Assembly (NCBI RefSeq): GCF_024666525.1 | Contig: NZ_CP088294.1 | Location: forward strand, 372,001 to 436,000 | Source: Pseudomonas sp. J452 | GTDB taxonomy: Bacteria; Pseudomonadota; Gammaproteobacteria; Pseudomonadales; Pseudomonadaceae | Direction of reading: 5' to 3' | DNA length: 64,000 bases | Shown here: in pieces, positions 1 to 64,000 of the stretch | How positions within the stretch are numbered: the stretch's first letter is position 1 | Layout: each line of letters starts with the position of its first letter | The notes under the pieces: model-generated | What the model saw: only the letters and a program-made list of their open reading frames with translations | What the model was told of the DNA's origin: nothing | The model's database searches: none | Program-made: the position numbers and the translations under genes

Positions 1-531
1 CAGGGCCTGGGACCAGGCGTACACCAGCTCGGGATCGATCACTTCATCCTGCTCGGGCTGGATCACCACCAGCTCGCCGCCGTCCGGCAGACGCTCCGGC
101 GCCTGCAGGCGCTGCACCGCTGGGGCGACCATGAACAGTCGCTCGACGGCAATGCCCTGCTGTTCCAGGCGCCCGGCGGTCGCCGCGGCGACGAAGCCGC
201 CGAAAGAGAAGCCACAGAGGATCAGCGGCAACTGCGGCTGCTGCGCGCGCAGCCAGTGCGCAACGGCCTCGGCATCGTCCACTTCGCCGCTGCCCATGTC
301 ATGACTGCCGGCGCTGGCGCCGACGCCACGGTAGTTGAAACGCAGGGTGCTGTAGCCCATGTCGCGCACCGCGCGTTGCAGGGTAGAGACCACCTTGTTG
401 AGCATGGTGCCGCCCTGCACCGGGTTGGGGTGGCAGATCAGCGCAACGCCTTTGGCGTCCGGCACTTCAAGGTAGAGGGCTTCCAGCGGGCCGCAGGGGC
501 CGTCGAGGGAGAGAGGGGTTTCGCGGATCAA
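1..531 (-). CDS. alpha/beta hydrolase, partial (C-terminus beyond window)
   Basis: The reverse strand reads through from about 531 to the window edge as a small alpha/beta hydrolase. It has the early block LDGPCGPLEAL, then CHPNPVQGGTMLNKVV (the oxyanion-region HPNP type), NYRGVGAS, and the nucleophile elbow CGFSFGG (G-F-S-F-G). This matches the prokaryotic hydrolase usually found beside yhcB in Pseudomonas; its substrate is unknown. No ATG is present. I chose TTG at 531 because a GGAG lies nine bases upstream and the next residues (IRETPLSLDGP) look like the family's N-terminus. In-frame GTG codons at 567 and further upstream are alternatives. It is divergent from zapG. Confidence 0.8.
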   Translation of the reverse strand, partial: MIRETPLSLDGPCGPLEALYLEVPDAKGVALICHPNPVQGGTMLNKVVSTLQRAVRDMGYSTLRFNYRGVGASAGSHDMGSGEVDDAEAVAHWLRAQQPQLPLILCGFSFGGFVAAATAGRLEQQGIAVERLFMVAPAVQRLQAPERLPDGGELVVIQPEQDEVIDPELVYAWSQAL

Positions 532-666
532 CTGCGGGAACTCCGTGACCCCGGATCGGGTCGACACGTCTTGGTTAGGCACAACGCACAACACGGCTCG
601 CAAGCGGTATACAGCGCGGTTTGGAGCCGCTACCGTAAAGCAAAGCCGTATAGAGAGGAAGGACTC

Positions 667-1101
667 GTGGAACAGACGATCACGCCCTGGTTGCTCCCCG
701 CCATCGCCCTGCTGGCAGGCATCGCCATTGGCTTTCTGGTGGCGCGCCTGCTGCCCAACGCCGCGCCCAATCGCACCCAGCGCCAGCTGGATGACATGCA
801 GCAGCGCTTCGACTCCTACCAGAGCGAAGTGGTGACCCACTTCAACACCACCGCCAGCCTGGTGAAGAAACTCACCCAGAGCTACCAGGAAGTGCAGGAA
901 CACTTGTCCGAAGGCGCCAACCGCCTGGCCCTTGACGAGCTGACCCGCCAGCGCCTGCTCGCCGCCCTGCAAACCGACGAAGGCAGCGAGAAACGCGAGC
1001 GCCTGACCCCGCCAAAGAACAACGAAATGCCCAAGGACTACGCGCCGAAAGCGCCGGATGCGCCGGGCACGCTGGACGAAACCTTCGGCCTCAAGCGTTG
1101 A
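667..1101 (+). CDS. zapG: ZapG/YhcB family inner-membrane protein (DUF1043)
   Basis: A 144-residue protein with one N-terminal membrane segment (LLPAIALLAGIAIGFLVARLL, about residues 8-28), a long charged coiled-coil stretch (about 35-105) and a disordered Lys/Pro-rich tail. This is the YhcB/ZapG layout, a family linked to cell-envelope growth and division. The GTG start at 667 is preceded by GAGGAAGGA, a strong ribosome-binding site, and places the membrane helix at the N-terminus. The same frame is open further upstream, but that part overlaps the hydrolase gene and is not family-like. A terminator follows closely. Confidence 0.85.
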   Translation: MEQTITPWLLPAIALLAGIAIGFLVARLLPNAAPNRTQRQLDDMQQRFDSYQSEVVTHFNTTASLVKKLTQSYQEVQEHLSEGANRLALDELTRQRLLAALQTDEGSEKRERLTPPKNNEMPKDYAPKAPDAPGTLDETFGLKR

Positions 1102-1120
1102 TCTGCGCTTAACCGCCGAG

Positions 1121-1150
1121 AAAAAGCCCCGCCCAGTGCGGGGTTTTTTA
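1121..1150. terminator. intrinsic terminator after zapG
   Basis: An A-run, a CCCCGC/GCGGGG stem with a short loop, and a T-run make a rho-independent terminator that could work in both directions. Confidence 0.75.
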
Positions 1151-1152
1151 TA

Positions 1153-1345
1153 GGCTATGTACCGGTTACGCGTTGCTACGCAGCGCTCTGGTTTAGGTCA
1201 AACGCTCGCGGTGGCTGCTCTGGCTGTTCGTGGGAGCGAATTCATTCGCGATCAGGGCCCGCGCGCCGAGCAGCCTGGCTATCGCGGATAAACCCGCTCC
1301 CACTAAAGCTAAATCGTCCGTATCACACGGATCTAGTACATAGCC
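1153..1345. repeat. composite REP-pair element with GGCTATGTA ends (copy 1)
   Basis: An inverted pair (GTGGGAGCGAATTCATTCGC at 1230 against GCGGATAAACCCGCTCCCAC ending at 1303) lies inside outer inverted ends GGCTATGTA (1153-1161) and TACATAGCC (1337-1345). The same arrangement recurs at 6540-6715. It is non-coding; the short minus-strand open frame across it is not a gene. Confidence 0.7.
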
Positions 1346-1376
1346 TTTTACAGCTAAAGCCCTGCGAGATCGCTCT

Positions 1377-1457
1377 TGTAGGAGCCAGCTTGCTGGTGAT
1401 TGATCGACGTGCAGCGCTGATTGCCAGCAAGGACTAGGCGTCCCCCTGGCTCCTACA
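1377..1457. repeat. REP-type inverted pair, GTAGGAGCCAGCTTGCTGG family
   Basis: The inverted arms TGTAGGAGCCAGCTTGCTGG and CCAGCAAGG...GGCTCCTACA are typical of Pseudomonas REP pairs. A near-identical copy in reverse orientation lies at 40120-40201 and related copies at 14588 and 57864. Together with the neighbouring element it fills the gap between zapG and cysNC (1151-1527), where I see no gene. Confidence 0.75.
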
Positions 1458-1527
1458 GAGCACGCATCGGGCGACAGACACCGAATGCGGTCGCCCCACG
1501 CCAAGCCCGGGCTGAGTGAGCGCGCAC

Positions 1528-1558
1528 AAAAAAGCCCCGCACCTGGCGGGGCTTTTTG
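1528..1558 (-). terminator. intrinsic terminator of the cysD-cysNC operon
   Basis: The A-run, GCCCCGC/GCGGGGC stem and T-run lie just past the cysNC stop codon; read on the minus strand it ends the operon. Confidence 0.8.
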
Positions 1559-1569
1559 ATTACAGAAGC

Positions 1570-3468
1570 TTAGATCGCGCCGCGGCTACGCAGCAGATCG
1601 AGCACCTGCTTGACGCCCTCTTCCACCGACAGGCTCTGGGTGTCGATCACCAGATCGGCATTCAGCGGGATGTCGTACGGGAAGGACTCGCCCGGGATGT
1701 TGTCGCCAGCGGCGGCATACAGGCCCTGCGGGTCACGCTCGCGGCACACGGCCGGCGAAGCCTGGACGTAGACAGTGAGCAGGCGCTCGTTGCCGATCAG
1801 CGCCTTGGCCTGTTCGCGGCCTTCGGCATCCGGGGCGACGAACGCGGCCAGGGTCAGCAGGCCGGCTTCGTTGAACTGACGCGCCACGTGGGCGGCGCGA
1901 CGCCAGTTCTCGGTACGCCCGGCACGGTCCTGCGGCAGGCCCTTGTTCAGGTCGTGACGCAGGTTCTGGCCATCCAGCACATACACGGCACGCCCCATGT
2001 CGAACAGCTTGCGCTCCACGGCGTAGGCCAGGGTGCTCTTGCCGGCGCCGGACAGGCCGCTGAACAGCACGGTGGCCGGCTGCTGGCCGAAGCGGGTAGC
2101 ACGCTCTTCGGTGGATACGTGGGCCAGTTCACCGTGATGACTGCTGCCACCCGCGCCGACGGCATCGGCGATGATCATGCCGGCACCGACGGTGCCGTTG
2201 GTCAGGCGGTCGATGACGATGAAGGCGCCAGTGGTGCGGTTGTGTGCGTAGCCGTCGAGGGCGATCGGGGCGTCGAGGGCGACCTTGACCTTGCCAATCT
2301 CGTTGAGCTGCAAGCTGCTCGCCGCGCCCTCTTCCAGGGTATTCACATCGACGCGGTGGGCGATGCTGGCAATCGAGCCCGGCACGTAGCTGGTGGCGCG
2401 CTTGATGTCGTATTTCTTGCCCGGCAGCATCGGTTCTTCGGCCATCCACACCAGCATGGCGTCGAAACTGTCGACCACCTGCGGGCGGTTGTCGGCATGC
2501 ACCAGCATGTCGCCACGGGAGACGTCGATCTCGTCTTCCAGGGTCAGGGTGATCGCCTGGCCCGGACCGGCCTGCTCCAGCTCACCTTCGAAGGTGACGA
2601 TGGATTTGATCTTGCTGCCCTTGCCCGACGGCAGGGCGATGACTTCATCGCCCTTGCGCACGATGCCGCTGGCCAGGGTGCCGGCGAAACCGCGGAAGTT
2701 CAGGTTGGGACGGTTGACGTACTGCACCGGGAAACGCAGGTCGTCGAAGTTGCGATCACCCGCCACTTCCACGGTCTCGAGAATTTCCATCAGCGACTGG
2801 CCGGTGTACCAGGGCGACTGCTCGCTCTTGTTCACCACGTTGTCGCCTTTCAGCGCCGACATCGGCACGAAGTGCATCGAACTTGGCTTGAAGGCAATGC
2901 CTTCGACAAACGTCAGGTAATCGCTCTTGATCTGCTCGAACACGCCCTGATCGAAGCCCTTGAGGTCCATCTTGTTGACGGCGATGACGATGTGCTTGAT
3001 GCCCAGCAGCGACGCAATAAAGCTGTGGCGCTTGGTCTGGGTCTGCACGCCGTAACGGGCGTCGATCAGGATGATCGCCAGGTCGCAGTTGGACGCGCCG
3101 GTGGCCATGTTGCGCGTGTACTGCTCATGGCCGGGGGTGTCGGCAATGATGAACTTGCGTTTGGTGGTGCTGAAATAGCGGTACGCCACATCGATGGTGA
3201 TGCCTTGCTCGCGCTCGGCCTGCAGACCGTCGACCAGCAGCGCCAGGTCGATATCTTCACCGGTGGTGCCGACTTTCTTGGAATCCTTGGTGATGGCGTC
3301 CAGATGGTCTTCATAGATCATCTTGGAGTCATGCAGCAGGCGGCCGATCAGGGTGCTCTTGCCGTCGTCGACGTTGCCGCACGTCAGGAAGCGCAGCAGC
3401 TCTTTACGCTCGTGCTGGGCCAGGTAGGCGAGGATGTCCTCGCTGATCAGTTCGGATTGGTGCGACAT
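1570..3468 (-). CDS. cysNC: bifunctional sulfate adenylyltransferase subunit 1 / APS kinase (CysNC)
   Basis: A 632-residue fusion. The N-terminal EF-Tu-like GTPase (CysN) has GNVDDGKST (residues 31-39), DTPGHEQY and NKMD. After the beta-barrel domains, a C-terminal APS kinase (CysC) begins near residue 450 with P-loop GLSGAGKST around 470 and the [10 protein letters not shown] signature. CysN couples GTP hydrolysis to APS formation by CysD, and CysC phosphorylates APS to PAPS, for cytoplasmic sulfate assimilation. The start at MSHQSEL is chosen because it lies one base after the cysD stop and begins the conserved N-terminus. The second gene of a two-gene operon. Confidence 0.97.
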
Positions 3469-3469
3469 A

Positions 3470-4387
3470 TTAAAAGTACCCCTGACGTTTCTTCTCTTCC
3501 ATCGAGCCGGAAGAGTCATGGTCGATGACTCGGCCTTGGCGCTCAGAGGTTTTGGCCAGCAACATTTCCTGAATGATTTCCGGCAGGGTGCTGGCGGTGG
3601 ATTCCACGGCGCCAGTCAGCGGGTAGCAACCCAGGGTACGGAAGCGCACCATCTTTTTATGGATGCTGGCTTTCTGCTCAGGGGTGAGGTGTTCGAGGAT
3701 GCGCTCGTCGTCGATCATGATCAGCGCGCCGTTCATCTCGATCACTTCGCGCTCTTCGGCGAAGTACAGCGGCACAATCGGGATGCTTTCCAGATAGATG
3801 TACTGCCAGATATCCAGCTCGGTCCAGTTGGACAGCGGGAATACGCGGATCGACTCGCCTTTCTTGACGTTGCCGTTGTACACGTTCCACAGCTCGGGAC
3901 GCTGGTTCTTCGGGTCCCAGCGGTGCTTGCTGTCGCGGAAGGAATACACGCGCTCCTTGGCGCGCGACTTCTCTTCGTCGCGGCGCGCGCCACCGAAGGC
4001 GGCATCGAAACCGTACTGGTCCAGCGCCTGCTTGAGACCCTCGGTTTTCATCACGTCAGTGTGCTTGGCACTGCCGTAGGTGAAGGGGTTCATGTCCTGA
4101 GCCACACCATCGGGATTGGTGTGGGTGATCAAGTCCAGGCCGTACTCTTTGACCATCTTCTCGCGGAAGCTGTACATCTCCTGGAATTTCCAGCGTGTAT
4201 CGACGTGCATAACCGGGAACGGCAGCTTGCCGGGGAAAAAGGCCTTGCGTGCCAGGTGCAGCATCACGGCAGAGTCTTTGCCGATGGAATACAGCATCAC
4301 CGGGTTGTCGAATTCGGCGGCCACTTCACGAATGATGTGGATACTTTCCGCCTCGAGCTGTTTCAGGTGCGTCAGTTTATCGAGCAT
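3470..4387 (-). CDS. cysD: sulfate adenylyltransferase subunit 2 (CysD)
   Basis: A 305-residue ATP pyrophosphatase family protein. The PP-loop SIGKDS is at residues 34-39, followed by the HVDTRWKF and [14 protein letters not shown] blocks and the C-terminal RQGYF end typical of CysD. It forms ATP sulfurylase with CysN and makes adenosine 5'-phosphosulfate from ATP and sulfate. It is the promoter-proximal gene of cysD-cysNC. The upstream gap (4388-4519) is partly AT-rich, as expected for a CysB-regulated promoter, but I could not define a site. Confidence 0.97.
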
Positions 4388-4519
4388 GGCTTATCACAGA
4401 TCTGGGAATGAACGGCCGGCGGGCCGTGGACGAGCGCGCACTCTAGCACAGCGCCCTCTTCTATTCAGGCAGCCTCTTAGATCGAAAAGATCTAGTTTTA
4501 TGCCCGAAGAATCAGCGGT

Positions 4520-5278
4520 TTATATGGGGTTCGGGCAGTCGATAAACAGGTGTTCGATGGCGAAGCGCCGCGCCAGGTAATCACCCAGGGCCTGCACACC
4601 ATAACGCTCGGTGGCATGGTGGCCGGCGGCGATAAAGCCGATGCCATTCTCGCGGGCGCTGTGGAAGGTCTGCTCCGAGGCCTCGCCGGTCAGGTACAGA
4701 TCGACCCCGGCGGCGATGGCATTGTCGATGTAGCCCTGGCCACCACCGGTGCACCAGCCGATCTTGCGCACCATGCCCTCGCCTTCCACCAGCAGCGGCT
4801 CGCGACCGAGCACTTCCTGCACCCGGCGGGCAAAATCGCGGGCGCTCATCGGTTCGGCCAGCGAGCCGAGCAGGCCTACCACCTTCGGGTTGTTCGGGTC
4901 GAGCGGCCCCTCCACGGTGATGTCGAGCTGCCGCGCCAGTTGCACGTTGTTACCGACTTCCGCGTGCAGATCCAGCGGCAGGTGGTAGGCCAGCAGACTG
5001 ATGTCGTTGCTCAGCAGGGTCTGCAGGCGGCGGCGCTTGATGCCGGTGATGCAGGAATCCTCGCCTTTCCAGAAATAGCCGTGGTGCACCAGCACCACAT
5101 CGGCCTCGGCCTCCACCGCGGCATCCAGCAGCGCCTGGCTGGCGGTGACACCGCTGACGATACGCCGCACCTGCGGCCGGCCCTCGACCTGCAGGCCGTT
5201 GGGGCAGTAATCGCTGATTCGTGCGGCATTCAGGAAGCGGTCGGCTTCCTCGACCAGGGTGCGCAGCGCGATAGCCAT
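4520..5278 (-). CDS. Nif3-like dinuclear metal centre protein (DUF34/YbgI)
   Basis: A 252-residue protein with the family's metal ligands: VLVHHGYFW near residue 64 and the C-terminal AGHHATERYGVQALG block. The middle contains CTGGGQGYID and YLTGEASEQT. Members bind two metal ions. They are often annotated as GTP cyclohydrolase I type 2 homologues, but the physiological role is unsettled. The start MAIALRTLVEEAD is in the usual place. The gene is divergent from algW. In P. aeruginosa I recall a murein transglycosylase gene between cysD and this one; it is not here. Confidence 0.9.
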   Translation of the reverse strand: MAIALRTLVEEADRFLNAARISDYCPNGLQVEGRPQVRRIVSGVTASQALLDAAVEAEADVVLVHHGYFWKGEDSCITGIKRRRLQTLLSNDISLLAYHLPLDLHAEVGNNVQLARQLDITVEGPLDPNNPKVVGLLGSLAEPMSARDFARRVQEVLGREPLLVEGEGMVRKIGWCTGGGQGYIDNAIAAGVDLYLTGEASEQTFHSARENGIGFIAAGHHATERYGVQALGDYLARRFAIEHLFIDCPNPI

Positions 5279-5390
5279 ACTGATTCCTCACAAGCTGTTG
5301 CGGACACTGCCTTCTGCGGCGGTGCCCCTCTATAATGCCGCCACCTTAAGGGCCACTCTTTGCCCTCGCAACCCTCAGGATTTTCCCTCA

Positions 5391-6533
5391 ATGCTCAAGG
5401 CCCTGCGTTTCTATGGCTGGCCCCTGCTGGTCGGCCTGCTGCTGGCGCTGCTGATCATCCAGCGTTACCCGCAATGGGTCGGCCTGCCCAGCCAGGACGT
5501 CAACCTGCGCCAGGCGCCGCGCTATGGTATCGCCCAGGAAGGTCCGGTGTCCTACGCCGAGGCAGTGGGCCTGGCCGCCCCGGCAGTGGCCAACCTGTAC
5601 ACCACCAAGGTGGTGAGCAAAGCCAGCCACCCACTGCTCGACGACCCGACCTTCCGCCGCTTCTTCGGCGACAACCTGCCCAAGCAGCGGCGCATGGAGT
5701 CGAGCCTGGGCTCGGCGGTGATCATGAGTCCGGAAGGCTATCTGCTGACCAACAACCATGTGGTGGCCGGCGCCGACCAGATAGTGGTGGCGCTCAAGGA
5801 CGGCCGCGAGACCCTGGCCCGGGTGATCGGCAGCGACCCGGAGACCGACCTGGCGGTGCTCAAGATCGACCTCAAGGACCTGCCAAGCATGACCCTCGGC
5901 CGCTCCGACCAGATCAACATCGGCGACGTCACCCTGGCCATCGGCAACCCCTTCGGCGTTGGCCAGACCGTGACCATGGGCATCATCAGCGCCACCGGGC
6001 GCAACCAGCTGGGCCTTAATACCTACGAGGACTTCATCCAGACCGACGCGGCGATCAACCCCGGCAACTCTGGCGGCGCGCTGGTCGATGCGCACGGCAA
6101 CCTGATCGGCATCAACACCGCGATCTTCTCCAAGTCCGGCGGTTCCCAGGGCATTGGCTTTGCCATTCCGGTGAAGCTGGCCACCGAAGTGATGAAGGCG
6201 ATCATCGAGCACGGCCAGGTGATCCGTGGCTGGCTGGGCATCGAGGTGCAGCCGCTGACCCCGGAGCTGGCGGAGTCCTTCGGCCTCGGCAGTCACTCGG
6301 GCATCCTGGTCGCCGGTATCTACCGCGACGGCCCGGCGCAGAAGGCTGGCCTGCAGCCAGGCGACCTGATCCTGACCATCGACGGCGAAGCGGCCATCGA
6401 CGGGCGCCGCTCGATGAACCAGGTGGCGCGGGCCAAGCCCGGCGGACAGGTCGCCATCGAGGTGCTGCGCGGCGGTGAGACCCTGGAGCTGACCGCCGAA
6501 ATCGGCGTGCGGCCACCGCAAAGCAACGAATAA
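5391..6533 (+). CDS. algW: periplasmic serine protease AlgW (DegS-type)
   Basis: A 380-residue protein with one N-terminal membrane anchor (about residues 8-25), a trypsin-like domain and one PDZ domain (about 270-370). The catalytic triad is visible: H123 in TNNHVVAG, D153 in DPETDLAVLKID and S227 in NPGNSGGAL. In Pseudomonas AlgW cleaves the anti-sigma factor MucA in the periplasm when the PDZ domain binds misfolded outer-membrane protein tails, starting AlgU release. The ATG at 5391 is chosen because it puts the anchor at the N-terminus; the frame continues upstream but is not conserved. Divergent from the Nif3-like gene. Confidence 0.96.
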   Translation: MLKALRFYGWPLLVGLLLALLIIQRYPQWVGLPSQDVNLRQAPRYGIAQEGPVSYAEAVGLAAPAVANLYTTKVVSKASHPLLDDPTFRRFFGDNLPKQRRMESSLGSAVIMSPEGYLLTNNHVVAGADQIVVALKDGRETLARVIGSDPETDLAVLKIDLKDLPSMTLGRSDQINIGDVTLAIGNPFGVGQTVTMGIISATGRNQLGLNTYEDFIQTDAAINPGNSGGALVDAHGNLIGINTAIFSKSGGSQGIGFAIPVKLATEVMKAIIEHGQVIRGWLGIEVQPLTPELAESFGLGSHSGILVAGIYRDGPAQKAGLQPGDLILTIDGEAAIDGRRSMNQVARAKPGGQVAIEVLRGGETLELTAEIGVRPPQSNE

Positions 6534-6539
6534 AGAAAA

Positions 6540-6715
6540 GGCTGTGTAGCCGTTACGTGTTGCTTGTATGCGGAAGGCACGCGCGGCACCTCTGGCTGTC
6601 CGTGGGAGCGAATTCATTCGCGATCAGGGCCAACGCTGAGCCGTCTGTTTATCGCGGATAAATCCGCTCCCACAAAAGCTCAATGACGGGTGCAGCACGC
6701 AACGAGCACATAGCC
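6540..6715. repeat. composite REP-pair element with GGCTRTGTA ends (copy 2)
   Basis: This is the second copy of the element at 1153-1345: outer ends GGCTGTGTA (6540-6548) and CACATAGCC (6707-6715) around the inner pair GTGGGAGCGAATTCATTCGC / GCGGATAAATCCGCTCCCAC. It fills the gap between algW and the phuW-like gene. Confidence 0.7.
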
Positions 6716-6752
6716 ATACTTTGGGCCATTCGCCGCGCACGAGCCGGCGCGC

Positions 6753-7637
6753 TTAACGGCGTAACTTGGCGCAGTGATCCTGGGCCGGCATGGCGGCGGT
6801 GTACCAGACATAGTCGGCGCTGTCCGCCGCCACCGTCTTGCCAACTTCGGCCAGCACCAGCACCGTATTACCCTGCCCGGCCGCCAGATCGCTCAGGTGC
6901 AGCGGCACGCCCAGGTCCTTGCGCACATGGAAGGCTCCAGCCAGCAGCACGGCCGGCTGCGGCGCGGCCAGCAGACGCTCGGCCATGCGCCGGTCGCGCT
7001 GCTGCTGCACGGCGAGCATGGCCGGCAGCTGGCTTTCCGGGAGCAGGCCGCAATGCGACTCGCGGATATCGGCGAACAGCGCATCCTGCACCGCCGGCGT
7101 GGTGGCCGCGCCGCTCGGCAGTGGCGGGCGCTGCTGGTAGATGGCCATGATCTCGCTGCGTTCGAGGTTGGCCGACAGCAACGGATAAGGCTGGCGCAGC
7201 GCTTCACTGACCAGCGCGCCATACAGCGACCAGTCCCAGCCCGGCTGCCAGGCCAGTGCGCCGATCAGGTCGCGCGGCGCGTTACCCACGCGGCTCTGCG
7301 CCTGCACTTGCGCCACCCGCGCCTGCTGGCTGGGCGTGAGCATTTCCAACAGCAGGCTGCCTTGCGCGCGACGCGCGGCCAACTCGCGCAGCAACCAGAG
7401 CTGCAGGGCGTGATGGTCCGGGTTGTCGTGCTGCTCACCGATCAGCAGGCGTGGCGCCTTGGCCAGGCGCTCGACCAGCTGTTGCGGCGTCAGTCGCTCG
7501 CCACTGGCCAGCTCGATAATCTGGCCCAGCTGGGGATGGTCGTGCCCCTCGGGGGCAATCGGCGCAGGTGGCGGCAGCCCGCCACTGGACTGGCAGGCCG
7601 CCAGCAGGGCTATACAGCAGAGCAACAGAATACGCAT
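6753..7637 (-). CDS. phuW: ChaN-family haem-binding lipoprotein, probable PhuW
   Basis: A 294-residue lipoprotein: signal peptide MRILLLCCIALLAAC with a LAAC lipobox, then a ChaN-type domain with LLIGEQHDNPDHH and LLAGAFHVRKDLG. ChaN proteins are iron-regulated lipoproteins that bind haem. The position at the end of the haem operon fits the P. aeruginosa gene called phuW; the symbol rests on this context. The ATG at 7637 is chosen for the signal peptide and the AAGGA upstream; an upstream ATG at 7679 would bury the signal. A REP element separates it from phuV, so it may be transcribed less than phuSTUV. Confidence 0.82.
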   Translation of the reverse strand: MRILLLCCIALLAACQSSGGLPPPAPIAPEGHDHPQLGQIIELASGERLTPQQLVERLAKAPRLLIGEQHDNPDHHALQLWLLRELAARRAQGSLLLEMLTPSQQARVAQVQAQSRVGNAPRDLIGALAWQPGWDWSLYGALVSEALRQPYPLLSANLERSEIMAIYQQRPPLPSGAATTPAVQDALFADIRESHCGLLPESQLPAMLAVQQQRDRRMAERLLAAPQPAVLLAGAFHVRKDLGVPLHLSDLAAGQGNTVLVLAEVGKTVAADSADYVWYTAAMPAQDHCAKLRR

Positions 7638-7664
7638 GCAAGTTTCCTTAGCGATCAAGCGGCG

Positions 7665-7713
7665 GTAGCCCGGATGCAATCCGGGGGCCGTTCCCGGATT
7701 GCATCCGGGCTAC
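7665..7713. repeat. REP palindrome, GTAGCCCGGATGCAAT family
   Basis: GTAGCCCGGATGCAATCCGG is followed by CCGGATTGCATCCGGGCTAC, a nearly perfect hairpin with a short loop. Related copies are at 14684-14737 and 29956-30014. Confidence 0.85.
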
Positions 7714-7721
7714 ATAAACAG

Positions 7722-8488
<767 letters not shown>

Positions 8489-8489
<1 letters not shown>

Positions 8490-9526
8490 CAGGTGCGCCC
8501 CCGTACCAGTAGATAGAGAAAGAACGGCGCGCCGAGCAGCGCGGTGACGATGCCAATCGGCAACTCCGCCGGCGCCAGCAGCAGGCGTGCGACCAGATCG
8601 GCCAGCAACAGCAGGCTGGCGCCGGCCAGCAGCGAAGCCGGCAGCAGCACGCGGTGATCGGGGCCGACCAGCAGGCGCATCAAATGCGGCACCACCAGGC
8701 CGATGAAGCCGATCAGACCGGCCGCGGCCACGGCGGCACCGACGCCCAGCGCCGTACACAGCACCAGCTCCAGCTTGATCCGCTCGACATCGAAACCCAG
8801 GTGGCGCGCCTCCGATTCGCCAAGCAACAGCGCATTCAGCGCCGCCGCCCGGCGCGGCAGCCACAGGGCCACACCGACCGTCACCAACAGCAGCGGCCAC
8901 AGTCGCGAATAGCTGGCGCCGTTGAGGCTGCCGAGGTTCCAGAAGGTCAGGCTGCGCAGGGTGGCGTCATCGGCCAGGTAGGTGAACAGCCCCACCCCGG
9001 CGCCGGCCATGGCAGTCATCGCCACCCCGGCCAGAAGCATGGTGGCGACATGGGTCTGTCCATCGCGGCGGCCGAAACGGTAGACCACCGCAGTCACCGC
9101 CAGCCCGCCGCCAAAGGCGCAGACCGACAACAGGTACGGGGCGAAGGCCGGCGGCAGGCCGCCCATGTAGCTGCCACCGACAATTGCGATGGCCGCCCCC
9201 AGCGCCGCGCCGCCCGACACCCCGACCAGGCCGGGATCGGCCAGCGGGTTGCGAAACAGGCCCTGCATGGCCACCCCGGACAGCGCCAGCACGGCGCCCA
9301 CGGCCAGGCCGAGCAGGCTACGCGGCAGGCGGATCTGCCCGAGGATCAGCTCGGCCTGCTGCAAGCCCTCGCCCTCCAGCGGCACGCCGAGCAGGCGCAG
9401 GGCCGCGTACAGGGTATCGGCCAGCGGCAGGCTGACCGGGCCCAGCGCCAGGGACAGCCACAACGCCAACAACAGCAACAGGCCCAGGCCGATCAGCAAT
9501 GGGCGAGGTCGAACAATGGCGGTCAT
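8489..9526 (-). CDS. phuU: haem ABC transporter permease (PhuU/HmuU, FecCD family)
   Basis: A 345-residue, strongly hydrophobic FecCD/BtuC-type permease with many predicted membrane helices and family blocks [35 protein letters not shown] and [20 protein letters not shown]. It forms the inner-membrane channel for haem delivered by PhuT. It overlaps phuT and phuV by four bases on either side (ATGA both times), so the genes are translationally coupled. Confidence 0.95.
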
Positions 9527-10416
9527 GGGCGGTTTTCGGCAGTCAGAGGGTGCGCGGAAGGATAAAAGGCTGCCGCCAGTACCGCCAGCGCATCCGGCAC
9601 ACGCGGACCCAGGCCACCGACCAGCAGGGTCGGGTCGAGATCGAGCAGGCGCCCTTCACGGCCGGCCTGGGTCTGCGCCAGGGCCGGGTTCTGTTCGAGC
9701 AGGGCGGCGCGCGCAGCGTCCCCGGCGAGGCCGCGGTCGGCGAAGATCACCACCTGCGGGTCCAGCGCCAGCAACGCTTCGCTGGAGATCGGCTTGTAGC
9801 CCTGATGCTCGCTGAGGTTGTGCCCGCCAGCCTGGGTAATCAACCAGGCGGCCAGAGTGTCCTTGCCGGCCATCAGGGTGTTACTGCCGACATGGCCGAG
9901 CAGCATCAGCACACGCGGCGCCTGCTGCTGGCGCTGTGCCTGATTGACCCAGGCGGCCTGGCGCTGCAGGCGCTTGCGGTAGGCATCCATGCTGGCCCGG
10001 GCCTGCTGCGGCGTACCGAGCAACTGCCCGAGGCGCTGCAGGTTGTGCTCCAGAGTGTTCAGGCTGGCCTGCGCCGAGAGCAGCTCGACCTGCACGCCCG
10101 CCGCCTTGAGTTGCTCCAGCACCGGCGGCGGGCCCATTTCCTCGCTGCCGAGCAGCAGGTCCGGACGCAGGGCCAGCACGCCTTCGGCAGCCAGCTGGCG
10201 CTGGTAACCCACGCCCGGCAACTGGCGCAGGGACTGCGGGTACTGGCTGGTGCTGTCGACCCCGACCAGCTTGCCCTCACCGCCTAGGGCCACCACCCAC
10301 TCACTGAGCGAGCCACCGGCACTGACCCAGCGTTGCGGCAAGGCTTCGCCGGCAACTAGTGCCGAGCTAAACAGCAGACCGGCACAGGCGCCGGCCATCA
10401 ATTTGCCCAGATCCAT
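9523..10416 (-). CDS. phuT: periplasmic haem-binding protein (PhuT)
   Basis: A 297-residue class III (TroA/BtuF-like) binding protein with a signal peptide (about residues 1-23, cleavage near LVAGEA). The tyrosine at position 71 (GVGYQRQL) is where the haem-ligand Tyr of PhuT is reported. It carries haem from the outer-membrane receptor to PhuUV. The ATG at 10416 is chosen for the signal peptide and AGGGGAAG upstream; the longer frame would add a non-hydrophobic leader. Confidence 0.94.
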   Translation of the reverse strand: MDLGKLMAGACAGLLFSSALVAGEALPQRWVSAGGSLSEWVVALGGEGKLVGVDSTSQYPQSLRQLPGVGYQRQLAAEGVLALRPDLLLGSEEMGPPPVLEQLKAAGVQVELLSAQASLNTLEHNLQRLGQLLGTPQQARASMDAYRKRLQRQAAWVNQAQRQQQAPRVLMLLGHVGSNTLMAGKDTLAAWLITQAGGHNLSEHQGYKPISSEALLALDPQVVIFADRGLAGDAARAALLEQNPALAQTQAGREGRLLDLDPTLLVGGLGPRVPDALAVLAAAFYPSAHPLTAENRP

Positions 10417-10427
10417 TGGTCTTCCCC

Positions 10428-11501
10428 TTAGTCGCCTAGGGCCGCGGCGCTTTCCGCCAGGGCACGCCAATCGGCACGTTCAGCGATGCCCGGCTTGCGC
10501 GCACCGAACAGCTGCAGCACCAGCTCACCGTCGGCAGCGAAGGCTTCCCAGCTGGTGATCACACCGTCGCTACTCGGCTTGCGCACGCGCCACAGTTCGA
10601 CCACGCCGGTGGTTTTCAGGTGCAGGTTGAACTCCGGATCGAGCACGTTGAACCAGCTGTCCATCCAGCGCAGGTTGTTCACCGGCCCGGAGTGGATCTG
10701 GATGCAGTGCGGGTTGCCGACGAACACCATGATCGGCACCTCGCCACTGGCGGCGCCCTCCATCAGTTTCGGCAGCTCGGCGCAGCCCAGCGGCTCGGCC
10801 CATTCGCGACCGGCCAGGCGCAGGGCCTGGGTGCGGGTCAGCGCATGGCGCTTGAGCATGGCGAAGAAGTGGTGGGTGTCCTGCAGCGCAGCCCAGTCGG
10901 TGCGCAGGGCGGATACATCCACCTCGGCATCGGCGCGCGGCGCCGGGCGTTCGGCCAGCGGTTGCAGATCCAGTTCGGCGCTCTGCTGCTCGGCGCGGAA
11001 ACGCTCGACCAGCGGCGCCCAGGCACTCAGCTCGCTACTTTCGGTGAGGAACACCTTGTGCACGGCCAGGCCCTGGTGGTCGAACACCTGGATGCTGCGC
11101 TGGGTGCCACGCGCGGTGTCTTCGGCGACGGCGAACACGCTGGCCCAGCCGCCGAGGAACAGGCGCAGGTCGATATCAGCCGATACCACCAGCCCCATCT
11201 GCCCGTTCGCCAGCACCGACACATCGCGGTAATGGCCTTTGCGTTCATGCACGCAATGCTCGTTGCGGGTCAGCGCCATGATGTAGCCCAGTTCGCCGAG
11301 GGCCGGCAGCAGCGCAGCCCAGTCCGGACGCAGGCGCACGGCATCGATGCCCAGGCGGCTGGCGGTCAGCTCGCCTTCGCTGACGCCCAGCTTGGCGGCC
11401 GCATCGCGGGCACGCAGACCGGCTTGCTCGGCGCGCAGGCGCTGCCAGGCCTGGTACAGGGAGGCCGGCGAAGTGTGGGTCGTGGGATTGGCAATGCTCA
11501 T
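10428..11501 (-). CDS. phuS: haem-trafficking / degradation factor (PhuS, HemS family)
   Basis: A 357-residue HemS/HmuS-family cytoplasmic protein made of two similar halves (about 25-190 and 215-345). Visible blocks include ALTRNEHCVHERKG and VGNPHCIQIHSGPVNNL, each rich in potential His ligands. In P. aeruginosa PhuS hands imported haem to the haem oxygenase HemO. The start MSIANPTT at 11501 has AGAAGGA upstream; the open frame extending to 11627 runs into the regulatory region. First gene of the phuSTUV operon, divergent from phuR. Confidence 0.95.
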   Translation of the reverse strand: MSIANPTTHTSPASLYQAWQRLRAEQAGLRARDAAAKLGVSEGELTASRLGIDAVRLRPDWAALLPALGELGYIMALTRNEHCVHERKGHYRDVSVLANGQMGLVVSADIDLRLFLGGWASVFAVAEDTARGTQRSIQVFDHQGLAVHKVFLTESSELSAWAPLVERFRAEQQSAELDLQPLAERPAPRADAEVDVSALRTDWAALQDTHHFFAMLKRHALTRTQALRLAGREWAEPLGCAELPKLMEGAASGEVPIMVFVGNPHCIQIHSGPVNNLRWMDSWFNVLDPEFNLHLKTTGVVELWRVRKPSSDGVITSWEAFAADGELVLQLFGARKPGIAERADWRALAESAAALGD

Positions 11502-11624
11502 GGCGAGTCCTTCTCGGTCTGGAGTCTGTTCACGGCGGGGCAGCACACCCCCTCCCGACCGCAAGGGTCGGGCAAGGGGATCCCCGCCAGGTCGGCGCAG
11601 ACTACACCAACAAGAATTAAACTC

Positions 11625-11660
11625 CAATGTTATTGATAACTGTTTGCATTCAATAATGAA
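11625..11660. promoter_or_regulatory. Fur-box-like site in the phuS/phuR divergent promoter
   Basis: The 224-base phuS-phuR gap contains an AT-rich block (ATGTTATTGATAACTG and CATTCAATAATGAA) with repeated GATAAT-like hexamers in both orientations. This resembles overlapping Fur sites, and Fur control is expected for haem uptake. Exact 19-mer boundaries cannot be fixed by eye. Confidence 0.55.
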
Positions 11661-11725
11661 TTTCCATTACCTTGCAGCCCGCCAAATCACCTGGCCATCA
11701 AGAGCCAATCAGCGGGAGTAATCGC

Positions 11726-14041
11726 ATGTCCACCCCACCCTTCGCCCTGCGCCCATGGATGGCGCTGCTGTTGCTAAGCCCGGCCCTGGCGCTGGCACAG
11801 ACCACCGGCAAGCAGGACAGCAGCACCGAACTCGCAGCCACCCAGGTCACCGGCCAGGCCGTGCAGGACAGTCTGCCGACCACCAGCACCAGCGCCGAAA
11901 CCCTCGAAGAGCGGCAGATCCGCAGCTTCGATGACCTCGGTCGGCGCGCCGAGCCCGGGGTGAACTACAGCCGCACCACGGAAAGCATCAACATCCGCGG
12001 CCTCGATCGTGACCGCGTACTGACCACCCTCGACGGCATCCGCGTACCGTGGCTGACCGATGGTGCACGCAGCCAGGGCCCGACCGGCGGCGCCCAGGGC
12101 GGCCTCGACTCGATCGACTTCAATGGCCTGTCCGCAGTGGATATCGTGCGTGGCGCCAACTCCAGCCAGGCCGGCTCCGGCGCCCTCGGTGGCGCGGTGC
12201 AGTTGTTCACCCTCAATCCGGAAGATCTGCTGCGCGGCGGCAAGAACTTCGGCAGCCTGATCAAGAGTGACTACGACAGCGTCGATGACAGCTGGGGCCT
12301 GAATGCCGCCGTCGCCGGCCGTGTGCAGGACACCGCCTGGCTGCTGCAGGCCGGCCAGCGCCAGGGCCATGAACTGGAAAGCAGCGGCGACGACAACCTC
12401 TACGGCACCGCGCGCACCGCCGCCAACCCGGCCGACAGCGAGCAGCAGAGCCTGCTGATCAAGCTGCAGCAGCGCTTCGACGGTGGCCACAAGCTCGGTT
12501 TCACCGGCGAGATTTTCCAGCGCGAGAACGACATCGACAGCCGCACCAACCAAGGCAGCACCTACCTGGAGGGTGAAAACAGCACAGTCGAGCACAACAA
12601 GCGCCAGCGCCTGTCCGCCGACTACGAGTACCTGGCCGAAGACAGCAACGGCCTGATCGACAGCGCCCATGCCATCGCCTACTGGCAGAAACTGCGCCGC
12701 CATGACGACCAGACCGGTATCCGCAGCGTCAGCGACTCGCGCGCCGGGATCCCTGATTCGGTGTTCCAGATGTTCGGCCTGCCGGGCAACCCGTACAAAT
12801 ACCCGAGCGGCGCCTTCGGTCGTGACAACCAGATCGAGAAGGAGCTGTACGGGGTATCCGGCGAAATCGGCAAGACCCTCGAAATCGCCGGCCTGGCGAA
12901 CAAGCTGACCCTCGGTGGCGAGCTGTACCAGATCAACACCGAGCAGGTCTCCGAGGGCTACGACAACTGCCCCGGCTTCACCATCGATCCGAGCAGCCCG
13001 ATGTACATGGGCCCGACCGCCTGCGACTTTCTGCACACCAACCAGGCCGACATGCCCAAGGCCGAGGGCAGCCAGTGGGCCCTGTATGTCAGCGATGAAA
13101 TCAGCCTGGCCGATGGCCGCGTCAAGGTCACTCCGGGCCTGCGCTACGACGCCTATCAGCAGGACCCGCAGGCGACCCGCGACTTCAGCAACAACATCAA
13201 CCCGGCGAACAGCGGCACCCTGGAGACCAGCAAGGACCACAAGCTCTCCGCCAGCCTGCTGAGCACCTGGCAGGCAGCTGATGAAGTGCTGCTGTACGCC
13301 CAGTGGGCGCAGGGCTTCAAGGCCCCCGACGCGACCCAGCTGTACATGAACTACGGCGCCGAAGGCAGCTACCTGCGCGTCGGCAACGCCGACCTCAAGC
13401 CCGAAGAAAGCAACGGCTACGAGATCGGTGCGCAACTGGGCAACGACAAGCTGGGCGGCTCGCTGAGCCTGTTCGACAACCACTACAAGAACTTCATCGA
13501 TGACGACGTCACCCTGGATGCCGCGACCATCGCCGGCCTTGGCCTGGATCCGGCCAACTACCCCTACGGCGTGACCCGCACCGAAAACCGCGCCAAGGTG
13601 CAGATCTACGGCGCCGAAGCCACCGCCCACTGGGAGTTCGTGCCGCACTGGAAAGTCTGGGGCTCGCTGGCCTGGGCCAACGGCGAAGACCGTGAAAGCA
13701 ACCAGCGCCTCAGCTCGGTGGCACCGCTCACCAGCCTGCTCGGCCTGAGCTACGAACAGGAACGCTACGGCGCCGACCTGATGCTGCGCGCGGCAGCCGC
13801 ACGCAACCAGGTCGAGAACGACGGCGACTTCAAGGCGCCCGGCTATGGCGTGGTCGACCTGACCGGCTACTGGCAGCCTGCCGAACTGGATGGTGTGAAG
13901 TTCCAGGCCGGCCTGTTCAACCTGCTCGACAAGCAGTACTGGAACGCGCTGAACGTACCGACCGGCACCCTGACCCAGCCGGACGACTACTACAGCGAAG
14001 CCGGCCGCAGCTTCCGCGTCTCGGCGTCCTGGCAGTACTGA
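11726..14041 (+). CDS. phuR: TonB-dependent haem receptor (PhuR)
   Basis: A 771-residue outer-membrane receptor: signal peptide to about residue 30 (LLLLSPALALAQ), a plug domain with SINIRGLDRDRVLTTLDGIR and SSQAGSGALGGAV, then a 22-strand-type barrel ending in aromatic SASWQY. FKAP and NADLKPEES correspond to the FRAP and NPDL/NPNL boxes of haem receptors. The ATG at 11726 is chosen for the GGGAG upstream and the signal peptide; the upstream ATG at 11672 would mask the signal. It faces the phuSTUV operon across the Fur-like site. Very long open frames on the opposite strand are shadows. Confidence 0.94.
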   Translation: MSTPPFALRPWMALLLLSPALALAQTTGKQDSSTELAATQVTGQAVQDSLPTTSTSAETLEERQIRSFDDLGRRAEPGVNYSRTTESINIRGLDRDRVLTTLDGIRVPWLTDGARSQGPTGGAQGGLDSIDFNGLSAVDIVRGANSSQAGSGALGGAVQLFTLNPEDLLRGGKNFGSLIKSDYDSVDDSWGLNAAVAGRVQDTAWLLQAGQRQGHELESSGDDNLYGTARTAANPADSEQQSLLIKLQQRFDGGHKLGFTGEIFQRENDIDSRTNQGSTYLEGENSTVEHNKRQRLSADYEYLAEDSNGLIDSAHAIAYWQKLRRHDDQTGIRSVSDSRAGIPDSVFQMFGLPGNPYKYPSGAFGRDNQIEKELYGVSGEIGKTLEIAGLANKLTLGGELYQINTEQVSEGYDNCPGFTIDPSSPMYMGPTACDFLHTNQADMPKAEGSQWALYVSDEISLADGRVKVTPGLRYDAYQQDPQATRDFSNNINPANSGTLETSKDHKLSASLLSTWQAADEVLLYAQWAQGFKAPDATQLYMNYGAEGSYLRVGNADLKPEESNGYEIGAQLGNDKLGGSLSLFDNHYKNFIDDDVTLDAATIAGLGLDPANYPYGVTRTENRAKVQIYGAEATAHWEFVPHWKVWGSLAWANGEDRESNQRLSSVAPLTSLLGLSYEQERYGADLMLRAAAARNQVENDGDFKAPGYGVVDLTGYWQPAELDGVKFQAGLFNLLDKQYWNALNVPTGTLTQPDDYYSEAGRSFRVSASWQY

Positions 14042-14050
14042 GAGCACTTT

Positions 14051-14126
14051 CTCCCCTCTCCCACTTGTGGGAGAGGGGCTGGGGGAGAGGGTATTGGCCG
14101 GCACGCCCTCTCCCTAACCCTCGGCT
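14051..14126. repeat. CCCCTCTCCCAC-type repeat hairpin after phuR
   Basis: CCCCTCTCCCAC-TTG-TGGGAGAGGGG forms a strong hairpin, followed by GGGGGAGAGGG and later CCCTCTCCCTAACCCT, a dispersed repeat type common in pseudomonads. It lies ten bases past the phuR stop and may protect or end the transcript. The rest of the gap to 14274 holds nothing recognisable. Confidence 0.6.
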
Positions 14127-14274
14127 CGGGCCTCCTGCTTCGCTTTACCTCCTTCATCCATGCAGTCGTCTCCCGTAGAGGGGACTAAAAGCCCATCTGT
14201 TCGCGCAAGGACGCGCGCCCTACCCCATCGCCACGCCCATGCGGGATAATCCCCGCCTTGGCGTGGAGATCACC

Positions 14275-14592
14275 ATGAAACTTCTATGCGCCCCGCATGA
14301 GCTGGCCGAAGGCCAGAGCCGGGGCTTTTCGATTGATGGACTGGCATTGCTGGCGGTACGCCGCGACGGCCATGTCTACGTCTATCACAACCGCTGCCCG
14401 CACCGCGGCCTGAGTCTGGAGTGGCGCGCCGATGATTTTCTCGACGCCAGCGGCAGCCTGCTCCAGTGCGCCCACCACGGCGCGCTGTTCCTTATAGAAA
14501 GTGGCGAATGCCTGACCGGGCCTTGTGCCGGCCAGGCGTTGCAGGCGGTGGAATGTCGCGAGGATAGCGACGGCATCTGGATCAGCCTGTAG
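14275..14592 (+). CDS. Rieske (2Fe-2S) domain protein
   Basis: A 105-residue single-domain Rieske protein. Ligands are C41-P-H43 in CPHRG and C65-x-x-H68 in CAHHG, with the expected spacing. Such proteins act as small ferredoxins or assembly partners; no specific partner is apparent here. The start MKLLCAPHEL has GGAGATC upstream; an in-frame ATG at 14239 lacks a comparable site. Its stop codon (TAG) is formed by the first bases of a REP element, so the last residues may have been set by that insertion. Confidence 0.85.
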   Translation: MKLLCAPHELAEGQSRGFSIDGLALLAVRRDGHVYVYHNRCPHRGLSLEWRADDFLDASGSLLQCAHHGALFLIESGECLTGPCAGQALQAVECREDSDGIWISL

Positions 14593-14655
14593 GAGCGAGA
14601 TCTGCTGGCGAACGATCTGCGCTGACCGGCTTCGCGAGCAGAGCTCGCTCCTACA
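14588..14655. repeat. REP-type inverted pair, GTAGGAGCGAG family
   Basis: TGTAGGAGCGAGATCTGCTGGCG and its imperfect inverted partner ending CGAGCTCGCTCCTACA. The left end contains the stop codon of the Rieske gene. Confidence 0.75.
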
Positions 14656-14683
14656 ATTCAACGTCGCAACGCCCGACAGTGAC

Positions 14684-14737
14684 GTAGCCCGGATGCAATC
14701 CGGGAACATCTCCAGCCCCGGATTACATCCGGGCTAC
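14684..14737. repeat. REP palindrome, GTAGCCCGGATGCAAT family
   Basis: GTAGCCCGGATGCAATCCGG with inverted partner CCGGATTACATCCGGGCTAC. The right end contains the stop codon of sfsA, so both convergent genes end inside repeats. Confidence 0.85.
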
Positions 14738-15441
14738 AACAGCACCTCCAGGCGTCGCACCAGGCGCATGCCCTGCGGCGTGATCTCAGCGCCATAGGCC
14801 AGCACCTCGACACCCGCCACTTTGGCTTCGCGCAGGCCCGCCGCATAGGCCGGGTCGATCTCCTCCGCCGCGCGCACCGCCTCGATCCCCGTCAGGTTCA
14901 CGCAATACAGCTGCACCGCCCGCACGCCCTGGCGCGCCAGGCTCGCCAGCTCGCGCAGGTGCTTGGCGCCGCGCTCGGTACGGGCATCGGGAAAGGCCGC
15001 CACGGTCGTATCGGGGAAGCCCAGGGTCACACTCTTCACCTCGACCCAGGCCGGGCCATCGGGGTAATCCAGGCGGAAGTCCGCCCGACTGTTCTCCTCG
15101 CCGAAGCGCACCTCGCGCTTGAGCCCGGTAAAACCGGCCAATTCGCTGATCACCCCGGCACGCAGGGCTTCCTCGACCAGGCCGTTGGCCCGCGCGGTAT
15201 TGATGCAGGCCAGCCGGCCCTGCGGGGTCTCGCCCAGTTCCCAGGTGCCCGGCAGCTTGCGTTTGGGGTCGCTGGAGCGGCTGAACCAGACCCGGCAGCC
15301 CTCGCTCATGCAGTTGAGCATGGAGCCGGTATTGGGACAGTGGATGGTCAGCTGCTCGCCGCTGGCGCTCTCGATGTCGGCGAGGAAGCGCTTGTAGCGG
15401 CGCAGCAGGCGGCCCTCTTCCAGCGGCGGATCAAACTGCAT
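14734..15441 (-). CDS. sfsA: sugar fermentation stimulation protein homologue (SfsA)
   Basis: A 235-residue SfsA-family protein with [27 protein letters not shown] and the nuclease-like core [27 protein letters not shown] (D...EVK arrangement). E. coli SfsA affects maltose gene expression and binds DNA; the true activity is not established. The start overlaps the end of the aminotransferase gene by 11 bases, suggesting co-transcription. Confidence 0.93.
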
Positions 15442-16612
15442 CGGGGCGCCAGGTCTTCAGGCCGCGGGCGATCCGCTCGACCGCCTGTTGCAGGCGCTCG
15501 ATGGTCTGCGTGTAGGCGAAGCGCACATGGTGCCCGGCCTGGTAGCGGCCGAAGTCCAGGCCTGGGGTAAAGGCCACGTGCTCGGTTTCGATGAAGTGCT
15601 GGCAGAAGGCGTAGGCATCGCCACCGAAGGCGGAGATATCGGCATACAGGTAGAAGGCCCCTTCCGGTTCCACGGCAATCTTGAAGCCCAGCCCGCGCAG
15701 GGCCGGCAGCAGGTAGTCGCGGCGGCGCTGAAACTCGTGGCGGCGCTCCTCGAAGATCGCCAGGGTGGCCGGCTCGAAGCAGGCCAGCGCAGCATGCTGG
15801 GCCATCGAGGGCGCGCTGATATAGAGGTTTTGCGCCAGCTTCTCCAGCTCCGGCACGGCATTGGCCGGCGCCACCAGCCAGCCCAGGCGCCAGCCGGTCA
15901 TGCCGTAATACTTGGAGAAGCTGTTGAGGACGAAGGCCTCGTCGTCCACTGCCAGCACGCTGCTCGCGTCGCAGCCGTAGGTCAGGCCGTGGTAGATCTC
16001 GTCCACCACCAGATGGCCGCCACGTTCTTTCAGCGCGGTCGACAACGCAGCCAGCTCATCCCTGTGCAACAGGGTGCCGGTGGGGTTGGCTGGCGAGGCG
16101 ACCAGGGCGCCGACGCTGTCCTGATCCCAATGCCGCTCGACCAGCTGCGGGGTCAGTTGGTAGCGACTGTCCGGGCCGACCGGCACCAGCTGCGCGGCGC
16201 CTTCGACCAGGCGCAGGAAGTGGCGGTTGCACGGGTAGCCGGGGTCGGCCAGCAGCCAGTGCTTGCCCGGATCGACCAACAGGCTCGCGGCCAGCAGCAG
16301 GGCGCCGGAACCACCGGGGGTGATCAGGATGCGCTCGGGGTCGACACTCAGGCCATAGCGGCTGGCATAAAAGCCGGCGATCGCCTCGCGCAACTGCGGA
16401 ATACCCCGCGCCGCCGTGTAGCGGGTATGCCCGTTGGCCAGCGCAGCCTGGCCGGCGGCAACGATGGGCGCGGCGGTGGTGAAGTCCGGCTCGCCGATCT
16501 CCAGATGGATCACGTCATGACCGGCCGCCTGCAACTGGTTGGCGCGGGCCAGCAGGGCCATGACGTGGAACGGTTCGATGGCGCGACTGCGCGCACTGAA
16601 GGGCTGGGCCAT
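15431..16612 (-). CDS. PLP-dependent aminotransferase, class I/II
   Basis: A 393-residue fold-type I aminotransferase with N-terminal [18 protein letters not shown], the PLP lysine in [15 protein letters not shown] and the C-terminal RFAYTQT arginine region. The residues fit the AspC/ArAT-like group near alanine or aspartate aminotransferases; substrate cannot be assigned. First gene of a pair with sfsA, divergent from dksA; this neighbourhood is common in Pseudomonas. Confidence 0.9.
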
Positions 16613-16807
16613 TGGCCTTCCTTTAATTGAACAAAGGGGGGATTCTAACTAACTGCCCGACCAGGCTGTAGCAACATGGACAACCGGGAGTAGCATCGCC
16701 CGAATTGATCTGGTAAGTTCGCCCGCTTGCAGCCGCAGGCCCGGCCCTGCCGGTAAAGGAACAGATCCTGCGCTAAGTGGATCAGAGAGAGTGAGAGGCG
16801 GCCATCC

Positions 16808-17251
16808 ATGCCCACCAAAGCAAAACCAAGCAGTAGCCAGCTGGCCCGCGGTTTCGAGCCCTATAAAGAGAAAAAGGGCGAGGAATACATGAGCGACCCG
16901 ATGCGCGCTCACTTCACCGGCATCCTCAACAAGTGGAAGCTGGAGCTGATGCAGGAAGTGGATCGCACCGTGCACCACATGCAGGACGAAGCTGCCAACT
17001 TCCCGGACCCGGCCGACCGTGCCAGCCAGGAAGAAGAGTTCAGCCTGGAACTGCGCGCCCGTGACCGCGAGCGCAAGCTGATCAAGAAGATCGACGAAAC
17101 CCTGCAGCTGATCGAAGACAACGATTACGGCTGGTGTGATTCCTGCGGCGTCGAGATCGGCATCCGCCGCCTCGAAGCCCGTCCGACCGCGACCCTGTGC
17201 ATCGACTGCAAGACGCTGGCGGAAATCAAGGAAAAACAGATCGGTTCCTGA
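16808..17251 (+). CDS. dksA: RNA polymerase-binding transcription factor DksA
   Basis: A 147-residue protein, the usual length. It has a coiled coil with the tip acidic motif D67-P-A-D70-R-A and a four-Cys zinc finger (C110, C113, C131, C134 in CDSC and CIDC). DksA binds the RNA polymerase secondary channel and, with ppGpp, adjusts rRNA, amino-acid and virulence gene transcription. It is followed by a terminator and then gluQRS, the conserved order. Confidence 0.97.
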
Positions 17252-17256
17252 TCCCG

Positions 17257-17285
17257 CACGGGGCGCGCAAGCGCCCCGTTTCGTT
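17257..17285 (+). terminator. terminator between dksA and gluQRS
   Basis: CGGGGCGC-GCAA-GCGCCCCG stem followed by TTTCGTTTC, a rho-independent hairpin with a broken T-run; partial read-through to gluQRS is possible. Confidence 0.65.
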
Positions 17286-17359
17286 TCTGCCTGCCGATAG
17301 TTCCTGCCTGCCGATAACTGCACTGGCCTCTGCCGCCTGCTGCAGATAGCCTGTTCGCC

Positions 17360-18247
17360 ATGACTTCTCCCGCCTACATCGGGCGCTTCGCCCCCACCCC
17401 CAGTGGCTACCTGCATTTCGGTTCACTGGTCGCCGCCCTCGCCTCCTACCTCGATGCCCGCAGCGTCGGCGGCCAGTGGCTGCTGCGCATGGAAGACCTC
17501 GACCCACCGCGCGAAGAACCTGGTGCCCAGGACGCCATCCTGCGCACCCTGGAAACCTACGGTTTCGAATGGGATGGCCCGCTGGTGCGCCAGAGCGAGC
17601 GCCATGGCGAATACGCCGCCCTGATCGAACGCCTGTTCAGCCAGGGCCTGGCCTACGCCTGCACCTGCTCGCGCAAGCAGCTGGAAGCCTACGGCGGCAT
17701 CTATCCCGGCCTGTGCCGTAATGCCGGGCACGCCATCGAGGATGCGGCGATCCGCCTGCGCGTGCCCGAGCTGCAATACCACTTCTGCGACCGCGTGCAA
17801 GGCGAGTTCCGCCAGCACCTGGGCCGCGAGGTCGGTGACTTCGTCATCCGTCGCCGCGACGGCCTGTACGCCTATCAACTGGCCGTGGTGCTGGACGACG
17901 CCTGGCAAGGCATCACCGATATCGTGCGCGGCGCCGACCTGCTCGACTCCACGCCGCGCCAACTGTATCTGCAGGAGCTGCTCGGCCTGCGCCAGCCGCG
18001 CTACCTGCACGTGCCGCTGATCATCCAGCCGGATGGCCACAAGCTGGGCAAGAGCTACCGCTCGCCGCCACTGCCCGCCGACCAGGCCCCTGCCCTGCTG
18101 CTGCGCGCCCTGCGTACCCTCGGCCAGCAACCGCCAGGCGAGCTGGCCGGCGCCAGCGCCCGCGAACTGCTGGCCTGGGGCAGCGCCAACTGGGACGCCG
18201 CGCGCATCCCGCGCAGCCCGACCCTGGCCGAAGCCCAACTACGCTGA
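17360..18247 (+). CDS. gluQ: glutamyl-Q tRNA(Asp) synthetase (GluQ-RS)
   Basis: A 295-residue truncated glutamyl-tRNA synthetase paralogue: catalytic domain with GRFAPTPSGYLHFGSLVAAL (HIGH-like), zinc ligands in CTCSRKQ and the C-terminal HKLGKS loop, without an anticodon-binding domain. It charges glutamate onto queuosine in tRNA-Asp. Its place after dksA matches the known dksA-gluQ-rs arrangement. Confidence 0.95.
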   Translation: MTSPAYIGRFAPTPSGYLHFGSLVAALASYLDARSVGGQWLLRMEDLDPPREEPGAQDAILRTLETYGFEWDGPLVRQSERHGEYAALIERLFSQGLAYACTCSRKQLEAYGGIYPGLCRNAGHAIEDAAIRLRVPELQYHFCDRVQGEFRQHLGREVGDFVIRRRDGLYAYQLAVVLDDAWQGITDIVRGADLLDSTPRQLYLQELLGLRQPRYLHVPLIIQPDGHKLGKSYRSPPLPADQAPALLLRALRTLGQQPPGELAGASARELLAWGSANWDAARIPRSPTLAEAQLR

Positions 18248-18322
18248 AGCAACACAGGCGCAGTGCTGCCGCCTGTCGGCCTAATCCGTTACCATCGCTG
18301 CACTTTCGCCACGAGAATCGGC

Positions 18323-18499
18323 ATGTATATCTACCGACTGGTCCTGCTCCTGGTAGTGGGGATCTACCTGTTCTCCCCGGCCATCATGGACTGGTGGATC
18401 GACCCCAATGGCGCCTGGTATCGCCCCTACCTGCTGTGGCTGATCCTCATAGTCGTGACCTTTATCCTGCAGAGCCAGCGTGATGCCGATGAACTCTGA
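18323..18499 (+). CDS. cbrX: small membrane protein CbrX upstream of cbrA
   Basis: A 58-residue protein with two hydrophobic segments (IYRLVLLLVVGIYLFSPAIM and YLLWLILIVVTFIL) around a WWIDPNGAWYRP loop. Its position immediately before cbrA matches the small gene called CbrX in pseudomonads, reported to be co-transcribed with cbrA. The start MYIYRL is chosen because the open frame further upstream lacks hydrophobic or family character. Confidence 0.8.
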   Translation: MYIYRLVLLLVVGIYLFSPAIMDWWIDPNGAWYRPYLLWLILIVVTFILQSQRDADEL

Positions 18500-18555
18500 T
18501 CCGCACCGGCAAAAAACCGTGACCTCTCCTTATCTTTATTCGCCGAGCCGACCCG

Positions 18556-21510
18556 ATGCTGACGAGCTTTGACCTGAGTCAGCTGATCCTGATCAGCGCC
18601 ACCTACCTGCTGCTGCTGTTCGGCGTGGCCTGGATCAGCGAGAAAGGCCTGATCCCACGCTGGATCATCCGCCACCCGCTGACCTACACCCTGTCGCTGG
18701 GCGTGTATGCCAGCGCCTGGGCCTTCTACGGCACGGTCGGCCTGGCCTACCAGTACGGTTTCGGCTTCCTCGCCAGCTACCTGGGCATCACCGGCGCCTT
18801 CCTGCTCGCCCCGGTACTGCTCTACCCGATCCTGCGCATCACCCGCACCTATCAGCTGTCGTCGCTGGCCGACCTGTTCGCCTTCCGTTTCCGCAGCAGC
18901 TGGGCCGGCGCGCTGACCACCCTGTTCATGCTGATCGGCGTGCTGCCGCTGCTGGCACTGCAAATCCAGGCGGTGGCCGACTCGATCGGCATCCTCACCC
19001 GCGAACCGCTGCAGAACCGCTTCGCCCTGGGCTTCTGCGCGCTGATCACGCTGTTCACCATCCTCTTCGGCGCCCGCCATATCGCCACCCGCGAGAAGCA
19101 CGAGGGCCTGGTGTTCGCCATCGCCTTCGAGTCGGTGGTCAAGCTGCTGGCCCTCGGCGGCATCGGCCTGTACGCGCTATACGGGGTGTTTGGCGGCCCC
19201 GGCGAGCTGGAGCTGTGGCTGCTGCAGAACCAGGCCTCGCTCACCGCCCTGCACACCCCGCTGCAGGAAGGCCCCTGGCGCACCCTGCTGCTGGTGTTCT
19301 TCGCCTCGGCCATCGTCATGCCGCACATGTACCACATGACCTTCACCGAGAACCTCAACCCGCGCGCCATCGTCAGCGCCAGCTGGGGCCTGCCGCTGTT
19401 CCTGCTGCTGATGAGCCTGTCGGTGCCGCTGATTCTCTGGGCCGGGCTCAAGCTGGGCGCCACCACCAACCCGGAATACTTCACCCTCGGCCTGGGCATC
19501 GCGGTGAACAGCCCGACCCTGGCGCTGGTCGCCTATATCGGCGGGCTGTCGGCTTCCAGCGGGCTGATCATCGTCACCACCCTGGCGCTGTCCGGCATGG
19601 CTCTCAACCACCTAGTGCTGCCGCTGTACCAGCCGCCGGCCGAGGGCAACATCTACCGCTGGCTGAAGTGGACGCGCCGTGCCCTGATCATCGCCATCAT
19701 CATGGCCGCCTACGGTTTCTACCTGCTGCTCGGCGCCGAGCAGGACCTGGCCAACCTGGGTATCGTCGCCTTCGTCGCCACCCTGCAGTTCCTCCCAGGC
19801 GCGCTGTCGGTGCTGTACTGGCCGACCGCCAACCGCCGCGGCTTCATCGCCGGCCTGCTGACCGGCGCGCTGGTCTGGGCGGTGAGCATGCTGCTGCCGC
19901 TGGTCAGCAACCTGCAGGGCATGCAGCTGCCGCTGTTCAACGTCATCTACACCCTCGATGACACCAGCTGGCACCTGGCGGCGATCGGCTCGCTGGCGGC
20001 CAACGTGCTGGTGTTCACCCTGATCTCGCTGTTCACCGAGGCCAGCCCCGAGGAAAAGAGCGCCGCCGAGGCCTGCACCGTCGACAACGTACGGCGTCCG
20101 CAACGGCGCGAGCTGCTGGCCACCTCGCCACAGGACTTCGCCGCCCAGCTGGCCAAGCCCCTCGGCGCGAAGACCGCGCAGAAGGAAGTCGAACAGGCCC
20201 TGCGCGACTTGCACCTGCCGTTCGACGAGCGTCGCCCCTACGCCCTGCGTCGCCTGCGCGACCGCATCGAGGCCAACCTCTCCGGCCTGATGGGCCCCAG
20301 CGTGGCCCAGGACATAGTCGAGACCTTCCTGCCGTACAAGAGCGGCAGCGAAGGCTATGTCAGCGAAGACATCCACTTTATCGAGAGCCGCCTGGAGGAT
20401 TACCAGTCGCGCCTCACCGGCCTGGCTGCCGAGCTGGACGCCCTGCGCCGCTTCCACCGGCAGACCCTGCAGGAACTGCCGATGGGCGTCTGCTCGCTGG
20501 CCAAGGACCAGGAAATCCTCATGTGGAACCGTGCCCTCGAGGACCTCACGGCGATCCCGGCCCTGCGCGTGGTCGGCTCGCGCCTCGACGCCCTCGACGA
20601 ACCCTGGCAAAGCCTGCTGAGCAGCTTTATCCAGCAGGACGACGAACACCTGCATAAACAGCAACTGACCCTGGACGGCGAAGAGCGCTGGATCAACCTG
20701 CACAAGGCGGCCATCGACGAGCCGCTGGCACCGGGCAACAGCGGCCTGGTGCTGCTGATCGAGGACGTCACCGAGACCCGCGTACTGGAAGACCAGCTGG
20801 TGCACTCCGAGCGCCTGGCCAGCATTGGCCGCCTGGCCGCCGGGGTGGCCCACGAGATCGGCAACCCGGTCACCGGCATCGCCTGCCTGGCGCAGAACCT
20901 GCGCGAGGAGCGCGAGGACGACGAGGAGGTCGCCGAGCTCAGCTCGCAGATCATCGACCAGACCAAGCGCATCTCGCGCATCGTCCAGTCGCTGATGAAC
21001 TTCGCCCATGCCGGCGCCCAGCAACGCGCCGAGTACCCGGTCAGCCTGGCGGCCGTGGCGCAGGATGCGATCAGCCTGCTGTCGCTCAACCGCAATGCCA
21101 CCGAGGTGCAGTTCTTCAACCTCTGCGATCCCGATCACCTGGCCAAGGGCGACCCGCAACGCCTGGCGCAGGTGCTGATCAACCTGCTGTCCAATGCCCG
21201 CGATGCCTCACCGACCGGCGGCGTCATCCGCGTTAGTAGCGAGACCAGCGAGCAGAGCGTGCAGCTGATCGTCGAGGACGAGGGCAGCGGCATTCCCAGG
21301 GCGATCATGGATCGCCTGTTCGAGCCGTTCTTCACCACCAAAGATCCGGGCAAGGGCACCGGGCTGGGTCTTGCACTGGTCTATTCCATCGTGGAAGAGC
21401 ATTATGGGCAGATCACCATCGACAGCCCGGCCAACCCCGAACGCCAACTCGGAACCCGTTTCCGCGTGACGCTGCCGCGCTATATCGAAGCGACGTCCGT
21501 AGCGACCTAA
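18556..21510 (+). CDS. cbrA: sensor histidine kinase CbrA with SSS transporter domain
   Basis: A 984-residue hybrid. Residues 1 to about 500 form a sodium:solute symporter-like (SLC5/SSS) membrane domain, then come a linker, a PAS domain (about 640-740), a HisKA domain with phospho-accepting H766 in [11 protein letters not shown], and an ATPase domain with the [26 protein letters not shown] boxes. CbrA phosphorylates CbrB to control carbon/nitrogen balance, and histidine uptake activity is reported for the transporter half. The gene order cbrX-cbrA-cbrB is intact. Confidence 0.97.
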
Positions 21511-21591
21511 GCAGTGAACTATGAGCCTGTTCAAGGCAGCGCGAATCCGCAGCAAACCTTGAACAGATTCGAGACCGTCGAGAGAGAATCA

Positions 21592-23010
<1,419 letters not shown>

Positions 23011-23056
23011 AGCGTTACCTGCGGCGACCGGCTACAGGGATAAAGGTTCCACCGGT

Positions 23057-23083
23057 TGTTACCCCTTCAAACATCGCGTAACA
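23057..23083. promoter_or_regulatory. probable CbrB binding site upstream of crcZ
   Basis: TGTTAC (23057-23062) and GTAACA (23078-23083) are perfect inverted half-sites 15 bases apart, about 125 bases before the sigma54 promoter, a normal distance for an enhancer-binding protein. As I recall, the published CbrB recognition pattern uses the same half-sites with about this spacing. More GTTAC/GTAAC words lie nearby (23014 and 23099). Confidence 0.6.
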
Positions 23084-23123
23084 AAAGCCGGGTTCATCGG
23101 TAACGAGAACCCGGCTTTTTTTG
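23083..23123 (+). terminator. intrinsic terminator of cbrB
   Basis: AAAAGCCGGGTT...AACCCGGCTTTTTTT forms a strong hairpin with a seven-base T-run about 70 bases past the cbrB stop. Confidence 0.85.
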
Positions 23124-23180
23124 TGCGAGAAGCCAACCATGAAGTCAGTAAAGCATTGATAAATAAGGATTTGCAAAAAC

Positions 23181-23196
23181 TGGCACGGGTTCTGCT
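23181..23196 (+). promoter_or_regulatory. sigma54 promoter of crcZ
   Basis: CTGGCACG-GGTT-CTGCT has the invariant GG (23182-23183) and GC (23194-23195) separated by ten bases. The predicted transcription start is close to 23206. Confidence 0.8.
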
Positions 23197-23205
23197 TTAT
23201 CTCTG

Positions 23206-23565
23206 GCACAACAACAATAACAAATCAGAAACACCACAATAAAAATAAGACAGAACGACTCCAGCACAACAAAAACAACAAGGCGGAGGCGCAGCTAACT
23301 GATCATTTTGGAGAGGATTTGCCCTTGGGGTTCGCCCCACAGCCAGACTGAGAACAATAAAACTGCCTTGAGGCAGCACCTGAACTGGTTGGGTCAAGGA
23401 TTGATCAAGGCAAAATCAGCATCCAAAGTAATCCGTTTGCTCCTGGTACCCGAATTGGGCTACCAAAAACGGGCCAACCAACAAAAACAACAGGCCCGCA
23501 ATAATAACAAAAACAAAGCACGCACCTACTTGGGGGGGAGCCTAGGCTCCCCCAGTAGCTTCTAC
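23206..23565 (+). ncRNA. crcZ: CrcZ small RNA (Hfq/Crc-sequestering)
   Basis: The 720-base gap between cbrB and pcnB has no credible protein gene. From the sigma54 start the RNA begins GCACAACAACAATAACAA, the same kind of start as P. aeruginosa CrcZ, and carries repeated A-rich CA motifs: around 23207-23222, 23265-23281, 23349-23362, 23479-23491 and 23497-23517. These bind Hfq with Crc and relieve catabolite repression. The 3' end is set at the palindrome GGGGGAGCCTAGGCTCCCCC (23534-23553), extended by CTACT/AGTAG arms; there is no clear T-run, so the end is approximate. Confidence 0.88.
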
Positions 23566-23732
23566 ATCCCCAGCCTGCCATTTAATTCACCATCCCCCTC
23601 CCCAGTGCTAGAATCCGCGCCAGCCGTGCGTTCTAATGCATTTTTCAGCCCGTCGTGTTACGTCTCATATTTTCATCCAGACGCTTTACGACGCCCTGAA
23701 ACGACCGTTTTCTTCATTACACAGTGCTCCCC

Positions 23733-25136
23733 ATGCTGAAAAAGCTGTTCAAGTCCTTCCGCTCGCCCCTCAAGCGCAAAGCCCATCCACGCAGCACCCC
23801 CGAGGTTCTGAGCAGCCGCCAGCACGCCCTGCAGCGGGCGAAGTTCAGCCGCAATGCGGTGAACGTGGTGGAGCGTCTGCAGCATGCCGGCTACCAGGCC
23901 TACCTGGTCGGTGGCTGCGTGCGCGACTTGCTGCTCGGCCTGCAACCCAAGGACTTCGACGTCGCCACCAGCGCCACGCCGGAACAGGTTCGCGCCGAGT
24001 TCCGCAACGCCCGGGTGATCGGCCGCCGCTTCAAGCTGGCGCACGTGCACTTCGGCCGCGAGATCATCGAAGTCGCCACCTTCCGCGCCAACCACCCTGT
24101 GGGTGATGACGAGGAAGACAGCCACCTGTCCTCGCGCAACGAGAGCGGACGTATCCTGCGTGACAACGTCTATGGCAGCCTGGAGGACGACGCCCAGCGC
24201 CGCGACTTCACCATCAATGCGCTGTATTTCGACGTCAGCGGCGAGCGCATCCTCGACTACGCCCATGGCGTGCACGACATCCGCAATCGCCTGATCCGCC
24301 TGATCGGCGATCCCGAGCAGCGCTACCTGGAAGATCCGGTGCGCATGCTGCGCGCCGTGCGTTTCGCCGCCAAACTCGACTTCGATATCGAGAAGCACAG
24401 CGCCGCGCCGATCCGCCAGCTGGCCTCGAAGCTGCGCGACATCCCCTCGGCGCGCCTGTTCGACGAAGTGCTCAAGCTGTTCCTCGCCGGTTACGCCGAA
24501 CACACCTTCGACCTGCTGGTCGAGTACGACCTGTTCGCCCCGCTGTTCCCCGCCAGCGCTGCCGCGCTCAAGCGCGACCCGGACTACACCGGCACGCTGA
24601 TCCGCCAGGCCCTGGCCAATACCGACGATCGCATCGCCCAGGGCAAGCCAGTCACTCCGGCCTTCCTGTTTGCCGCCCTGCTCTGGCCGGCCCTGCCGGC
24701 GCGCGTGCTGCAACTGCAGGAGCGCGGCATGCCGCCGATTCCGGCGATGCAGGAAGCAGCGCACGACCTGATCGCCGAGCAGTGCCAGCGCATCGCCATT
24801 CCCAAGCGCTTCACCCTGCCGATCCGCGAGATCTGGGACATGCAGGAGCGCCTGCCACGGCGCAGCGGCAAGCGTGCCGACCTGCTGCTGGAGAACCCGC
24901 GCTTCCGCGCCGGCTACGACTTCCTGCTGCTGCGCGAAGATGCCGGTGAAGAAACCGACGGCCTGGGCGACTGGTGGACCGACTACCAGGATGCTACCGA
25001 CAGCGAACGCCGCAGCATGATCCGCGACCTCAGCAATCGCCAGGAAGAAGCCGGTGAAGGCCCGGCCAAAAAGCGCCGCCGTGGCGGGCGCAACAAGCGC
25101 CGCGGCCCGCGTACCGACGCGCCTGCCGGCGAATAA
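23733..25136 (+). CDS. pcnB: poly(A) polymerase PcnB
   Basis: A 467-residue class II nucleotidyltransferase with the active-site block LVGGCVRDLLLG...KDFDVATSATP (catalytic Asp pair), RRDFTINAL, and an RNA-binding arm around EDPVRMLRAVRFAAKL. The C-terminus is Lys/Arg-rich (KKRRRGGRNKRRGPR). It adds 3' poly(A) tails that promote RNA decay. I chose MLKKLFKS at 23733, the family N-terminus, over MLPMLKK three codons earlier; neither has a strong ribosome-binding site. The folK start follows its stop by one base. Confidence 0.95.
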   Translation: MLKKLFKSFRSPLKRKAHPRSTPEVLSSRQHALQRAKFSRNAVNVVERLQHAGYQAYLVGGCVRDLLLGLQPKDFDVATSATPEQVRAEFRNARVIGRRFKLAHVHFGREIIEVATFRANHPVGDDEEDSHLSSRNESGRILRDNVYGSLEDDAQRRDFTINALYFDVSGERILDYAHGVHDIRNRLIRLIGDPEQRYLEDPVRMLRAVRFAAKLDFDIEKHSAAPIRQLASKLRDIPSARLFDEVLKLFLAGYAEHTFDLLVEYDLFAPLFPASAAALKRDPDYTGTLIRQALANTDDRIAQGKPVTPAFLFAALLWPALPARVLQLQERGMPPIPAMQEAAHDLIAEQCQRIAIPKRFTLPIREIWDMQERLPRRSGKRADLLLENPRFRAGYDFLLLREDAGEETDGLGDWWTDYQDATDSERRSMIRDLSNRQEEAGEGPAKKRRRGGRNKRRGPRTDAPAGE

Positions 25137-25137
25137 G

Positions 25138-25638
25138 GTGGAACGCGTCTACCTCGGGCTCGGCAGTAACCTGGCCGAGCCCCTGCAGCAACTGCGCGCC
25201 GCCCTGACGGCCATCGCCCGCCTGCCGGGCAGCCAGTTGGCGGCAGTCTCCTCCTTCTATGCCAGCGACCCATTGGGCCCGCCCGACCAGCCACGCTACG
25301 TGAACGCGGTGGCCGCACTGGATACCAGCCTCGCGCCGCTGGAACTGCTCGACGCCCTGCAAGCCATCGAACTGCAGCAGGGCCGCGTGCGCAAGGATGA
25401 ACGCTGGGGGCCACGCACTCTTGACCTCGACATCCTGCTGTTCGGCCAACGCCGCCTCGCCGAAGAACGCCTGACCGTGCCGCATTACCACATGCATGCG
25501 CGAGCCTTTGTGCTCTATCCGCTGGCGGAAATCGCCGCCGACCTGCAGTTGCCCGATGGCCGCCATCTGCGCGACTTACTGGCGGCCTGCCCCTACACGG
25601 GCCTGGAGCGGCTAGCCGCGCCACAGGTAACGCCGTAA
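25138..25638 (+). CDS. folK: 2-amino-4-hydroxy-6-hydroxymethyldihydropteridine pyrophosphokinase (FolK)
   Basis: A 166-residue HPPK with LGLGSNLAEP at the start and the signature RWGPRTLDLDILLFG, then VPHYHMHARAFVLYPL. It transfers pyrophosphate from ATP to hydroxymethyl-dihydropterin in folate synthesis. The GTG at 25138 is chosen because it gives MERVYLGLGSNL, the family N-terminus, one base after the pcnB stop. The frame is open upstream but lies inside pcnB. Translation probably depends on ribosomes finishing pcnB. Confidence 0.94.
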   Translation: MERVYLGLGSNLAEPLQQLRAALTAIARLPGSQLAAVSSFYASDPLGPPDQPRYVNAVAALDTSLAPLELLDALQAIELQQGRVRKDERWGPRTLDLDILLFGQRRLAEERLTVPHYHMHARAFVLYPLAEIAADLQLPDGRHLRDLLAACPYTGLERLAAPQVTP

Positions 25639-25791
25639 CACGGCGGTAACACCCACGATTGACTTCACGCACCCCCATCGGGACTATAGGCGTCCCGTTG
25701 CCCTGAGGCGGTGCAGAACCGCTGCTTATCAGGCCGTGAACCCGCGCCACAAGCGCCCCGTTTCACCCGGCCTGCTGATGAGGAATCGTTG

Positions 25792-26592
25792 ATGCCTGAT
25801 ACAACCGTAAGCACCCTGCTGGGCCTCAAGCAGAAAGGCGAGAAGATCGCCATGCTGACCGCCTACGATGCCACCTTCGCCCAGGCAGCCTGCCAGGCCG
25901 GCGTGGACGTGCTGCTGGTCGGCGACTCCCTCGGCATGGTCCTGCAGGGCCATGACAGCACCCTGCCAGTCAGTGTCACCGACATGGCCTATCACACCGC
26001 CGCGGTCAAACGCGGCAACCAGGGTGCACTGATCCTCAGCGATCTGCCGTTCATGGCCTATGCCACCCTGGAACAGACCTTCGCCAGCTGCGCCGCGCTG
26101 ATGCAGGCCGGTGCGCATATGGTCAAGCTGGAAGGCGCGGCCTGGCTGGCCGAGCCGATCCGCCAGCTGGCCGAACGCGGTGTGCCGGTGTGCGCCCACC
26201 TGGGCCTCACCCCGCAGGCAGTCAACGTGTTCGGTGGTTACAAGGTGCAGGGCCGCGGTGACGCCGCCGCGCGCCAGCTGCGTGCCGATGCCATGGCTCT
26301 GGAGCAAGCCGGCGCCGCCATGGTCCTGCTCGAATGCGTGCCCAGCGAGCTGGCTGCCGAGATCAGTCAGGCACTGAAGATTCCGGTGATCGGTATCGGC
26401 GCAGGCGCGGCTACCGACGGCCAGGTCCTGGTGCTGCACGACATGCTCGGCCTGTCCCTGACCGGTCGCGCGCCGAAGTTCGTGAAGAACTTCATGCAAG
26501 GCCAGCCGAACATCCCGGCCGCCCTGGCTGCCTACGTCAAGGCGGTGAAGGACGTCAGTTTCCCCGCCGAGGAGCACGGATTCTCCGCATGA
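25792..26592 (+). CDS. panB: 3-methyl-2-oxobutanoate hydroxymethyltransferase (PanB)
   Basis: A 266-residue TIM-barrel enzyme with [31 protein letters not shown] (metal-binding Asp), [15 protein letters not shown] and [15 protein letters not shown]. It makes ketopantoate from 2-oxoisovalerate and methylene-tetrahydrofolate, the first step of pantothenate synthesis. The ATG at 25792 is preceded by GATGAGGAA. Its TGA overlaps the panC ATG (ATGA). Confidence 0.97.
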
Positions 26593-27437
26593 ACACCGTC
26601 AAGAGCGTACTCGAACTGCGCGCCGCCGTGGCGCGCGCGCGTGGCGAAGGCAAGCGCATCGCCTTCGTGCCGACCATGGGCAACCTGCACGAGGGCCATA
26701 TCGCCCTGGTGGAGAAGGCCGGCCAACGCGCCGACTTCGTGGTCGCCAGCATCTTCGTCAACCCGCTGCAGTTCGGCCCCAACGAAGACCTGGCCAAGTA
26801 CCCGCGCACCCTGCTCGCCGACCAGGAAAAACTGGTCGCCGCCGGTTGCCACCTGCTGTTCCACCCGGATGTAGAAGAGATGTACCCCAACGGCATGGAC
26901 GGCCAGACCCTGGTCAGCGTGCGCGGGGTTTCCGAAGGCCTGTGTGGCGGCAGCCGCCCCGGCCACTTCGATGGTGTCGCCACCGTGGTGAGCAAGCTGT
27001 TCAACATGGTTCAACCGGATCTGGCGATCTTCGGCGAGAAGGACTTCCAGCAGCTGGCGGTAATCCGCACCCTGGTGCGCGACCTCAACATGCCGATCCA
27101 GATCATGGGCGAAGCGACCGTACGCGCCGCCGATGGCCTGGCCCTGTCGTCGCGCAACGGCTACCTGAACGAGGAGCAGCGCGCCAGCGCACCCGCCCTG
27201 TACCGCACCCTGAACCAGCTGGCCGAAGCCATCCGCGGTGGCCGACGCGACTTCGCCGAGCTCGAGAGCGAAGGCAAGGCCGCCCTCGGCGACGCGGGCT
27301 TTCGCCCCGACTACCTGGAAATCCGCGAAGCCGGCAGCCTGCGCGCGGCCAGCGCCACGGACAGCCAACTGGTGATTCTCGGTGCGGCGTTCATGGGCGC
27401 TACACGGCTGATCGACAACCTGGCTTTCGAGCTCTGA
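26589..27437 (+). CDS. panC: pantothenate synthetase (PanC)
   Basis: A 282-residue class I synthetase-like enzyme with [12 protein letters not shown] (HIGH motif), [13 protein letters not shown] and SSRNGYL (KMSKS-like). It ligates pantoate and beta-alanine using ATP. The start at 26589 overlaps the panB stop by four bases, showing translational coupling; the open frame from 26334 runs inside panB. Confidence 0.97.
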
Positions 27438-27520
27438 AGCCAGGCGATCTGTGACCTTGAACACTGTTCGGGGTTCGGGCAAACTCTGCCGCCGCCCGAG
27501 GTACTGACGAGGAAATTGCC

Positions 27521-27901
27521 ATGCACGCCATCATGCTCAAGGCCAAACTGCACCGCGCCATCGTCACCCATGCGGTGCTCGACTACGAAGGTTCCTGCGC
27601 CATCGACGGCGAATGGCTGGACCTCTCCGGCATCCGCGAATATGAGCAGATCCAGCTGTACAACGTGGACAACGGCGAACGCTTCACCACCTACGCCATC
27701 CGCGGCGAGGAAGGTTCGAAGATCATCTCGGTCAACGGTGCTGCCGCGCACAAGGCCGGCGTCGGCCACCGCCTGATCATCTGCGCCTACGCCCACTACA
27801 GCGAGGCCGAGCTGGCCAACTTCCAGCCGCGCGTTCTCTATATGGGCGCCGATGGCGAGCTGAGCCACACCAGCAACGCGATTCCCGTACAGGTCGCCTG
27901 A
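27521..27901 (+). CDS. panD: aspartate 1-decarboxylase (PanD)
   Basis: A 126-residue pyruvoyl enzyme; the self-cleavage site is G24-S25 in YEGSCAID, and the [14 protein letters not shown] loop is present ([11 protein letters not shown]). It produces beta-alanine for PanC. The ATG at 27521 has GAGGAAA seven bases upstream. It lies 83 bases after panC and is followed by a terminator, closing the panBCD operon. Confidence 0.97.
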
Positions 27902-27925
27902 GCCGGACCTGTAACGCTACACTGC

Positions 27926-27953
27926 AAGCCCGGAACCTTCCGGGCTTTTTTAC
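27926..27953 (+). terminator. intrinsic terminator of panBCD
   Basis: AAGCCCGGAA-CCTTCCGGGCTTTTTT: a GC-rich stem and T-run 25 bases past the panD stop. Confidence 0.85.
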
Positions 27954-28092
27954 AGGCCATTGAAAACGTTGGCGAGGCAGCCGAGGCTAGGCGAGAACGA
28001 CCGAAAAAGCGCAGTTTACGCGCTGTAAATGAGCATTTTGAGGTCGTTCTCAACGACGAATCGGCAACGCAGATAGTTTTCAATGGTCTGTA
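27951..28092. repeat. MITE-like inverted-repeat element upstream of pgi
   Basis: A 142-base non-coding element with 17-base ends TACAGGCCATTGAAAAC and GTTTTCAATGGTCTGTA (one mismatch). An inner hairpin has arms GAGAACGACC/GGTCGTTCTC around a core containing GTTTACGCGCTGTAAATGAGCA. Read in reverse, its core matches that of the element at 29802-29942. Confidence 0.65.
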
Positions 28093-28137
28093 AATGCTCG
28101 ACAGCACACCGGCCGCATAACAAGGAAACAGCTGCCC

Positions 28138-29802
28138 ATGGCGTACCACCAGCACCCGCTCGACGTCACCACCCTGCCCGCCTGGCAGGCCCTGCGCCAG
28201 CACCGCGAGGACATGCAGCAGTTCAGCATGCGCGATGCCTTCGCCAGCGACGCCAAGCGTTTCGAGCGCTTCTCCATGAGCACCAGCGGCCTGTTCCTCG
28301 ACTACTCGAAGAACCTGATCAGCCAGCAGACCCGCGACCTGCTGGTCAACCTGGCCAAGGAAGCCGGCCTCGAACAGGCCATCGAGGCGCTGTTCAATGG
28401 CGAGCAGCTGAATGCCTCGGAAGGCCGCCCGGCCCTGCACACCGCCCTGCGCCGGCCGATCGGCGACTGCGTCAAGGTCGATGGGGTCAACGTGATGCCC
28501 GACGTGCACCGCGTGCTGCACCAGATGACCGACATAGTCGGGCGCATCCACAGCAACATGTGGCGCGGCTACAGCGACAAGACCATCACCGACGTGGTCA
28601 ACATCGGCATAGGCGGCTCCTTCCTCGGCCCGCAGCTGGTCTCCGAAGCGCTGCTGCCGTTCACCCAGCACGGCGTGCGCTGCCACTACCTGGCCAATAT
28701 CGACGGCAGCGAGTTCCATGAACTGGCCGCCAAGCTGAACGCCGAAACCACTTTGTTCATCGTTTCCAGCAAATCCTTCAGTACCCTGGAAACCCTGAAG
28801 AACGCCCAGGCCGCGCGCACCTGGTACCTGGCCCGCGGCGGCACCGAGGAGAAGCTCTACCGCCACTTCATCGCCGTCACCAGCAACAAGGAAGCGGCGA
28901 TCGCCTTCGGCATCCGCGAGAAGAACGTCTTCCCCATGTGGGACTGGGTCGGCGGGCGCTACTCGCTGTGGTCGGCCATCGGCCTGCCAATCGCCCTGGC
29001 CATCGGCATGTCCAACTTCAAGGAACTGCTGTCCGGTGCCTACAGCATGGACACGCATTTCCGTAGCACCCCGTTCGACAAGAACATGCCGGTGCTGCTG
29101 GCCCTGCTCGGCGTGTGGTATGGCAACTTCTGGGGCGCGCAGAGCCACGCGATCCTGCCGTACGACCATTACCTGCGCAACATCACCAAGCACCTGCAGC
29201 AGCTGGACATGGAGTCCAACGGCAAGCGCGTGCGCCAGGACGGCAGCCCAGTCAGCACCGACACCGGTCCGGTGATCTGGGGCGGCGTCGGCTGCAACGG
29301 CCAGCATGCCTACCACCAGTTGTTGCACCAGGGCACCCAGCTGATTCCGGCCGACTTCATCGTGCCGGTGGTCAGCTACAACCCGGTGGCCGACCACCAC
29401 CAGTGGCTGTACGCCAACTGCCTGTCGCAGAGCCAGGCGCTGATGCTCGGCAAATGCCGCAACGAGGCCGAGGCCGAGCTGCGCGCCAACGGCCTGAGCG
29501 AAGACGAAGTACAGCGCCTGGCGCCGCACAAGGTGATCCCCGGCAACCGCCCGAGCAACACCCTGGTCCTGGAACGCATCAGCCCGCGGCGCCTCGGCGC
29601 GCTGGTGGCGATGTACGAGCACAAGGTATTCGTACAGAGCGTGATCTGGGGCATCAACGCCTTCGACCAGTGGGGCGTGGAGCTCGGCAAGGAACTCGGC
29701 AAGGGTGTCTACCAACGCCTTACCGCCTGGGACGCCGCACCGGCCGAGGATGCCTCGACCCAGGGGCTGATCGACTTCTTCCGCGGCCGTCACCGCGGCT
29801 GA
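28138..29802 (+). CDS. pgi: glucose-6-phosphate isomerase (Pgi)
   Basis: A 554-residue protein of standard length with [38 protein letters not shown] and the signature [20 protein letters not shown]. It interconverts glucose-6-phosphate and fructose-6-phosphate. The ATG at 28138 follows AACAAGGAAACAGCTGCCC. It is monocistronic and enclosed by two related repeat elements in opposite orientation. Confidence 0.97.
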
Positions 29803-29942
29803 AAATCACCGGAAAAGCTATTGCGCTTGCCCATACGGCGTTGAAAGCCGACTCGGACTGCTCATTTACACACGTAAACTCCGCGTCCTCGTCGGCTTTC
29901 GCCTTGTCTGGCCTGCGCTCATAACGCTTTACCGGCGATTTT
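29802..29942. repeat. MITE-like inverted-repeat element downstream of pgi
   Basis: About 141 bases with imperfect ends AAAATCACCGG and ACCGGCGATTTT and an inner hairpin (GAAAGCCGAC...GTCGGCTTTC) around TGCTCATTTACACACGTAAAC. The left end begins at the last base of the pgi stop codon. Together with the REP that follows and the acsA leader it fills the 312-base gap; no gene is seen there. Confidence 0.65.
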
Positions 29943-29955
29943 AGCCCCCCATCTT

Positions 29956-30014
29956 GTAGCCCGGATGCAATTCGGGATCGAGGCCGCCTGCTTCCCGCAT
30001 TTCATCCGGGCTAC
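29956..30014. repeat. REP palindrome, GTAGCCCGGATGCAAT family
   Basis: GTAGCCCGGATGCAATTCGGG and an inverted partner ending CATTTCATCCGGGCTAC; third copy of this family in the window. Confidence 0.8.
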
Positions 30015-30098
30015 GGCCGCACAGCGATAAAGGAAAGTCGCGCAGCACTTGAACCCGGCAAGGGCCTGGGTGCACCCTAGCGAGCACCGCGGACGGAT

Positions 30099-30106
30099 AA
30101 CAACAA
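30099..30106 (+). promoter_or_regulatory. A-rich CA motif at the acsA ribosome-binding site (possible Hfq/Crc site)
   Basis: AACAACAA followed directly by GGAC lies nine bases before the acsA start codon. It fits the AANAANAA pattern recognised by Hfq with Crc and overlaps the region a ribosome would cover. Confidence 0.5.
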
Positions 30107-30115
30107 GGACCCGCC

Positions 30116-32053
<1,938 letters not shown>

Positions 32054-32104
32054 AACGCAGCGGCCCCTGCCGTAATGGAGGGGCCGCGACAAGGAAGTAC
32101 GCTG

Positions 32105-32983
32105 TTGGAACTGATTCGCCGCCATATCGAAAGCCAGGTACTCAGCCTCACCGGCCTGGCCCTGGGCCAGATCGACTTCGAGCAACCAGTCGGTGACCCT
32201 GGCCTGTTCGGCCCCGACTCGGCGTGCTGGAAAGTCCATGGCGACTTCACCAGCATGATGATCGGTGGCATCAGCGCCCTGCTCCTGCAAGCCCTGCATC
32301 CCCTGGCCCTCGCCGGGGTGTGGGACCACTCGAATTTTCGCGATGATCTGCTCGGCCGCCTGCGCCGCACCGGCCAGTTCATCTCCGGCACCACCTACGG
32401 CAGCCGGCGCGACGCCGACTGGCTGATCGACAAGGTACGCACCATCCACCTGCAGGTGGTCGGCACCGCGCCGGATGGCCGCGCCTATGCCGCCAGCGAC
32501 CCACAGCTGCTGACCTGGGTGCATGTGGCCGAAGTCTCCTGCTTTCTCAAGGCTCACCTGCGTTACCGCGACCCGTTGCTGAGCAGCGCCGAACAGGACC
32601 GCTACTACGCCGAAGTGGCCAGCATTGCCGAGCGCCTCGGTGCCGCAGACGTGCCGCACTCCTGCGCCGAGATCGAGCAGTACCTGGCCACCATCCGCCC
32701 GCAGCTGTTGTGCGATGAGCGCTCGCGGGAAATCCTGCGCATCCTGCAGGCCGCCCCGGCGCCCAGCGCGATTGCCGCGCCCATGGGCAAGTTGATGCTG
32801 CAGGCCGGTTACGACCTGCTCCCGGACTGGGCCCAACAGCAGTTCGGCCGCGCCTTCGGCCCCCTGCGCAGCCGCCTGATCCGGATAGCCGTCGGCCGCG
32901 TCGCCCGCCTGCTGCGCTGGGCCGTGCGCGGCGCCGCCGTACACCGCGCGCACCAGCGCCTGGGCCTAGCCATTCGCCGTTGA
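32105..32983 (+). CDS. DUF2236 (oxygenase MpaB/rubber oxygenase-like) family protein
   Basis: About 292 residues with the DUF2236 hallmarks: GGISALLLQALHPLALAGVWDHS, YGSRRDADWLIDKVRTIHLQVVG, DPQLLTWVHVAEVSCFLKAH and a His/Arg-rich tail. The family includes latex-clearing and MpaB-type haem oxygenases; the substrate here is unknown. I chose TTG at 32105 because AAGGAAG lies nine bases before it. The in-frame ATG at 32075 has no ribosome-binding site but remains possible. It starts about 50 bases after acsA and may be read from the same transcript. Confidence 0.82.
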   Translation: MELIRRHIESQVLSLTGLALGQIDFEQPVGDPGLFGPDSACWKVHGDFTSMMIGGISALLLQALHPLALAGVWDHSNFRDDLLGRLRRTGQFISGTTYGSRRDADWLIDKVRTIHLQVVGTAPDGRAYAASDPQLLTWVHVAEVSCFLKAHLRYRDPLLSSAEQDRYYAEVASIAERLGAADVPHSCAEIEQYLATIRPQLLCDERSREILRILQAAPAPSAIAAPMGKLMLQAGYDLLPDWAQQQFGRAFGPLRSRLIRIAVGRVARLLRWAVRGAAVHRAHQRLGLAIRR

Positions 32984-33043
32984 GCCGCCCGCCGCCGGAG
33001 TCGGACTGGTAAACTGCCCGCCCCTTATTTCGAGACGCCGCGC

Positions 33044-34060
33044 ATGCACTCTCTCAATCAGGCGCTGCGCGCCGCTCTCGCCCAGCGCCAGGACCTGCTC
33101 GGTGAACTGCATGAGCAGGGCAGCGACTGCTATCGCCTGTTCCATGGCAGCCAGGAAGGCGCCCCCGGCCTCACCGCCGACCGCTACGGCCCGCAGCTGC
33201 TGGTGCAGAGCTTCCACCAGAGCCTCGAACGCGACGCCCTGCTCGACCTGCATGCGACCGTCCAGCAGCAACTCGGCCACGACCTGAAACTGGTCTACAA
33301 CGACCGCTCGCAAGGCAATTCGCGCATCGACCGCAGCGACCCGGTATACCAGGCCGAACCGGCCGCCCTAGAAGACCAGATCGGCCATGAGTGGGGCCTC
33401 AACTACCGGGTGCGCGGCCGTCATCCGGGGCAGGACCCGCTGCTGTTCCTCGACCTGCGCAACGCCCGCGGCTGGGTCAAGGCGCACAGCGCCGGCAAGT
33501 CGGTACTCAACCTGTTTGCCTACACCTGCGGCGTCGGCCTGTGTGCCGCGGCCGGTGGTGCGAGCGAAGTGGTCAACCTGGATTTTGCCGAAGGCAACCT
33601 GGCGGTCGGCCGCGAGAACGGCCTGCTCAACCCGCAGCTACCACCCATGCAGTTCATCCAGTCCGACTACTTCCCGGCCATCCGCCAGCTGGCCGGCCTG
33701 CCGATCAGTGCGCGGCGCGGGCACAAGCTGCCGCATTACCCGCGCCTGGCGCAGCGCCAATTCGACCTGGTGCTGCTCGACCCGCCGGCCTGGGCCAAGA
33801 GCGCCTTCGGCACCGTCGACCTGCAGCGTGACTACCAGAGCCTGCTCAAGCCGGCGATCCTCGCCACCGCAGCCGATGGCACGCTGATCTGCTGCAACAA
33901 CCTGGCGCGGGTGGCCATGGACGACTGGCGCGAGCAAGTGCTGCGCTGCGCGGAGAAGCTCGGTCGACCGGTGCGCGACTGGCAGGTGCTGCCGCCGGCG
34001 GCGGACTTCCCCTCGCACGATGGCCAGCCACCACTGAAGACCCTGATCCTGCACTTCTGA
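33044..34060 (+). CDS. class I SAM-dependent rRNA methyltransferase (RlmI/COG1092 family)
   Basis: A 338-residue methyltransferase with FLDLRNARGWVKAHSAGKSVLNLFAYTCGVGLCAAAGGASEVVNLDF (SAM-binding motif I and the acidic strand-2 end) and LVLLDPPAWAKS (catalytic motif IV). The family methylates C5 of a cytosine in 23S rRNA (RlmI) or similar sites; the exact target is unproved here. The N-terminal part (about 1-120) is shorter than a full PUA domain would need. Confidence 0.85.
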   Translation: MHSLNQALRAALAQRQDLLGELHEQGSDCYRLFHGSQEGAPGLTADRYGPQLLVQSFHQSLERDALLDLHATVQQQLGHDLKLVYNDRSQGNSRIDRSDPVYQAEPAALEDQIGHEWGLNYRVRGRHPGQDPLLFLDLRNARGWVKAHSAGKSVLNLFAYTCGVGLCAAAGGASEVVNLDFAEGNLAVGRENGLLNPQLPPMQFIQSDYFPAIRQLAGLPISARRGHKLPHYPRLAQRQFDLVLLDPPAWAKSAFGTVDLQRDYQSLLKPAILATAADGTLICCNNLARVAMDDWREQVLRCAEKLGRPVRDWQVLPPAADFPSHDGQPPLKTLILHF

Positions 34061-34131
34061 GACCAGCTTACGATCTCTCGCCGGGTGCACCGCGCACCCT
34101 GCAGGACTGCTCGGCGCAGCCCGACAGCGGT

Positions 34132-34731
34132 CTACTGCAGGTAGCTGAGCAGGGCGTGGCAGTCCACGGCGAAATGGTCGGCCAGTTCCGGCCAGGGGTT
34201 TTCGGCCAGGTTGACCAGCACACCGCAGGCCCCGGCGGCGCGGGCGCAGTCCAGATCGAAGCGGTAGTCGCCGACCATCACCAGTTGCTGCGGCGCCACC
34301 TGCCAGTGCCCGGCCAGCTGCAGCAGACCGCCGGGATGCGGCTTGGGCGGGGCTTCGTCGCGACCAACCACGTCGCTGCTGGCGAAACAATCACCGAGGC
34401 CGATCGCCTGCAGGGTCAGCAGCGCCAGCTCGTGGGCGTTGCGGGTGAGGATGCCGAGGCGGCAATCGCGCTGCTGCAGCTCGCGCACCAGCGCCACCGC
34501 TCCCGGCGCCGGCTGCGCGGCCAGGGCCAGCTCGCGTTCGTGTTCGAGCAGCCAGGCATGCTTGGCCGCTGCCTCATTCGCAGGCAGGGCGGCCAGGTGA
34601 TGGAGGATGTCGTCGCTGACGGGGATCTCCAGGGCACGTTTGATTGCCTCGAAGTCGTGCACGGCGATGGTCAGGGTGCCGTCCATGTCGAACACCCAGT
34701 GCTGGCTACTGCGCAGCCTACCGACGCTCAT
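34132..34731 (-). CDS. HAD-superfamily phosphatase
   Basis: A 199-residue HAD hydrolase with motif I DMDGTLT (D15 nucleophile, D17), a small helical cap, motif II in LGILTRNAHE, the lysine in PPKPHPGGLLQLA and motif III/IV GDYRFDLDCARAAG. It resembles Gph/PGP-like phosphatases; substrate unknown. Convergent with the methyltransferase and downstream of a REP-like hairpin. Confidence 0.88.
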   Translation of the reverse strand: MSVGRLRSSQHWVFDMDGTLTIAVHDFEAIKRALEIPVSDDILHHLAALPANEAAAKHAWLLEHERELALAAQPAPGAVALVRELQQRDCRLGILTRNAHELALLTLQAIGLGDCFASSDVVGRDEAPPKPHPGGLLQLAGHWQVAPQQLVMVGDYRFDLDCARAAGACGVLVNLAENPWPELADHFAVDCHALLSYLQ

Positions 34732-34735
34732 GGCC

Positions 34736-34785
34736 GTAGGGCGGGTGAAACCCGCGTCCGCGAAGCGCGGATTTCACCCGCCCTG
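34736..34785. repeat. REP-like hairpin GTAGGGCGGGTGAAA
   Basis: GGGCGGGTGAAACCCGCG with inverted partner CGCGGATTTCACCCGCCC, between tesB and the HAD gene and only five bases before the HAD start codon. Confidence 0.75.
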
Positions 34786-34789
34786 GCTG

Positions 34790-35659
34790 TCACTTCCAAT
34801 CCTCGCGCAGGCGGGTCAGGCCTTCCTGGCTGACCGAAGCCACCAGTTGGCCGGCACGGTTGAAGATGCTCGCCCGCGAGAAACCGCGGGCATTGCCGGC
34901 CCAGGGGCTGTCCATCGCGTACAGCAACCAGTCGTCCATGCGCAGGTTGCCGTGGAACCACAGGGCGTGATCGAGGCTGGCGACCTGCATGAACTTCTGA
35001 AACACCGAGACGCCATGCGGCTGCATCGAGGTGGTCAGCAGATTGAAGTCACTGGCGTAGGCCAGCAGGAACTTGTGCAACTGCGGCTCGGCCGGCAGCG
35101 CACCGGCAGCACGGAACCACACGTGCTTGATCGGCTCGCACGGCGCGGGAGCGAAGGGGTTGATGCGCGTCACCGGGCGGATCTCGATCGGCTTGTCGCT
35201 GGTCATGCGCTCGCGCATGCGCTCCGGAATCAGCTGTGCCACCTGGCGCGCCAGCTCGGTTTCCGAAGGCAGGCCTTCCGGGCCGGGCACATCGGGCATC
35301 GGCAGCTGGTGGCTGAAGCCCTGTTCGTCGTACTGGAAGGACGCCGCGCAGGAGAAAATCGGCTGGCCCTTCTGGATCGCCGTGACCCGCCGGGTACTGA
35401 AGCTGCCACCGTCACGAATGCGCTCGACTTGGTACACCACCGGCAGGCTGGCATCGCCGGGGCGCAGGAAGTAACCATGCATGGAGTGCACATGGCGCGC
35501 TTCCTCCACCGTCTGGCTGGCCGCCGACACGCACTGGCCGAGGACCTGGCCGCCGAACAGCTGGCGAAAGCCGAGATCCTGGCTCAGGCCGCGGAACAGG
35601 TTTTCCTCGATCTGCTCCAGGCTCAGCAGGGCCACCAGATCTTCCAGCACTTGACTCAT
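34790..35659 (-). CDS. tesB: acyl-CoA thioesterase II (TesB)
   Basis: A 289-residue double-hotdog thioesterase with LFGGQVLGQCVSAASQTV, HSMHGYFLRPGD, and the C-terminal LDHALWFHGNLRMDDWLLYAMDSPWAGNARGFSRASIF block. It hydrolyses medium/long acyl-CoAs. Its ATG overlaps the stop of the upstream SagB-type gene (ATGA), so the two are co-translated. Confidence 0.94.
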   Translation of the reverse strand: MSQVLEDLVALLSLEQIEENLFRGLSQDLGFRQLFGGQVLGQCVSAASQTVEEARHVHSMHGYFLRPGDASLPVVYQVERIRDGGSFSTRRVTAIQKGQPIFSCAASFQYDEQGFSHQLPMPDVPGPEGLPSETELARQVAQLIPERMRERMTSDKPIEIRPVTRINPFAPAPCEPIKHVWFRAAGALPAEPQLHKFLLAYASDFNLLTTSMQPHGVSVFQKFMQVASLDHALWFHGNLRMDDWLLYAMDSPWAGNARGFSRASIFNRAGQLVASVSQEGLTRLREDWK

Positions 35660-37269
35660 GATTCCCCTCCCTCGGGGCGACGCAATTCGGGGTAAGCCGG
35701 CTGCGAGGAGAGACGTTCATCCCACACTGCACGACCAATGGTGAAATGGTAAAGGCTTTGCCAGCGGCTGTCGGCCAGTTCGAGCAATTCATGCACCTGA
35801 TCGTCGAAGAAACAGCCGATTCCGGTACCGGACAGGCCTGCCGCCTCGGCTTCCAGGTACAGCAACTGGCCGATCTGCCCGCATTCCCAGTACAGCCGTG
35901 GATAGTGCCAGGCGCCCTCGTCCAAGGCCTGGTCGAAGCGCGCCAGCATGGCCAGGGCCACGCAGCCGTCGCTGGCGATGTCCTGGCCACAGGACAGGAA
36001 GCCGGCCAGGCCACGGGCATCGCCGGTCAGCAGGCGGTACAGCGGCAGCTCGGCATGCGCGCGCTGCCAGGCGAAATCTGCACGCAGCCCCTCTGGCTGG
36101 GCTTGCCCGTCGCCCCGCGCCAGCCAGTACAGGCCGGGCTCCAGGCCCTGCACGCGGTGGACGAACAGCAGCAAATCGACCTGTGCCGGCGCGCCGAGCA
36201 CGGCGAAGGGCACTGGCGAATTGCCCGGCAGCAGGCGGCGCAACCAGGCGAACAGCAGCTCGGCGTGAATGCCGCTACGGCCGTCGAAGGCCTGGGCGCT
36301 GCGCCGCCGGTGCAGGATCGGCCGCAGCGGCAGGCCGGGATTGTCCGTGGCCAGCAGGCCAGGCGCCGCCGCCCACTCAGCCGGCGGCAGTCCTGGCGCG
36401 CGGCACAGCGCCTGCACCCGCGCCAGCTCCGGCCAATCGCGGTAGTGGCGCGACAGCCGATTAGGCTGCCCGGCCAGTTCCAGCGCGGCCAGGCCGCCCA
36501 GCAGGCTGCTCGGCAACTTGAACTCGCCAGGCTGCGGCGGGCCGATCCACAGCAGGCAGTCGGCATGTTCGGTTTCGTGGAAGCCCTCGCGATCCAGGCC
36601 GAACAGGCCGTCCAGGCGACCTTCCGCCACCCCGCGCAGCAGGCGCACCTGCCAGCCGTGGATGGCGGCGGCGATGCTGATGCAGGCCAGGGCGTGGCCG
36701 AGGTCGTGCTGGCAGTAGCGATAGGCGCGCTCGCCGTACTTCCACGCCTCGCGCCAGGGGATGCTGGCCAGGCCGAGGAGGAAGCCACCGGGCGGCAGCG
36801 TCTCGGCCAACTGATTGGCCAGCACGGCCGGCAGCTCGGTGCGCAACTCCAGGGCATGCTGATCCGGTGCGTAATGGGCCAGCATGCCGGCCTCGCCCAG
36901 CACACCGGCGGGCAGCAGCAGGTAGGCCTCGGTCGGGTGCAGGTTGCCGGACGACGGATTGACCCGCAGCGCCCAGCGATTGCCGCCGGCCTCCTTCCAG
37001 GCCGACAGCGCCAGGCTGTCATATAGCAGTTGTGAGAGGCTGGCGCGGTTCAGTTCGGCTGGCGCGCCGAGCGGCTCGGCAAACACCGCGTCGTAGCCTG
37101 GCGACTCCTCCTGCGGGCGCTGCCACAGCTCGATCAGCCGCGCCCCGCCGTAGCGGCGGAACGGCGCCGGCTGGGTCGCCCAGTCGAGCTGGCCAGGCCC
37201 CGGCGCGTAGGCATCCGGGCGGTGCTTGCTGAGCTGGTGGTAGGCGCGTACGGCCTGTTCGGCATTCAT
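35656..37269 (-). CDS. SagB/ThcOx-type (nitroreductase-like) FMN oxidoreductase, two domains
   Basis: A 537-residue protein with two tandem nitroreductase-fold halves. The first (about 80-260) has ALRVNPSSGNLHPTEAYLLL and YRYCQHDLGHALACISIAAA; the second (about 325-520) has RRSAQAFDGRSG, GLYWLARGDG and GIGCFFDDQVHELL. SagB-type enzymes oxidise azolines in peptide toxins, but here no peptide, YcaO or cyclase gene is nearby. The start at 37269 has AAGGAG ten bases upstream. Coupled to tesB; function unknown. Confidence 0.85.
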   Translation of the reverse strand: MNAEQAVRAYHQLSKHRPDAYAPGPGQLDWATQPAPFRRYGGARLIELWQRPQEESPGYDAVFAEPLGAPAELNRASLSQLLYDSLALSAWKEAGGNRWALRVNPSSGNLHPTEAYLLLPAGVLGEAGMLAHYAPDQHALELRTELPAVLANQLAETLPPGGFLLGLASIPWREAWKYGERAYRYCQHDLGHALACISIAAAIHGWQVRLLRGVAEGRLDGLFGLDREGFHETEHADCLLWIGPPQPGEFKLPSSLLGGLAALELAGQPNRLSRHYRDWPELARVQALCRAPGLPPAEWAAAPGLLATDNPGLPLRPILHRRRSAQAFDGRSGIHAELLFAWLRRLLPGNSPVPFAVLGAPAQVDLLLFVHRVQGLEPGLYWLARGDGQAQPEGLRADFAWQRAHAELPLYRLLTGDARGLAGFLSCGQDIASDGCVALAMLARFDQALDEGAWHYPRLYWECGQIGQLLYLEAEAAGLSGTGIGCFFDDQVHELLELADSRWQSLYHFTIGRAVWDERLSSQPAYPELRRPEGGES

Positions 37270-37342
37270 CGGGCGACGGCTCCTTGAGCCAGTGACAAGG
37301 CCCACAGCATACTGCCTGCAGCGTGATCACGAGAGCCGCCCG

Positions 37343-38260
37343 ATGCACCTGCCGCTGGTCTACCACGACGACTACAGCCCGCCCTTCCCTGCCGGCCATC
37401 GCTTCCCGATGGAGAAGTTTCGCCTGTTGCGCGATCACCTGGTGGACAGCGGCCTGACGGCCGACAGCGAGCTGCAGCGCCCGCAGATCTGTCCGCCCGA
37501 GGTGCTGGCCCTGGCCCACTGCCCGGCCTATATCGAGCGCTTTCTCGCCGGCGAGCTGACCGCGCAGGAGCAGCGCCGCCTCGGCTTGCCCTGGAGTGAA
37601 GCGCTGGCCCGGCGCACCGTGCGCGCGGTGGGCGGCTCACTGCTGGCTGCCGAACTGGCGCTGCAGCACGGCATCGCCTGCCACCTGGCCGGCGGTACCC
37701 ATCACGCGCACTTCGACCACGCCTCGGGCTTCTGCATTTTCAATGACCTGGCGGTGGTAGCCCTGCATCTGTTGGAAAGCGGCCAGGCCGGGCGCGTGCT
37801 GATCTTCGACTGCGACGTGCACCAGGGCGACGGCAGCGCGCGCATCCTGGAAAACGTGCCCGACGCGATCACCGTGTCGCTGCACTGCGAGAAGAACTTC
37901 CCGGCACGCAAGGCGGTCAGCGACTGGGACATCGGCCTGCCGATCGGCATGGGCGACGCCGACTACCTCAAGGTGGTCAACGACAGCCTCGGCTACCTGC
38001 TGGCCCTCTACCAGCCGGATATCGTGCTGTACGACGCCGGCGTCGACGTGCACCGCGACGACGCTCTCGGCTACCTGCAACTGACCGACGCCGGTATCGC
38101 CGCCCGCGACGAGGCGGTGCTGCGCCATTGCCTGGAGCGCGAGATCCCGGTGGTCGGCCTGATCGGCGGCGGTTACGACAAGGACCGCGCGGCCCTGGCC
38201 CGGCGCCACGGCATCCTCCACCACAGCGCGGCGCGGGTGCTGCAGGCGCTGCGGGCCTGA
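37343..38260 (+). CDS. histone deacetylase-family (AcuC/HDAC-like) amidohydrolase
   Basis: A 305-residue arginase/deacetylase-fold protein with active-site GGTHHAHFDHASGFCIFNDLAV, zinc ligands in DCDVHQGDGSA and LYDAGVDVHRDD, and the C-terminal GLIGGGYDKD. Bacterial members deacetylate acetyl-lysine or acetylpolyamines; substrate unknown. The ATG at 37343 (MHLPLVYHDDY) is the family N-terminus. Divergent from the SagB-type gene. Confidence 0.9.
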   Translation: MHLPLVYHDDYSPPFPAGHRFPMEKFRLLRDHLVDSGLTADSELQRPQICPPEVLALAHCPAYIERFLAGELTAQEQRRLGLPWSEALARRTVRAVGGSLLAAELALQHGIACHLAGGTHHAHFDHASGFCIFNDLAVVALHLLESGQAGRVLIFDCDVHQGDGSARILENVPDAITVSLHCEKNFPARKAVSDWDIGLPIGMGDADYLKVVNDSLGYLLALYQPDIVLYDAGVDVHRDDALGYLQLTDAGIAARDEAVLRHCLEREIPVVGLIGGGYDKDRAALARRHGILHHSAARVLQALRA

Positions 38261-38327
38261 CCTTCGTGGCTAGCCGCCGGGCCGCCGGCATTGCTAGGAT
38301 CGCCGCCTCACCGACAGGATGTTGCCC

Positions 38328-38786
38328 ATGCCAGCCCAGCCCGCCACCGCCCAACACGTCTACTGCCGCTACTGCGGCACGGCCATCGGCCGGCTGGACA
38401 ATCACTGCCCGGCCTGCAACGCCGGGCAGAACCTCAAGCCGCGCAACCAGCTAGTCGCCGGCCTGCTCGCCCTGTTTCTCGGTGGCCTGGGTATGCACCG
38501 TTTCTACCTGGGCCAGTGGTGGGGCATGTTTTACCTGCTGCTGTGCTGGAGCGGCATTCCCATGCTGCTCGCCCTGGTGGAGGCGATCACCTTCCTGGCG
38601 GCCGACAAGGACGACTGGAAAGAGCGCTACGGCCATACCGACGGCAGCAGCTGGTTGCTCGCCATCGTCAGCGTCGGCCTGCTGCTCATCGCCGTCGCGT
38701 TGCTGCTGGCCATCATGATCGTGACCCTGAACGATCCCGCCGCCCCTACCGACTTCAGCGAGCTGCTGCTGGAGCGGCCGGACTGA
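38328..38786 (+). CDS. TM2-domain membrane protein with N-terminal zinc ribbon
   Basis: A 152-residue protein. Residues 11-34 hold a two-pair Cys ribbon (YCRYCG and HCPACN); then comes a TM2 domain with LLALFLGGLGMHRFYLGQWWGMFYLLL, and a further membrane helix near 110-130 (WLLAIVSVGLLLIAVALLLAIMI). TM2 proteins have no defined bacterial function. I chose the ATG at 38328, which has AGGAT upstream, over one nine bases earlier. Confidence 0.82.
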   Translation: MPAQPATAQHVYCRYCGTAIGRLDNHCPACNAGQNLKPRNQLVAGLLALFLGGLGMHRFYLGQWWGMFYLLLCWSGIPMLLALVEAITFLAADKDDWKERYGHTDGSSWLLAIVSVGLLLIAVALLLAIMIVTLNDPAAPTDFSELLLERPD

Positions 38787-38847
38787 CGCAGGCGGCCACC
38801 GATTGCTGATGTAGAATCGCCGCCTCTATCGCCGCTCGTCACTCGCC

Positions 38848-40095
38848 ATGCCTGCAGTTACGCCTCCGCAATCGCCCACTGTCGCCATCATCGGTGGCGG
38901 CCCCGCCGGGCTGATGGCCGCCGAAGTGCTGGCCAATGCCGGCGTGCGCGTCGAGCTGTACGACGCCATGCCCTCGCTGGGGCGCAAGTTTCTCCTGGCC
39001 GGCGTCGGCGGAATGAACATCACCCACGCAGAGCCGAAAGCGGCGTTCATCGGCCGCTACCGCGAGCGCCGCGAGGAAGTCGCCAGCCTGCTCGCCGACT
39101 TCGATGCCGACAGCCTGCGTGCCTGGATTCATGGTCTGGGCATCGACACCTTCGTCGGCACCTCCGGGCGCGTATTCCCCAGCGACATGAAAGCCGCACC
39201 GCTACTGCGCGCCTGGCTCAAGCGCCTGCGCGAGGCCGGCGTGCGCCTGCACACGCGCAGCCGCTGGCTGGGCTGGAACAGCGATGGCAGCCTGCGCCTG
39301 CAGACCAGCGAGGGCGAACAGGCGATCCACGCCGACGCCTGCGTGCTGGCCCTCGGCGGCGGTAGCTGGGCGCGCCTGGGCTCGGATGGCGCCTGGGTGC
39401 CGCTGCTGGAACAGCGCGGAGTGAGCATCGCCCCACTGCAGCCGGCCAACTGTGGTTTCGAGGTGGCGGGCTGGAGCGCCCTGCTGCGTGACAAGTTCGC
39501 CGGCGCCCCGCTGAAGAACGTGACCCTGGCCCTGGCCGACGAGGCGCCGCGGCGCGGCGAGTTCATCCTCACCGCAGTCGGCGTGGAGGGCAGCCTGGTG
39601 TATGCCCTTTCGGCCGCCATCCGCGAGCAGATCGAGCAGACCGGCAGCGCCACCCTGCACCTCGACCTGCAACCGGATCGCTCGCTGGAGAAGGTCTGCC
39701 AGTTGCTGGCCAAGCCGCGCGGCTCGCGCTCCATGGCCAAGCACCTGCACAGCCAGCTGGGACTCGACGGGGTCAAGGCCGCGCTGCTGCGCGAGCTGAC
39801 CAGCGCCGCGCAATTCGCCGAGCCGGACCTGCTGGCGGCGGCGATCAAGGCCCTGCCGCTGTGCCTGCTACGCCCACGACCGCTGGACGAGGCGATCAGC
39901 AGCGCCGGCGGCGTGCCCTTCGCCGAACTGGATCAGCAGCTGATGCTGCGTCAGCTGCCCGGGGTGTTCTGCGCCGGCGAAATGCTCGACTGGGAAGCGC
40001 CGACCGGTGGCTACCTGCTCACGGCCTGCTTCGCCAGCGGTCGTGCGGCCGGGCTGGGCGCCCTCACATGGCTAGAGAGCCAGACCGCCCCGTAG
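38848..40095 (+). CDS. HI0933/BaiN-like FAD-dependent oxidoreductase (TIGR03862 type)
   Basis: A 415-residue flavoprotein with N-terminal GGGPAGLMAAEVLANAG (FAD Rossmann), LGRKFLLAGVGGMNITH, and C-terminal ISSAGGVPFAELD and GVFCAGEMLDWEAPTGGYLL. The family lacks a firm physiological assignment. It is followed by repeats that separate it from the convergent tolC. Confidence 0.9.
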   Translation: MPAVTPPQSPTVAIIGGGPAGLMAAEVLANAGVRVELYDAMPSLGRKFLLAGVGGMNITHAEPKAAFIGRYRERREEVASLLADFDADSLRAWIHGLGIDTFVGTSGRVFPSDMKAAPLLRAWLKRLREAGVRLHTRSRWLGWNSDGSLRLQTSEGEQAIHADACVLALGGGSWARLGSDGAWVPLLEQRGVSIAPLQPANCGFEVAGWSALLRDKFAGAPLKNVTLALADEAPRRGEFILTAVGVEGSLVYALSAAIREQIEQTGSATLHLDLQPDRSLEKVCQLLAKPRGSRSMAKHLHSQLGLDGVKAALLRELTSAAQFAEPDLLAAAIKALPLCLLRPRPLDEAISSAGGVPFAELDQQLMLRQLPGVFCAGEMLDWEAPTGGYLLTACFASGRAAGLGALTWLESQTAP

Positions 40096-40119
40096 ATACT
40101 GTTATTCAGCACAAGCTTT

Positions 40120-40201
40120 TGTAGGAGCCAGGGGAACGCCTAGTCCTTGCTGGCGATCAGCGGGACGCTGTCTGCCTATCGCCAGCAAGCTGGCTCCTAC
40201 A
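40120..40201. repeat. REP-type inverted pair, GTAGGAGCCAG family (inverted copy of 1377-1457)
   Basis: Read in reverse it matches the element at 1377-1457 almost throughout, including the internal CCTAGTCCTTGCTGG. Arms TGTAGGAGCCAG and CTGGCTCCTACA. Confidence 0.8.
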
Positions 40202-40249
40202 GGATCAGGCCAAGGGGGGATGACGCCGTGTTCATCCACCACCAGGCCC

Positions 40250-40284
40250 GCACGCTGGATCGATAAAGCGCGATCCAGCCTACG
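40250..40284. repeat. small REP-like hairpin GCTGGATCG
   Basis: GCTGGATCG (40254-40262) and CGATCCAGC (40271-40279) form a nine-base stem, a common Pseudomonas intergenic palindrome. Confidence 0.6.
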
Positions 40285-40307
40285 CAGCTCCATAGATTTC
40301 TAGCGCG

Positions 40308-40340
40308 CATAAAAAACCCGGCAGTTGCCGGGTTCTTTAA
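40308..40340 (-). terminator. intrinsic terminator of tolC
   Basis: AAAAAACCCGGCAGTTGCCGGGTTCTTT: on the minus strand this is a GC stem followed by a T-run just past the tolC stop. Confidence 0.8.
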
Positions 40341-40351
40341 TTGTCTGCCAC

Positions 40352-41794
40352 TCAGTACTCGGCATTGCCCTTGAGCTGAGCTTCGGCAGCCCTGGCCAGG
40401 TCCGGCGGCAGGAAGTCCTGGTCCGGGTTGTAGTCCGGCTTGAGGAAGCCGGACAGCGCATCCAGGTCGGACGGTGCCAGGGTGCCGGCGGCCTGTTTCA
40501 GGCGCAGGTTGTTGAGGATGTAGTCGTAGCGCGCATCGTTGTAGTTACGCACCGAGCTGTACAGCTGACGCTGGGCATCGAGCACGTCGACGATGTTGCG
40601 GGTACCGACCTGATAGCCGATTTCGGTGGCTTCCAGGGCGCTCTGGTTGGAGATGATCGACTGCTTGCGCGCCTGTACGGTTTCCACGTCGGTGTTCACC
40701 GCGCGGTGCAGGTTGCGGGTGTTCTCGACGATCTGCCGGCGCAGGCTCTCACGCTCCTGCTCGACCTGGGTCAGGGTCTGGTAAGACTCGCGCACTTGCG
40801 AGCTGGTCAGACCGCCGCTGTAGATCGGGATGTTCAGCTGCAGGCCGATGGTGGTCTGCTCGGCATCGCCGTCATAGACCGACAACGCGTCGTTGTTGTT
40901 GAAGCCCAGCGAGTCGTTGTCGCCCTTCTGGTACTGCGCCACGGCGTCGAGGGTTGGCGCATGGCCGGACTTGCGCTGGCGCAGGGTCTCCTCGGCTGCG
41001 TCCACCGCATAGTTGCTGGACTGCAGATTGAGGTTCTGCTGGGCGGCGGTATCGACCCAGGCCTTGGCATCGTTCGGCACCGGCACCAGGATCGGCAGGG
41101 TGTGCTGAATACCTTCGATGGCGGAGTATTCGTTGTTGGTCAGGGTGACCAGGGCCTGGAAGGCGTCCTGCACATTGCGCTCGGCGATGATGCGGTTGGC
41201 GCGCGAGGTGTCATAACCGGCCTGGGCTTCCAGCACATCGGTCTTGTCCGACAGGCCGACGTCGAAACGCTCGTTGGCCTGGTCCAGCTGGCGCTTGAAC
41301 GCGGCTTCTTCGGCCTTGGTCGAGGCCAGGGTGTCCTGGGCGCGCAGCACCGCGAAGTAGGTCTCGGCACTCTGCAGGATCAGGTTCTGCTCGGTGGCCG
41401 ACAGGGCCAGGCTGGCCTGTTCGTTGGTGGCTTTGGCCGCCTGGTACTGGAACCAGCGGTCGGCACGGAACAGCGGCTGACTCAGGCTGGCGCGGTAGGA
41501 GGTACCACTGCGCGAGGAATCCAGGTCACCGATAGTGCGATCGACCTGGGTGTCGGTGTTGGTCATGTCGGCGCCGGCGGACAGGTTCGGCAGCAGGCCA
41601 GCACGGGCCTGCGGTACCACTTCGCTGATGGCGCCGTAGTTGGCGCGGGCGGCGGCCAGGTCGGCGTTGTTCTTCACCGCCTCGTTGTACACGGTCACCA
41701 GACCGGTTTTGCTGCCAGCCGGGGCGTCAGCGGCCCAGGCCATTCCGGATGCGGCGGAAGCTACTGCGAGCGCCAGAGAGAGTCTGCGTAGCAT
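40352..41794 (-). CDS. opmH: TolC-family outer-membrane channel (OpmH-like)
   Basis: A 480-residue outer-membrane efflux protein with a signal peptide (residues 1-22, ending GMAWA-AD). Two homologous halves each carry the TolC helices: NNADLAAARANYGAISEVVPQARAGLLP and later DAAEETLRQRKSGHAPTLDAVAQY, with GTRNIVDVLDAQRQLY near the end. It is the exit duct for type I secretion and tripartite efflux. The gene next to thiC in P. aeruginosa is OpmH, which supports the name. Start ATG 41794 with AGGA upstream. Confidence 0.9.
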   Translation of the reverse strand: MLRRLSLALAVASAASGMAWAADAPAGSKTGLVTVYNEAVKNNADLAAARANYGAISEVVPQARAGLLPNLSAGADMTNTDTQVDRTIGDLDSSRSGTSYRASLSQPLFRADRWFQYQAAKATNEQASLALSATEQNLILQSAETYFAVLRAQDTLASTKAEEAAFKRQLDQANERFDVGLSDKTDVLEAQAGYDTSRANRIIAERNVQDAFQALVTLTNNEYSAIEGIQHTLPILVPVPNDAKAWVDTAAQQNLNLQSSNYAVDAAEETLRQRKSGHAPTLDAVAQYQKGDNDSLGFNNNDALSVYDGDAEQTTIGLQLNIPIYSGGLTSSQVRESYQTLTQVEQERESLRRQIVENTRNLHRAVNTDVETVQARKQSIISNQSALEATEIGYQVGTRNIVDVLDAQRQLYSSVRNYNDARYDYILNNLRLKQAAGTLAPSDLDALSGFLKPDYNPDQDFLPPDLARAAEAQLKGNAEY

Positions 41795-42019
41795 GATCAA
41801 TCCTAGATACGAGTGAATCGGGCAAGGCTAAGGGGGCGGCCCGCGGTGGTCAAGGCACAGCAGGCACGACGATAGCCTAGTTTGCAATAAGCTTTGTTGC
41901 TGGCTTGCAACAATACTCTACTCGTCGGTTTAGTTTGTCGTTTTTTTAACCCTGCCTAGCCCACTCAGGCGACCAGCGCATTGGTGTTCTCGCCGCCGCT
42001 TGATTAGACTGCCGACTGT
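41795..42019. other. divergent opmH/thiC promoter region
   Basis: No gene here. AT-rich stretches lie at 41876-41950 (GTTTGCAATAAGC, GGCTTGCAACAATAC and a T-run), with TTGCAA present twice about 26 bases apart. Promoters for opmH (minus) and thiC (plus) must lie here, but I could not pick boxes with confidence. Confidence 0.4.
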
Positions 42020-44093
<2,074 letters not shown>

Positions 44094-44100
44094 TCCCAAC

Positions 44101-44140
44101 CCCGGATGTGCGGCCACGCCAAGCGTGGACCGCCATCCGC
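44101..44140. terminator. imperfect hairpin after thiC (REP-like or weak terminator)
   Basis: CGGATGTGCGGCCACGC-CAA-GCGTGGACCGCCATCCG is a long imperfect stem just past the thiC stop; no T-run follows, so it may be a REP-type stabiliser rather than a true terminator. Confidence 0.45.
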
Positions 44141-44236
44141 AGGGTGCGCACCACAGCCTGCTGGCCTGGGTCTGCGGGTTGACCCTGCGCCATCAGCGGG
44201 ACAAGGTCTAGTCGGCCATCGGCGCCACCCGCCGCA

Positions 44237-45013
44237 TCAATGATCGAGAATCTGGTACTTCGCCGCCTGTTCGCCCATGACTTCATCACGCAGTTGGGCG
44301 ATCCGCAGCCACAGGCGCTCCAGCAGCTGCGGATTGCGGGCCTGGAAATCGCGATTGAAAATCACGAAGTAGTCCTTGATCACGAAGGGCTGCGCCAGCT
44401 GCTCGATATCCTCGAAACCATGCTGACGAATGGCCTCGCTACCGGCCTCACGCAGGGTGACATAGCCCGCCAGGCGTCCAGCGCGCAGCTTTGCCAGGTT
44501 GCGCCGGGCACTGGGTTCCTCCTCAAAGGTAACGCCATGGGCCTGCAAATCCTTGACGATGGACCAGCCGCGGTTGACCCCCAGAGGCATATCCAGCCCG
44601 CTGAAACGCTGACCATCCCACTCCAGTGCCGAGCCGCGCAGGCGGAACAACACATAGGCCTGTGAACTCACACTGCGCGCGGAGTCGGCCACACCATCCT
44701 TGAGTGGATAGGCAAAGCGCGTCGCCCGCTCAGCGTTGTAGGAATACAGCAGCGCTCCGTCCTGGCGGCCAGACTCGACCGAGGCCAGCACCCGCAGGGT
44801 TGGGGCGCGTTTGAGGTGCAGCTGGCAGCCAATATCGTCCGCCGCACGCTGCACCAGTTCAATCGCAAGCCCAGGCTGCTCGGGGACGATCTCACTGTCG
44901 CCCATGATCAACGGCGGGATCGGGTCGATGCTGTAGGTCAGCGATATCTCACAGGCCTGGGCCTGAAAACAGCTTCCCAGACCAACGACAACCCCCAGTA
45001 TCAGCGCACGCAT
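44237..45013 (-). CDS. periplasmic amino-acid-type substrate-binding protein (SBP_bac_3 family)
   Basis: A 258-residue exported protein with a signal peptide (residues 1-25, GLGSCFQAQA-CE), then the PAAT-type fold: GLAIELVQRAADDIGCQLHLKRAPTLRVLASVESGRQDG in lobe 1 and LPLGVNRGWSIVKDLQAHG in lobe 2. No permease or ATPase lies next to it, so it may be an orphan receptor, as is common in Pseudomonas. Ligand unknown. Start ATG 45013 has AAGGGG upstream. Confidence 0.85.
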   Translation of the reverse strand: MRALILGVVVGLGSCFQAQACEISLTYSIDPIPPLIMGDSEIVPEQPGLAIELVQRAADDIGCQLHLKRAPTLRVLASVESGRQDGALLYSYNAERATRFAYPLKDGVADSARSVSSQAYVLFRLRGSALEWDGQRFSGLDMPLGVNRGWSIVKDLQAHGVTFEEEPSARRNLAKLRAGRLAGYVTLREAGSEAIRQHGFEDIEQLAQPFVIKDYFVIFNRDFQARNPQLLERLWLRIAQLRDEVMGEQAAKYQILDH

Positions 45014-45143
45014 AACATCCCCTTGCTTGAGCAACAGGCCTGAATGGCAGCAGGTTCATTTTCAGTGCACGGCTGCCAGAGCAGTCTAGTCAACAAGCCC
45101 GGCAAGGGCCCAGGGCGCGAAGAAGCACGCCCCGGCTATCCGG

Positions 45144-45890
45144 TTAGCCACGCCCGGGGAAGTAGAACGGCTTGAGAATGCCGTTCAGGCGCGGATAGGG
45201 AATACGCAGCTCCGGATGGCCGCTGCTGTAGGGGGCGATGCGCGCCACCTCGTACTTGAGCATCACCGCGCCAAAGGTCAGGGCAATGTTGTCGGTGCGT
45301 TCGAATGGCCAGCTGGCCTGGTAGTCGAGGTCCTGATCGAGGCCGTTGGCCTTGAGCCAGGCCTGGTGGGCCAGTTCGGCGGCCTGCCAGAAAGCCGGTT
45401 CTTCGCCGGGCAGGAGCATGTCCTGCAGGCTGAGCACGCGTTTGAGCCGGCGGTCGTAGTTCAGGTAGGCGCGCCCGGGGATGCCATGGGCGCCGCCGGT
45501 GAAGCGGTAGCTGGACAGCTCGATGATCAGCAGACGGCCATGCTGCTGCAGCACCTTGGCCTGCAGGTAGCTGCTCCAGCCCGGTTTGGCCGTAGCGAGG
45601 AAGTCGCGTTCGTAGCTGGCCAGCGAGCTCGGCGGCGGGTCGCCCGGCAGTTCGATGGTCAGCCCGAGCAGCTCGCGCTCGATCTGGGCCTGCAGCTCGG
45701 GCAGGTCCTTGGGCAGTTGCAGGTCGATATTCACCAGCGGACAGTCACTGCCCGTGCAACCCGGCATGCGGTGTTCCCAGGCCTCACGGCTGGTGGCCAG
45801 GGGCTGGCTGTCGCGTGCCGGCAGCAGGCCCTGGCAACCGGCCAGGAACAGGGTGAGGGCCAGCAGGCTGGCAAGGGTGATGGGGCGCAT
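45144..45890 (-). CDS. RsiV/DUF3298-like lipoprotein
   Basis: A 248-residue lipoprotein (MRPITLASLLALTLFLAGC, lipobox LAGC) with the DUF3298/RsiV core: SSYRFTGGAHGIPGRAYLNYDRRLKRVLSLQDMLLPG and C-terminal FGAVMLKYEVARIAPYSSGHPELRIPY. In Bacillus RsiV binds lysozyme; in Pseudomonas the role is not established. Monocistronic, placed between the thiC side and the accessory operon. Confidence 0.88.
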   Translation of the reverse strand: MRPITLASLLALTLFLAGCQGLLPARDSQPLATSREAWEHRMPGCTGSDCPLVNIDLQLPKDLPELQAQIERELLGLTIELPGDPPPSSLASYERDFLATAKPGWSSYLQAKVLQQHGRLLIIELSSYRFTGGAHGIPGRAYLNYDRRLKRVLSLQDMLLPGEEPAFWQAAELAHQAWLKANGLDQDLDYQASWPFERTDNIALTFGAVMLKYEVARIAPYSSGHPELRIPYPRLNGILKPFYFPGRG

Positions 45891-46047
45891 GGGTATTCCT
45901 TGGGCGACAACGGGCAGTTCGACTGTGCATACCGCCCGGTGTTCCCGACGGCGCGGGCGTCATTGTCGCCGCCCGCGCCCTTCCCTCCAAGCCCAACAGG
46001 TTTCCGCTCCTTAAACATGGAGGGGATTGCCCGCGCCATGCCTCGGC

Positions 46048-47250
46048 TCAGAAGCCGAAGTCGCGGCGCACCTGCAGATAAACCCGGTCGCGCTGGTCGA
46101 ACTGGCCGTACTGGGTACGCTCGCCACCGCTGAAGCCAATGAACCCGGTCTCGACATACCACTGGTTCCATGGCCGATAGCCGAGGTTGGCCTTGAGCAT
46201 GTGGCTGCTCTGCGTGTCGTGGTTGTACAGCCACAGCAACCCGGCATTCAGGCGCTGCTTGGACCAGTCCTTGAGCACGGCCGCCGAGGCCTCCCAGGTA
46301 TTGCTCTGCTCCAGGCTGGACGGCGCATCGTGGCGATGGCTGACGGTGGCCTGCAGGTTCACCGTCCACTCGTTGCGGGTCATGTCGAGGCCGAGCAGCG
46401 CCGCCGATTTGGGCACGTTGTCGGCACCCGTGGGGGTCTGCAAGGGTTCGTGGAATAGGTGCACCAGGTCGCCACGCACCACCCAGTCGCCCGCCGGGCG
46501 GGCGAAGGAGGCACCGACCAGACTGCGCCGCCGCTGTTGCTCGACCTGCCGCCCTTCCTCGACCACGTACAACGGGTCGGGACTCAAGCCGTCGAACAGG
46601 TAGAAATCCAGGTCGGTGCCGTCGACCAGAGTCTTGCCGCGCCAGCCGATATCCGCCCGCTCGTGTTCGTCGTCCTCGGGCAGGCCTTGCGGTTGCCCGG
46701 CGACAGCGAAGTCGGCACCAGCCGGGGCGAAGCGGGTGGTTTTGCTGCGCGGCGCCAGCACGAACTGCTGTTCGAGGTTGTCGCCATAGACTTCCACCAC
46801 CGCCATCGGCCGGGTCTGCCGGCCCAGGGAGTAGTCATCGATATAGGGCAGGAGGAACTCGCGCAGGTCCAGCGGGTTGAGCACGTCGACCAGGCGGAAA
46901 TAGTCGCCACGGCCCCAGGCGATCTGCTGCTGGCCGAGGCGCCACTGCCAGCTGTCGCCGGCCCAGGTGACATACAGCTCGCGCAGGTCCTGGTCGGACT
47001 GCATGCGCTCTTCCAGCCGGCCGCCGGCATCGTCGTACTGGCTGCGATAACGCCCCAGCAGCACACTGTCGAGGGTCCAGTTGCCCTCGCTGATGCGGCT
47101 CTCCAGCATGGCTTCGAGGCGATGGCCGGAACTGCTGCTGCCGGTGGTGTCGTGGTGATAGCCGTCTTCCAGATGGCCGCGATTGCTCAGGGTGGCCGCG
47201 GCCAGCGGCAAGCTGGCCAGGCCGAGCAGGCCGATAAGCGCTGCACGCAT
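46048..47250 (-). CDS. outer-membrane beta-barrel protein, DUF1302-like
   Basis: A 400-residue protein with signal peptide MRAALIGLLGLASLPLAAA. WQWRLGQQQIAWGRGDYFR followed by LVDVLNPLDLREFLLPY is the diagnostic DUF1302 block. Alternating hydrophobic strands follow (for example WYVETGFIGFSG, RVYLQVRRDFGF), ending in a C-terminal aromatic residue as in barrels. DUF1302 proteins usually accompany a LolA/DUF1329-type partner and an MMPL transporter, exactly as here. Last gene of the six-gene operon; its ATG overlaps the previous stop. Confidence 0.85.
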   Translation of the reverse strand: MRAALIGLLGLASLPLAAATLSNRGHLEDGYHHDTTGSSSSGHRLEAMLESRISEGNWTLDSVLLGRYRSQYDDAGGRLEERMQSDQDLRELYVTWAGDSWQWRLGQQQIAWGRGDYFRLVDVLNPLDLREFLLPYIDDYSLGRQTRPMAVVEVYGDNLEQQFVLAPRSKTTRFAPAGADFAVAGQPQGLPEDDEHERADIGWRGKTLVDGTDLDFYLFDGLSPDPLYVVEEGRQVEQQRRRSLVGASFARPAGDWVVRGDLVHLFHEPLQTPTGADNVPKSAALLGLDMTRNEWTVNLQATVSHRHDAPSSLEQSNTWEASAAVLKDWSKQRLNAGLLWLYNHDTQSSHMLKANLGYRPWNQWYVETGFIGFSGGERTQYGQFDQRDRVYLQVRRDFGF

Positions 47251-48032
47251 CAACGGATCCCGTTGCGCAGGGCGCGCTCGCTGAAGTTCTGGTCGGCCAG
47301 GCCGAGGTTGTAGTCGGCCTCGGCGCGCACCAGGCGGGTCGAGCCACCTTCCAGCAGGTTGCTCATCCGCGACTCCTTGACCGTCCAGAAGCCCTCGATC
47401 TGCGCCACTTCGAGCACTTCGAAGGTCTTGATCTGGCGGCCGCCACGAAAGAACTCGTCGCGCAGGATCAGCCCGCGCTCACGGTCGACATACACCAGGC
47501 GACGGCTGTAGCCGGTGCGCGGGTTCTCCAGGCCGTCGGCGGTGGTCGCCTCGATCACCTGCACCGGGCGGCCCTGGTAGGTCTCCTCGCGCAGCAGCTG
47601 GTACTGGTAGTCATCGACGCGCATACGCTCGATGTCGGCGAAGGAGAAGTCGGTACCGAGGAACGGACCTTCCTTGGAGTTGGTGGCGATGCGCCGGGTC
47701 TTGCGCAGGGCCGGCAGGTAGAGCCACTGGTCGTCCTCGCGGGCCGCAGACTCGGCGTAGCTGTGCATGAGGATGCCGGTGCCGGCGGTGTCGCTGGGCG
47801 CGGTGAAATACAGGGTCGACTTGCGCTCCTCGCCGTACTCCTTTTCCAGCATCAGCAGCTGGCGTTCGCGGACGAAACCGTCGGCCATGGTCTGCACCAG
47901 GGTCACCGCCGAGCGGCGGTCGGCGCCTTCGTCGCGGTCACGCACCTCGCGCATGATGGTGGTCGGGTCGAGGCTGTCGGCCAGGGCCGGAAGGCTCAGC
48001 GCGAGGCCGAGGCTGTAGAGAAACATACGCAT
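47250..48032 (-). CDS. LolA-like outer-membrane lipoprotein-sorting family protein
   Basis: A 260-residue exported protein (signal peptide MRMFLYSLGLALSLPALA). The fold is that of the COG2834/LolA-like family: LMLEKEYGEERKSTLYFTAPSDTAGTGILMHSY, DQWLYLPALRKTRRIA, SKEGPFLGTDFSFADIER, YSRRLVYVDRERGLILRDEFF. Members sit next to RND/MMPL transporters and are thought to shuttle hydrophobic cargo in the periplasm. Ten bases separate it from the preceding gene and it overlaps the next by ATGA. Confidence 0.88.
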   Translation of the reverse strand: MRMFLYSLGLALSLPALADSLDPTTIMREVRDRDEGADRRSAVTLVQTMADGFVRERQLLMLEKEYGEERKSTLYFTAPSDTAGTGILMHSYAESAAREDDQWLYLPALRKTRRIATNSKEGPFLGTDFSFADIERMRVDDYQYQLLREETYQGRPVQVIEATTADGLENPRTGYSRRLVYVDRERGLILRDEFFRGGRQIKTFEVLEVAQIEGFWTVKESRMSNLLEGGSTRLVRAEADYNLGLADQNFSERALRNGIR

Positions 48033-48042
48033 GGAAAACTCC

Positions 48043-48930
48043 TTAACGACAATCCACTGTCAGGTAACTGGTGGGGCTGGACGACCAGGTGGCCGTGCCC
48101 TCGATGCGGTAACCGGCGACGCTTGGCGCTGCCATCTGGCCGCGCCCGAGGGCGACCAAATTGAGGCGTTGCAAGTCCGGTCGGGCGAGGTCCTGCAGGT
48201 CGCGGCTGCGCAGGCTCTCGGCGATCAGGTAGAGCTGCGCCACCTCGTCGCGGCTGGCCGGCAGGCTGGCTTCGCCATTCAGCACGCGCTTGAGGTAGAT
48301 CAGGATGTCCGCCGCCGAATAGGCCTGCAGACTCTGCTCACGCAGCGCAACGGTGCTGCGTTCGAGCTGTTGCAGGGTGGCGACCGGCTCCGGCTGCGCA
48401 GCCTCGGCCTGCAGCTGCCACTCGCTGAGGCTGAGGCCCTGCAAGGCGCCGCTGGCGTCTGCCTGCACCCGGCACTGGCCGCCGAAGTCGGTCGCCAGCT
48501 GGCGGGCATAACGGCGCAGCAGCTCGGCCTGCTCGGCCTCACTGTAGGGGTGCGCCAGGCGCAGCCAGAAGTGCGTCGCGTCATGCGTCGCCGTGACCAG
48601 GCGCGGGCCGAGCAGCGGATGCTGCTCGACCAGCCCGGCCAGGGTCTGCAGGCCCGCAGGCGTCAGCTCGCGAGTCTCGATCAGCCGGCGAAAGCGCACA
48701 TCGTCGCCCTGCACGGCAATCGCATTAGTACTGGCCAGGCTGTCCAGGGCGCGAATCGGCGTGCGCCCCGCACCATCCTGCAGCGTCCACAGGTTCTGCG
48801 TGGCTCCCACCAGTTGCTGCAGGTGGGCGGCCTGGTACAGGTCGCCCCCCGGATACAGGGTCAGCGCCAGCCAATCCTGCGCGCCAGCCGGCAGGGCCAG
48901 GCACAGCAGCCAGAGCAGGTGCTTACGCAT
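48043..48930 (-). CDS. exported protein of unknown function in the RND operon
   Basis: A 295-residue protein with a clear signal peptide (MRKHLLWLLCLALPAGA-QD). I do not recognise a family. Visible blocks are RALDSLASTNAIAVQGDDVRFR, LTPAGLQTLAGLVEQHPLL, ATHFWLRLAHPYSEAEQAELLRRYARQL and a C-terminal PTSYLTVDCR with one Cys. The middle part reads like the periplasmic loops of MMPL-type transporters, so it may be an accessory periplasmic subunit. It overlaps the transporter gene by eight bases. Confidence 0.75.
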   Translation of the reverse strand: MRKHLLWLLCLALPAGAQDWLALTLYPGGDLYQAAHLQQLVGATQNLWTLQDGAGRTPIRALDSLASTNAIAVQGDDVRFRRLIETRELTPAGLQTLAGLVEQHPLLGPRLVTATHDATHFWLRLAHPYSEAEQAELLRRYARQLATDFGGQCRVQADASGALQGLSLSEWQLQAEAAQPEPVATLQQLERSTVALREQSLQAYSAADILIYLKRVLNGEASLPASRDEVAQLYLIAESLRSRDLQDLARPDLQRLNLVALGRGQMAAPSVAGYRIEGTATWSSSPTSYLTVDCR

Positions 48931-51454
48931 TGGCCGGCTCCGTCTGCTGGGCGGCGCTCGTCAGCGGCGCCTCACGGGTACCGACGAACACCGGCAGCAC
49001 CAGCAGGGCGAACAACGCGCTGAACAGCATGGTCAGGGCGATAAACAAGCCCAGATTGACCAGCGACTGATAGCCCGACATGCACAGCACCAGGAAGCCC
49101 AGACCCAGTGCCAGGGTGTTGAGCAGAATCGGCTTGCCGCAGTGCTGCAGGGCATACTGGGTGGCTTCCTGCACCGTGCCCTGGCTATGGCGCATGGCAG
49201 CGATCACGTGGATCGCGTAGTCGATGCCGATACCGAAGGTGATCGCCGCGATGATCGAGGTGCCGATATCCAGGTCGGTATCGGTCAGCGCCATCAGCGC
49301 GCTGATGCCCACCAGGGTGAACAGCAGCGGCAACAGGGCGACGAAGCCCAGGCGGATCGAGAGGAACATGACCATGACCATTAGCACGATCAGCGCCGGC
49401 GACGACAGGATGCTGTTGATCTGCCCCCAGACCACCGCATCGGTAGTCGCTACCAGCACTTCACCGTAACCGGAAACCCGTACCGTCATGCCGGCCGGCA
49501 GCACCTGCTGGGCATAGGCCAGCACGTCCTGCTTCACTGCGCCGACCTCCGAGGAGCGGTCGGTATGCAGGATGGCCAGCACCCGGCCGTTCTGGAAGCG
49601 GCGGTCAACCACGTCGAACAGGTCGCGGCCGTTGGCGTTCTCGTAGAGCAGGAAGTACTGCGCCAACAGCGGCCCGCTGATGTCCGCGGGCAGGCGGTAC
49701 TGCTCGGCGGCGAAACTGTCCTGGGTGACCTGGTGCAGGCGCTTGACGAAATCCGCCGCCGAGTAGGTGAAGCCGACTTCACTGCGTGCGCGCAGATGCT
49801 CCTGGATCTTGGCCACGGCCTGGATCAGTGCCGGGTCCTTGAAGGCGTCAACCTGCTGGCTCTCGATCATCACACTGATCGGCGTGGTCCCGCCGAACTT
49901 GGCATTGATCGCCGCGTCGTCCTGACGGATGTGGCTGTCCTCTTCGAAGTAACCGATCACCTGGTTGTCGACGCGGAGGTTCTCCACCACGTACCAGCTG
50001 CACAGCACGATCAGCACCAGCATGCCCAGCGCCAGCTTCTTGCCGTAACGGGTGAAGTGGCCGAGGCGGGCAATCATGCGGTCCAGCTTGTCGCTGACCA
50101 GCAGGCCATGACGCGGCGGCTCGGCCTTCCACAGGATGACGATGGCCGGCAGGAAGACGAGGGTGATCAACCAGGCGAAGAAGATGCCGAGGCCGGTGAA
50201 GATGCCGAACTCGCGGATGAAGGTGACGTCGGTCCAGACCAGCGAGAAGAAGCCGACCAGGGTGGTCATGCAGGTCACGAACATCGGCCAGAACAGCTGC
50301 TGCATCACGCTGAAGGCGGTGTCGATGCGCGCCTGGCGATCCGGGTTGGACGGCAGGTTGCGGTAGTAGTCGGCGAGGAAGTGAATGGCGTCGCACACCG
50401 CAATCGAGATGATGAACACCGGCATGATCGAGGTGATGATGTTCTGCTTCACCCCGCAGGCGGCCATCAGGCCGAGGGTCCAGATCAGGCTGAAGATGGC
50501 GATCAGCAACGGCGCCACCACGCCCTGCAGGCGACCGAAGCTGACGAACAGCACCAGCAGGATCACCAGCAGCACCGCCGGCAGCAGGGTCTGGTTGTCC
50601 TGCTCCATGTTCGACGCAGTTTGCGCGGCGATCATCGGCGGGCCGCTAAGGTAGATGCGGTCGTCGCTCTTGACCTGGTCGGTGATCGCGACAATGGCCT
50701 GGTAGGCCTGCAGCATGGCCGGCGAGTCATCCTGGGCGATGTTGAACTCGACCTGGATGCTGGTGGCGCTGCCGTCACGCGCTACCAGGCTGTCGAGGAA
50801 CAGCGGGTTGCCCAGCGTTTCGTCACGCAGGGCCGCGAGGCCGGCCTGATCCTGCGGAACCCGCGGCATCAGCGGATGCACATCGAGGGCGCCATCGAGG
50901 GTCAGCATGTTCTCGATGGTGACCAGGCTGCGCACCTTGCGGATCGGCACCAGGCGCGTCTGCAGGCTGTCCAGCCAGGCTTCCTGGGTGTGACTGAGTG
51001 CACCGCTCTCGACCAGGCGCGCCTTCAGCGCGGCCAGGCGCGGCTGGTCGGCGGGCTCCAGACCGTCAGCGAGGATGGCGTCGACCTCGGCCTGCAGGCG
51101 CGGGTCGCTGCGCAGGGCCTGCAGCTTGTCGCTGTCAGCCGGCTGTACCAGGTCGATGGCCTGGAAGGCCCGGGTCAACTCGGCGACCAGCTTGAGGCTG
51201 GCGGGGTTGAAGATATTGCCCTGGGGGTTTTCCAGGGCAATGATGGCCTGCTCGCCGGTGTTGGAAAACAGCCGTTTGGTATCGCTGTCGGCCACCCGGC
51301 TAGGGTGGCTCTTGTCGATCATGTAGGGGGTGCTGTTGACCTCCAGGCGGCCCATCGCGACCACCGCCAGGGCGGAGATCAACAACAGCAGGCCGAGCAT
51401 CAGCCAGGGCCGATGCAACATCCAGGAGAGCAGTTCGACTGCGCGCGCCTTCAT
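48923..51454 (-). CDS. RND-superfamily (MMPL/HpnN-type) transporter
   Basis: An 843-residue membrane protein. An N-terminal helix (MLGLLLLISALAVVAMG), a large periplasmic loop, a helix bundle (LLPAVLLVILLVLFVSFGRL, PVFIISIAVCDAIHFLADYY), a second periplasmic loop and a second bundle (IGISALMALTDTDLDIGTSIIAAITFGIGIDYAIHVIA) give the 12-helix RND plan. The GIDYAIH and VCDAIHF blocks are where the proton-relay Asp residues of MMPL/HpnN proteins lie. The HpnN group moves lipids to the outer membrane. Start overlaps the dehydrogenase stop (ATGA). Confidence 0.92.
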   Translation of the reverse strand: MKARAVELLSWMLHRPWLMLGLLLLISALAVVAMGRLEVNSTPYMIDKSHPSRVADSDTKRLFSNTGEQAIIALENPQGNIFNPASLKLVAELTRAFQAIDLVQPADSDKLQALRSDPRLQAEVDAILADGLEPADQPRLAALKARLVESGALSHTQEAWLDSLQTRLVPIRKVRSLVTIENMLTLDGALDVHPLMPRVPQDQAGLAALRDETLGNPLFLDSLVARDGSATSIQVEFNIAQDDSPAMLQAYQAIVAITDQVKSDDRIYLSGPPMIAAQTASNMEQDNQTLLPAVLLVILLVLFVSFGRLQGVVAPLLIAIFSLIWTLGLMAACGVKQNIITSIMPVFIISIAVCDAIHFLADYYRNLPSNPDRQARIDTAFSVMQQLFWPMFVTCMTTLVGFFSLVWTDVTFIREFGIFTGLGIFFAWLITLVFLPAIVILWKAEPPRHGLLVSDKLDRMIARLGHFTRYGKKLALGMLVLIVLCSWYVVENLRVDNQVIGYFEEDSHIRQDDAAINAKFGGTTPISVMIESQQVDAFKDPALIQAVAKIQEHLRARSEVGFTYSAADFVKRLHQVTQDSFAAEQYRLPADISGPLLAQYFLLYENANGRDLFDVVDRRFQNGRVLAILHTDRSSEVGAVKQDVLAYAQQVLPAGMTVRVSGYGEVLVATTDAVVWGQINSILSSPALIVLMVMVMFLSIRLGFVALLPLLFTLVGISALMALTDTDLDIGTSIIAAITFGIGIDYAIHVIAAMRHSQGTVQEATQYALQHCGKPILLNTLALGLGFLVLCMSGYQSLVNLGLFIALTMLFSALFALLVLPVFVGTREAPLTSAAQQTEPANA

Positions 51455-52671
51455 GCCGCCGCTCCTTCGCCGGTGTAGGCGTCCAGGCGCAGGTCGTCCT
51501 TGGCCTTGCTACGGTTCTGCGCATCCGCCACCAGGTTGGCCCAGATCACCGTCTTGTGAATTTCGCTGGTGCCGCCGGCGAAGAACAGGCCGATGGAGTC
51601 GCGCAGCAGGCGCTCGTAGTGGTGGTCGCGGCGGTAGCCGTAGTTGCCGTGGATGCGCATGGCATTCAGGCAGGCCTCATGCATCGACTCGCTGGCCAGC
51701 ACCTTGATGATCGAAGCGAGGGTCGAGCAGTCGCGGCCCTGTTCCAGTTCGGTCAGGCCGCGGCCGACCACGCTGCGCAGCAGCTCCAGTTGGGTGTAGG
51801 CCTGGACGATGTGGCCCTGCACGTACTGGTTGTCGCTGATCGGCCGGCCAAAGGCCTCACGCTTGAGGCTGTATTGCAGGCACTCGTCGATCACCGGCTG
51901 CATGCAGCCAACGATGGACACGCCAGTGAAGATGCGCTCGACCAGGAAGCCGAAGTACAGCACGCGCAGGCCCTGGCCCTCGATGCCGACCAGGCTGGCG
52001 GCATCCAGCGCCACGTCGTCGAAACTCAGGCTGCCGATCGGCGTGCCGCGGTTGCCCATCAGCTCGAACGGCGTGGATTGGGTAAGGCCCGGCTTGGCGG
52101 TCTCGGTGATGAAGCAGGAGATGGCGTTGGCACCGCCCTCTTCGAGGCGGGCGAAGGTCATGCAGATATCCGCCACCGGGGCGTTGGTGATGTTCCACTT
52201 CATGCCGTTGAGGCGGTAACCGCTGCCATCGCGGCGCGCCGCCAGCTTCAGCGAACGCACGTCGGAGCCGCAGCCCTGTTCGGTGATGGCGAAGCAGCCA
52301 ATTTTCTCGCCACTGATCAGCGGCGGCAGCCAGCGCTGCAGTTGCTCCTCCGTGCCGTAGCTGATCAGCGCCGCCTGCACCAGAGCCACCTGGGCGACGA
52401 AAGAGACCAGCACGCCCATGTCCTGGCAGCCCTCGGAGAAGCCTTCCAGCGCAGCGGAAAATTCCCAGATGCCTAGGCCCTGGCCACCGTACTGCTTGGG
52501 CATGTGTACGCCGAACAGGCCGCTGCTACCCAGGGCCAGCCACAGTTCGCGGTCGAAGCCCAGTTCGCGATCGCGCTGGGACGAGGTGGGGCGCACCAGC
52601 TCGCGGCCGACGGTCAGGTAGTGGGCGCGGATGTCTTGCTGTTGTTCGTTCCAGATACCGTTCATGTTCAT
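51451..52671 (-). CDS. acyl-CoA dehydrogenase-family flavoprotein
   Basis: A 406-residue acyl-CoA dehydrogenase fold: MPKQYGGQGLG, CFAITEQGCGSDVRSLKLAA (FAD/substrate contact), KWNITNAPVADICMTFA, REAFGRPISDNQYVQ, MRIHGNYGYRRDHHYERLLRD and FAGGTSEIHK. The usual catalytic Glu directly before GTS is Gly; E245 in LVERIFTG lies where the long-chain and isovaleryl enzymes place theirs, so activity is likely retained. It may desaturate an acyl chain bound to CoA or a carrier protein. Overlaps both neighbours by ATGA. Confidence 0.9.
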   Translation of the reverse strand: MNMNGIWNEQQQDIRAHYLTVGRELVRPTSSQRDRELGFDRELWLALGSSGLFGVHMPKQYGGQGLGIWEFSAALEGFSEGCQDMGVLVSFVAQVALVQAALISYGTEEQLQRWLPPLISGEKIGCFAITEQGCGSDVRSLKLAARRDGSGYRLNGMKWNITNAPVADICMTFARLEEGGANAISCFITETAKPGLTQSTPFELMGNRGTPIGSLSFDDVALDAASLVGIEGQGLRVLYFGFLVERIFTGVSIVGCMQPVIDECLQYSLKREAFGRPISDNQYVQGHIVQAYTQLELLRSVVGRGLTELEQGRDCSTLASIIKVLASESMHEACLNAMRIHGNYGYRRDHHYERLLRDSIGLFFAGGTSEIHKTVIWANLVADAQNRSKAKDDLRLDAYTGEGAAA

Positions 52672-54416
52672 GCTCCTGTGTGCAGAGGGGTCTGCTGCTT
52701 GGCGGCGCGCAGCTGGGAAAGGAATTCGTCGCCTTCGAGTTCGATCAGCGCCTCGATCTGTGCCACCCGCTCGTGGTCGATGGCGTCCAGACGCAGCCAG
52801 AAGGGGTGCACCTCGCGGCCCTGATAGCGGTTGGCGTAGAGATGCTCGGCCGGGATGCTGGCGTCGCGTGCCGGCATCACCTGCGGGCGGAAGCCGAAGA
52901 AACCGAGGTTGCGCAGGGTGACCTGGCGCTCACCGTCACCAACCATCGCGACCACGCCGCTGTCGGCCTTGCACAGCAGGCGGCCGTAGGCGCTTAGCAG
53001 CAGCATGCCGGCCTTGGCCTCCAGCAGCGGATCGCCGATCTGCGCCTTGGTCACCCGACCGATCTCGCGCACCTGCTCCACCGGCAGCTCCTGCAGCTCG
53101 GTGATCTGTGCATAGAGGTCACGACCGAAGGCGGTCTCTACGCCAAAGGCCGGGCGCTGCGCGTCGTCGAAGCGCTTGCCGCGGGCAATCGGCGCCTTGA
53201 GCGTGGAATAGGCCAGCAACTGCTGGTCGCTCTCGCGCACCAGGACGATGTGCACGTCCTCCTGCGCCAGGTGCTCCAGCGGCTCGGCGTGCAGCTGGCG
53301 GCTGGAAGCCACCTGCGGGTTGATGAAGCCGACCTTGGCGTAGTGGACAAAGGCGAAACGCAGCAGCTGGCGGGTCAGGTTGTTATCCAGCTGGTAGTTG
53401 GGAATCGCGTAAGTGGCGATGCCGGCGCGGCGGTCGATGCAGAACTGCTGGTAGCTGCGCAGGCCGCCCAGCAGCGGCGCCTGGTAGTGCTTCACCGAAC
53501 GCTCGAGGAAGAACGCATCGGGCCGCTCCGGCGGTAGCTGGCGCCACTGTGCCAGGGCCTGACGGCCCTGCTCCAGCAGGCGCTGGTGTTCGCGCTCGGC
53601 CTGGGCATCGCGGCGCCGGGTCAGTTCCCAGACGTCGACATAGATGGCCTCACGTACCGCGCGGCCATTGAGCAGATCGATGATCAACGCGGTGGCCAGG
53701 GTGCCGAACAGGTGGGCGGCGATGCCCAGCTGCGAGGTGTAGTCCTTGCCGGCCAGATGGCGATCCAGCTCGGCGTACATATCCAGCGGCACGCACTCCA
53801 CCGGGATCAGATAGGAACAGGCCTGCATCGGATCGAGGGTGGCCACCTGCTCGGCGCTCAGCTGGTTATCCAGCACCGCCAGGTCCGGATTGCGGTAGTC
53901 GAACACCGGGATGTACTGCGCGGCGGCCATGTCGTAACCACAGACAACCGGTTTGTACTGACGCTGACAGACGCGGTGCAGCAGGTACTTCATTTCCAGG
54001 CCGGAGCGGCCGGTGACATCGATGGCGTCCACCACCACGTCGGCTTGGGCGACCATGGCTTCGACGTTGTCCGGCGTCACGCCGTGGCCGTGCAGCTCCA
54101 GCTTGATGTAGGGATTGATCTGGCGTACGCGCTCGGCAAATACCTCGACCTTGGTCCGGCCGATATCGCTGACCACCATGTTCTGCCGGTTGGCGTTGTT
54201 CAGCTCATAGCTGCCGTTGTCGGCCAGGATCAGGTGCTCGGCACCGCTACGCACCAGCAGCTCGATCACGCTGCCGCCGGTGGAGCCGCAACCGGCGATG
54301 AGGATCACCGCCTCGCGCAGGCCACACTGCTCGTCCGTGCTGATGAACCCGGCGTTACGCAGGGTAAGTTCGCGATAAAACTGATCGTGATCCAGGGGGG
54401 GGAGTGGGTGACTCAT
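52668..54416 (-). CDS. ThiF/E1-like adenylyltransferase fused to a LuxI/FeeM-like acyltransferase domain
   Basis: A 582-residue protein. Residues about 15-270 form an E1/ThiF/MoeB-type domain: AGCGSTGGS (41-49), D66 and the ELNNANRQ block (71-78), and VVVDAIDVTG (127-136). No CxxC zinc pairs and no obvious E1 catalytic Cys are seen. Residues about 330-545 look like a GNAT-fold autoinducer/N-acyl-amino-acid synthase: FAFVHYAKVGF, DVHIVLVRE, YSTLKAP, VREIGRVTKAQ (cf. the ExSR motif), AGMLLLSAYGRLL and LRNLGFFGFRP. I infer ATP-dependent activation of a carboxylate combined with acyl transfer. Start MSHPLPP has AGGA upstream; first gene of the operon. Confidence 0.75.
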   Translation of the reverse strand: MSHPLPPLDHDQFYRELTLRNAGFISTDEQCGLREAVILIAGCGSTGGSVIELLVRSGAEHLILADNGSYELNNANRQNMVVSDIGRTKVEVFAERVRQINPYIKLELHGHGVTPDNVEAMVAQADVVVDAIDVTGRSGLEMKYLLHRVCQRQYKPVVCGYDMAAAQYIPVFDYRNPDLAVLDNQLSAEQVATLDPMQACSYLIPVECVPLDMYAELDRHLAGKDYTSQLGIAAHLFGTLATALIIDLLNGRAVREAIYVDVWELTRRRDAQAEREHQRLLEQGRQALAQWRQLPPERPDAFFLERSVKHYQAPLLGGLRSYQQFCIDRRAGIATYAIPNYQLDNNLTRQLLRFAFVHYAKVGFINPQVASSRQLHAEPLEHLAQEDVHIVLVRESDQQLLAYSTLKAPIARGKRFDDAQRPAFGVETAFGRDLYAQITELQELPVEQVREIGRVTKAQIGDPLLEAKAGMLLLSAYGRLLCKADSGVVAMVGDGERQVTLRNLGFFGFRPQVMPARDASIPAEHLYANRYQGREVHPFWLRLDAIDHERVAQIEALIELEGDEFLSQLRAAKQQTPLHTGA

Positions 54417-54509
54417 CGTGGCGTCCTGCGGAGTAAGGGAGGCGGGCATCCTATGCAGCGCTTTAATGGCACAACAAGGAGCAAAAAGCCTCCGCTGCCA
54501 TTAACGACA

Positions 54510-54575
54510 AACACGACTAACTATATGTTTTTATTGATATTTTTATCTGTGATCACAGATGTTAGAGGTGCACAA
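54510..54575 (-). promoter_or_regulatory. probable promoter of the ThiF-RND operon with perfect palindrome
   Basis: The 160-base leader is strongly AT-rich compared with everything around it. It holds a perfect 16-base palindrome ATCTGTGATCACAGAT (54545-54560). On the minus strand this is followed about 24 bases later by TATAGT, a good -10 box, so the palindrome covers the -35 position, where an activator would bind. Confidence 0.5.
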
Positions 54576-54611
54576 ACGACAACCGCCCCGAAATGGGGCG
54601 GTTTGTCATGC
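54576..54611 (-). terminator. intrinsic terminator after the PAS gene
   Basis: ACAACCGCCCC-GAAAT-GGGGCGGTTTGT: a strong hairpin with A/T flanks, which separates the PAS gene transcript from the operon promoter. Confidence 0.75.
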
Positions 54612-54655
54612 AATCGTCATCGAAAAAAGTGCTCGCGGAGGCTCTAGGACCTGCC

Positions 54656-55534
54656 CTAGCCCACGAGTTTGTGCAGATTATCCGGCACCGTGGTCAGCTC
54701 CCAGAGGAAGCTGTCGAGCTTGAAGGTGGACGTGCGGATTTTTTCCTCGATGTCGTGCAGCTCACGACAGACTTCCTGGTAGCGCTGTTCGCGGCGCACG
54801 GCGGCCAGGGCCTCGCTGATCCGTTCCGGCTGCGCGCCGATGTATTCGCGCACGCGTTTGCCGCCCTTCTGCGGGCGCACCAGGTAGAGGTAGCGCTGCT
54901 GGTGCCAGTAGGGCGTGGCGGCGATGCGCGGCGAGTCCTGCAGGGCCTCGAACTCGGCCAGCAGGTTCATGCGCAAGGATTTGAGGCTGTCGAGCTGCTC
55001 GGAGATACGCCAGACCTTCTGCCCCAGGCTCTCCTGGTCGCCGAGCTTGTCGGCATGGCTCTCGCGGTGGGAGATGTCGGTGATGGTCAGCAGGCTGCCG
55101 CGGTCGCGGCCGTCGACGCTGGGAATCGGCGCCGCGCTCATCTGCACCCAGCGCACCTGGCCGTCGCTGGCCTGGATACGCATGGGATAGCGCTCCGCCG
55201 ACGGGCCCTGGCGGCGCTGCATCAGCACCACTTCCACCAGGTCGGCGGAGATGACCTGGGCCAACGGCCGGCCCAGAGCCTCGGCCGGCGAGTAGCCGAG
55301 GAAGTGCTGCATGAAGGGGTTCATGTAGGTGATGCGGCCGGAAGGGTCGAGGACCACCAGGCCCTCCTGGGCCTGCTCTACCAGGTTCTGGTAGCAGCGG
55401 GTGTCGCCAGTGCTGTAGCAACTGGCCACCTGCAACTGCGGCTCGGCGCCGAATTCGGCGTCGGTATAAGCCACCGGGATATCCGTGTCCGGATCGTATT
55501 GCCGGAGCAGATCGATCAGCTCTGCAGCGCGCAT
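54656..55534 (-). CDS. PAS-domain protein with C-terminal coiled-coil/KGGKRVREYIG region
   Basis: A 292-residue soluble protein. Residues 1-40 form a small module (ELIDLLRQYDPDTDIPVAY), 48-160 a PAS domain (VEQAQEGLVVLDPSGRITYMNPFM, ASDGQVRWVQMSAAPI) with PAC tail, and 165-292 a mainly helical part with YWHQQRYLYLVRPQKGGKRVREYIG, similar to uncharacterised domains that carry a K-GGK-x5-YIG motif. There is no recognisable DNA-binding, kinase or cyclase domain. It lies on the same strand just upstream of the operon, behind its own terminator; a signalling role is inference. Confidence 0.8.
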   Translation of the reverse strand: MRAAELIDLLRQYDPDTDIPVAYTDAEFGAEPQLQVASCYSTGDTRCYQNLVEQAQEGLVVLDPSGRITYMNPFMQHFLGYSPAEALGRPLAQVISADLVEVVLMQRRQGPSAERYPMRIQASDGQVRWVQMSAAPIPSVDGRDRGSLLTITDISHRESHADKLGDQESLGQKVWRISEQLDSLKSLRMNLLAEFEALQDSPRIAATPYWHQQRYLYLVRPQKGGKRVREYIGAQPERISEALAAVRREQRYQEVCRELHDIEEKIRTSTFKLDSFLWELTTVPDNLHKLVG

Positions 55535-55800
55535 TCCCTACCTCCCCGTTGAAATCGATACCGACGGCCGCGAGTATACTCAGCGGCAGTCCATGAAAAA
55601 GTCTGCTATTTCCGATAATTGCTGAACAGCACGGCATATCGACGTCACACTAACTTGCTTGAATGGCCTGCAGGCGACAGCACTGGGCCGTAGCGTCAAC
55701 CCTTGCCAAAGCGCGGTTGCCGCGCGCACATTCACCAGTAGCCCGCCGCTGGCGGCTGGATTTTCTGCAGGGCCGGGGCCCTGCCACGAGGGGGAATTGC

Positions 55801-56400
55801 ATGTCACATGCCGATGTCGAGGTGCTCCAGCGCGAGACCTGCTTCAAGGGCTTCTATCGCCTGGACCGCCTGCATCTGCGCCACCGCCAGTTCGCCGGCG
55901 GCATGGGCCCGCAGCTCAGCCGCGAGCTGTTCGTGCGCCACGACGCCGTCTGCGTGCTGCCCTACGACCCGCAGCGCGACAGCGTGGTGCTGATCGAGCA
56001 GTTCCGCGTCGGCGCCATGGACAAGAGCGCCAACCCCTGGCTGCTGGAGCTGGTGGCCGGGCTGATCGACAAGGACGAGGAGCCGGAAGAGGTGGCCCGC
56101 CGCGAAGCCATCGAGGAAGCTGACCTGACCCTCGGCGCGCTGTGGCCGATCACCACCTACTACCCTTCCCCCGGCGGCTCCGACGAGCGCGTCTACCTGT
56201 ATGTCGGCCGCTGCGACAGCCAGGGCGCCGGCGGCGTGCATGGCCTGGCCGAGGAAGGCGAAGACATCCGCGTGCATGTCTGGCCGCTGGAAGATGCCCT
56301 GCAGGCGGTCAAGGACGGGCGCATCAACAACGCCGCCAGCATCATCGCCCTGCAATGGCTGGCGCTGAACCGCGCGGAAGTGCGGGGGCTGTGGTCATGA
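55801..56400 (+). CDS. nudF: ADP-ribose pyrophosphatase (NudF/AspP)
   Basis: A 199-residue Nudix hydrolase with the box running G87 to about residue 109 (GLIDKDEEPEEVARREAIEE, AD). The N-terminal VEVLQRETCFKGFYRLDRLHLRHRQF and YYPSPGGSDERVYLYVG match the ADP-ribose pyrophosphatase subgroup. It cleaves ADP-ribose to AMP and ribose-5-phosphate. The ATG at 55801 has GAGGGGGA upstream. First gene of nudF-DUF1249; stop overlaps the next start. Confidence 0.94.
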   Translation: MSHADVEVLQRETCFKGFYRLDRLHLRHRQFAGGMGPQLSRELFVRHDAVCVLPYDPQRDSVVLIEQFRVGAMDKSANPWLLELVAGLIDKDEEPEEVARREAIEEADLTLGALWPITTYYPSPGGSDERVYLYVGRCDSQGAGGVHGLAEEGEDIRVHVWPLEDALQAVKDGRINNAASIIALQWLALNRAEVRGLWS

Positions 56401-56843
56401 ACCTGCTGCGTGAGCGTTACCGGGTCGACCTGGTCGAACTGCAAGCCGCTTGCGAAGCCAACTATGCGCGCCTGCTGCGCCTGCTGCCGGACATGCGTGC
56501 GGCGCAGGGCGAGCGCCGCGTGGCCCTGAGCCAGGGCGACCAGTTGCTCGGCGTGCTGGTGCTGCAGGTGCTGGAAGCCTGCCCCTACACCACCACCCTG
56601 CAGGTGCGCCAGGAACACAGCCTGCCGTGGCTGCCGGTGCCCAAGCTGGAAGTACGGGTCTACCACGACGCGCGCATGGCCGAGGTGGTCAGCGCGGAAA
56701 ACGCCCGGCGCTTTCGCAGCATCTACAGCTACCCGAATGCCGCCATGCACCAGCCGGACGAGAAGACCCAGCTCAACCTGTTCCTCGGCGAATGGCTCAG
56801 CCACTGCATGGCCTGTGGCCATGAACTGGCCAGCGTGCGCTGA
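56397..56843 (+). CDS. DUF1249 family protein (YqiB-like)
   Basis: A 148-residue protein with RYRVDLVELQAACEANYARLLRLLP, LEACPYTTTLQVRQ, LEVRVYHDARMAEVV and PDEKTQLNLFLGEWLSHCMACGH. It always accompanies nudF and cpdA in gammaproteobacteria, but its function is unknown. The start at 56397 overlaps the nudF stop (ATGA). Confidence 0.92.
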   Translation: MNLLRERYRVDLVELQAACEANYARLLRLLPDMRAAQGERRVALSQGDQLLGVLVLQVLEACPYTTTLQVRQEHSLPWLPVPKLEVRVYHDARMAEVVSAENARRFRSIYSYPNAAMHQPDEKTQLNLFLGEWLSHCMACGHELASVR

Positions 56844-56945
56844 GAGCCGACCTACGATCGCCTGGCCGTCGGCCAACGCACCGCCGCACACCGATCAATT
56901 TCTAGCCAGACACCCCCGAACACCCCGGCTTTCGCCGCAGAAACG

Positions 56946-56987
56946 CCCGGCAAACGTGGCAAATGTGACCCGTTCACGTTTGCCGGG
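56946..56987. promoter_or_regulatory. 13-base inverted repeat with Vfr/CRP-like half-sites before cpdA
   Basis: CCCGGCAAACGTG and CACGTTTGCCGGG are perfect inverted arms around a 16-base loop. The loop and right arm contain TGTGA-N5-TCACG, close to but one base shorter than the Vfr/CRP pattern TGTGA-N6-TCACA. It could be a terminator for DUF1249, a cAMP-receptor site for cpdA, or both. Confidence 0.5.
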
Positions 56988-57044
56988 TTTACCGAATCGC
57001 ATTTCAGCCACCATAATCCTGAGAACCTGTTCAGGAGTCGCACC

Positions 57045-57860
57045 TTGTCGCGCCCCGCTACCCTTGCCCATGACCCCTCGGTGCTGATCGTTCAGCTCTC
57101 CGACAGTCATCTGTTTGCCGAAGAAGACGGCAAGCTGCTTGGCATGAACACCTGCGACAGCCTGCAGCGGGTGATCGAGCGCGCACGCGAAGAACAGCCG
57201 CACATCGACCTGATGCTGGCCTCCGGCGATCTGTCGCAGGATGGTTCGCTGGCGTCCTACCAGCGCTTTCGCGAGCTGACCGATCCGGTTGCGGCAAAGG
57301 CCCGCTGGTTCGCCGGCAACCACGATGAGCTGCCGAGCATGCGCGCCGCCTGCAAAGACAGCGATCGACTGGAGCCGATCCTCGACCTCGGCAACTGGCG
57401 CATCACCCTGCTCGACTCCTCGATTCCCGGTGCCGTGCCCGGCTTCCTCGGCGACGACCAGCTCGAACTGCTGGAGCAATCGCTCAACGCCGCGCCCGAA
57501 CGCCACCACCTGGTGTGCTTCCACCATCACCCGGTTTCCATCGGCTGCAACTGGATGGAGCCGATCGGCTTGCGCAACCCGGATGCCCTGTTTGCCGTGC
57601 TGGCCAAGGCGCCGCAGGTCAAGGCCATCCTCTGGGGGCATATCCACCAGGAATTCGACCAGCAGCGTGACGGCGTGCGCCTGCTCGCCTCACCGTCCAC
57701 CTGCGTGCAGTTCGCCCCCGGCAGCGAGGAATTCCAGGTCGACACCACGGCACCCGGTTACCGCTGGCTGCGCCTGCATGCCGACGGCCGGCTGGAGACC
57801 GGCGTGTCGCGGGTCACCGGCATCCAGTTCGTCGTCGACTACAGCGTCAAGGGCTATTGA
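57045..57860 (+). CDS. cpdA: 3',5'-cyclic-AMP phosphodiesterase (CpdA)
   Basis: A 271-residue class III phosphodiesterase with the metallophosphatase motifs in order: DSH, GDLSQDG, GNHDE, FHHHP and GHIHQE. It hydrolyses cAMP and so limits Vfr-dependent gene expression in Pseudomonas. The TTG start at 57045 is chosen because CAGGAG lies eight bases upstream and MSRPATLAHDPSVLIVQLSD is the family N-terminus. Confidence 0.95.
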   Translation: MSRPATLAHDPSVLIVQLSDSHLFAEEDGKLLGMNTCDSLQRVIERAREEQPHIDLMLASGDLSQDGSLASYQRFRELTDPVAAKARWFAGNHDELPSMRAACKDSDRLEPILDLGNWRITLLDSSIPGAVPGFLGDDQLELLEQSLNAAPERHHLVCFHHHPVSIGCNWMEPIGLRNPDALFAVLAKAPQVKAILWGHIHQEFDQQRDGVRLLASPSTCVQFAPGSEEFQVDTTAPGYRWLRLHADGRLETGVSRVTGIQFVVDYSVKGY

Positions 57861-57863
57861 GCC

Positions 57864-57953
57864 TGTAGGAGCCAGCTTGCTGGCGATCAACGAGCTATCC
57901 GTTGCATCTATGTGGCAGGTTAACCAGGAGGCCGCCAGCAAGCTTGCTCCTAC
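57864..57953. repeat. REP-type inverted pair, GTAGGAGCCAGCTTGCTGG family
   Basis: TGTAGGAGCCAGCTTGCTGGC and GCCAGCAAGCTTGCTCCTACG separated by about 48 unrelated bases, just past the cpdA stop. Confidence 0.8.
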
Positions 57954-58042
57954 GAAGAGCACCTGATCAGGCCGCTCCCTCGTCCAAACCATGTCTGTCA
58001 ACGGTTGCAGCCTGCCGCCCCCGCTTGTAGCCTCCCCTCCCC

Positions 58043-58648
58043 ATGACCAGCATCCTTTATATCCACGGCCTCAACAGCTCACCGGCCTCGACCAAGGCCA
58101 GCCAGCTGCTGCGGGTTGCCGAACACGGCGGGATCGCCCAGCACCTGCGCGTACCGGCCCTGCACCACCACCCGCGCCAGGCCATGGCCCAGCTGCAGGC
58201 GGCCATCGCCGAACTGGGCCGGCCGCTGCTGGTGGGCAGTTCGCTGGGCGGCTACTACGCCACCTACCTGGCTCAGCAGCATGACCTGAGCGCCCTGCTG
58301 ATCAACCCGGCGGTACGCCCGCACCGGCTGTTCGGTGGCAAAGAAGTCGAGCAGACCAATCATTACAGCGGCGAAACCTGGCTGTTGACCCACGACCATG
58401 TGCAAGCCCTGGCCGAGCTGGAAGTGCCGCCCCCGCAGGACGCCCAACGCTATCGCGTGTGGCTGCAGACCGCCGACGAGACCCTCGACTACCGCCAGGC
58501 CGAGGATTACTACCAGGGCTGCAGCCTGGATATCCAGGAAGGCGGCGACCACAGCTACCAGGGTTTTGCCGGCCGCCTGCCGGAAATCCTCGAACTGGCT
58601 GGCTTCGACCGCTCAATCTGGCAAGATTTCGACTTTTCCACCCTTTGA
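58043..58648 (+). CDS. yqiA: YqiA-family esterase
   Basis: A 201-residue alpha/beta hydrolase with LYIHGLNSSPASTKA, nucleophile elbow VGSSLGGYYAT, INPAVRPHRL and a late acid/His pair (QTADETLDY, GGDHSYQGF). YqiA proteins hydrolyse short acyl esters. It sits between cpdA and parE, the usual order. Confidence 0.93.
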   Translation: MTSILYIHGLNSSPASTKASQLLRVAEHGGIAQHLRVPALHHHPRQAMAQLQAAIAELGRPLLVGSSLGGYYATYLAQQHDLSALLINPAVRPHRLFGGKEVEQTNHYSGETWLLTHDHVQALAELEVPPPQDAQRYRVWLQTADETLDYRQAEDYYQGCSLDIQEGGDHSYQGFAGRLPEILELAGFDRSIWQDFDFSTL

Positions 58649-58711
58649 GCCCGCCGGGCTGCCAACGCGCAGCCCGTCTAGCGCCCAGATCAACTGACGA
58701 CAAGAGACCCC

Positions 58712-58981
58712 ATGGCCCAGCAGACAGCTTGCACTCATACCCTTTTCTCCCTCGCGACGGAGGCCATTTCGCTACGGAGCAAGGAAGGAGGAGTGAGGTT
58801 TGGTGCGCCAAATGAACGACGACTGACACTGCGCCGTAGCGAAATGGCACCGTCCCTTCGGGTTGCGCCAGAAATTTCGCCATGCGGCGTTGCGGGACTT
58901 GCCAAGGGGATGCCATTGCCAGCGTCCCGCGCCTTGCCTGGCGAAATTTCTGACTGCAACGCGGGGGAGAAAAGGGTATGA
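58712..58981 (+). pseudogene. former parE start codon now leading an 89-codon frame through the inserted element
   Basis: The ATG at 58712 (MAQQTA) sits where parE would be expected to begin, but the inserted element throws it out of the parE frame. Its frame runs through the whole element and stops at TGA 58979-58981, overlapping the new parE ATG (58978) as ATGA. The peptide has no family resemblance. It may act only as a coupled leader. Confidence 0.55.
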
Positions 58982-58990
58982 GTGCAAGCT
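58726..58990. mobile_element. MITE-like element at the parE start
   Basis: Perfect 26-base terminal inverted repeats (58726-58751 and 58965-58990; outermost bases AGCTTGCACTCATACCC) enclose two hairpins. Hairpin 1 pairs GCCATTTCGCTACGG (58763-58777) with 58834-58848; hairpin 2 pairs AGAAATTTCGCCA (58870-58882) with 58939-58951 and continues with GCGGGAC/GTCCCGC (58892, 58924). No transposase is encoded. Target duplication is unclear because the ends are AGCT on both sides. Each end carries an outward-facing GGGAG...ATG. Confidence 0.75.
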
Positions 58991-60873
58991 CTTACAACGC
59001 CGATGCCATCGAAGTCCTCTCCGGCCTCGACCCGGTGCGCAAGCGCCCGGGCATGTACACCGACACCTCGCGGCCCAACCACCTGGCCCAGGAAGTCATC
59101 GACAACAGCGTCGACGAGGCCCTCGCCGGCCACGCCAAATCGATCCAGGTGATCCTCCACGAGGACAACTCCCTGGAAGTGCTCGACGACGGCCGCGGCA
59201 TGCCGGTGGACATCCACCCGGAAGAAGGCGTGCCCGGCGTCGAACTGATCCTCACCAAGCTGCACGCCGGCGGCAAGTTCTCCAACAAGAACTACCAGTT
59301 CTCCGGCGGCCTGCACGGCGTCGGCATCTCGGTGGTCAACGCGCTGTCGACCCAGGTGATCGTCACCGTCAAGCGCGACGGCAACGAGTACCAGATGAGC
59401 TTCGCCGACGGCTTCAAGGCCAGCGACCTGGCCGTGGTCGGCACGGTGGGCAAGCGCAACACCGGCACCAGCGTGCACTTCTGGCCAGACGCCAAGTACT
59501 TCGACTCGCACAAGTTCTCGGTCAGCCGCCTCAAGCACGTACTGAAAGCCAAGGCCGTGCTCTGCCCCGGCCTGGCCGTCAGTTTCGAGGACAAGGCCAG
59601 CGGCGAAAAAGTCGAATGGCTGTATGAAGACGGCCTGCGTTCCTACCTGGTGGATGCCGTCAGTGAATTCCAGCGCCTGCCCGAGGAGCCCTTCGTCGGC
59701 AGCCTGGCAGGCAATAAAGAGGCGGTGGACTGGGCCCTGCTGTGGCTGCCGGAAGGCGGCGACGCGGTGCAGGAAAGCTACGTCAACCTGATCCCCACCG
59801 CCCAGGGCGGCACCCACGTCAACGGCCTGCGCCAGGGCCTGCTGGATGCCATGCGCGAGTTCTGCGAGTTCCGCAACCTGCTGCCACGCGGGGTCAAGCT
59901 GGCCCCGGAAGATATCTGGGAGCGCATCGCCTTCGTCCTCTCGATGAAGATGCAGGATGCACAGTTTTCCGGGCAGACCAAGGAACGCCTGTCCTCGCGC
60001 GAAGCCTCAGCCTTCGTCTCCGGCGTGGTCAAGGATGCCTTCAGCCTGTGGCTCAACGGCCACCCCGAGCTCGGCCAGCAGCTCGCCGAGCTGGCCATCA
60101 GCAACGCCAACCGCCGCCTCAAGGCCGGCAAGAAGGTCGAGCGCAAGAAGATCACCCAGGGCCCGGCACTGCCCGGCAAGCTGGCCGACTGTGCAGGGCA
60201 GGACCCGATGCGCTCCGAGCTGTTCCTGGTCGAAGGGGATTCCGCCGGCGGCTCGGCCAAGCAGGCGCGCGACAAGGAGTTCCAGGCGATCCTGCCGCTG
60301 CGCGGCAAGATCCTCAACACCTGGGAAGTCGACGGCGGCGAAGTGCTGGCCAGTCAGGAAGTGCACAACATCGCCGTGGCCATCGGCGTCGACCCGGGTT
60401 CGGCCGATCTTGGCGAACTGCGCTACGGCAAGGTGTGCATCCTCGCCGACGCCGACTCCGACGGCCTGCACATCGCCACCCTGATCTGCGCGCTGTTCGT
60501 CCGCCACTTCCGCCCGCTGGTGGATGCCGGCCACGTCTACGTCGCCATGCCGCCGCTGTACCGCATCGACCTGGGCAAGGAGATCTTCTACGCCCTGGAT
60601 GACGCCGAGCGCGACGGCATCCTCGATCGCCTGGTCGCCGAGAAACGCCGCGGCAAGCCGCAGGTCACCCGCTTCAAGGGTCTCGGCGAGATGAACCCGC
60701 CGCAGCTGCGCGAAACCACCATGGACCCCAACACCCGCCGCCTGGTGCAGCTGACCCTGGAAGACTTCGAGGGCACGATCGAGATCATGGACATGCTGCT
60801 GGCGAAGAAACGCGCCGGCGATCGCAAGAGCTGGCTGGAGTCGAAAGGCAACCTGGCCGAGGTTCTGGCGTGA
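58978..60873 (+). CDS. parE: DNA topoisomerase IV subunit B (ParE)
   Basis: A 631-residue GHKL ATPase/TOPRIM protein: YNADAIEVLSGLDPVRKRPGMY, EVIDNSVDEALAG, DDGRGMPVD, GGLHGVGISVVNAL, then the TOPRIM acidic motifs LVEGDSAGGSAKQARD and ADADSDGLHI. With ParC it decatenates chromosomes. The ATG at 58978 is preceded by GGGGGAGA seven bases upstream; both the ribosome-binding site and the first four codons belong to the right end of the inserted element. The native sequence resumes at about TCTTACAAC. The stop overlaps the next start as GTGA. Confidence 0.95.
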   Translation: MSASSYNADAIEVLSGLDPVRKRPGMYTDTSRPNHLAQEVIDNSVDEALAGHAKSIQVILHEDNSLEVLDDGRGMPVDIHPEEGVPGVELILTKLHAGGKFSNKNYQFSGGLHGVGISVVNALSTQVIVTVKRDGNEYQMSFADGFKASDLAVVGTVGKRNTGTSVHFWPDAKYFDSHKFSVSRLKHVLKAKAVLCPGLAVSFEDKASGEKVEWLYEDGLRSYLVDAVSEFQRLPEEPFVGSLAGNKEAVDWALLWLPEGGDAVQESYVNLIPTAQGGTHVNGLRQGLLDAMREFCEFRNLLPRGVKLAPEDIWERIAFVLSMKMQDAQFSGQTKERLSSREASAFVSGVVKDAFSLWLNGHPELGQQLAELAISNANRRLKAGKKVERKKITQGPALPGKLADCAGQDPMRSELFLVEGDSAGGSAKQARDKEFQAILPLRGKILNTWEVDGGEVLASQEVHNIAVAIGVDPGSADLGELRYGKVCILADADSDGLHIATLICALFVRHFRPLVDAGHVYVAMPPLYRIDLGKEIFYALDDAERDGILDRLVAEKRRGKPQVTRFKGLGEMNPPQLRETTMDPNTRRLVQLTLEDFEGTIEIMDMLLAKKRAGDRKSWLESKGNLAEVLA

Positions 60874-61859
60874 GATTGAGCAGCGCCCTGCTCGGTCTGC
60901 TGCTGAGCGCCTCGCTCAGCGCAGCCGACGCGCCTGCAGTGGGCGAGCTCGAACTGCTCGCCGAGCATCCGCTGCAAGGCATGGACGGCGGCCATCTGTC
61001 CGGCCTGGCCCGCTGCGGCGACGAGTGGCTGGTGGTCTCCGACCGCGAGGACGACCGGCTATATCGCCTGCAGGTGCAAAGCGATGCCTGGCAAGCTCAG
61101 GCCGAAACCTTCAGCGCCCCGCCACCGCCCGCCAGCGGCCTGCCCTGGGGCCTGCGCGCACGCACCTGGGCGACCGGCCTGCTGCGCGGCGGCAACCTGG
61201 ATTTCGAAAGCCTGACCTGCGACAGCGCCGGCAACCGCTACCTGCTCAGCGAAGCCCATGCCAGCGTGTTGCAGATCAGCCCGAGCGGCAGCGCCGACTG
61301 GCTCAAGCTGCCCACCACCCTGGTCCGTCAGGCCCGCGCCAGTGGCATGCTGCTGCACCACAACGCCCTGTTCGAAGGCCTCGCCATCGAGCCCAACGGC
61401 GAGCGTCTGTGGCTGGCCGCCGAACGTGAGCGCCGCGGCCTGTTGGTCCTGCACCGGCTGAATGGCAGCTGGCGCTGCACCGGCGGCTGCGTGCTGCTCA
61501 GCGAAGCAGGGCAACAGCCTTCGCTGGTCGAGCCGGACAGCGGCGCAACACAGCCCGTCGACTTCAGCGACCTGCAACTGTTCAACGGCAAGCTGTTCAG
61601 CCTGGAACGCGGCGCCCACCGCATCTGCCGGCGCAATCCCAATGATGGGCTGCTGGAGAAATGCTGGTCGTTCGCCGCCGCGGCCCTGACCGAGGCGCGC
61701 CGCTATCCGCAACCCTATGGCGCCGCCGAAGCCCTGTGGCTGGACGAAAGTAGCGCCTGGATCGGCCTGGACAACGATGGCCAGGCCCGCGGCGATGGCG
61801 AAAGCCGGCCCCTGCTCTGGCAGTTTGCCGCGCCCAAAGATGGCTGGAGCGCGCCATGA
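60870..61859 (+). CDS. exported esterase-like activity of phytase family protein
   Basis: A 329-residue protein with signal peptide MRLSSALLGLLLSASLSAAD and a beta-propeller-like pattern: HLSGLARCGDEWLVVSDREDDRLYRL, NLDFESLTCDSAGNRYLLSEAH, LFEGLAIEPNGERLWLAAERERRG. These match the esterase-like phytase domain family (PF13449 type), which is poorly characterised. GTG start at 60870 overlaps the parE stop. Between parE and parC this gene order is normal in Pseudomonas. Confidence 0.85.
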   Translation: MRLSSALLGLLLSASLSAADAPAVGELELLAEHPLQGMDGGHLSGLARCGDEWLVVSDREDDRLYRLQVQSDAWQAQAETFSAPPPPASGLPWGLRARTWATGLLRGGNLDFESLTCDSAGNRYLLSEAHASVLQISPSGSADWLKLPTTLVRQARASGMLLHHNALFEGLAIEPNGERLWLAAERERRGLLVLHRLNGSWRCTGGCVLLSEAGQQPSLVEPDSGATQPVDFSDLQLFNGKLFSLERGAHRICRRNPNDGLLEKCWSFAAAALTEARRYPQPYGAAEALWLDESSAWIGLDNDGQARGDGESRPLLWQFAAPKDGWSAP

Positions 61860-62386
61860 GCGAAGAGCGACCAGCCGGCCAGCGCGCCGGGCGTATCATG
61901 CTGATCTTCGCCTGGATCTTCGCCCTGGCGCTGGCCACCTACTGGTTCGGCAACTGGGAAGACCAGCGCGCCAATCCCAACCGCGCCCCGCAGTCACTGC
62001 ATGGCGATGGCTATATCGAAGTGCGCCTGGCCAGCGGCCGTGGCGGCCACTACCTGCTGGACGGCAAGATCAACGGGCAGACCCTGACCTTCCTCCTCGA
62101 CACCGGCGCCAGTGCCGTGGCGATTCCCGCCGAGCTGGCTGCCCGCTTGCAGCTGGAGCCCGGTACACCGGTGCAGATTCGCACCGCCAATGGCACGGTG
62201 ACCGGCTCGCGCACGCGCCTGGCCTCGCTGCAACTGGGCGATATCCAGCTGCACGATGTGGCCGCGCTGATTACCCCCGGCATGGACGGCGACGAGGTGC
62301 TGCTCGGCATGAGCGCCCTCAAGCAACTCGAGTTTACTCAAAAGGGCGGCACCCTGGTGCTGCGCCAATCGACTTCACTGAAATGA
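61856..62386 (+). CDS. retropepsin-like aspartyl protease, membrane-anchored
   Basis: A 176-residue protein with one membrane helix (about 14-31, [18 protein letters not shown]) and a single retropepsin domain: DTGAS at residues 82-86, then [14 protein letters not shown] and [12 protein letters not shown]. It matches the bacterial TIGR02281-type clan AA proteases, which act as dimers; natural substrates are not known. The start overlaps the previous stop (ATGA). Confidence 0.9.
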
Positions 62387-62399
62387 CCCTGAGGCACGC

Positions 62400-64000
62400 A
62401 TGAGCGACTCCCTCGATTTGAGCCTGGAAGGCGTGGAACGACGTTCCCTCGCCGATTTCACCGAGCAGGCTTATCTCAACTACTCCATGTACGTGATCAT
62501 GGACCGCGCCCTGCCGCACATCGGCGATGGCCTGAAGCCCGTGCAACGACGCATCGTCTATGCCATGAGCGAGCTGGGCCTGGACGCCGATTCCAAGCAC
62601 AAGAAATCGGCGCGTACCGTCGGTGACGTGCTCGGCAAGTTCCACCCGCACGGCGACAGCGCCTGCTACGAGGCCATGGTGCTGATGGCCCAGCCGTTCA
62701 GCTACCGCTACACGCTGGTCGACGGCCAGGGCAACTGGGGTGCGCCGGACGATCCGAAGTCCTTCGCCGCCATGCGCTACACCGAGGCGCGCCTGTCGCG
62801 CTACTCGGAAGTGCTGCTGACCGAACTAGGCCAGGGCACCGTCGACTGGGTGCCGAACTTCGACGGCACCCTCGACGAACCGGCCACCCTGCCGGCGCGC
62901 CTGCCGAACATCCTGCTCAACGGCACCACCGGCATCGCCGTGGGCATGGCCACCGACGTGCCGCCGCACAACCTGCGTGAAGTCGCCGCCGCCTGCGTGC
63001 GCCTGCTCGACGAGCCGAGCGCCACGGTCGAGCAGCTGTGCGAACACATCCTCGGCCCGGACTTCCCCACCGAGGCGGAAGTCATCACCCCGCGCAGCGA
63101 CCTGCTGAAGATCTACGAAACCGGCAAGGGCTCGGTGCGCATGCGCGCCGTGTACCGCGTCGAGGACGGCGACATCGTGGTCACCGCCCTGCCGCACCAG
63201 GTTTCCGGCGCCAAGGTGCTGGAGCAGATCGCCGCGCAGATGCAGGCCAAGAAGCTGCCGATGGTCGCCGACCTGCGCGACGAGTCGGACCACGAGCACC
63301 CGTGCCGCATCGTCATCATCCCGCGCTCCAACCGGGTGGATGCCGACGAGCTGATGCAGCACCTGTTCGCCACCACCGAGCTGGAGTCCAGCTACCGGGT
63401 CAACACCAACGTCATCGGCCTCGACGGCAAGCCGTCGGTGAAAGACCTGCGCACCCTGCTCACCGAGTGGCTGGTGTATCGCGTCGGCACCGTGCGCCGG
63501 CGCCTGCAGTTCCGCCTGGACAAGGTCGAGAAGCGCCTGCACCTGTTGGAAGGTTTGCTCACCGCCTTCCTCAACCTGGATGAAGTGATCCACATCATCC
63601 GCACCGAGGATTCGCCCAAGCCGGTGCTGATGGAGCGCTTCGGTCTCACCGAGATCCAGGCCGACTACATCCTCGACACCCGCCTGCGTCAGCTGGCGCG
63701 TCTCGAGGAAATGAAGATCCGTGGCGAGCAGGACGAGCTGGCCAAGGAACGCGCCAAACTGCTGGCCCTGCTCGGCAGCGAGACCAAGCTGAAGAAGCTG
63801 GTGCGCCAGGAAATCCTCGACGACGCCGAGAAGTACGGTGATGACCGTCGCTCGCCGATCGTCGCCCGCGCCGAAGCCAAGGCCCTCAGCGAAAACGAGC
63901 TGATGCCGACCGAACCGGTCACCGTGGTGCTCTCGGAAAAAGGCTGGGTGCGCTGCGCCAAAGGCCACGACATCGACGCCACCGGCCTGTCGTACAAGGC
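62400..64000 (+). CDS. parC: DNA topoisomerase IV subunit A (ParC), partial
   Basis: The gene runs off the window end; 533 codons are visible. [38 protein letters not shown] and [13 protein letters not shown] identify ParC. The catalytic tyrosine is Y127 (RY). Quinolone-resistance positions S87 and E91 are the sensitive residues. The start at 62400 is 13 bases after the protease stop with GAGGCACGC upstream. With ParE, three genes upstream, it forms topoisomerase IV. Confidence 0.97.

Follow-up and report, generated by a model that had tools for sequence, protein, structure and literature searches.

The window, a stretch of 64,000 nucleotides from Pseudomonas sp. J452, contains an operon that points to a variant within a family of bacterial lipids discovered only recently. 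One of its genes encodes a protein of 582 residues in which an N-terminal E1/ThiF-like half and a C-terminal acyltransferase half form one chain, as the first-pass annotation had observed, and which may be a single-chain enzyme that makes and ring-closes fatty amino acids. We consider it moderately likely that this fusion N-acylates and cyclizes an amino acid, that the neighboring acyl-CoA dehydrogenase (ACAD) oxidizes the ring, and that an RND/LolA-like/DUF1302 set exports the product (Table 1).

In the pathway envisaged here, the C-terminal half would use acyl-CoA or acyl-ACP as donor to acylate an amino acid on its amino group. The carboxylate of this N-acyl amino acid would then be adenylated by the N-terminal half, and attack of the amide oxygen on the adenylated carboxylate would yield an oxazol-5(4H)-one (azlactone). 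TcdA likewise cyclizes a threonine-derived carboxylate. The adjacent ACAD would oxidize the ring at its acidic alpha carbon, taking the role held by a nitroreductase-type oxidase in the known acyl-oxazolone pathways. The product, either the ring or an opened N-acyl dehydroamino acid, would be exported by the RND/LolA-like/DUF1302 proteins encoded in this gene run, the outward direction of transport being predicted as well. Activation and N-acylation by one polypeptide, as first proposed, is still the best reading, but the most likely order is acylation followed by activation, and the ACAD and export genes had gone unmentioned. If the ACAD is the oxidizing enzyme here, this class of pathways is wider, and genome searches based on nitroreductases would miss such members.

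Table 1. Features of the gene run around the fusion gene.
Feature	Position in the window	Strand	Basis
DUF1302 protein, probable outer-membrane component, about 400 residues	46048..47253	-	PF06980 3e-12
LolA-like outer-membrane lipoprotein-sorting protein, 260 residues	47250..48032	-	PF17131 3.6e-51, PF07044 (DUF1329) 1.4e-12
295-residue protein, possible periplasmic partner of the transporter	48043..48930	-	Signal-peptide-like start by eye
MMPL/RND transporter, 843 residues	48923..51454	-	PF03176 4.9e-33
Acyl-CoA dehydrogenase, 406 residues	51451..52671	-	Three Acyl-CoA_dh Pfam domains over cut-off
LuxI/FeeM-type N-acyltransferase half of fusion, residues 291-582	52671..53546	-	Stop codon 52668-52670
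E1/ThiF-like half of fusion, residues 1-290	53547..54416	-	PF00899 and fold
PAS-domain protein, 292 residues, probable sensor or regulator	54656..55534	-	PF00989 7.8e-18

The E1 Half

The assignment of the N-terminal half to the E1 type is borne out by a fold search, which gives an E1-like adenylating fold, and by a Pfam match to PF00899 (ThiF) at 2.7e-31, with the E1 adenylation core present. Two adenylation-type residues, Asp130 and Asp133, are invariant in the alignment of all 15 members. MoeB and ThiF carry zinc-binding CxxC pairs. As had been noted from the sequence, the E1 half lacks them (0/23 rows, residues 1-290). In the midpoint-rooted E1 tree, a group of 22 rows that includes the window protein clusters with P0060-P0063 (support 98/96), apart from the MoeB/TcdA-type ThiF proteins. 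Pfam shows ThiF fused to a nitroreductase in three of these relatives (P0060, P0062, and P0063) and lists ThiF alone for P0061, whose grouping with the fusions comes from the tree. The tree also included L027 and L028 from the same genome, and other regions were read on both strands. Although TcdA, ThiF, and MoeB have the E1 fold and the adenylation-type residues in common with the window protein, the absence of CxxC pairs and the separate branch in the tree led us to reject a canonical MoeB/ThiF sulfur-carrier function for this half. Its nearest solved relative is AclA, the literature on which gave no lead to the role of the E1 half.

The Acyltransferase Half

Fold comparison shows a three-layer GNAT fold for the C-terminal half that fits the LuxI/FeeM subgroup best. 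The earlier LuxI/FeeM-like assignment thus stands at the level of the fold, but not at that of family profiles, since none of the 15 members matched a LuxI/FeeM-type Pfam family, even with hits up to E = 10 allowed. Searches of this half against Pfam, NCBIfam, and PDB sequences found no family, and nothing at the sequence level tied it to FeeM or to enzymes of the LuxI type, which counts against the proposed pathway. FeeM and the LuxI-type synthases BjaI, RpaI, LasI, TofI, and MesI are 8-15% identical to it over the aligned part, with no profile match, and, unlike them, the window acyltransferase is fused to an E1 half.

The Neighboring Acyl-CoA Dehydrogenase

The start of the ACAD gene overlaps the stop of the fusion gene by 4 bases, and the three domains of its product (PF02771, PF02770, and PF00441) are all over the Pfam cut-off. 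The nearest PDB entry is prolyl-ACP dehydrogenase (4irn, 6e-61), followed by an acyl-CoA dehydrogenase (5ol2) and IVD (1ivh). Judging from the entry name, the enzyme in 4irn presumably oxidizes an activated amino acid. The window ACAD keeps Glu in the IVD position, and in 21/21 partner ACADs one of the two established catalytic positions holds a Glu. An ACAD adjoins the fusion in 17/17 gammaproteobacterial loci and is adjacent to, or near, the acyltransferase/E1 pair in all 35 loci. In the five genomes counted, a randomly chosen point would have an ACAD within 3 kb with a probability of 0.008-0.045.

Scores of the ACAD profile are inflated for the window, L023, and L024 proteins and their close relatives, because the profile was built from these three ACADs, and a tree was used instead. 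In this tree, the partner ACADs (6/17 gammaproteobacterial and 15/18 actinobacterial ones; L086, L090, L095, and 11 gammaproteobacterial loci were left out) fall into two clades (support 100/100 for both) that are separate from 30 other sampled ACADs. That sample comprises 29 of 32 fetched places, drawn from 121 matches, and one protein from L085; L098, L126, and L127 gave no match that was long enough. The free tree splits the two clades, which carry Glu at different positions, but forcing them together was not rejected (AU p 0.173), and therefore independent recruitment is not claimed.

No match to the nitroreductase family PF00881 was found in eight window proteins with Pfam, and a narrow profile made from the nitroreductase segments of P0060-P0063 had no hit with E<1 anywhere in the window or in any of the 35 pair loci. 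Among 45 sources, this profile matched only L092-L094. In the literature searched, no paper linked acyl-CoA dehydrogenase to an azlactone or oxazolone, nor does the searchable literature report an ACAD as the oxidizing enzyme for such compounds.

Transport and Probable Regulatory Genes

The DUF1302 and LolA/DUF1329 genes (PF06980, PF17131, and PF07044, over cut-off) lie beside the RND pump gene. The pump matches TIGR00921, the model for HAE3, the RND type expected for a set like AmeABCD, at 7.7e-46 and 156.5 bits, below the model cut-off of 351.9. The 295-residue protein, which has no family above cut-off, is matched in 15/17 gammaproteobacterial loci. The PAS protein is found in 16 of these 17 loci and in 4/99 genomes of the genus, all four of which carry the fusion; it is probably linked to the fusion operon as a sensor or regulator.

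Comparison with Known Pathways and Alternative Explanations

OxzAB of Pseudoalteromonas rubra, as well as TyzACB and TrzAS of mycobacteria, produce acyl-oxazolones with an N-acyltransferase, a ThiF cyclase, and a flavin oxidase (PMC10404671, PMC12856293). As far as the accessible parts of these papers describe them, the first two activities, an N-acyl amino acid synthase fold and a ThiF-type cyclase, are common to the window, with OxzA and TyzA likened to its acyltransferase half by description rather than by sequence. The ATP-binding Asp of the cyclase (Asp217 in TrzS) has candidates in Asp130 and Asp133. The third activity differs. The known oxidases (FDO) belong to the nitroreductase superfamily and are fused to ThiF in OxzB and TrzS, whereas in the window, within which the narrow profile search of this genome was made and found no such oxidase, ThiF is fused to the acyltransferase and an ACAD is encoded next door. 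In TrzS, cyclization precedes desaturation; in TyzACB this order is not obligate, which counts against our preferred pathway (PMC12856293). Oxazolone rings are opened by acid and by methanol (PMC12856293). The MMPL gene mmpL9 adjoins the tyz genes (PMC10404671).

The litJ-litK-litL-litM region of Streptomyces aureus encodes an ACAD, a 311-residue protein, and a 297-residue ThiF protein, in the order seen in the window but as separate genes; the lit cluster also holds an N-oxygenase, a DUF4873 protein, and a fatty-acyl AMP ligase, and its gene table, as available, has no RND/LolA/DUF1302 set (PMC10616846). In the lit-like clusters L083, L086, and L019, proteins at the LitL and LitM places, equated by position, match the acyltransferase and E1 profiles of the fusion. 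The published LitL and LitM have the accessions WP_210637055 and WP_161108191 (PMC10616846). The supposition in the first-pass annotation that this pairing had not been described finds no support in that form, as the Oxz, Tyz, and Trz systems pair both activities and litL/litM is the same pair by synteny (PMC10404671, PMC12856293, PMC10616846), although the available portions of the literature on these and the lipothrenin systems yielded no mention of a fusion of the two halves. The paulomycin cluster also holds ThiF-like and ACAD genes, and was set aside as a parallel, its authors likening the ThiF protein to MoeZ and proposing sulfur transfer (PMC4425429, accessible part).

According to the accessible text on lipothrenins, deletion of litL abolished all of them, deletion of litM left the L-Thr form only, with LitM reported as needed for the D form, and deletion of litJ, the ACAD gene, had minor effects only, with the fatty chain unchanged (PMC10616846). 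The last result counts against the oxazolone pathway and, with the litM phenotype and the occurrence of the same gene trio in lit-like clusters, favors an unlikely alternative in which the E1 half activates the N-acyl amino acid only to epimerize it to its D form while the ACAD has a different target, such as the acyl chain. Yet the unchanged chain in the litJ mutant speaks against that very role, the closest matches of the window ACAD are prolyl-ACP dehydrogenase and enzymes of the IVD type, its retention in 35/35 pair loci exceeds what a minor role suggests, and no N-oxygenase family was present among the eight window proteins scanned. The oxazolone pathway could itself explain the LitM-dependent epimerization, with LitL as a putative N-acyltransferase and LitM as a putative oxazolone-forming cyclase, and the same chemistry would account for both the unexplained epimerization of Thr and the dehydrobutyrine in lipothrenins. 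It offers a testable mechanism for an epimerization that the authors, who suggest a dehydration route for LitM rather than an oxazolone, explained only tentatively (PMC10616846, accessible part); the string 'oxazol' is absent from the main text of their paper.

MccB and PaaA, E1-like proteins that activate peptides, turn up as sequence and fold matches of the E1 half, and by analogy this half might activate the N-acyl amino acid so that an amine, alcohol, or protein can accept it. This we regard as distinctly unlikely, given the position of the E1 half beside ThiF-nitroreductase fusions in the tree and no obvious acceptor gene among the scanned neighbors. It is very improbable that the gene run serves to take up or metabolize some hydrophobic compound. 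Such a role is suggested by the AmeABCD set of Castellaniella, which has in common with the window an RND pump and LolA/DUF1329-like and DUF1302 genes, including the predicted outer-membrane DUF1302 protein AmeA, and is tied to monoterpene metabolism; however, AmeD is described as an efflux protein (PMC6394551). Furthermore, an autoinducer-type acyltransferase together with an E1 half suggests biosynthesis, and actinobacterial trios, in a scan that did not include DUF1302, sit instead with MMPL, MFS, amidase, or N-oxygenase genes.

Distribution of the Acyltransferase/E1 Pair

The pair occurs as adjacent separate genes and, in P0052 and P0059, as a fusion in the reverse order. The distant ThiF locus L025 (66 bits) and the contexts of P0051, P0053, P0057, and P0058 are outside all counts. 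In six loci with a similar E1 protein, the profiles found no acyltransferase, which counts against the proposed pathway; an ACAD is likewise missing from three of them (L022, L132, and L133) and present in L023, and L018 and L020 have other neighbors and no ACAD. Among the fetched proteins, three E1 proteins from Streptomyces (L092-L094) are nitroreductase fusions. The longer actinobacterial fusions L047, L049, and L050 are of TrzS-like length but distant from the window E1 half (about 60 bits, versus 138-172 for the other fusions), which also counts against the proposed pathway.

Organization of the fusion gene run

The single 582-residue frame claimed in the first-pass annotation was borne out, and an alternative in-frame ATG is possible at position 54449. 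From the fusion gene to the DUF1302 gene, each gene either shares 4 to 8 bases with the next or is separated from it by a 10-base gap, a spacing that resembles that of a translationally coupled operon.

Genes of the run and its upstream neighbour
Feature	Position	Strand	Remark
Fusion gene	52668-54416	minus	582 aa, ATG 54416 to stop 52668; first gene of the run
Acyl-CoA dehydrogenase (ACAD)	51451-52671	minus	
MMPL/RND transporter	48923-51454	minus	
295-aa protein	48043-48930	minus	
LolA-like	47250-48032	minus	
DUF1302	46048-47253	minus	
PAS-domain gene	54656-55534		239 bases upstream of the fusion

Among the 55 listed relatives of the fusion protein, the best 49 cover 94-100% of its length. The order of the E1 (ThiF-type adenylating) and acyltransferase halves is reversed in fusions P0052 and P0059, and the halves are separate adjoining genes in L019, L021, and L024 (Nocardia, Streptomyces, and Kocuria, respectively). 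Judged from sequence, the two halves belong together.

ACAD as the constant partner

Scanning of genome contigs with the E1 motifs alone yielded 25 loci. In the gammaproteobacterial fusion loci (L001-L017), ACAD and MMPL genes follow the fusion in all 17, LolA-like and DUF1302 genes lie downstream in 16 (the contig of L014 ends), and the 295-aa gene is present in 15. Among 392 sampled genomes from the genus to which L021 belongs (Streptomyces), 19 places in 18 genomes were found at an E threshold of 1e-40; one is L021 itself, and the other 18 were inspected. In fifteen of these, genes for ACAD, acyltransferase, and E1 occur in a single region; they are tightly packed in this order in 14, and the acyltransferase lies 6 kb off in L078. 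The other three are E1-nitroreductase fusions with no acyltransferase match and no adjoining ACAD; L092, one of them, has a weak partial ACAD match about 7 kb away. Together with L019, L021, and L024, the 15 places make up 18 actinobacterial loci with an acyltransferase/E1 pair, and ACAD is thus present in 35/35 pair loci when L001-L017 are included. Neither the window nor any of the 35 pair loci gave a match to a nitroreductase profile with E below 1. An amidase follows the trio of pair and ACAD in Streptomyces L081:6629-8050 (Pfam), and similar reading frames occur in L084 and L085.

The window's own genome holds 17 ACADs in 4.86 Mb, and four other genomes hold 63 in 8.5, 30 in 8.9, 4 in 3.0, and 7 in 4.1 Mb. 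From these counts, a random point would have an ACAD within 3 kb with a probability of 0.008-0.045 (0.021, 0.045, 0.020, 0.008, and 0.010, in the same order).

At six loci whose E1 is of this type (L018, L020, L022, L023, L132, and L133, the last two assigned to the type from profile score alone, 200 and 164 bits), acyltransferase profiles gave no match. ACAD was likewise not found at L022, L132, and L133; at L023, it lies 1.9 kb from the E1. In Pokkaliibacter (L018:9938-16591), genes for the E1, a protein whose GNAT match falls below threshold, MMPL, LolA-like, and DUF1302 stand in a row, with ACAD absent. ACAD is also absent from a Pyrinomonadaceae MAG locus (L020:2402-4814), in which the E1 adjoins a GH3-family protein. 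Members of this family make amides with amino acids, and the GH3 protein might provide another route to an N-acyl amino acid. At L022:3141-4890 and L023:9965-11713, the E1 adjoins an oppositely oriented esterase-like gene, with no acyltransferase.

A tree of 21 partner ACADs, the L023 ACAD, and 30 further sampled ACADs places the partners in a gammaproteobacterial clade (n = 6, 100/100) and an actinobacterial clade (n = 15, 100/100), apart from each other; a single partner clade, when forced, was not rejected (p 0.173). The Glu at the isovaleryl-CoA dehydrogenase (IVD) position is present, and the other Glu absent, in 6/6 gammaproteobacterial partners, and the medium-chain type YEG Glu is found in 15/15 actinobacterial ones. 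These two positions are the known catalytic ones of the IVD and medium-chain ACAD families, respectively. The IVD entry 9jq4 has Ala at the IVD Glu position. The best PDB match of the window ACAD is prolyl-ACP dehydrogenase 4irn (6e-61), followed by an acyl-CoA dehydrogenase and then by IVD.

Placement and rarity of the E1 group

With the profile of the fusion's E1 half, the standalone E1s P0051, P0053, P0057, and P0058 scored 229-354 bits, P0060-P0063 scored 155-172 bits, and other ThiF-family proteins from the same searches scored 44-84 bits. In the midpoint-rooted E1 tree, the window's group of 22 (99/96) joins P0060-P0063 (98/96), three of which are nitroreductase fusions according to Pfam. 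Longer actinobacterial fusions (L047, L049, and L050) branch further out (93/87).

Few genomes carry the E1 group. It was found in 6/398 Pseudomonadota genomes at 1e-30 (strong in three), in 11/396 genomes of the phylum of genome G407 at 1e-25 (strong in G407 alone), in one of 247 from the phylum of G403 (G403 itself), and in 3/144 from that of G406, G406 included; the whole fusion protein occurs in 5/199 genomes of the window's genus. One internal stop interrupts the fusion gene in Pseudomonas sp. MRCP1333 (L005:10001-11746); the copy in genome G855 has one TAG.

Relation to known pathways and proposed mechanism

TyzA N-acylates Tyr/Phe, TyzB (ThiF) cyclises the product with ATP, and TyzC (nitroreductase superfamily) desaturates it, yielding acyl-oxazolones, the same outcome as with OxzAB; mmpL9 adjoins the tyz genes (PMC10404671). 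In TrzS, a ThiF-oxidase fusion, cyclisation precedes desaturation, and the order is not obligate in TyzACB (PMC12856293). By their length and weak nitroreductase-profile matches, L047, L049, and L050 resemble TrzS. Genes for an acyltransferase, a ThiF protein, and a nitroreductase are also present in producers of N-acyl dehydrotyrosines, in which no oxazolone was observed (PMC12479983). In the lipothrenin (lit) cluster of Streptomyces aureus, deletion of litL abolished the products, deletion of litM left the L-Thr form only, and deletion of litJ, the ACAD gene, had minor effects (PMC10616846). L083 resembles that cluster by synteny: as in the lit cluster, its trio is flanked by AurF, DUF4873, dienelactone hydrolase, ribonucleotide-reductase-like, and ACP genes. 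Gene order and lengths mark lipothrenin-like clusters in L019 (Nocardia macrotermitis), L083, and L086, with L083 confirmed by Pfam.

The system in the window probably works like the described oxazolone pathways, but one of their defining features, a nitroreductase, was looked for in the window and not found, so it is not classed as a member of them. In the literature searched, mostly non-subscription, neither an ACAD joined to oxazolones nor a description of this fusion was found. Acyl transfer to an amino acid would likely be followed by adenylation of the N-acyl amino acid, after which the ring may close to an oxazolone, to be oxidized at the alpha,beta position by the ACAD. The alpha hydrogen of an oxazolone is acidic, so that an oxazolone would suit an ACAD as substrate, and LitM epimerisation would be accounted for by the same acidity. 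The litJ result argues against the ACAD step being essential in the lit cluster. Export might proceed via the RND set; AmeABCD of Castellaniella (DUF1302, LolA/DUF1329, and HAE3 pump) is reported as an efflux system (PMC6394551). MMPL genes are also found near the trio in L021 and L079.

Upstream neighbours

The PAS gene probably serves the fusion operon, because all four genomes that carry it, among 99 of the genus, also hold the fusion. In L011, L012, and L014, the PAS gene has the opposite orientation. Further upstream (55663-60873) are NUDIX-like, phosphodiesterase-like, and topoisomerase-like frames, named by appearance alone, and their order is kept in Pseudomonas L001-L007, L013, L016, and L017.
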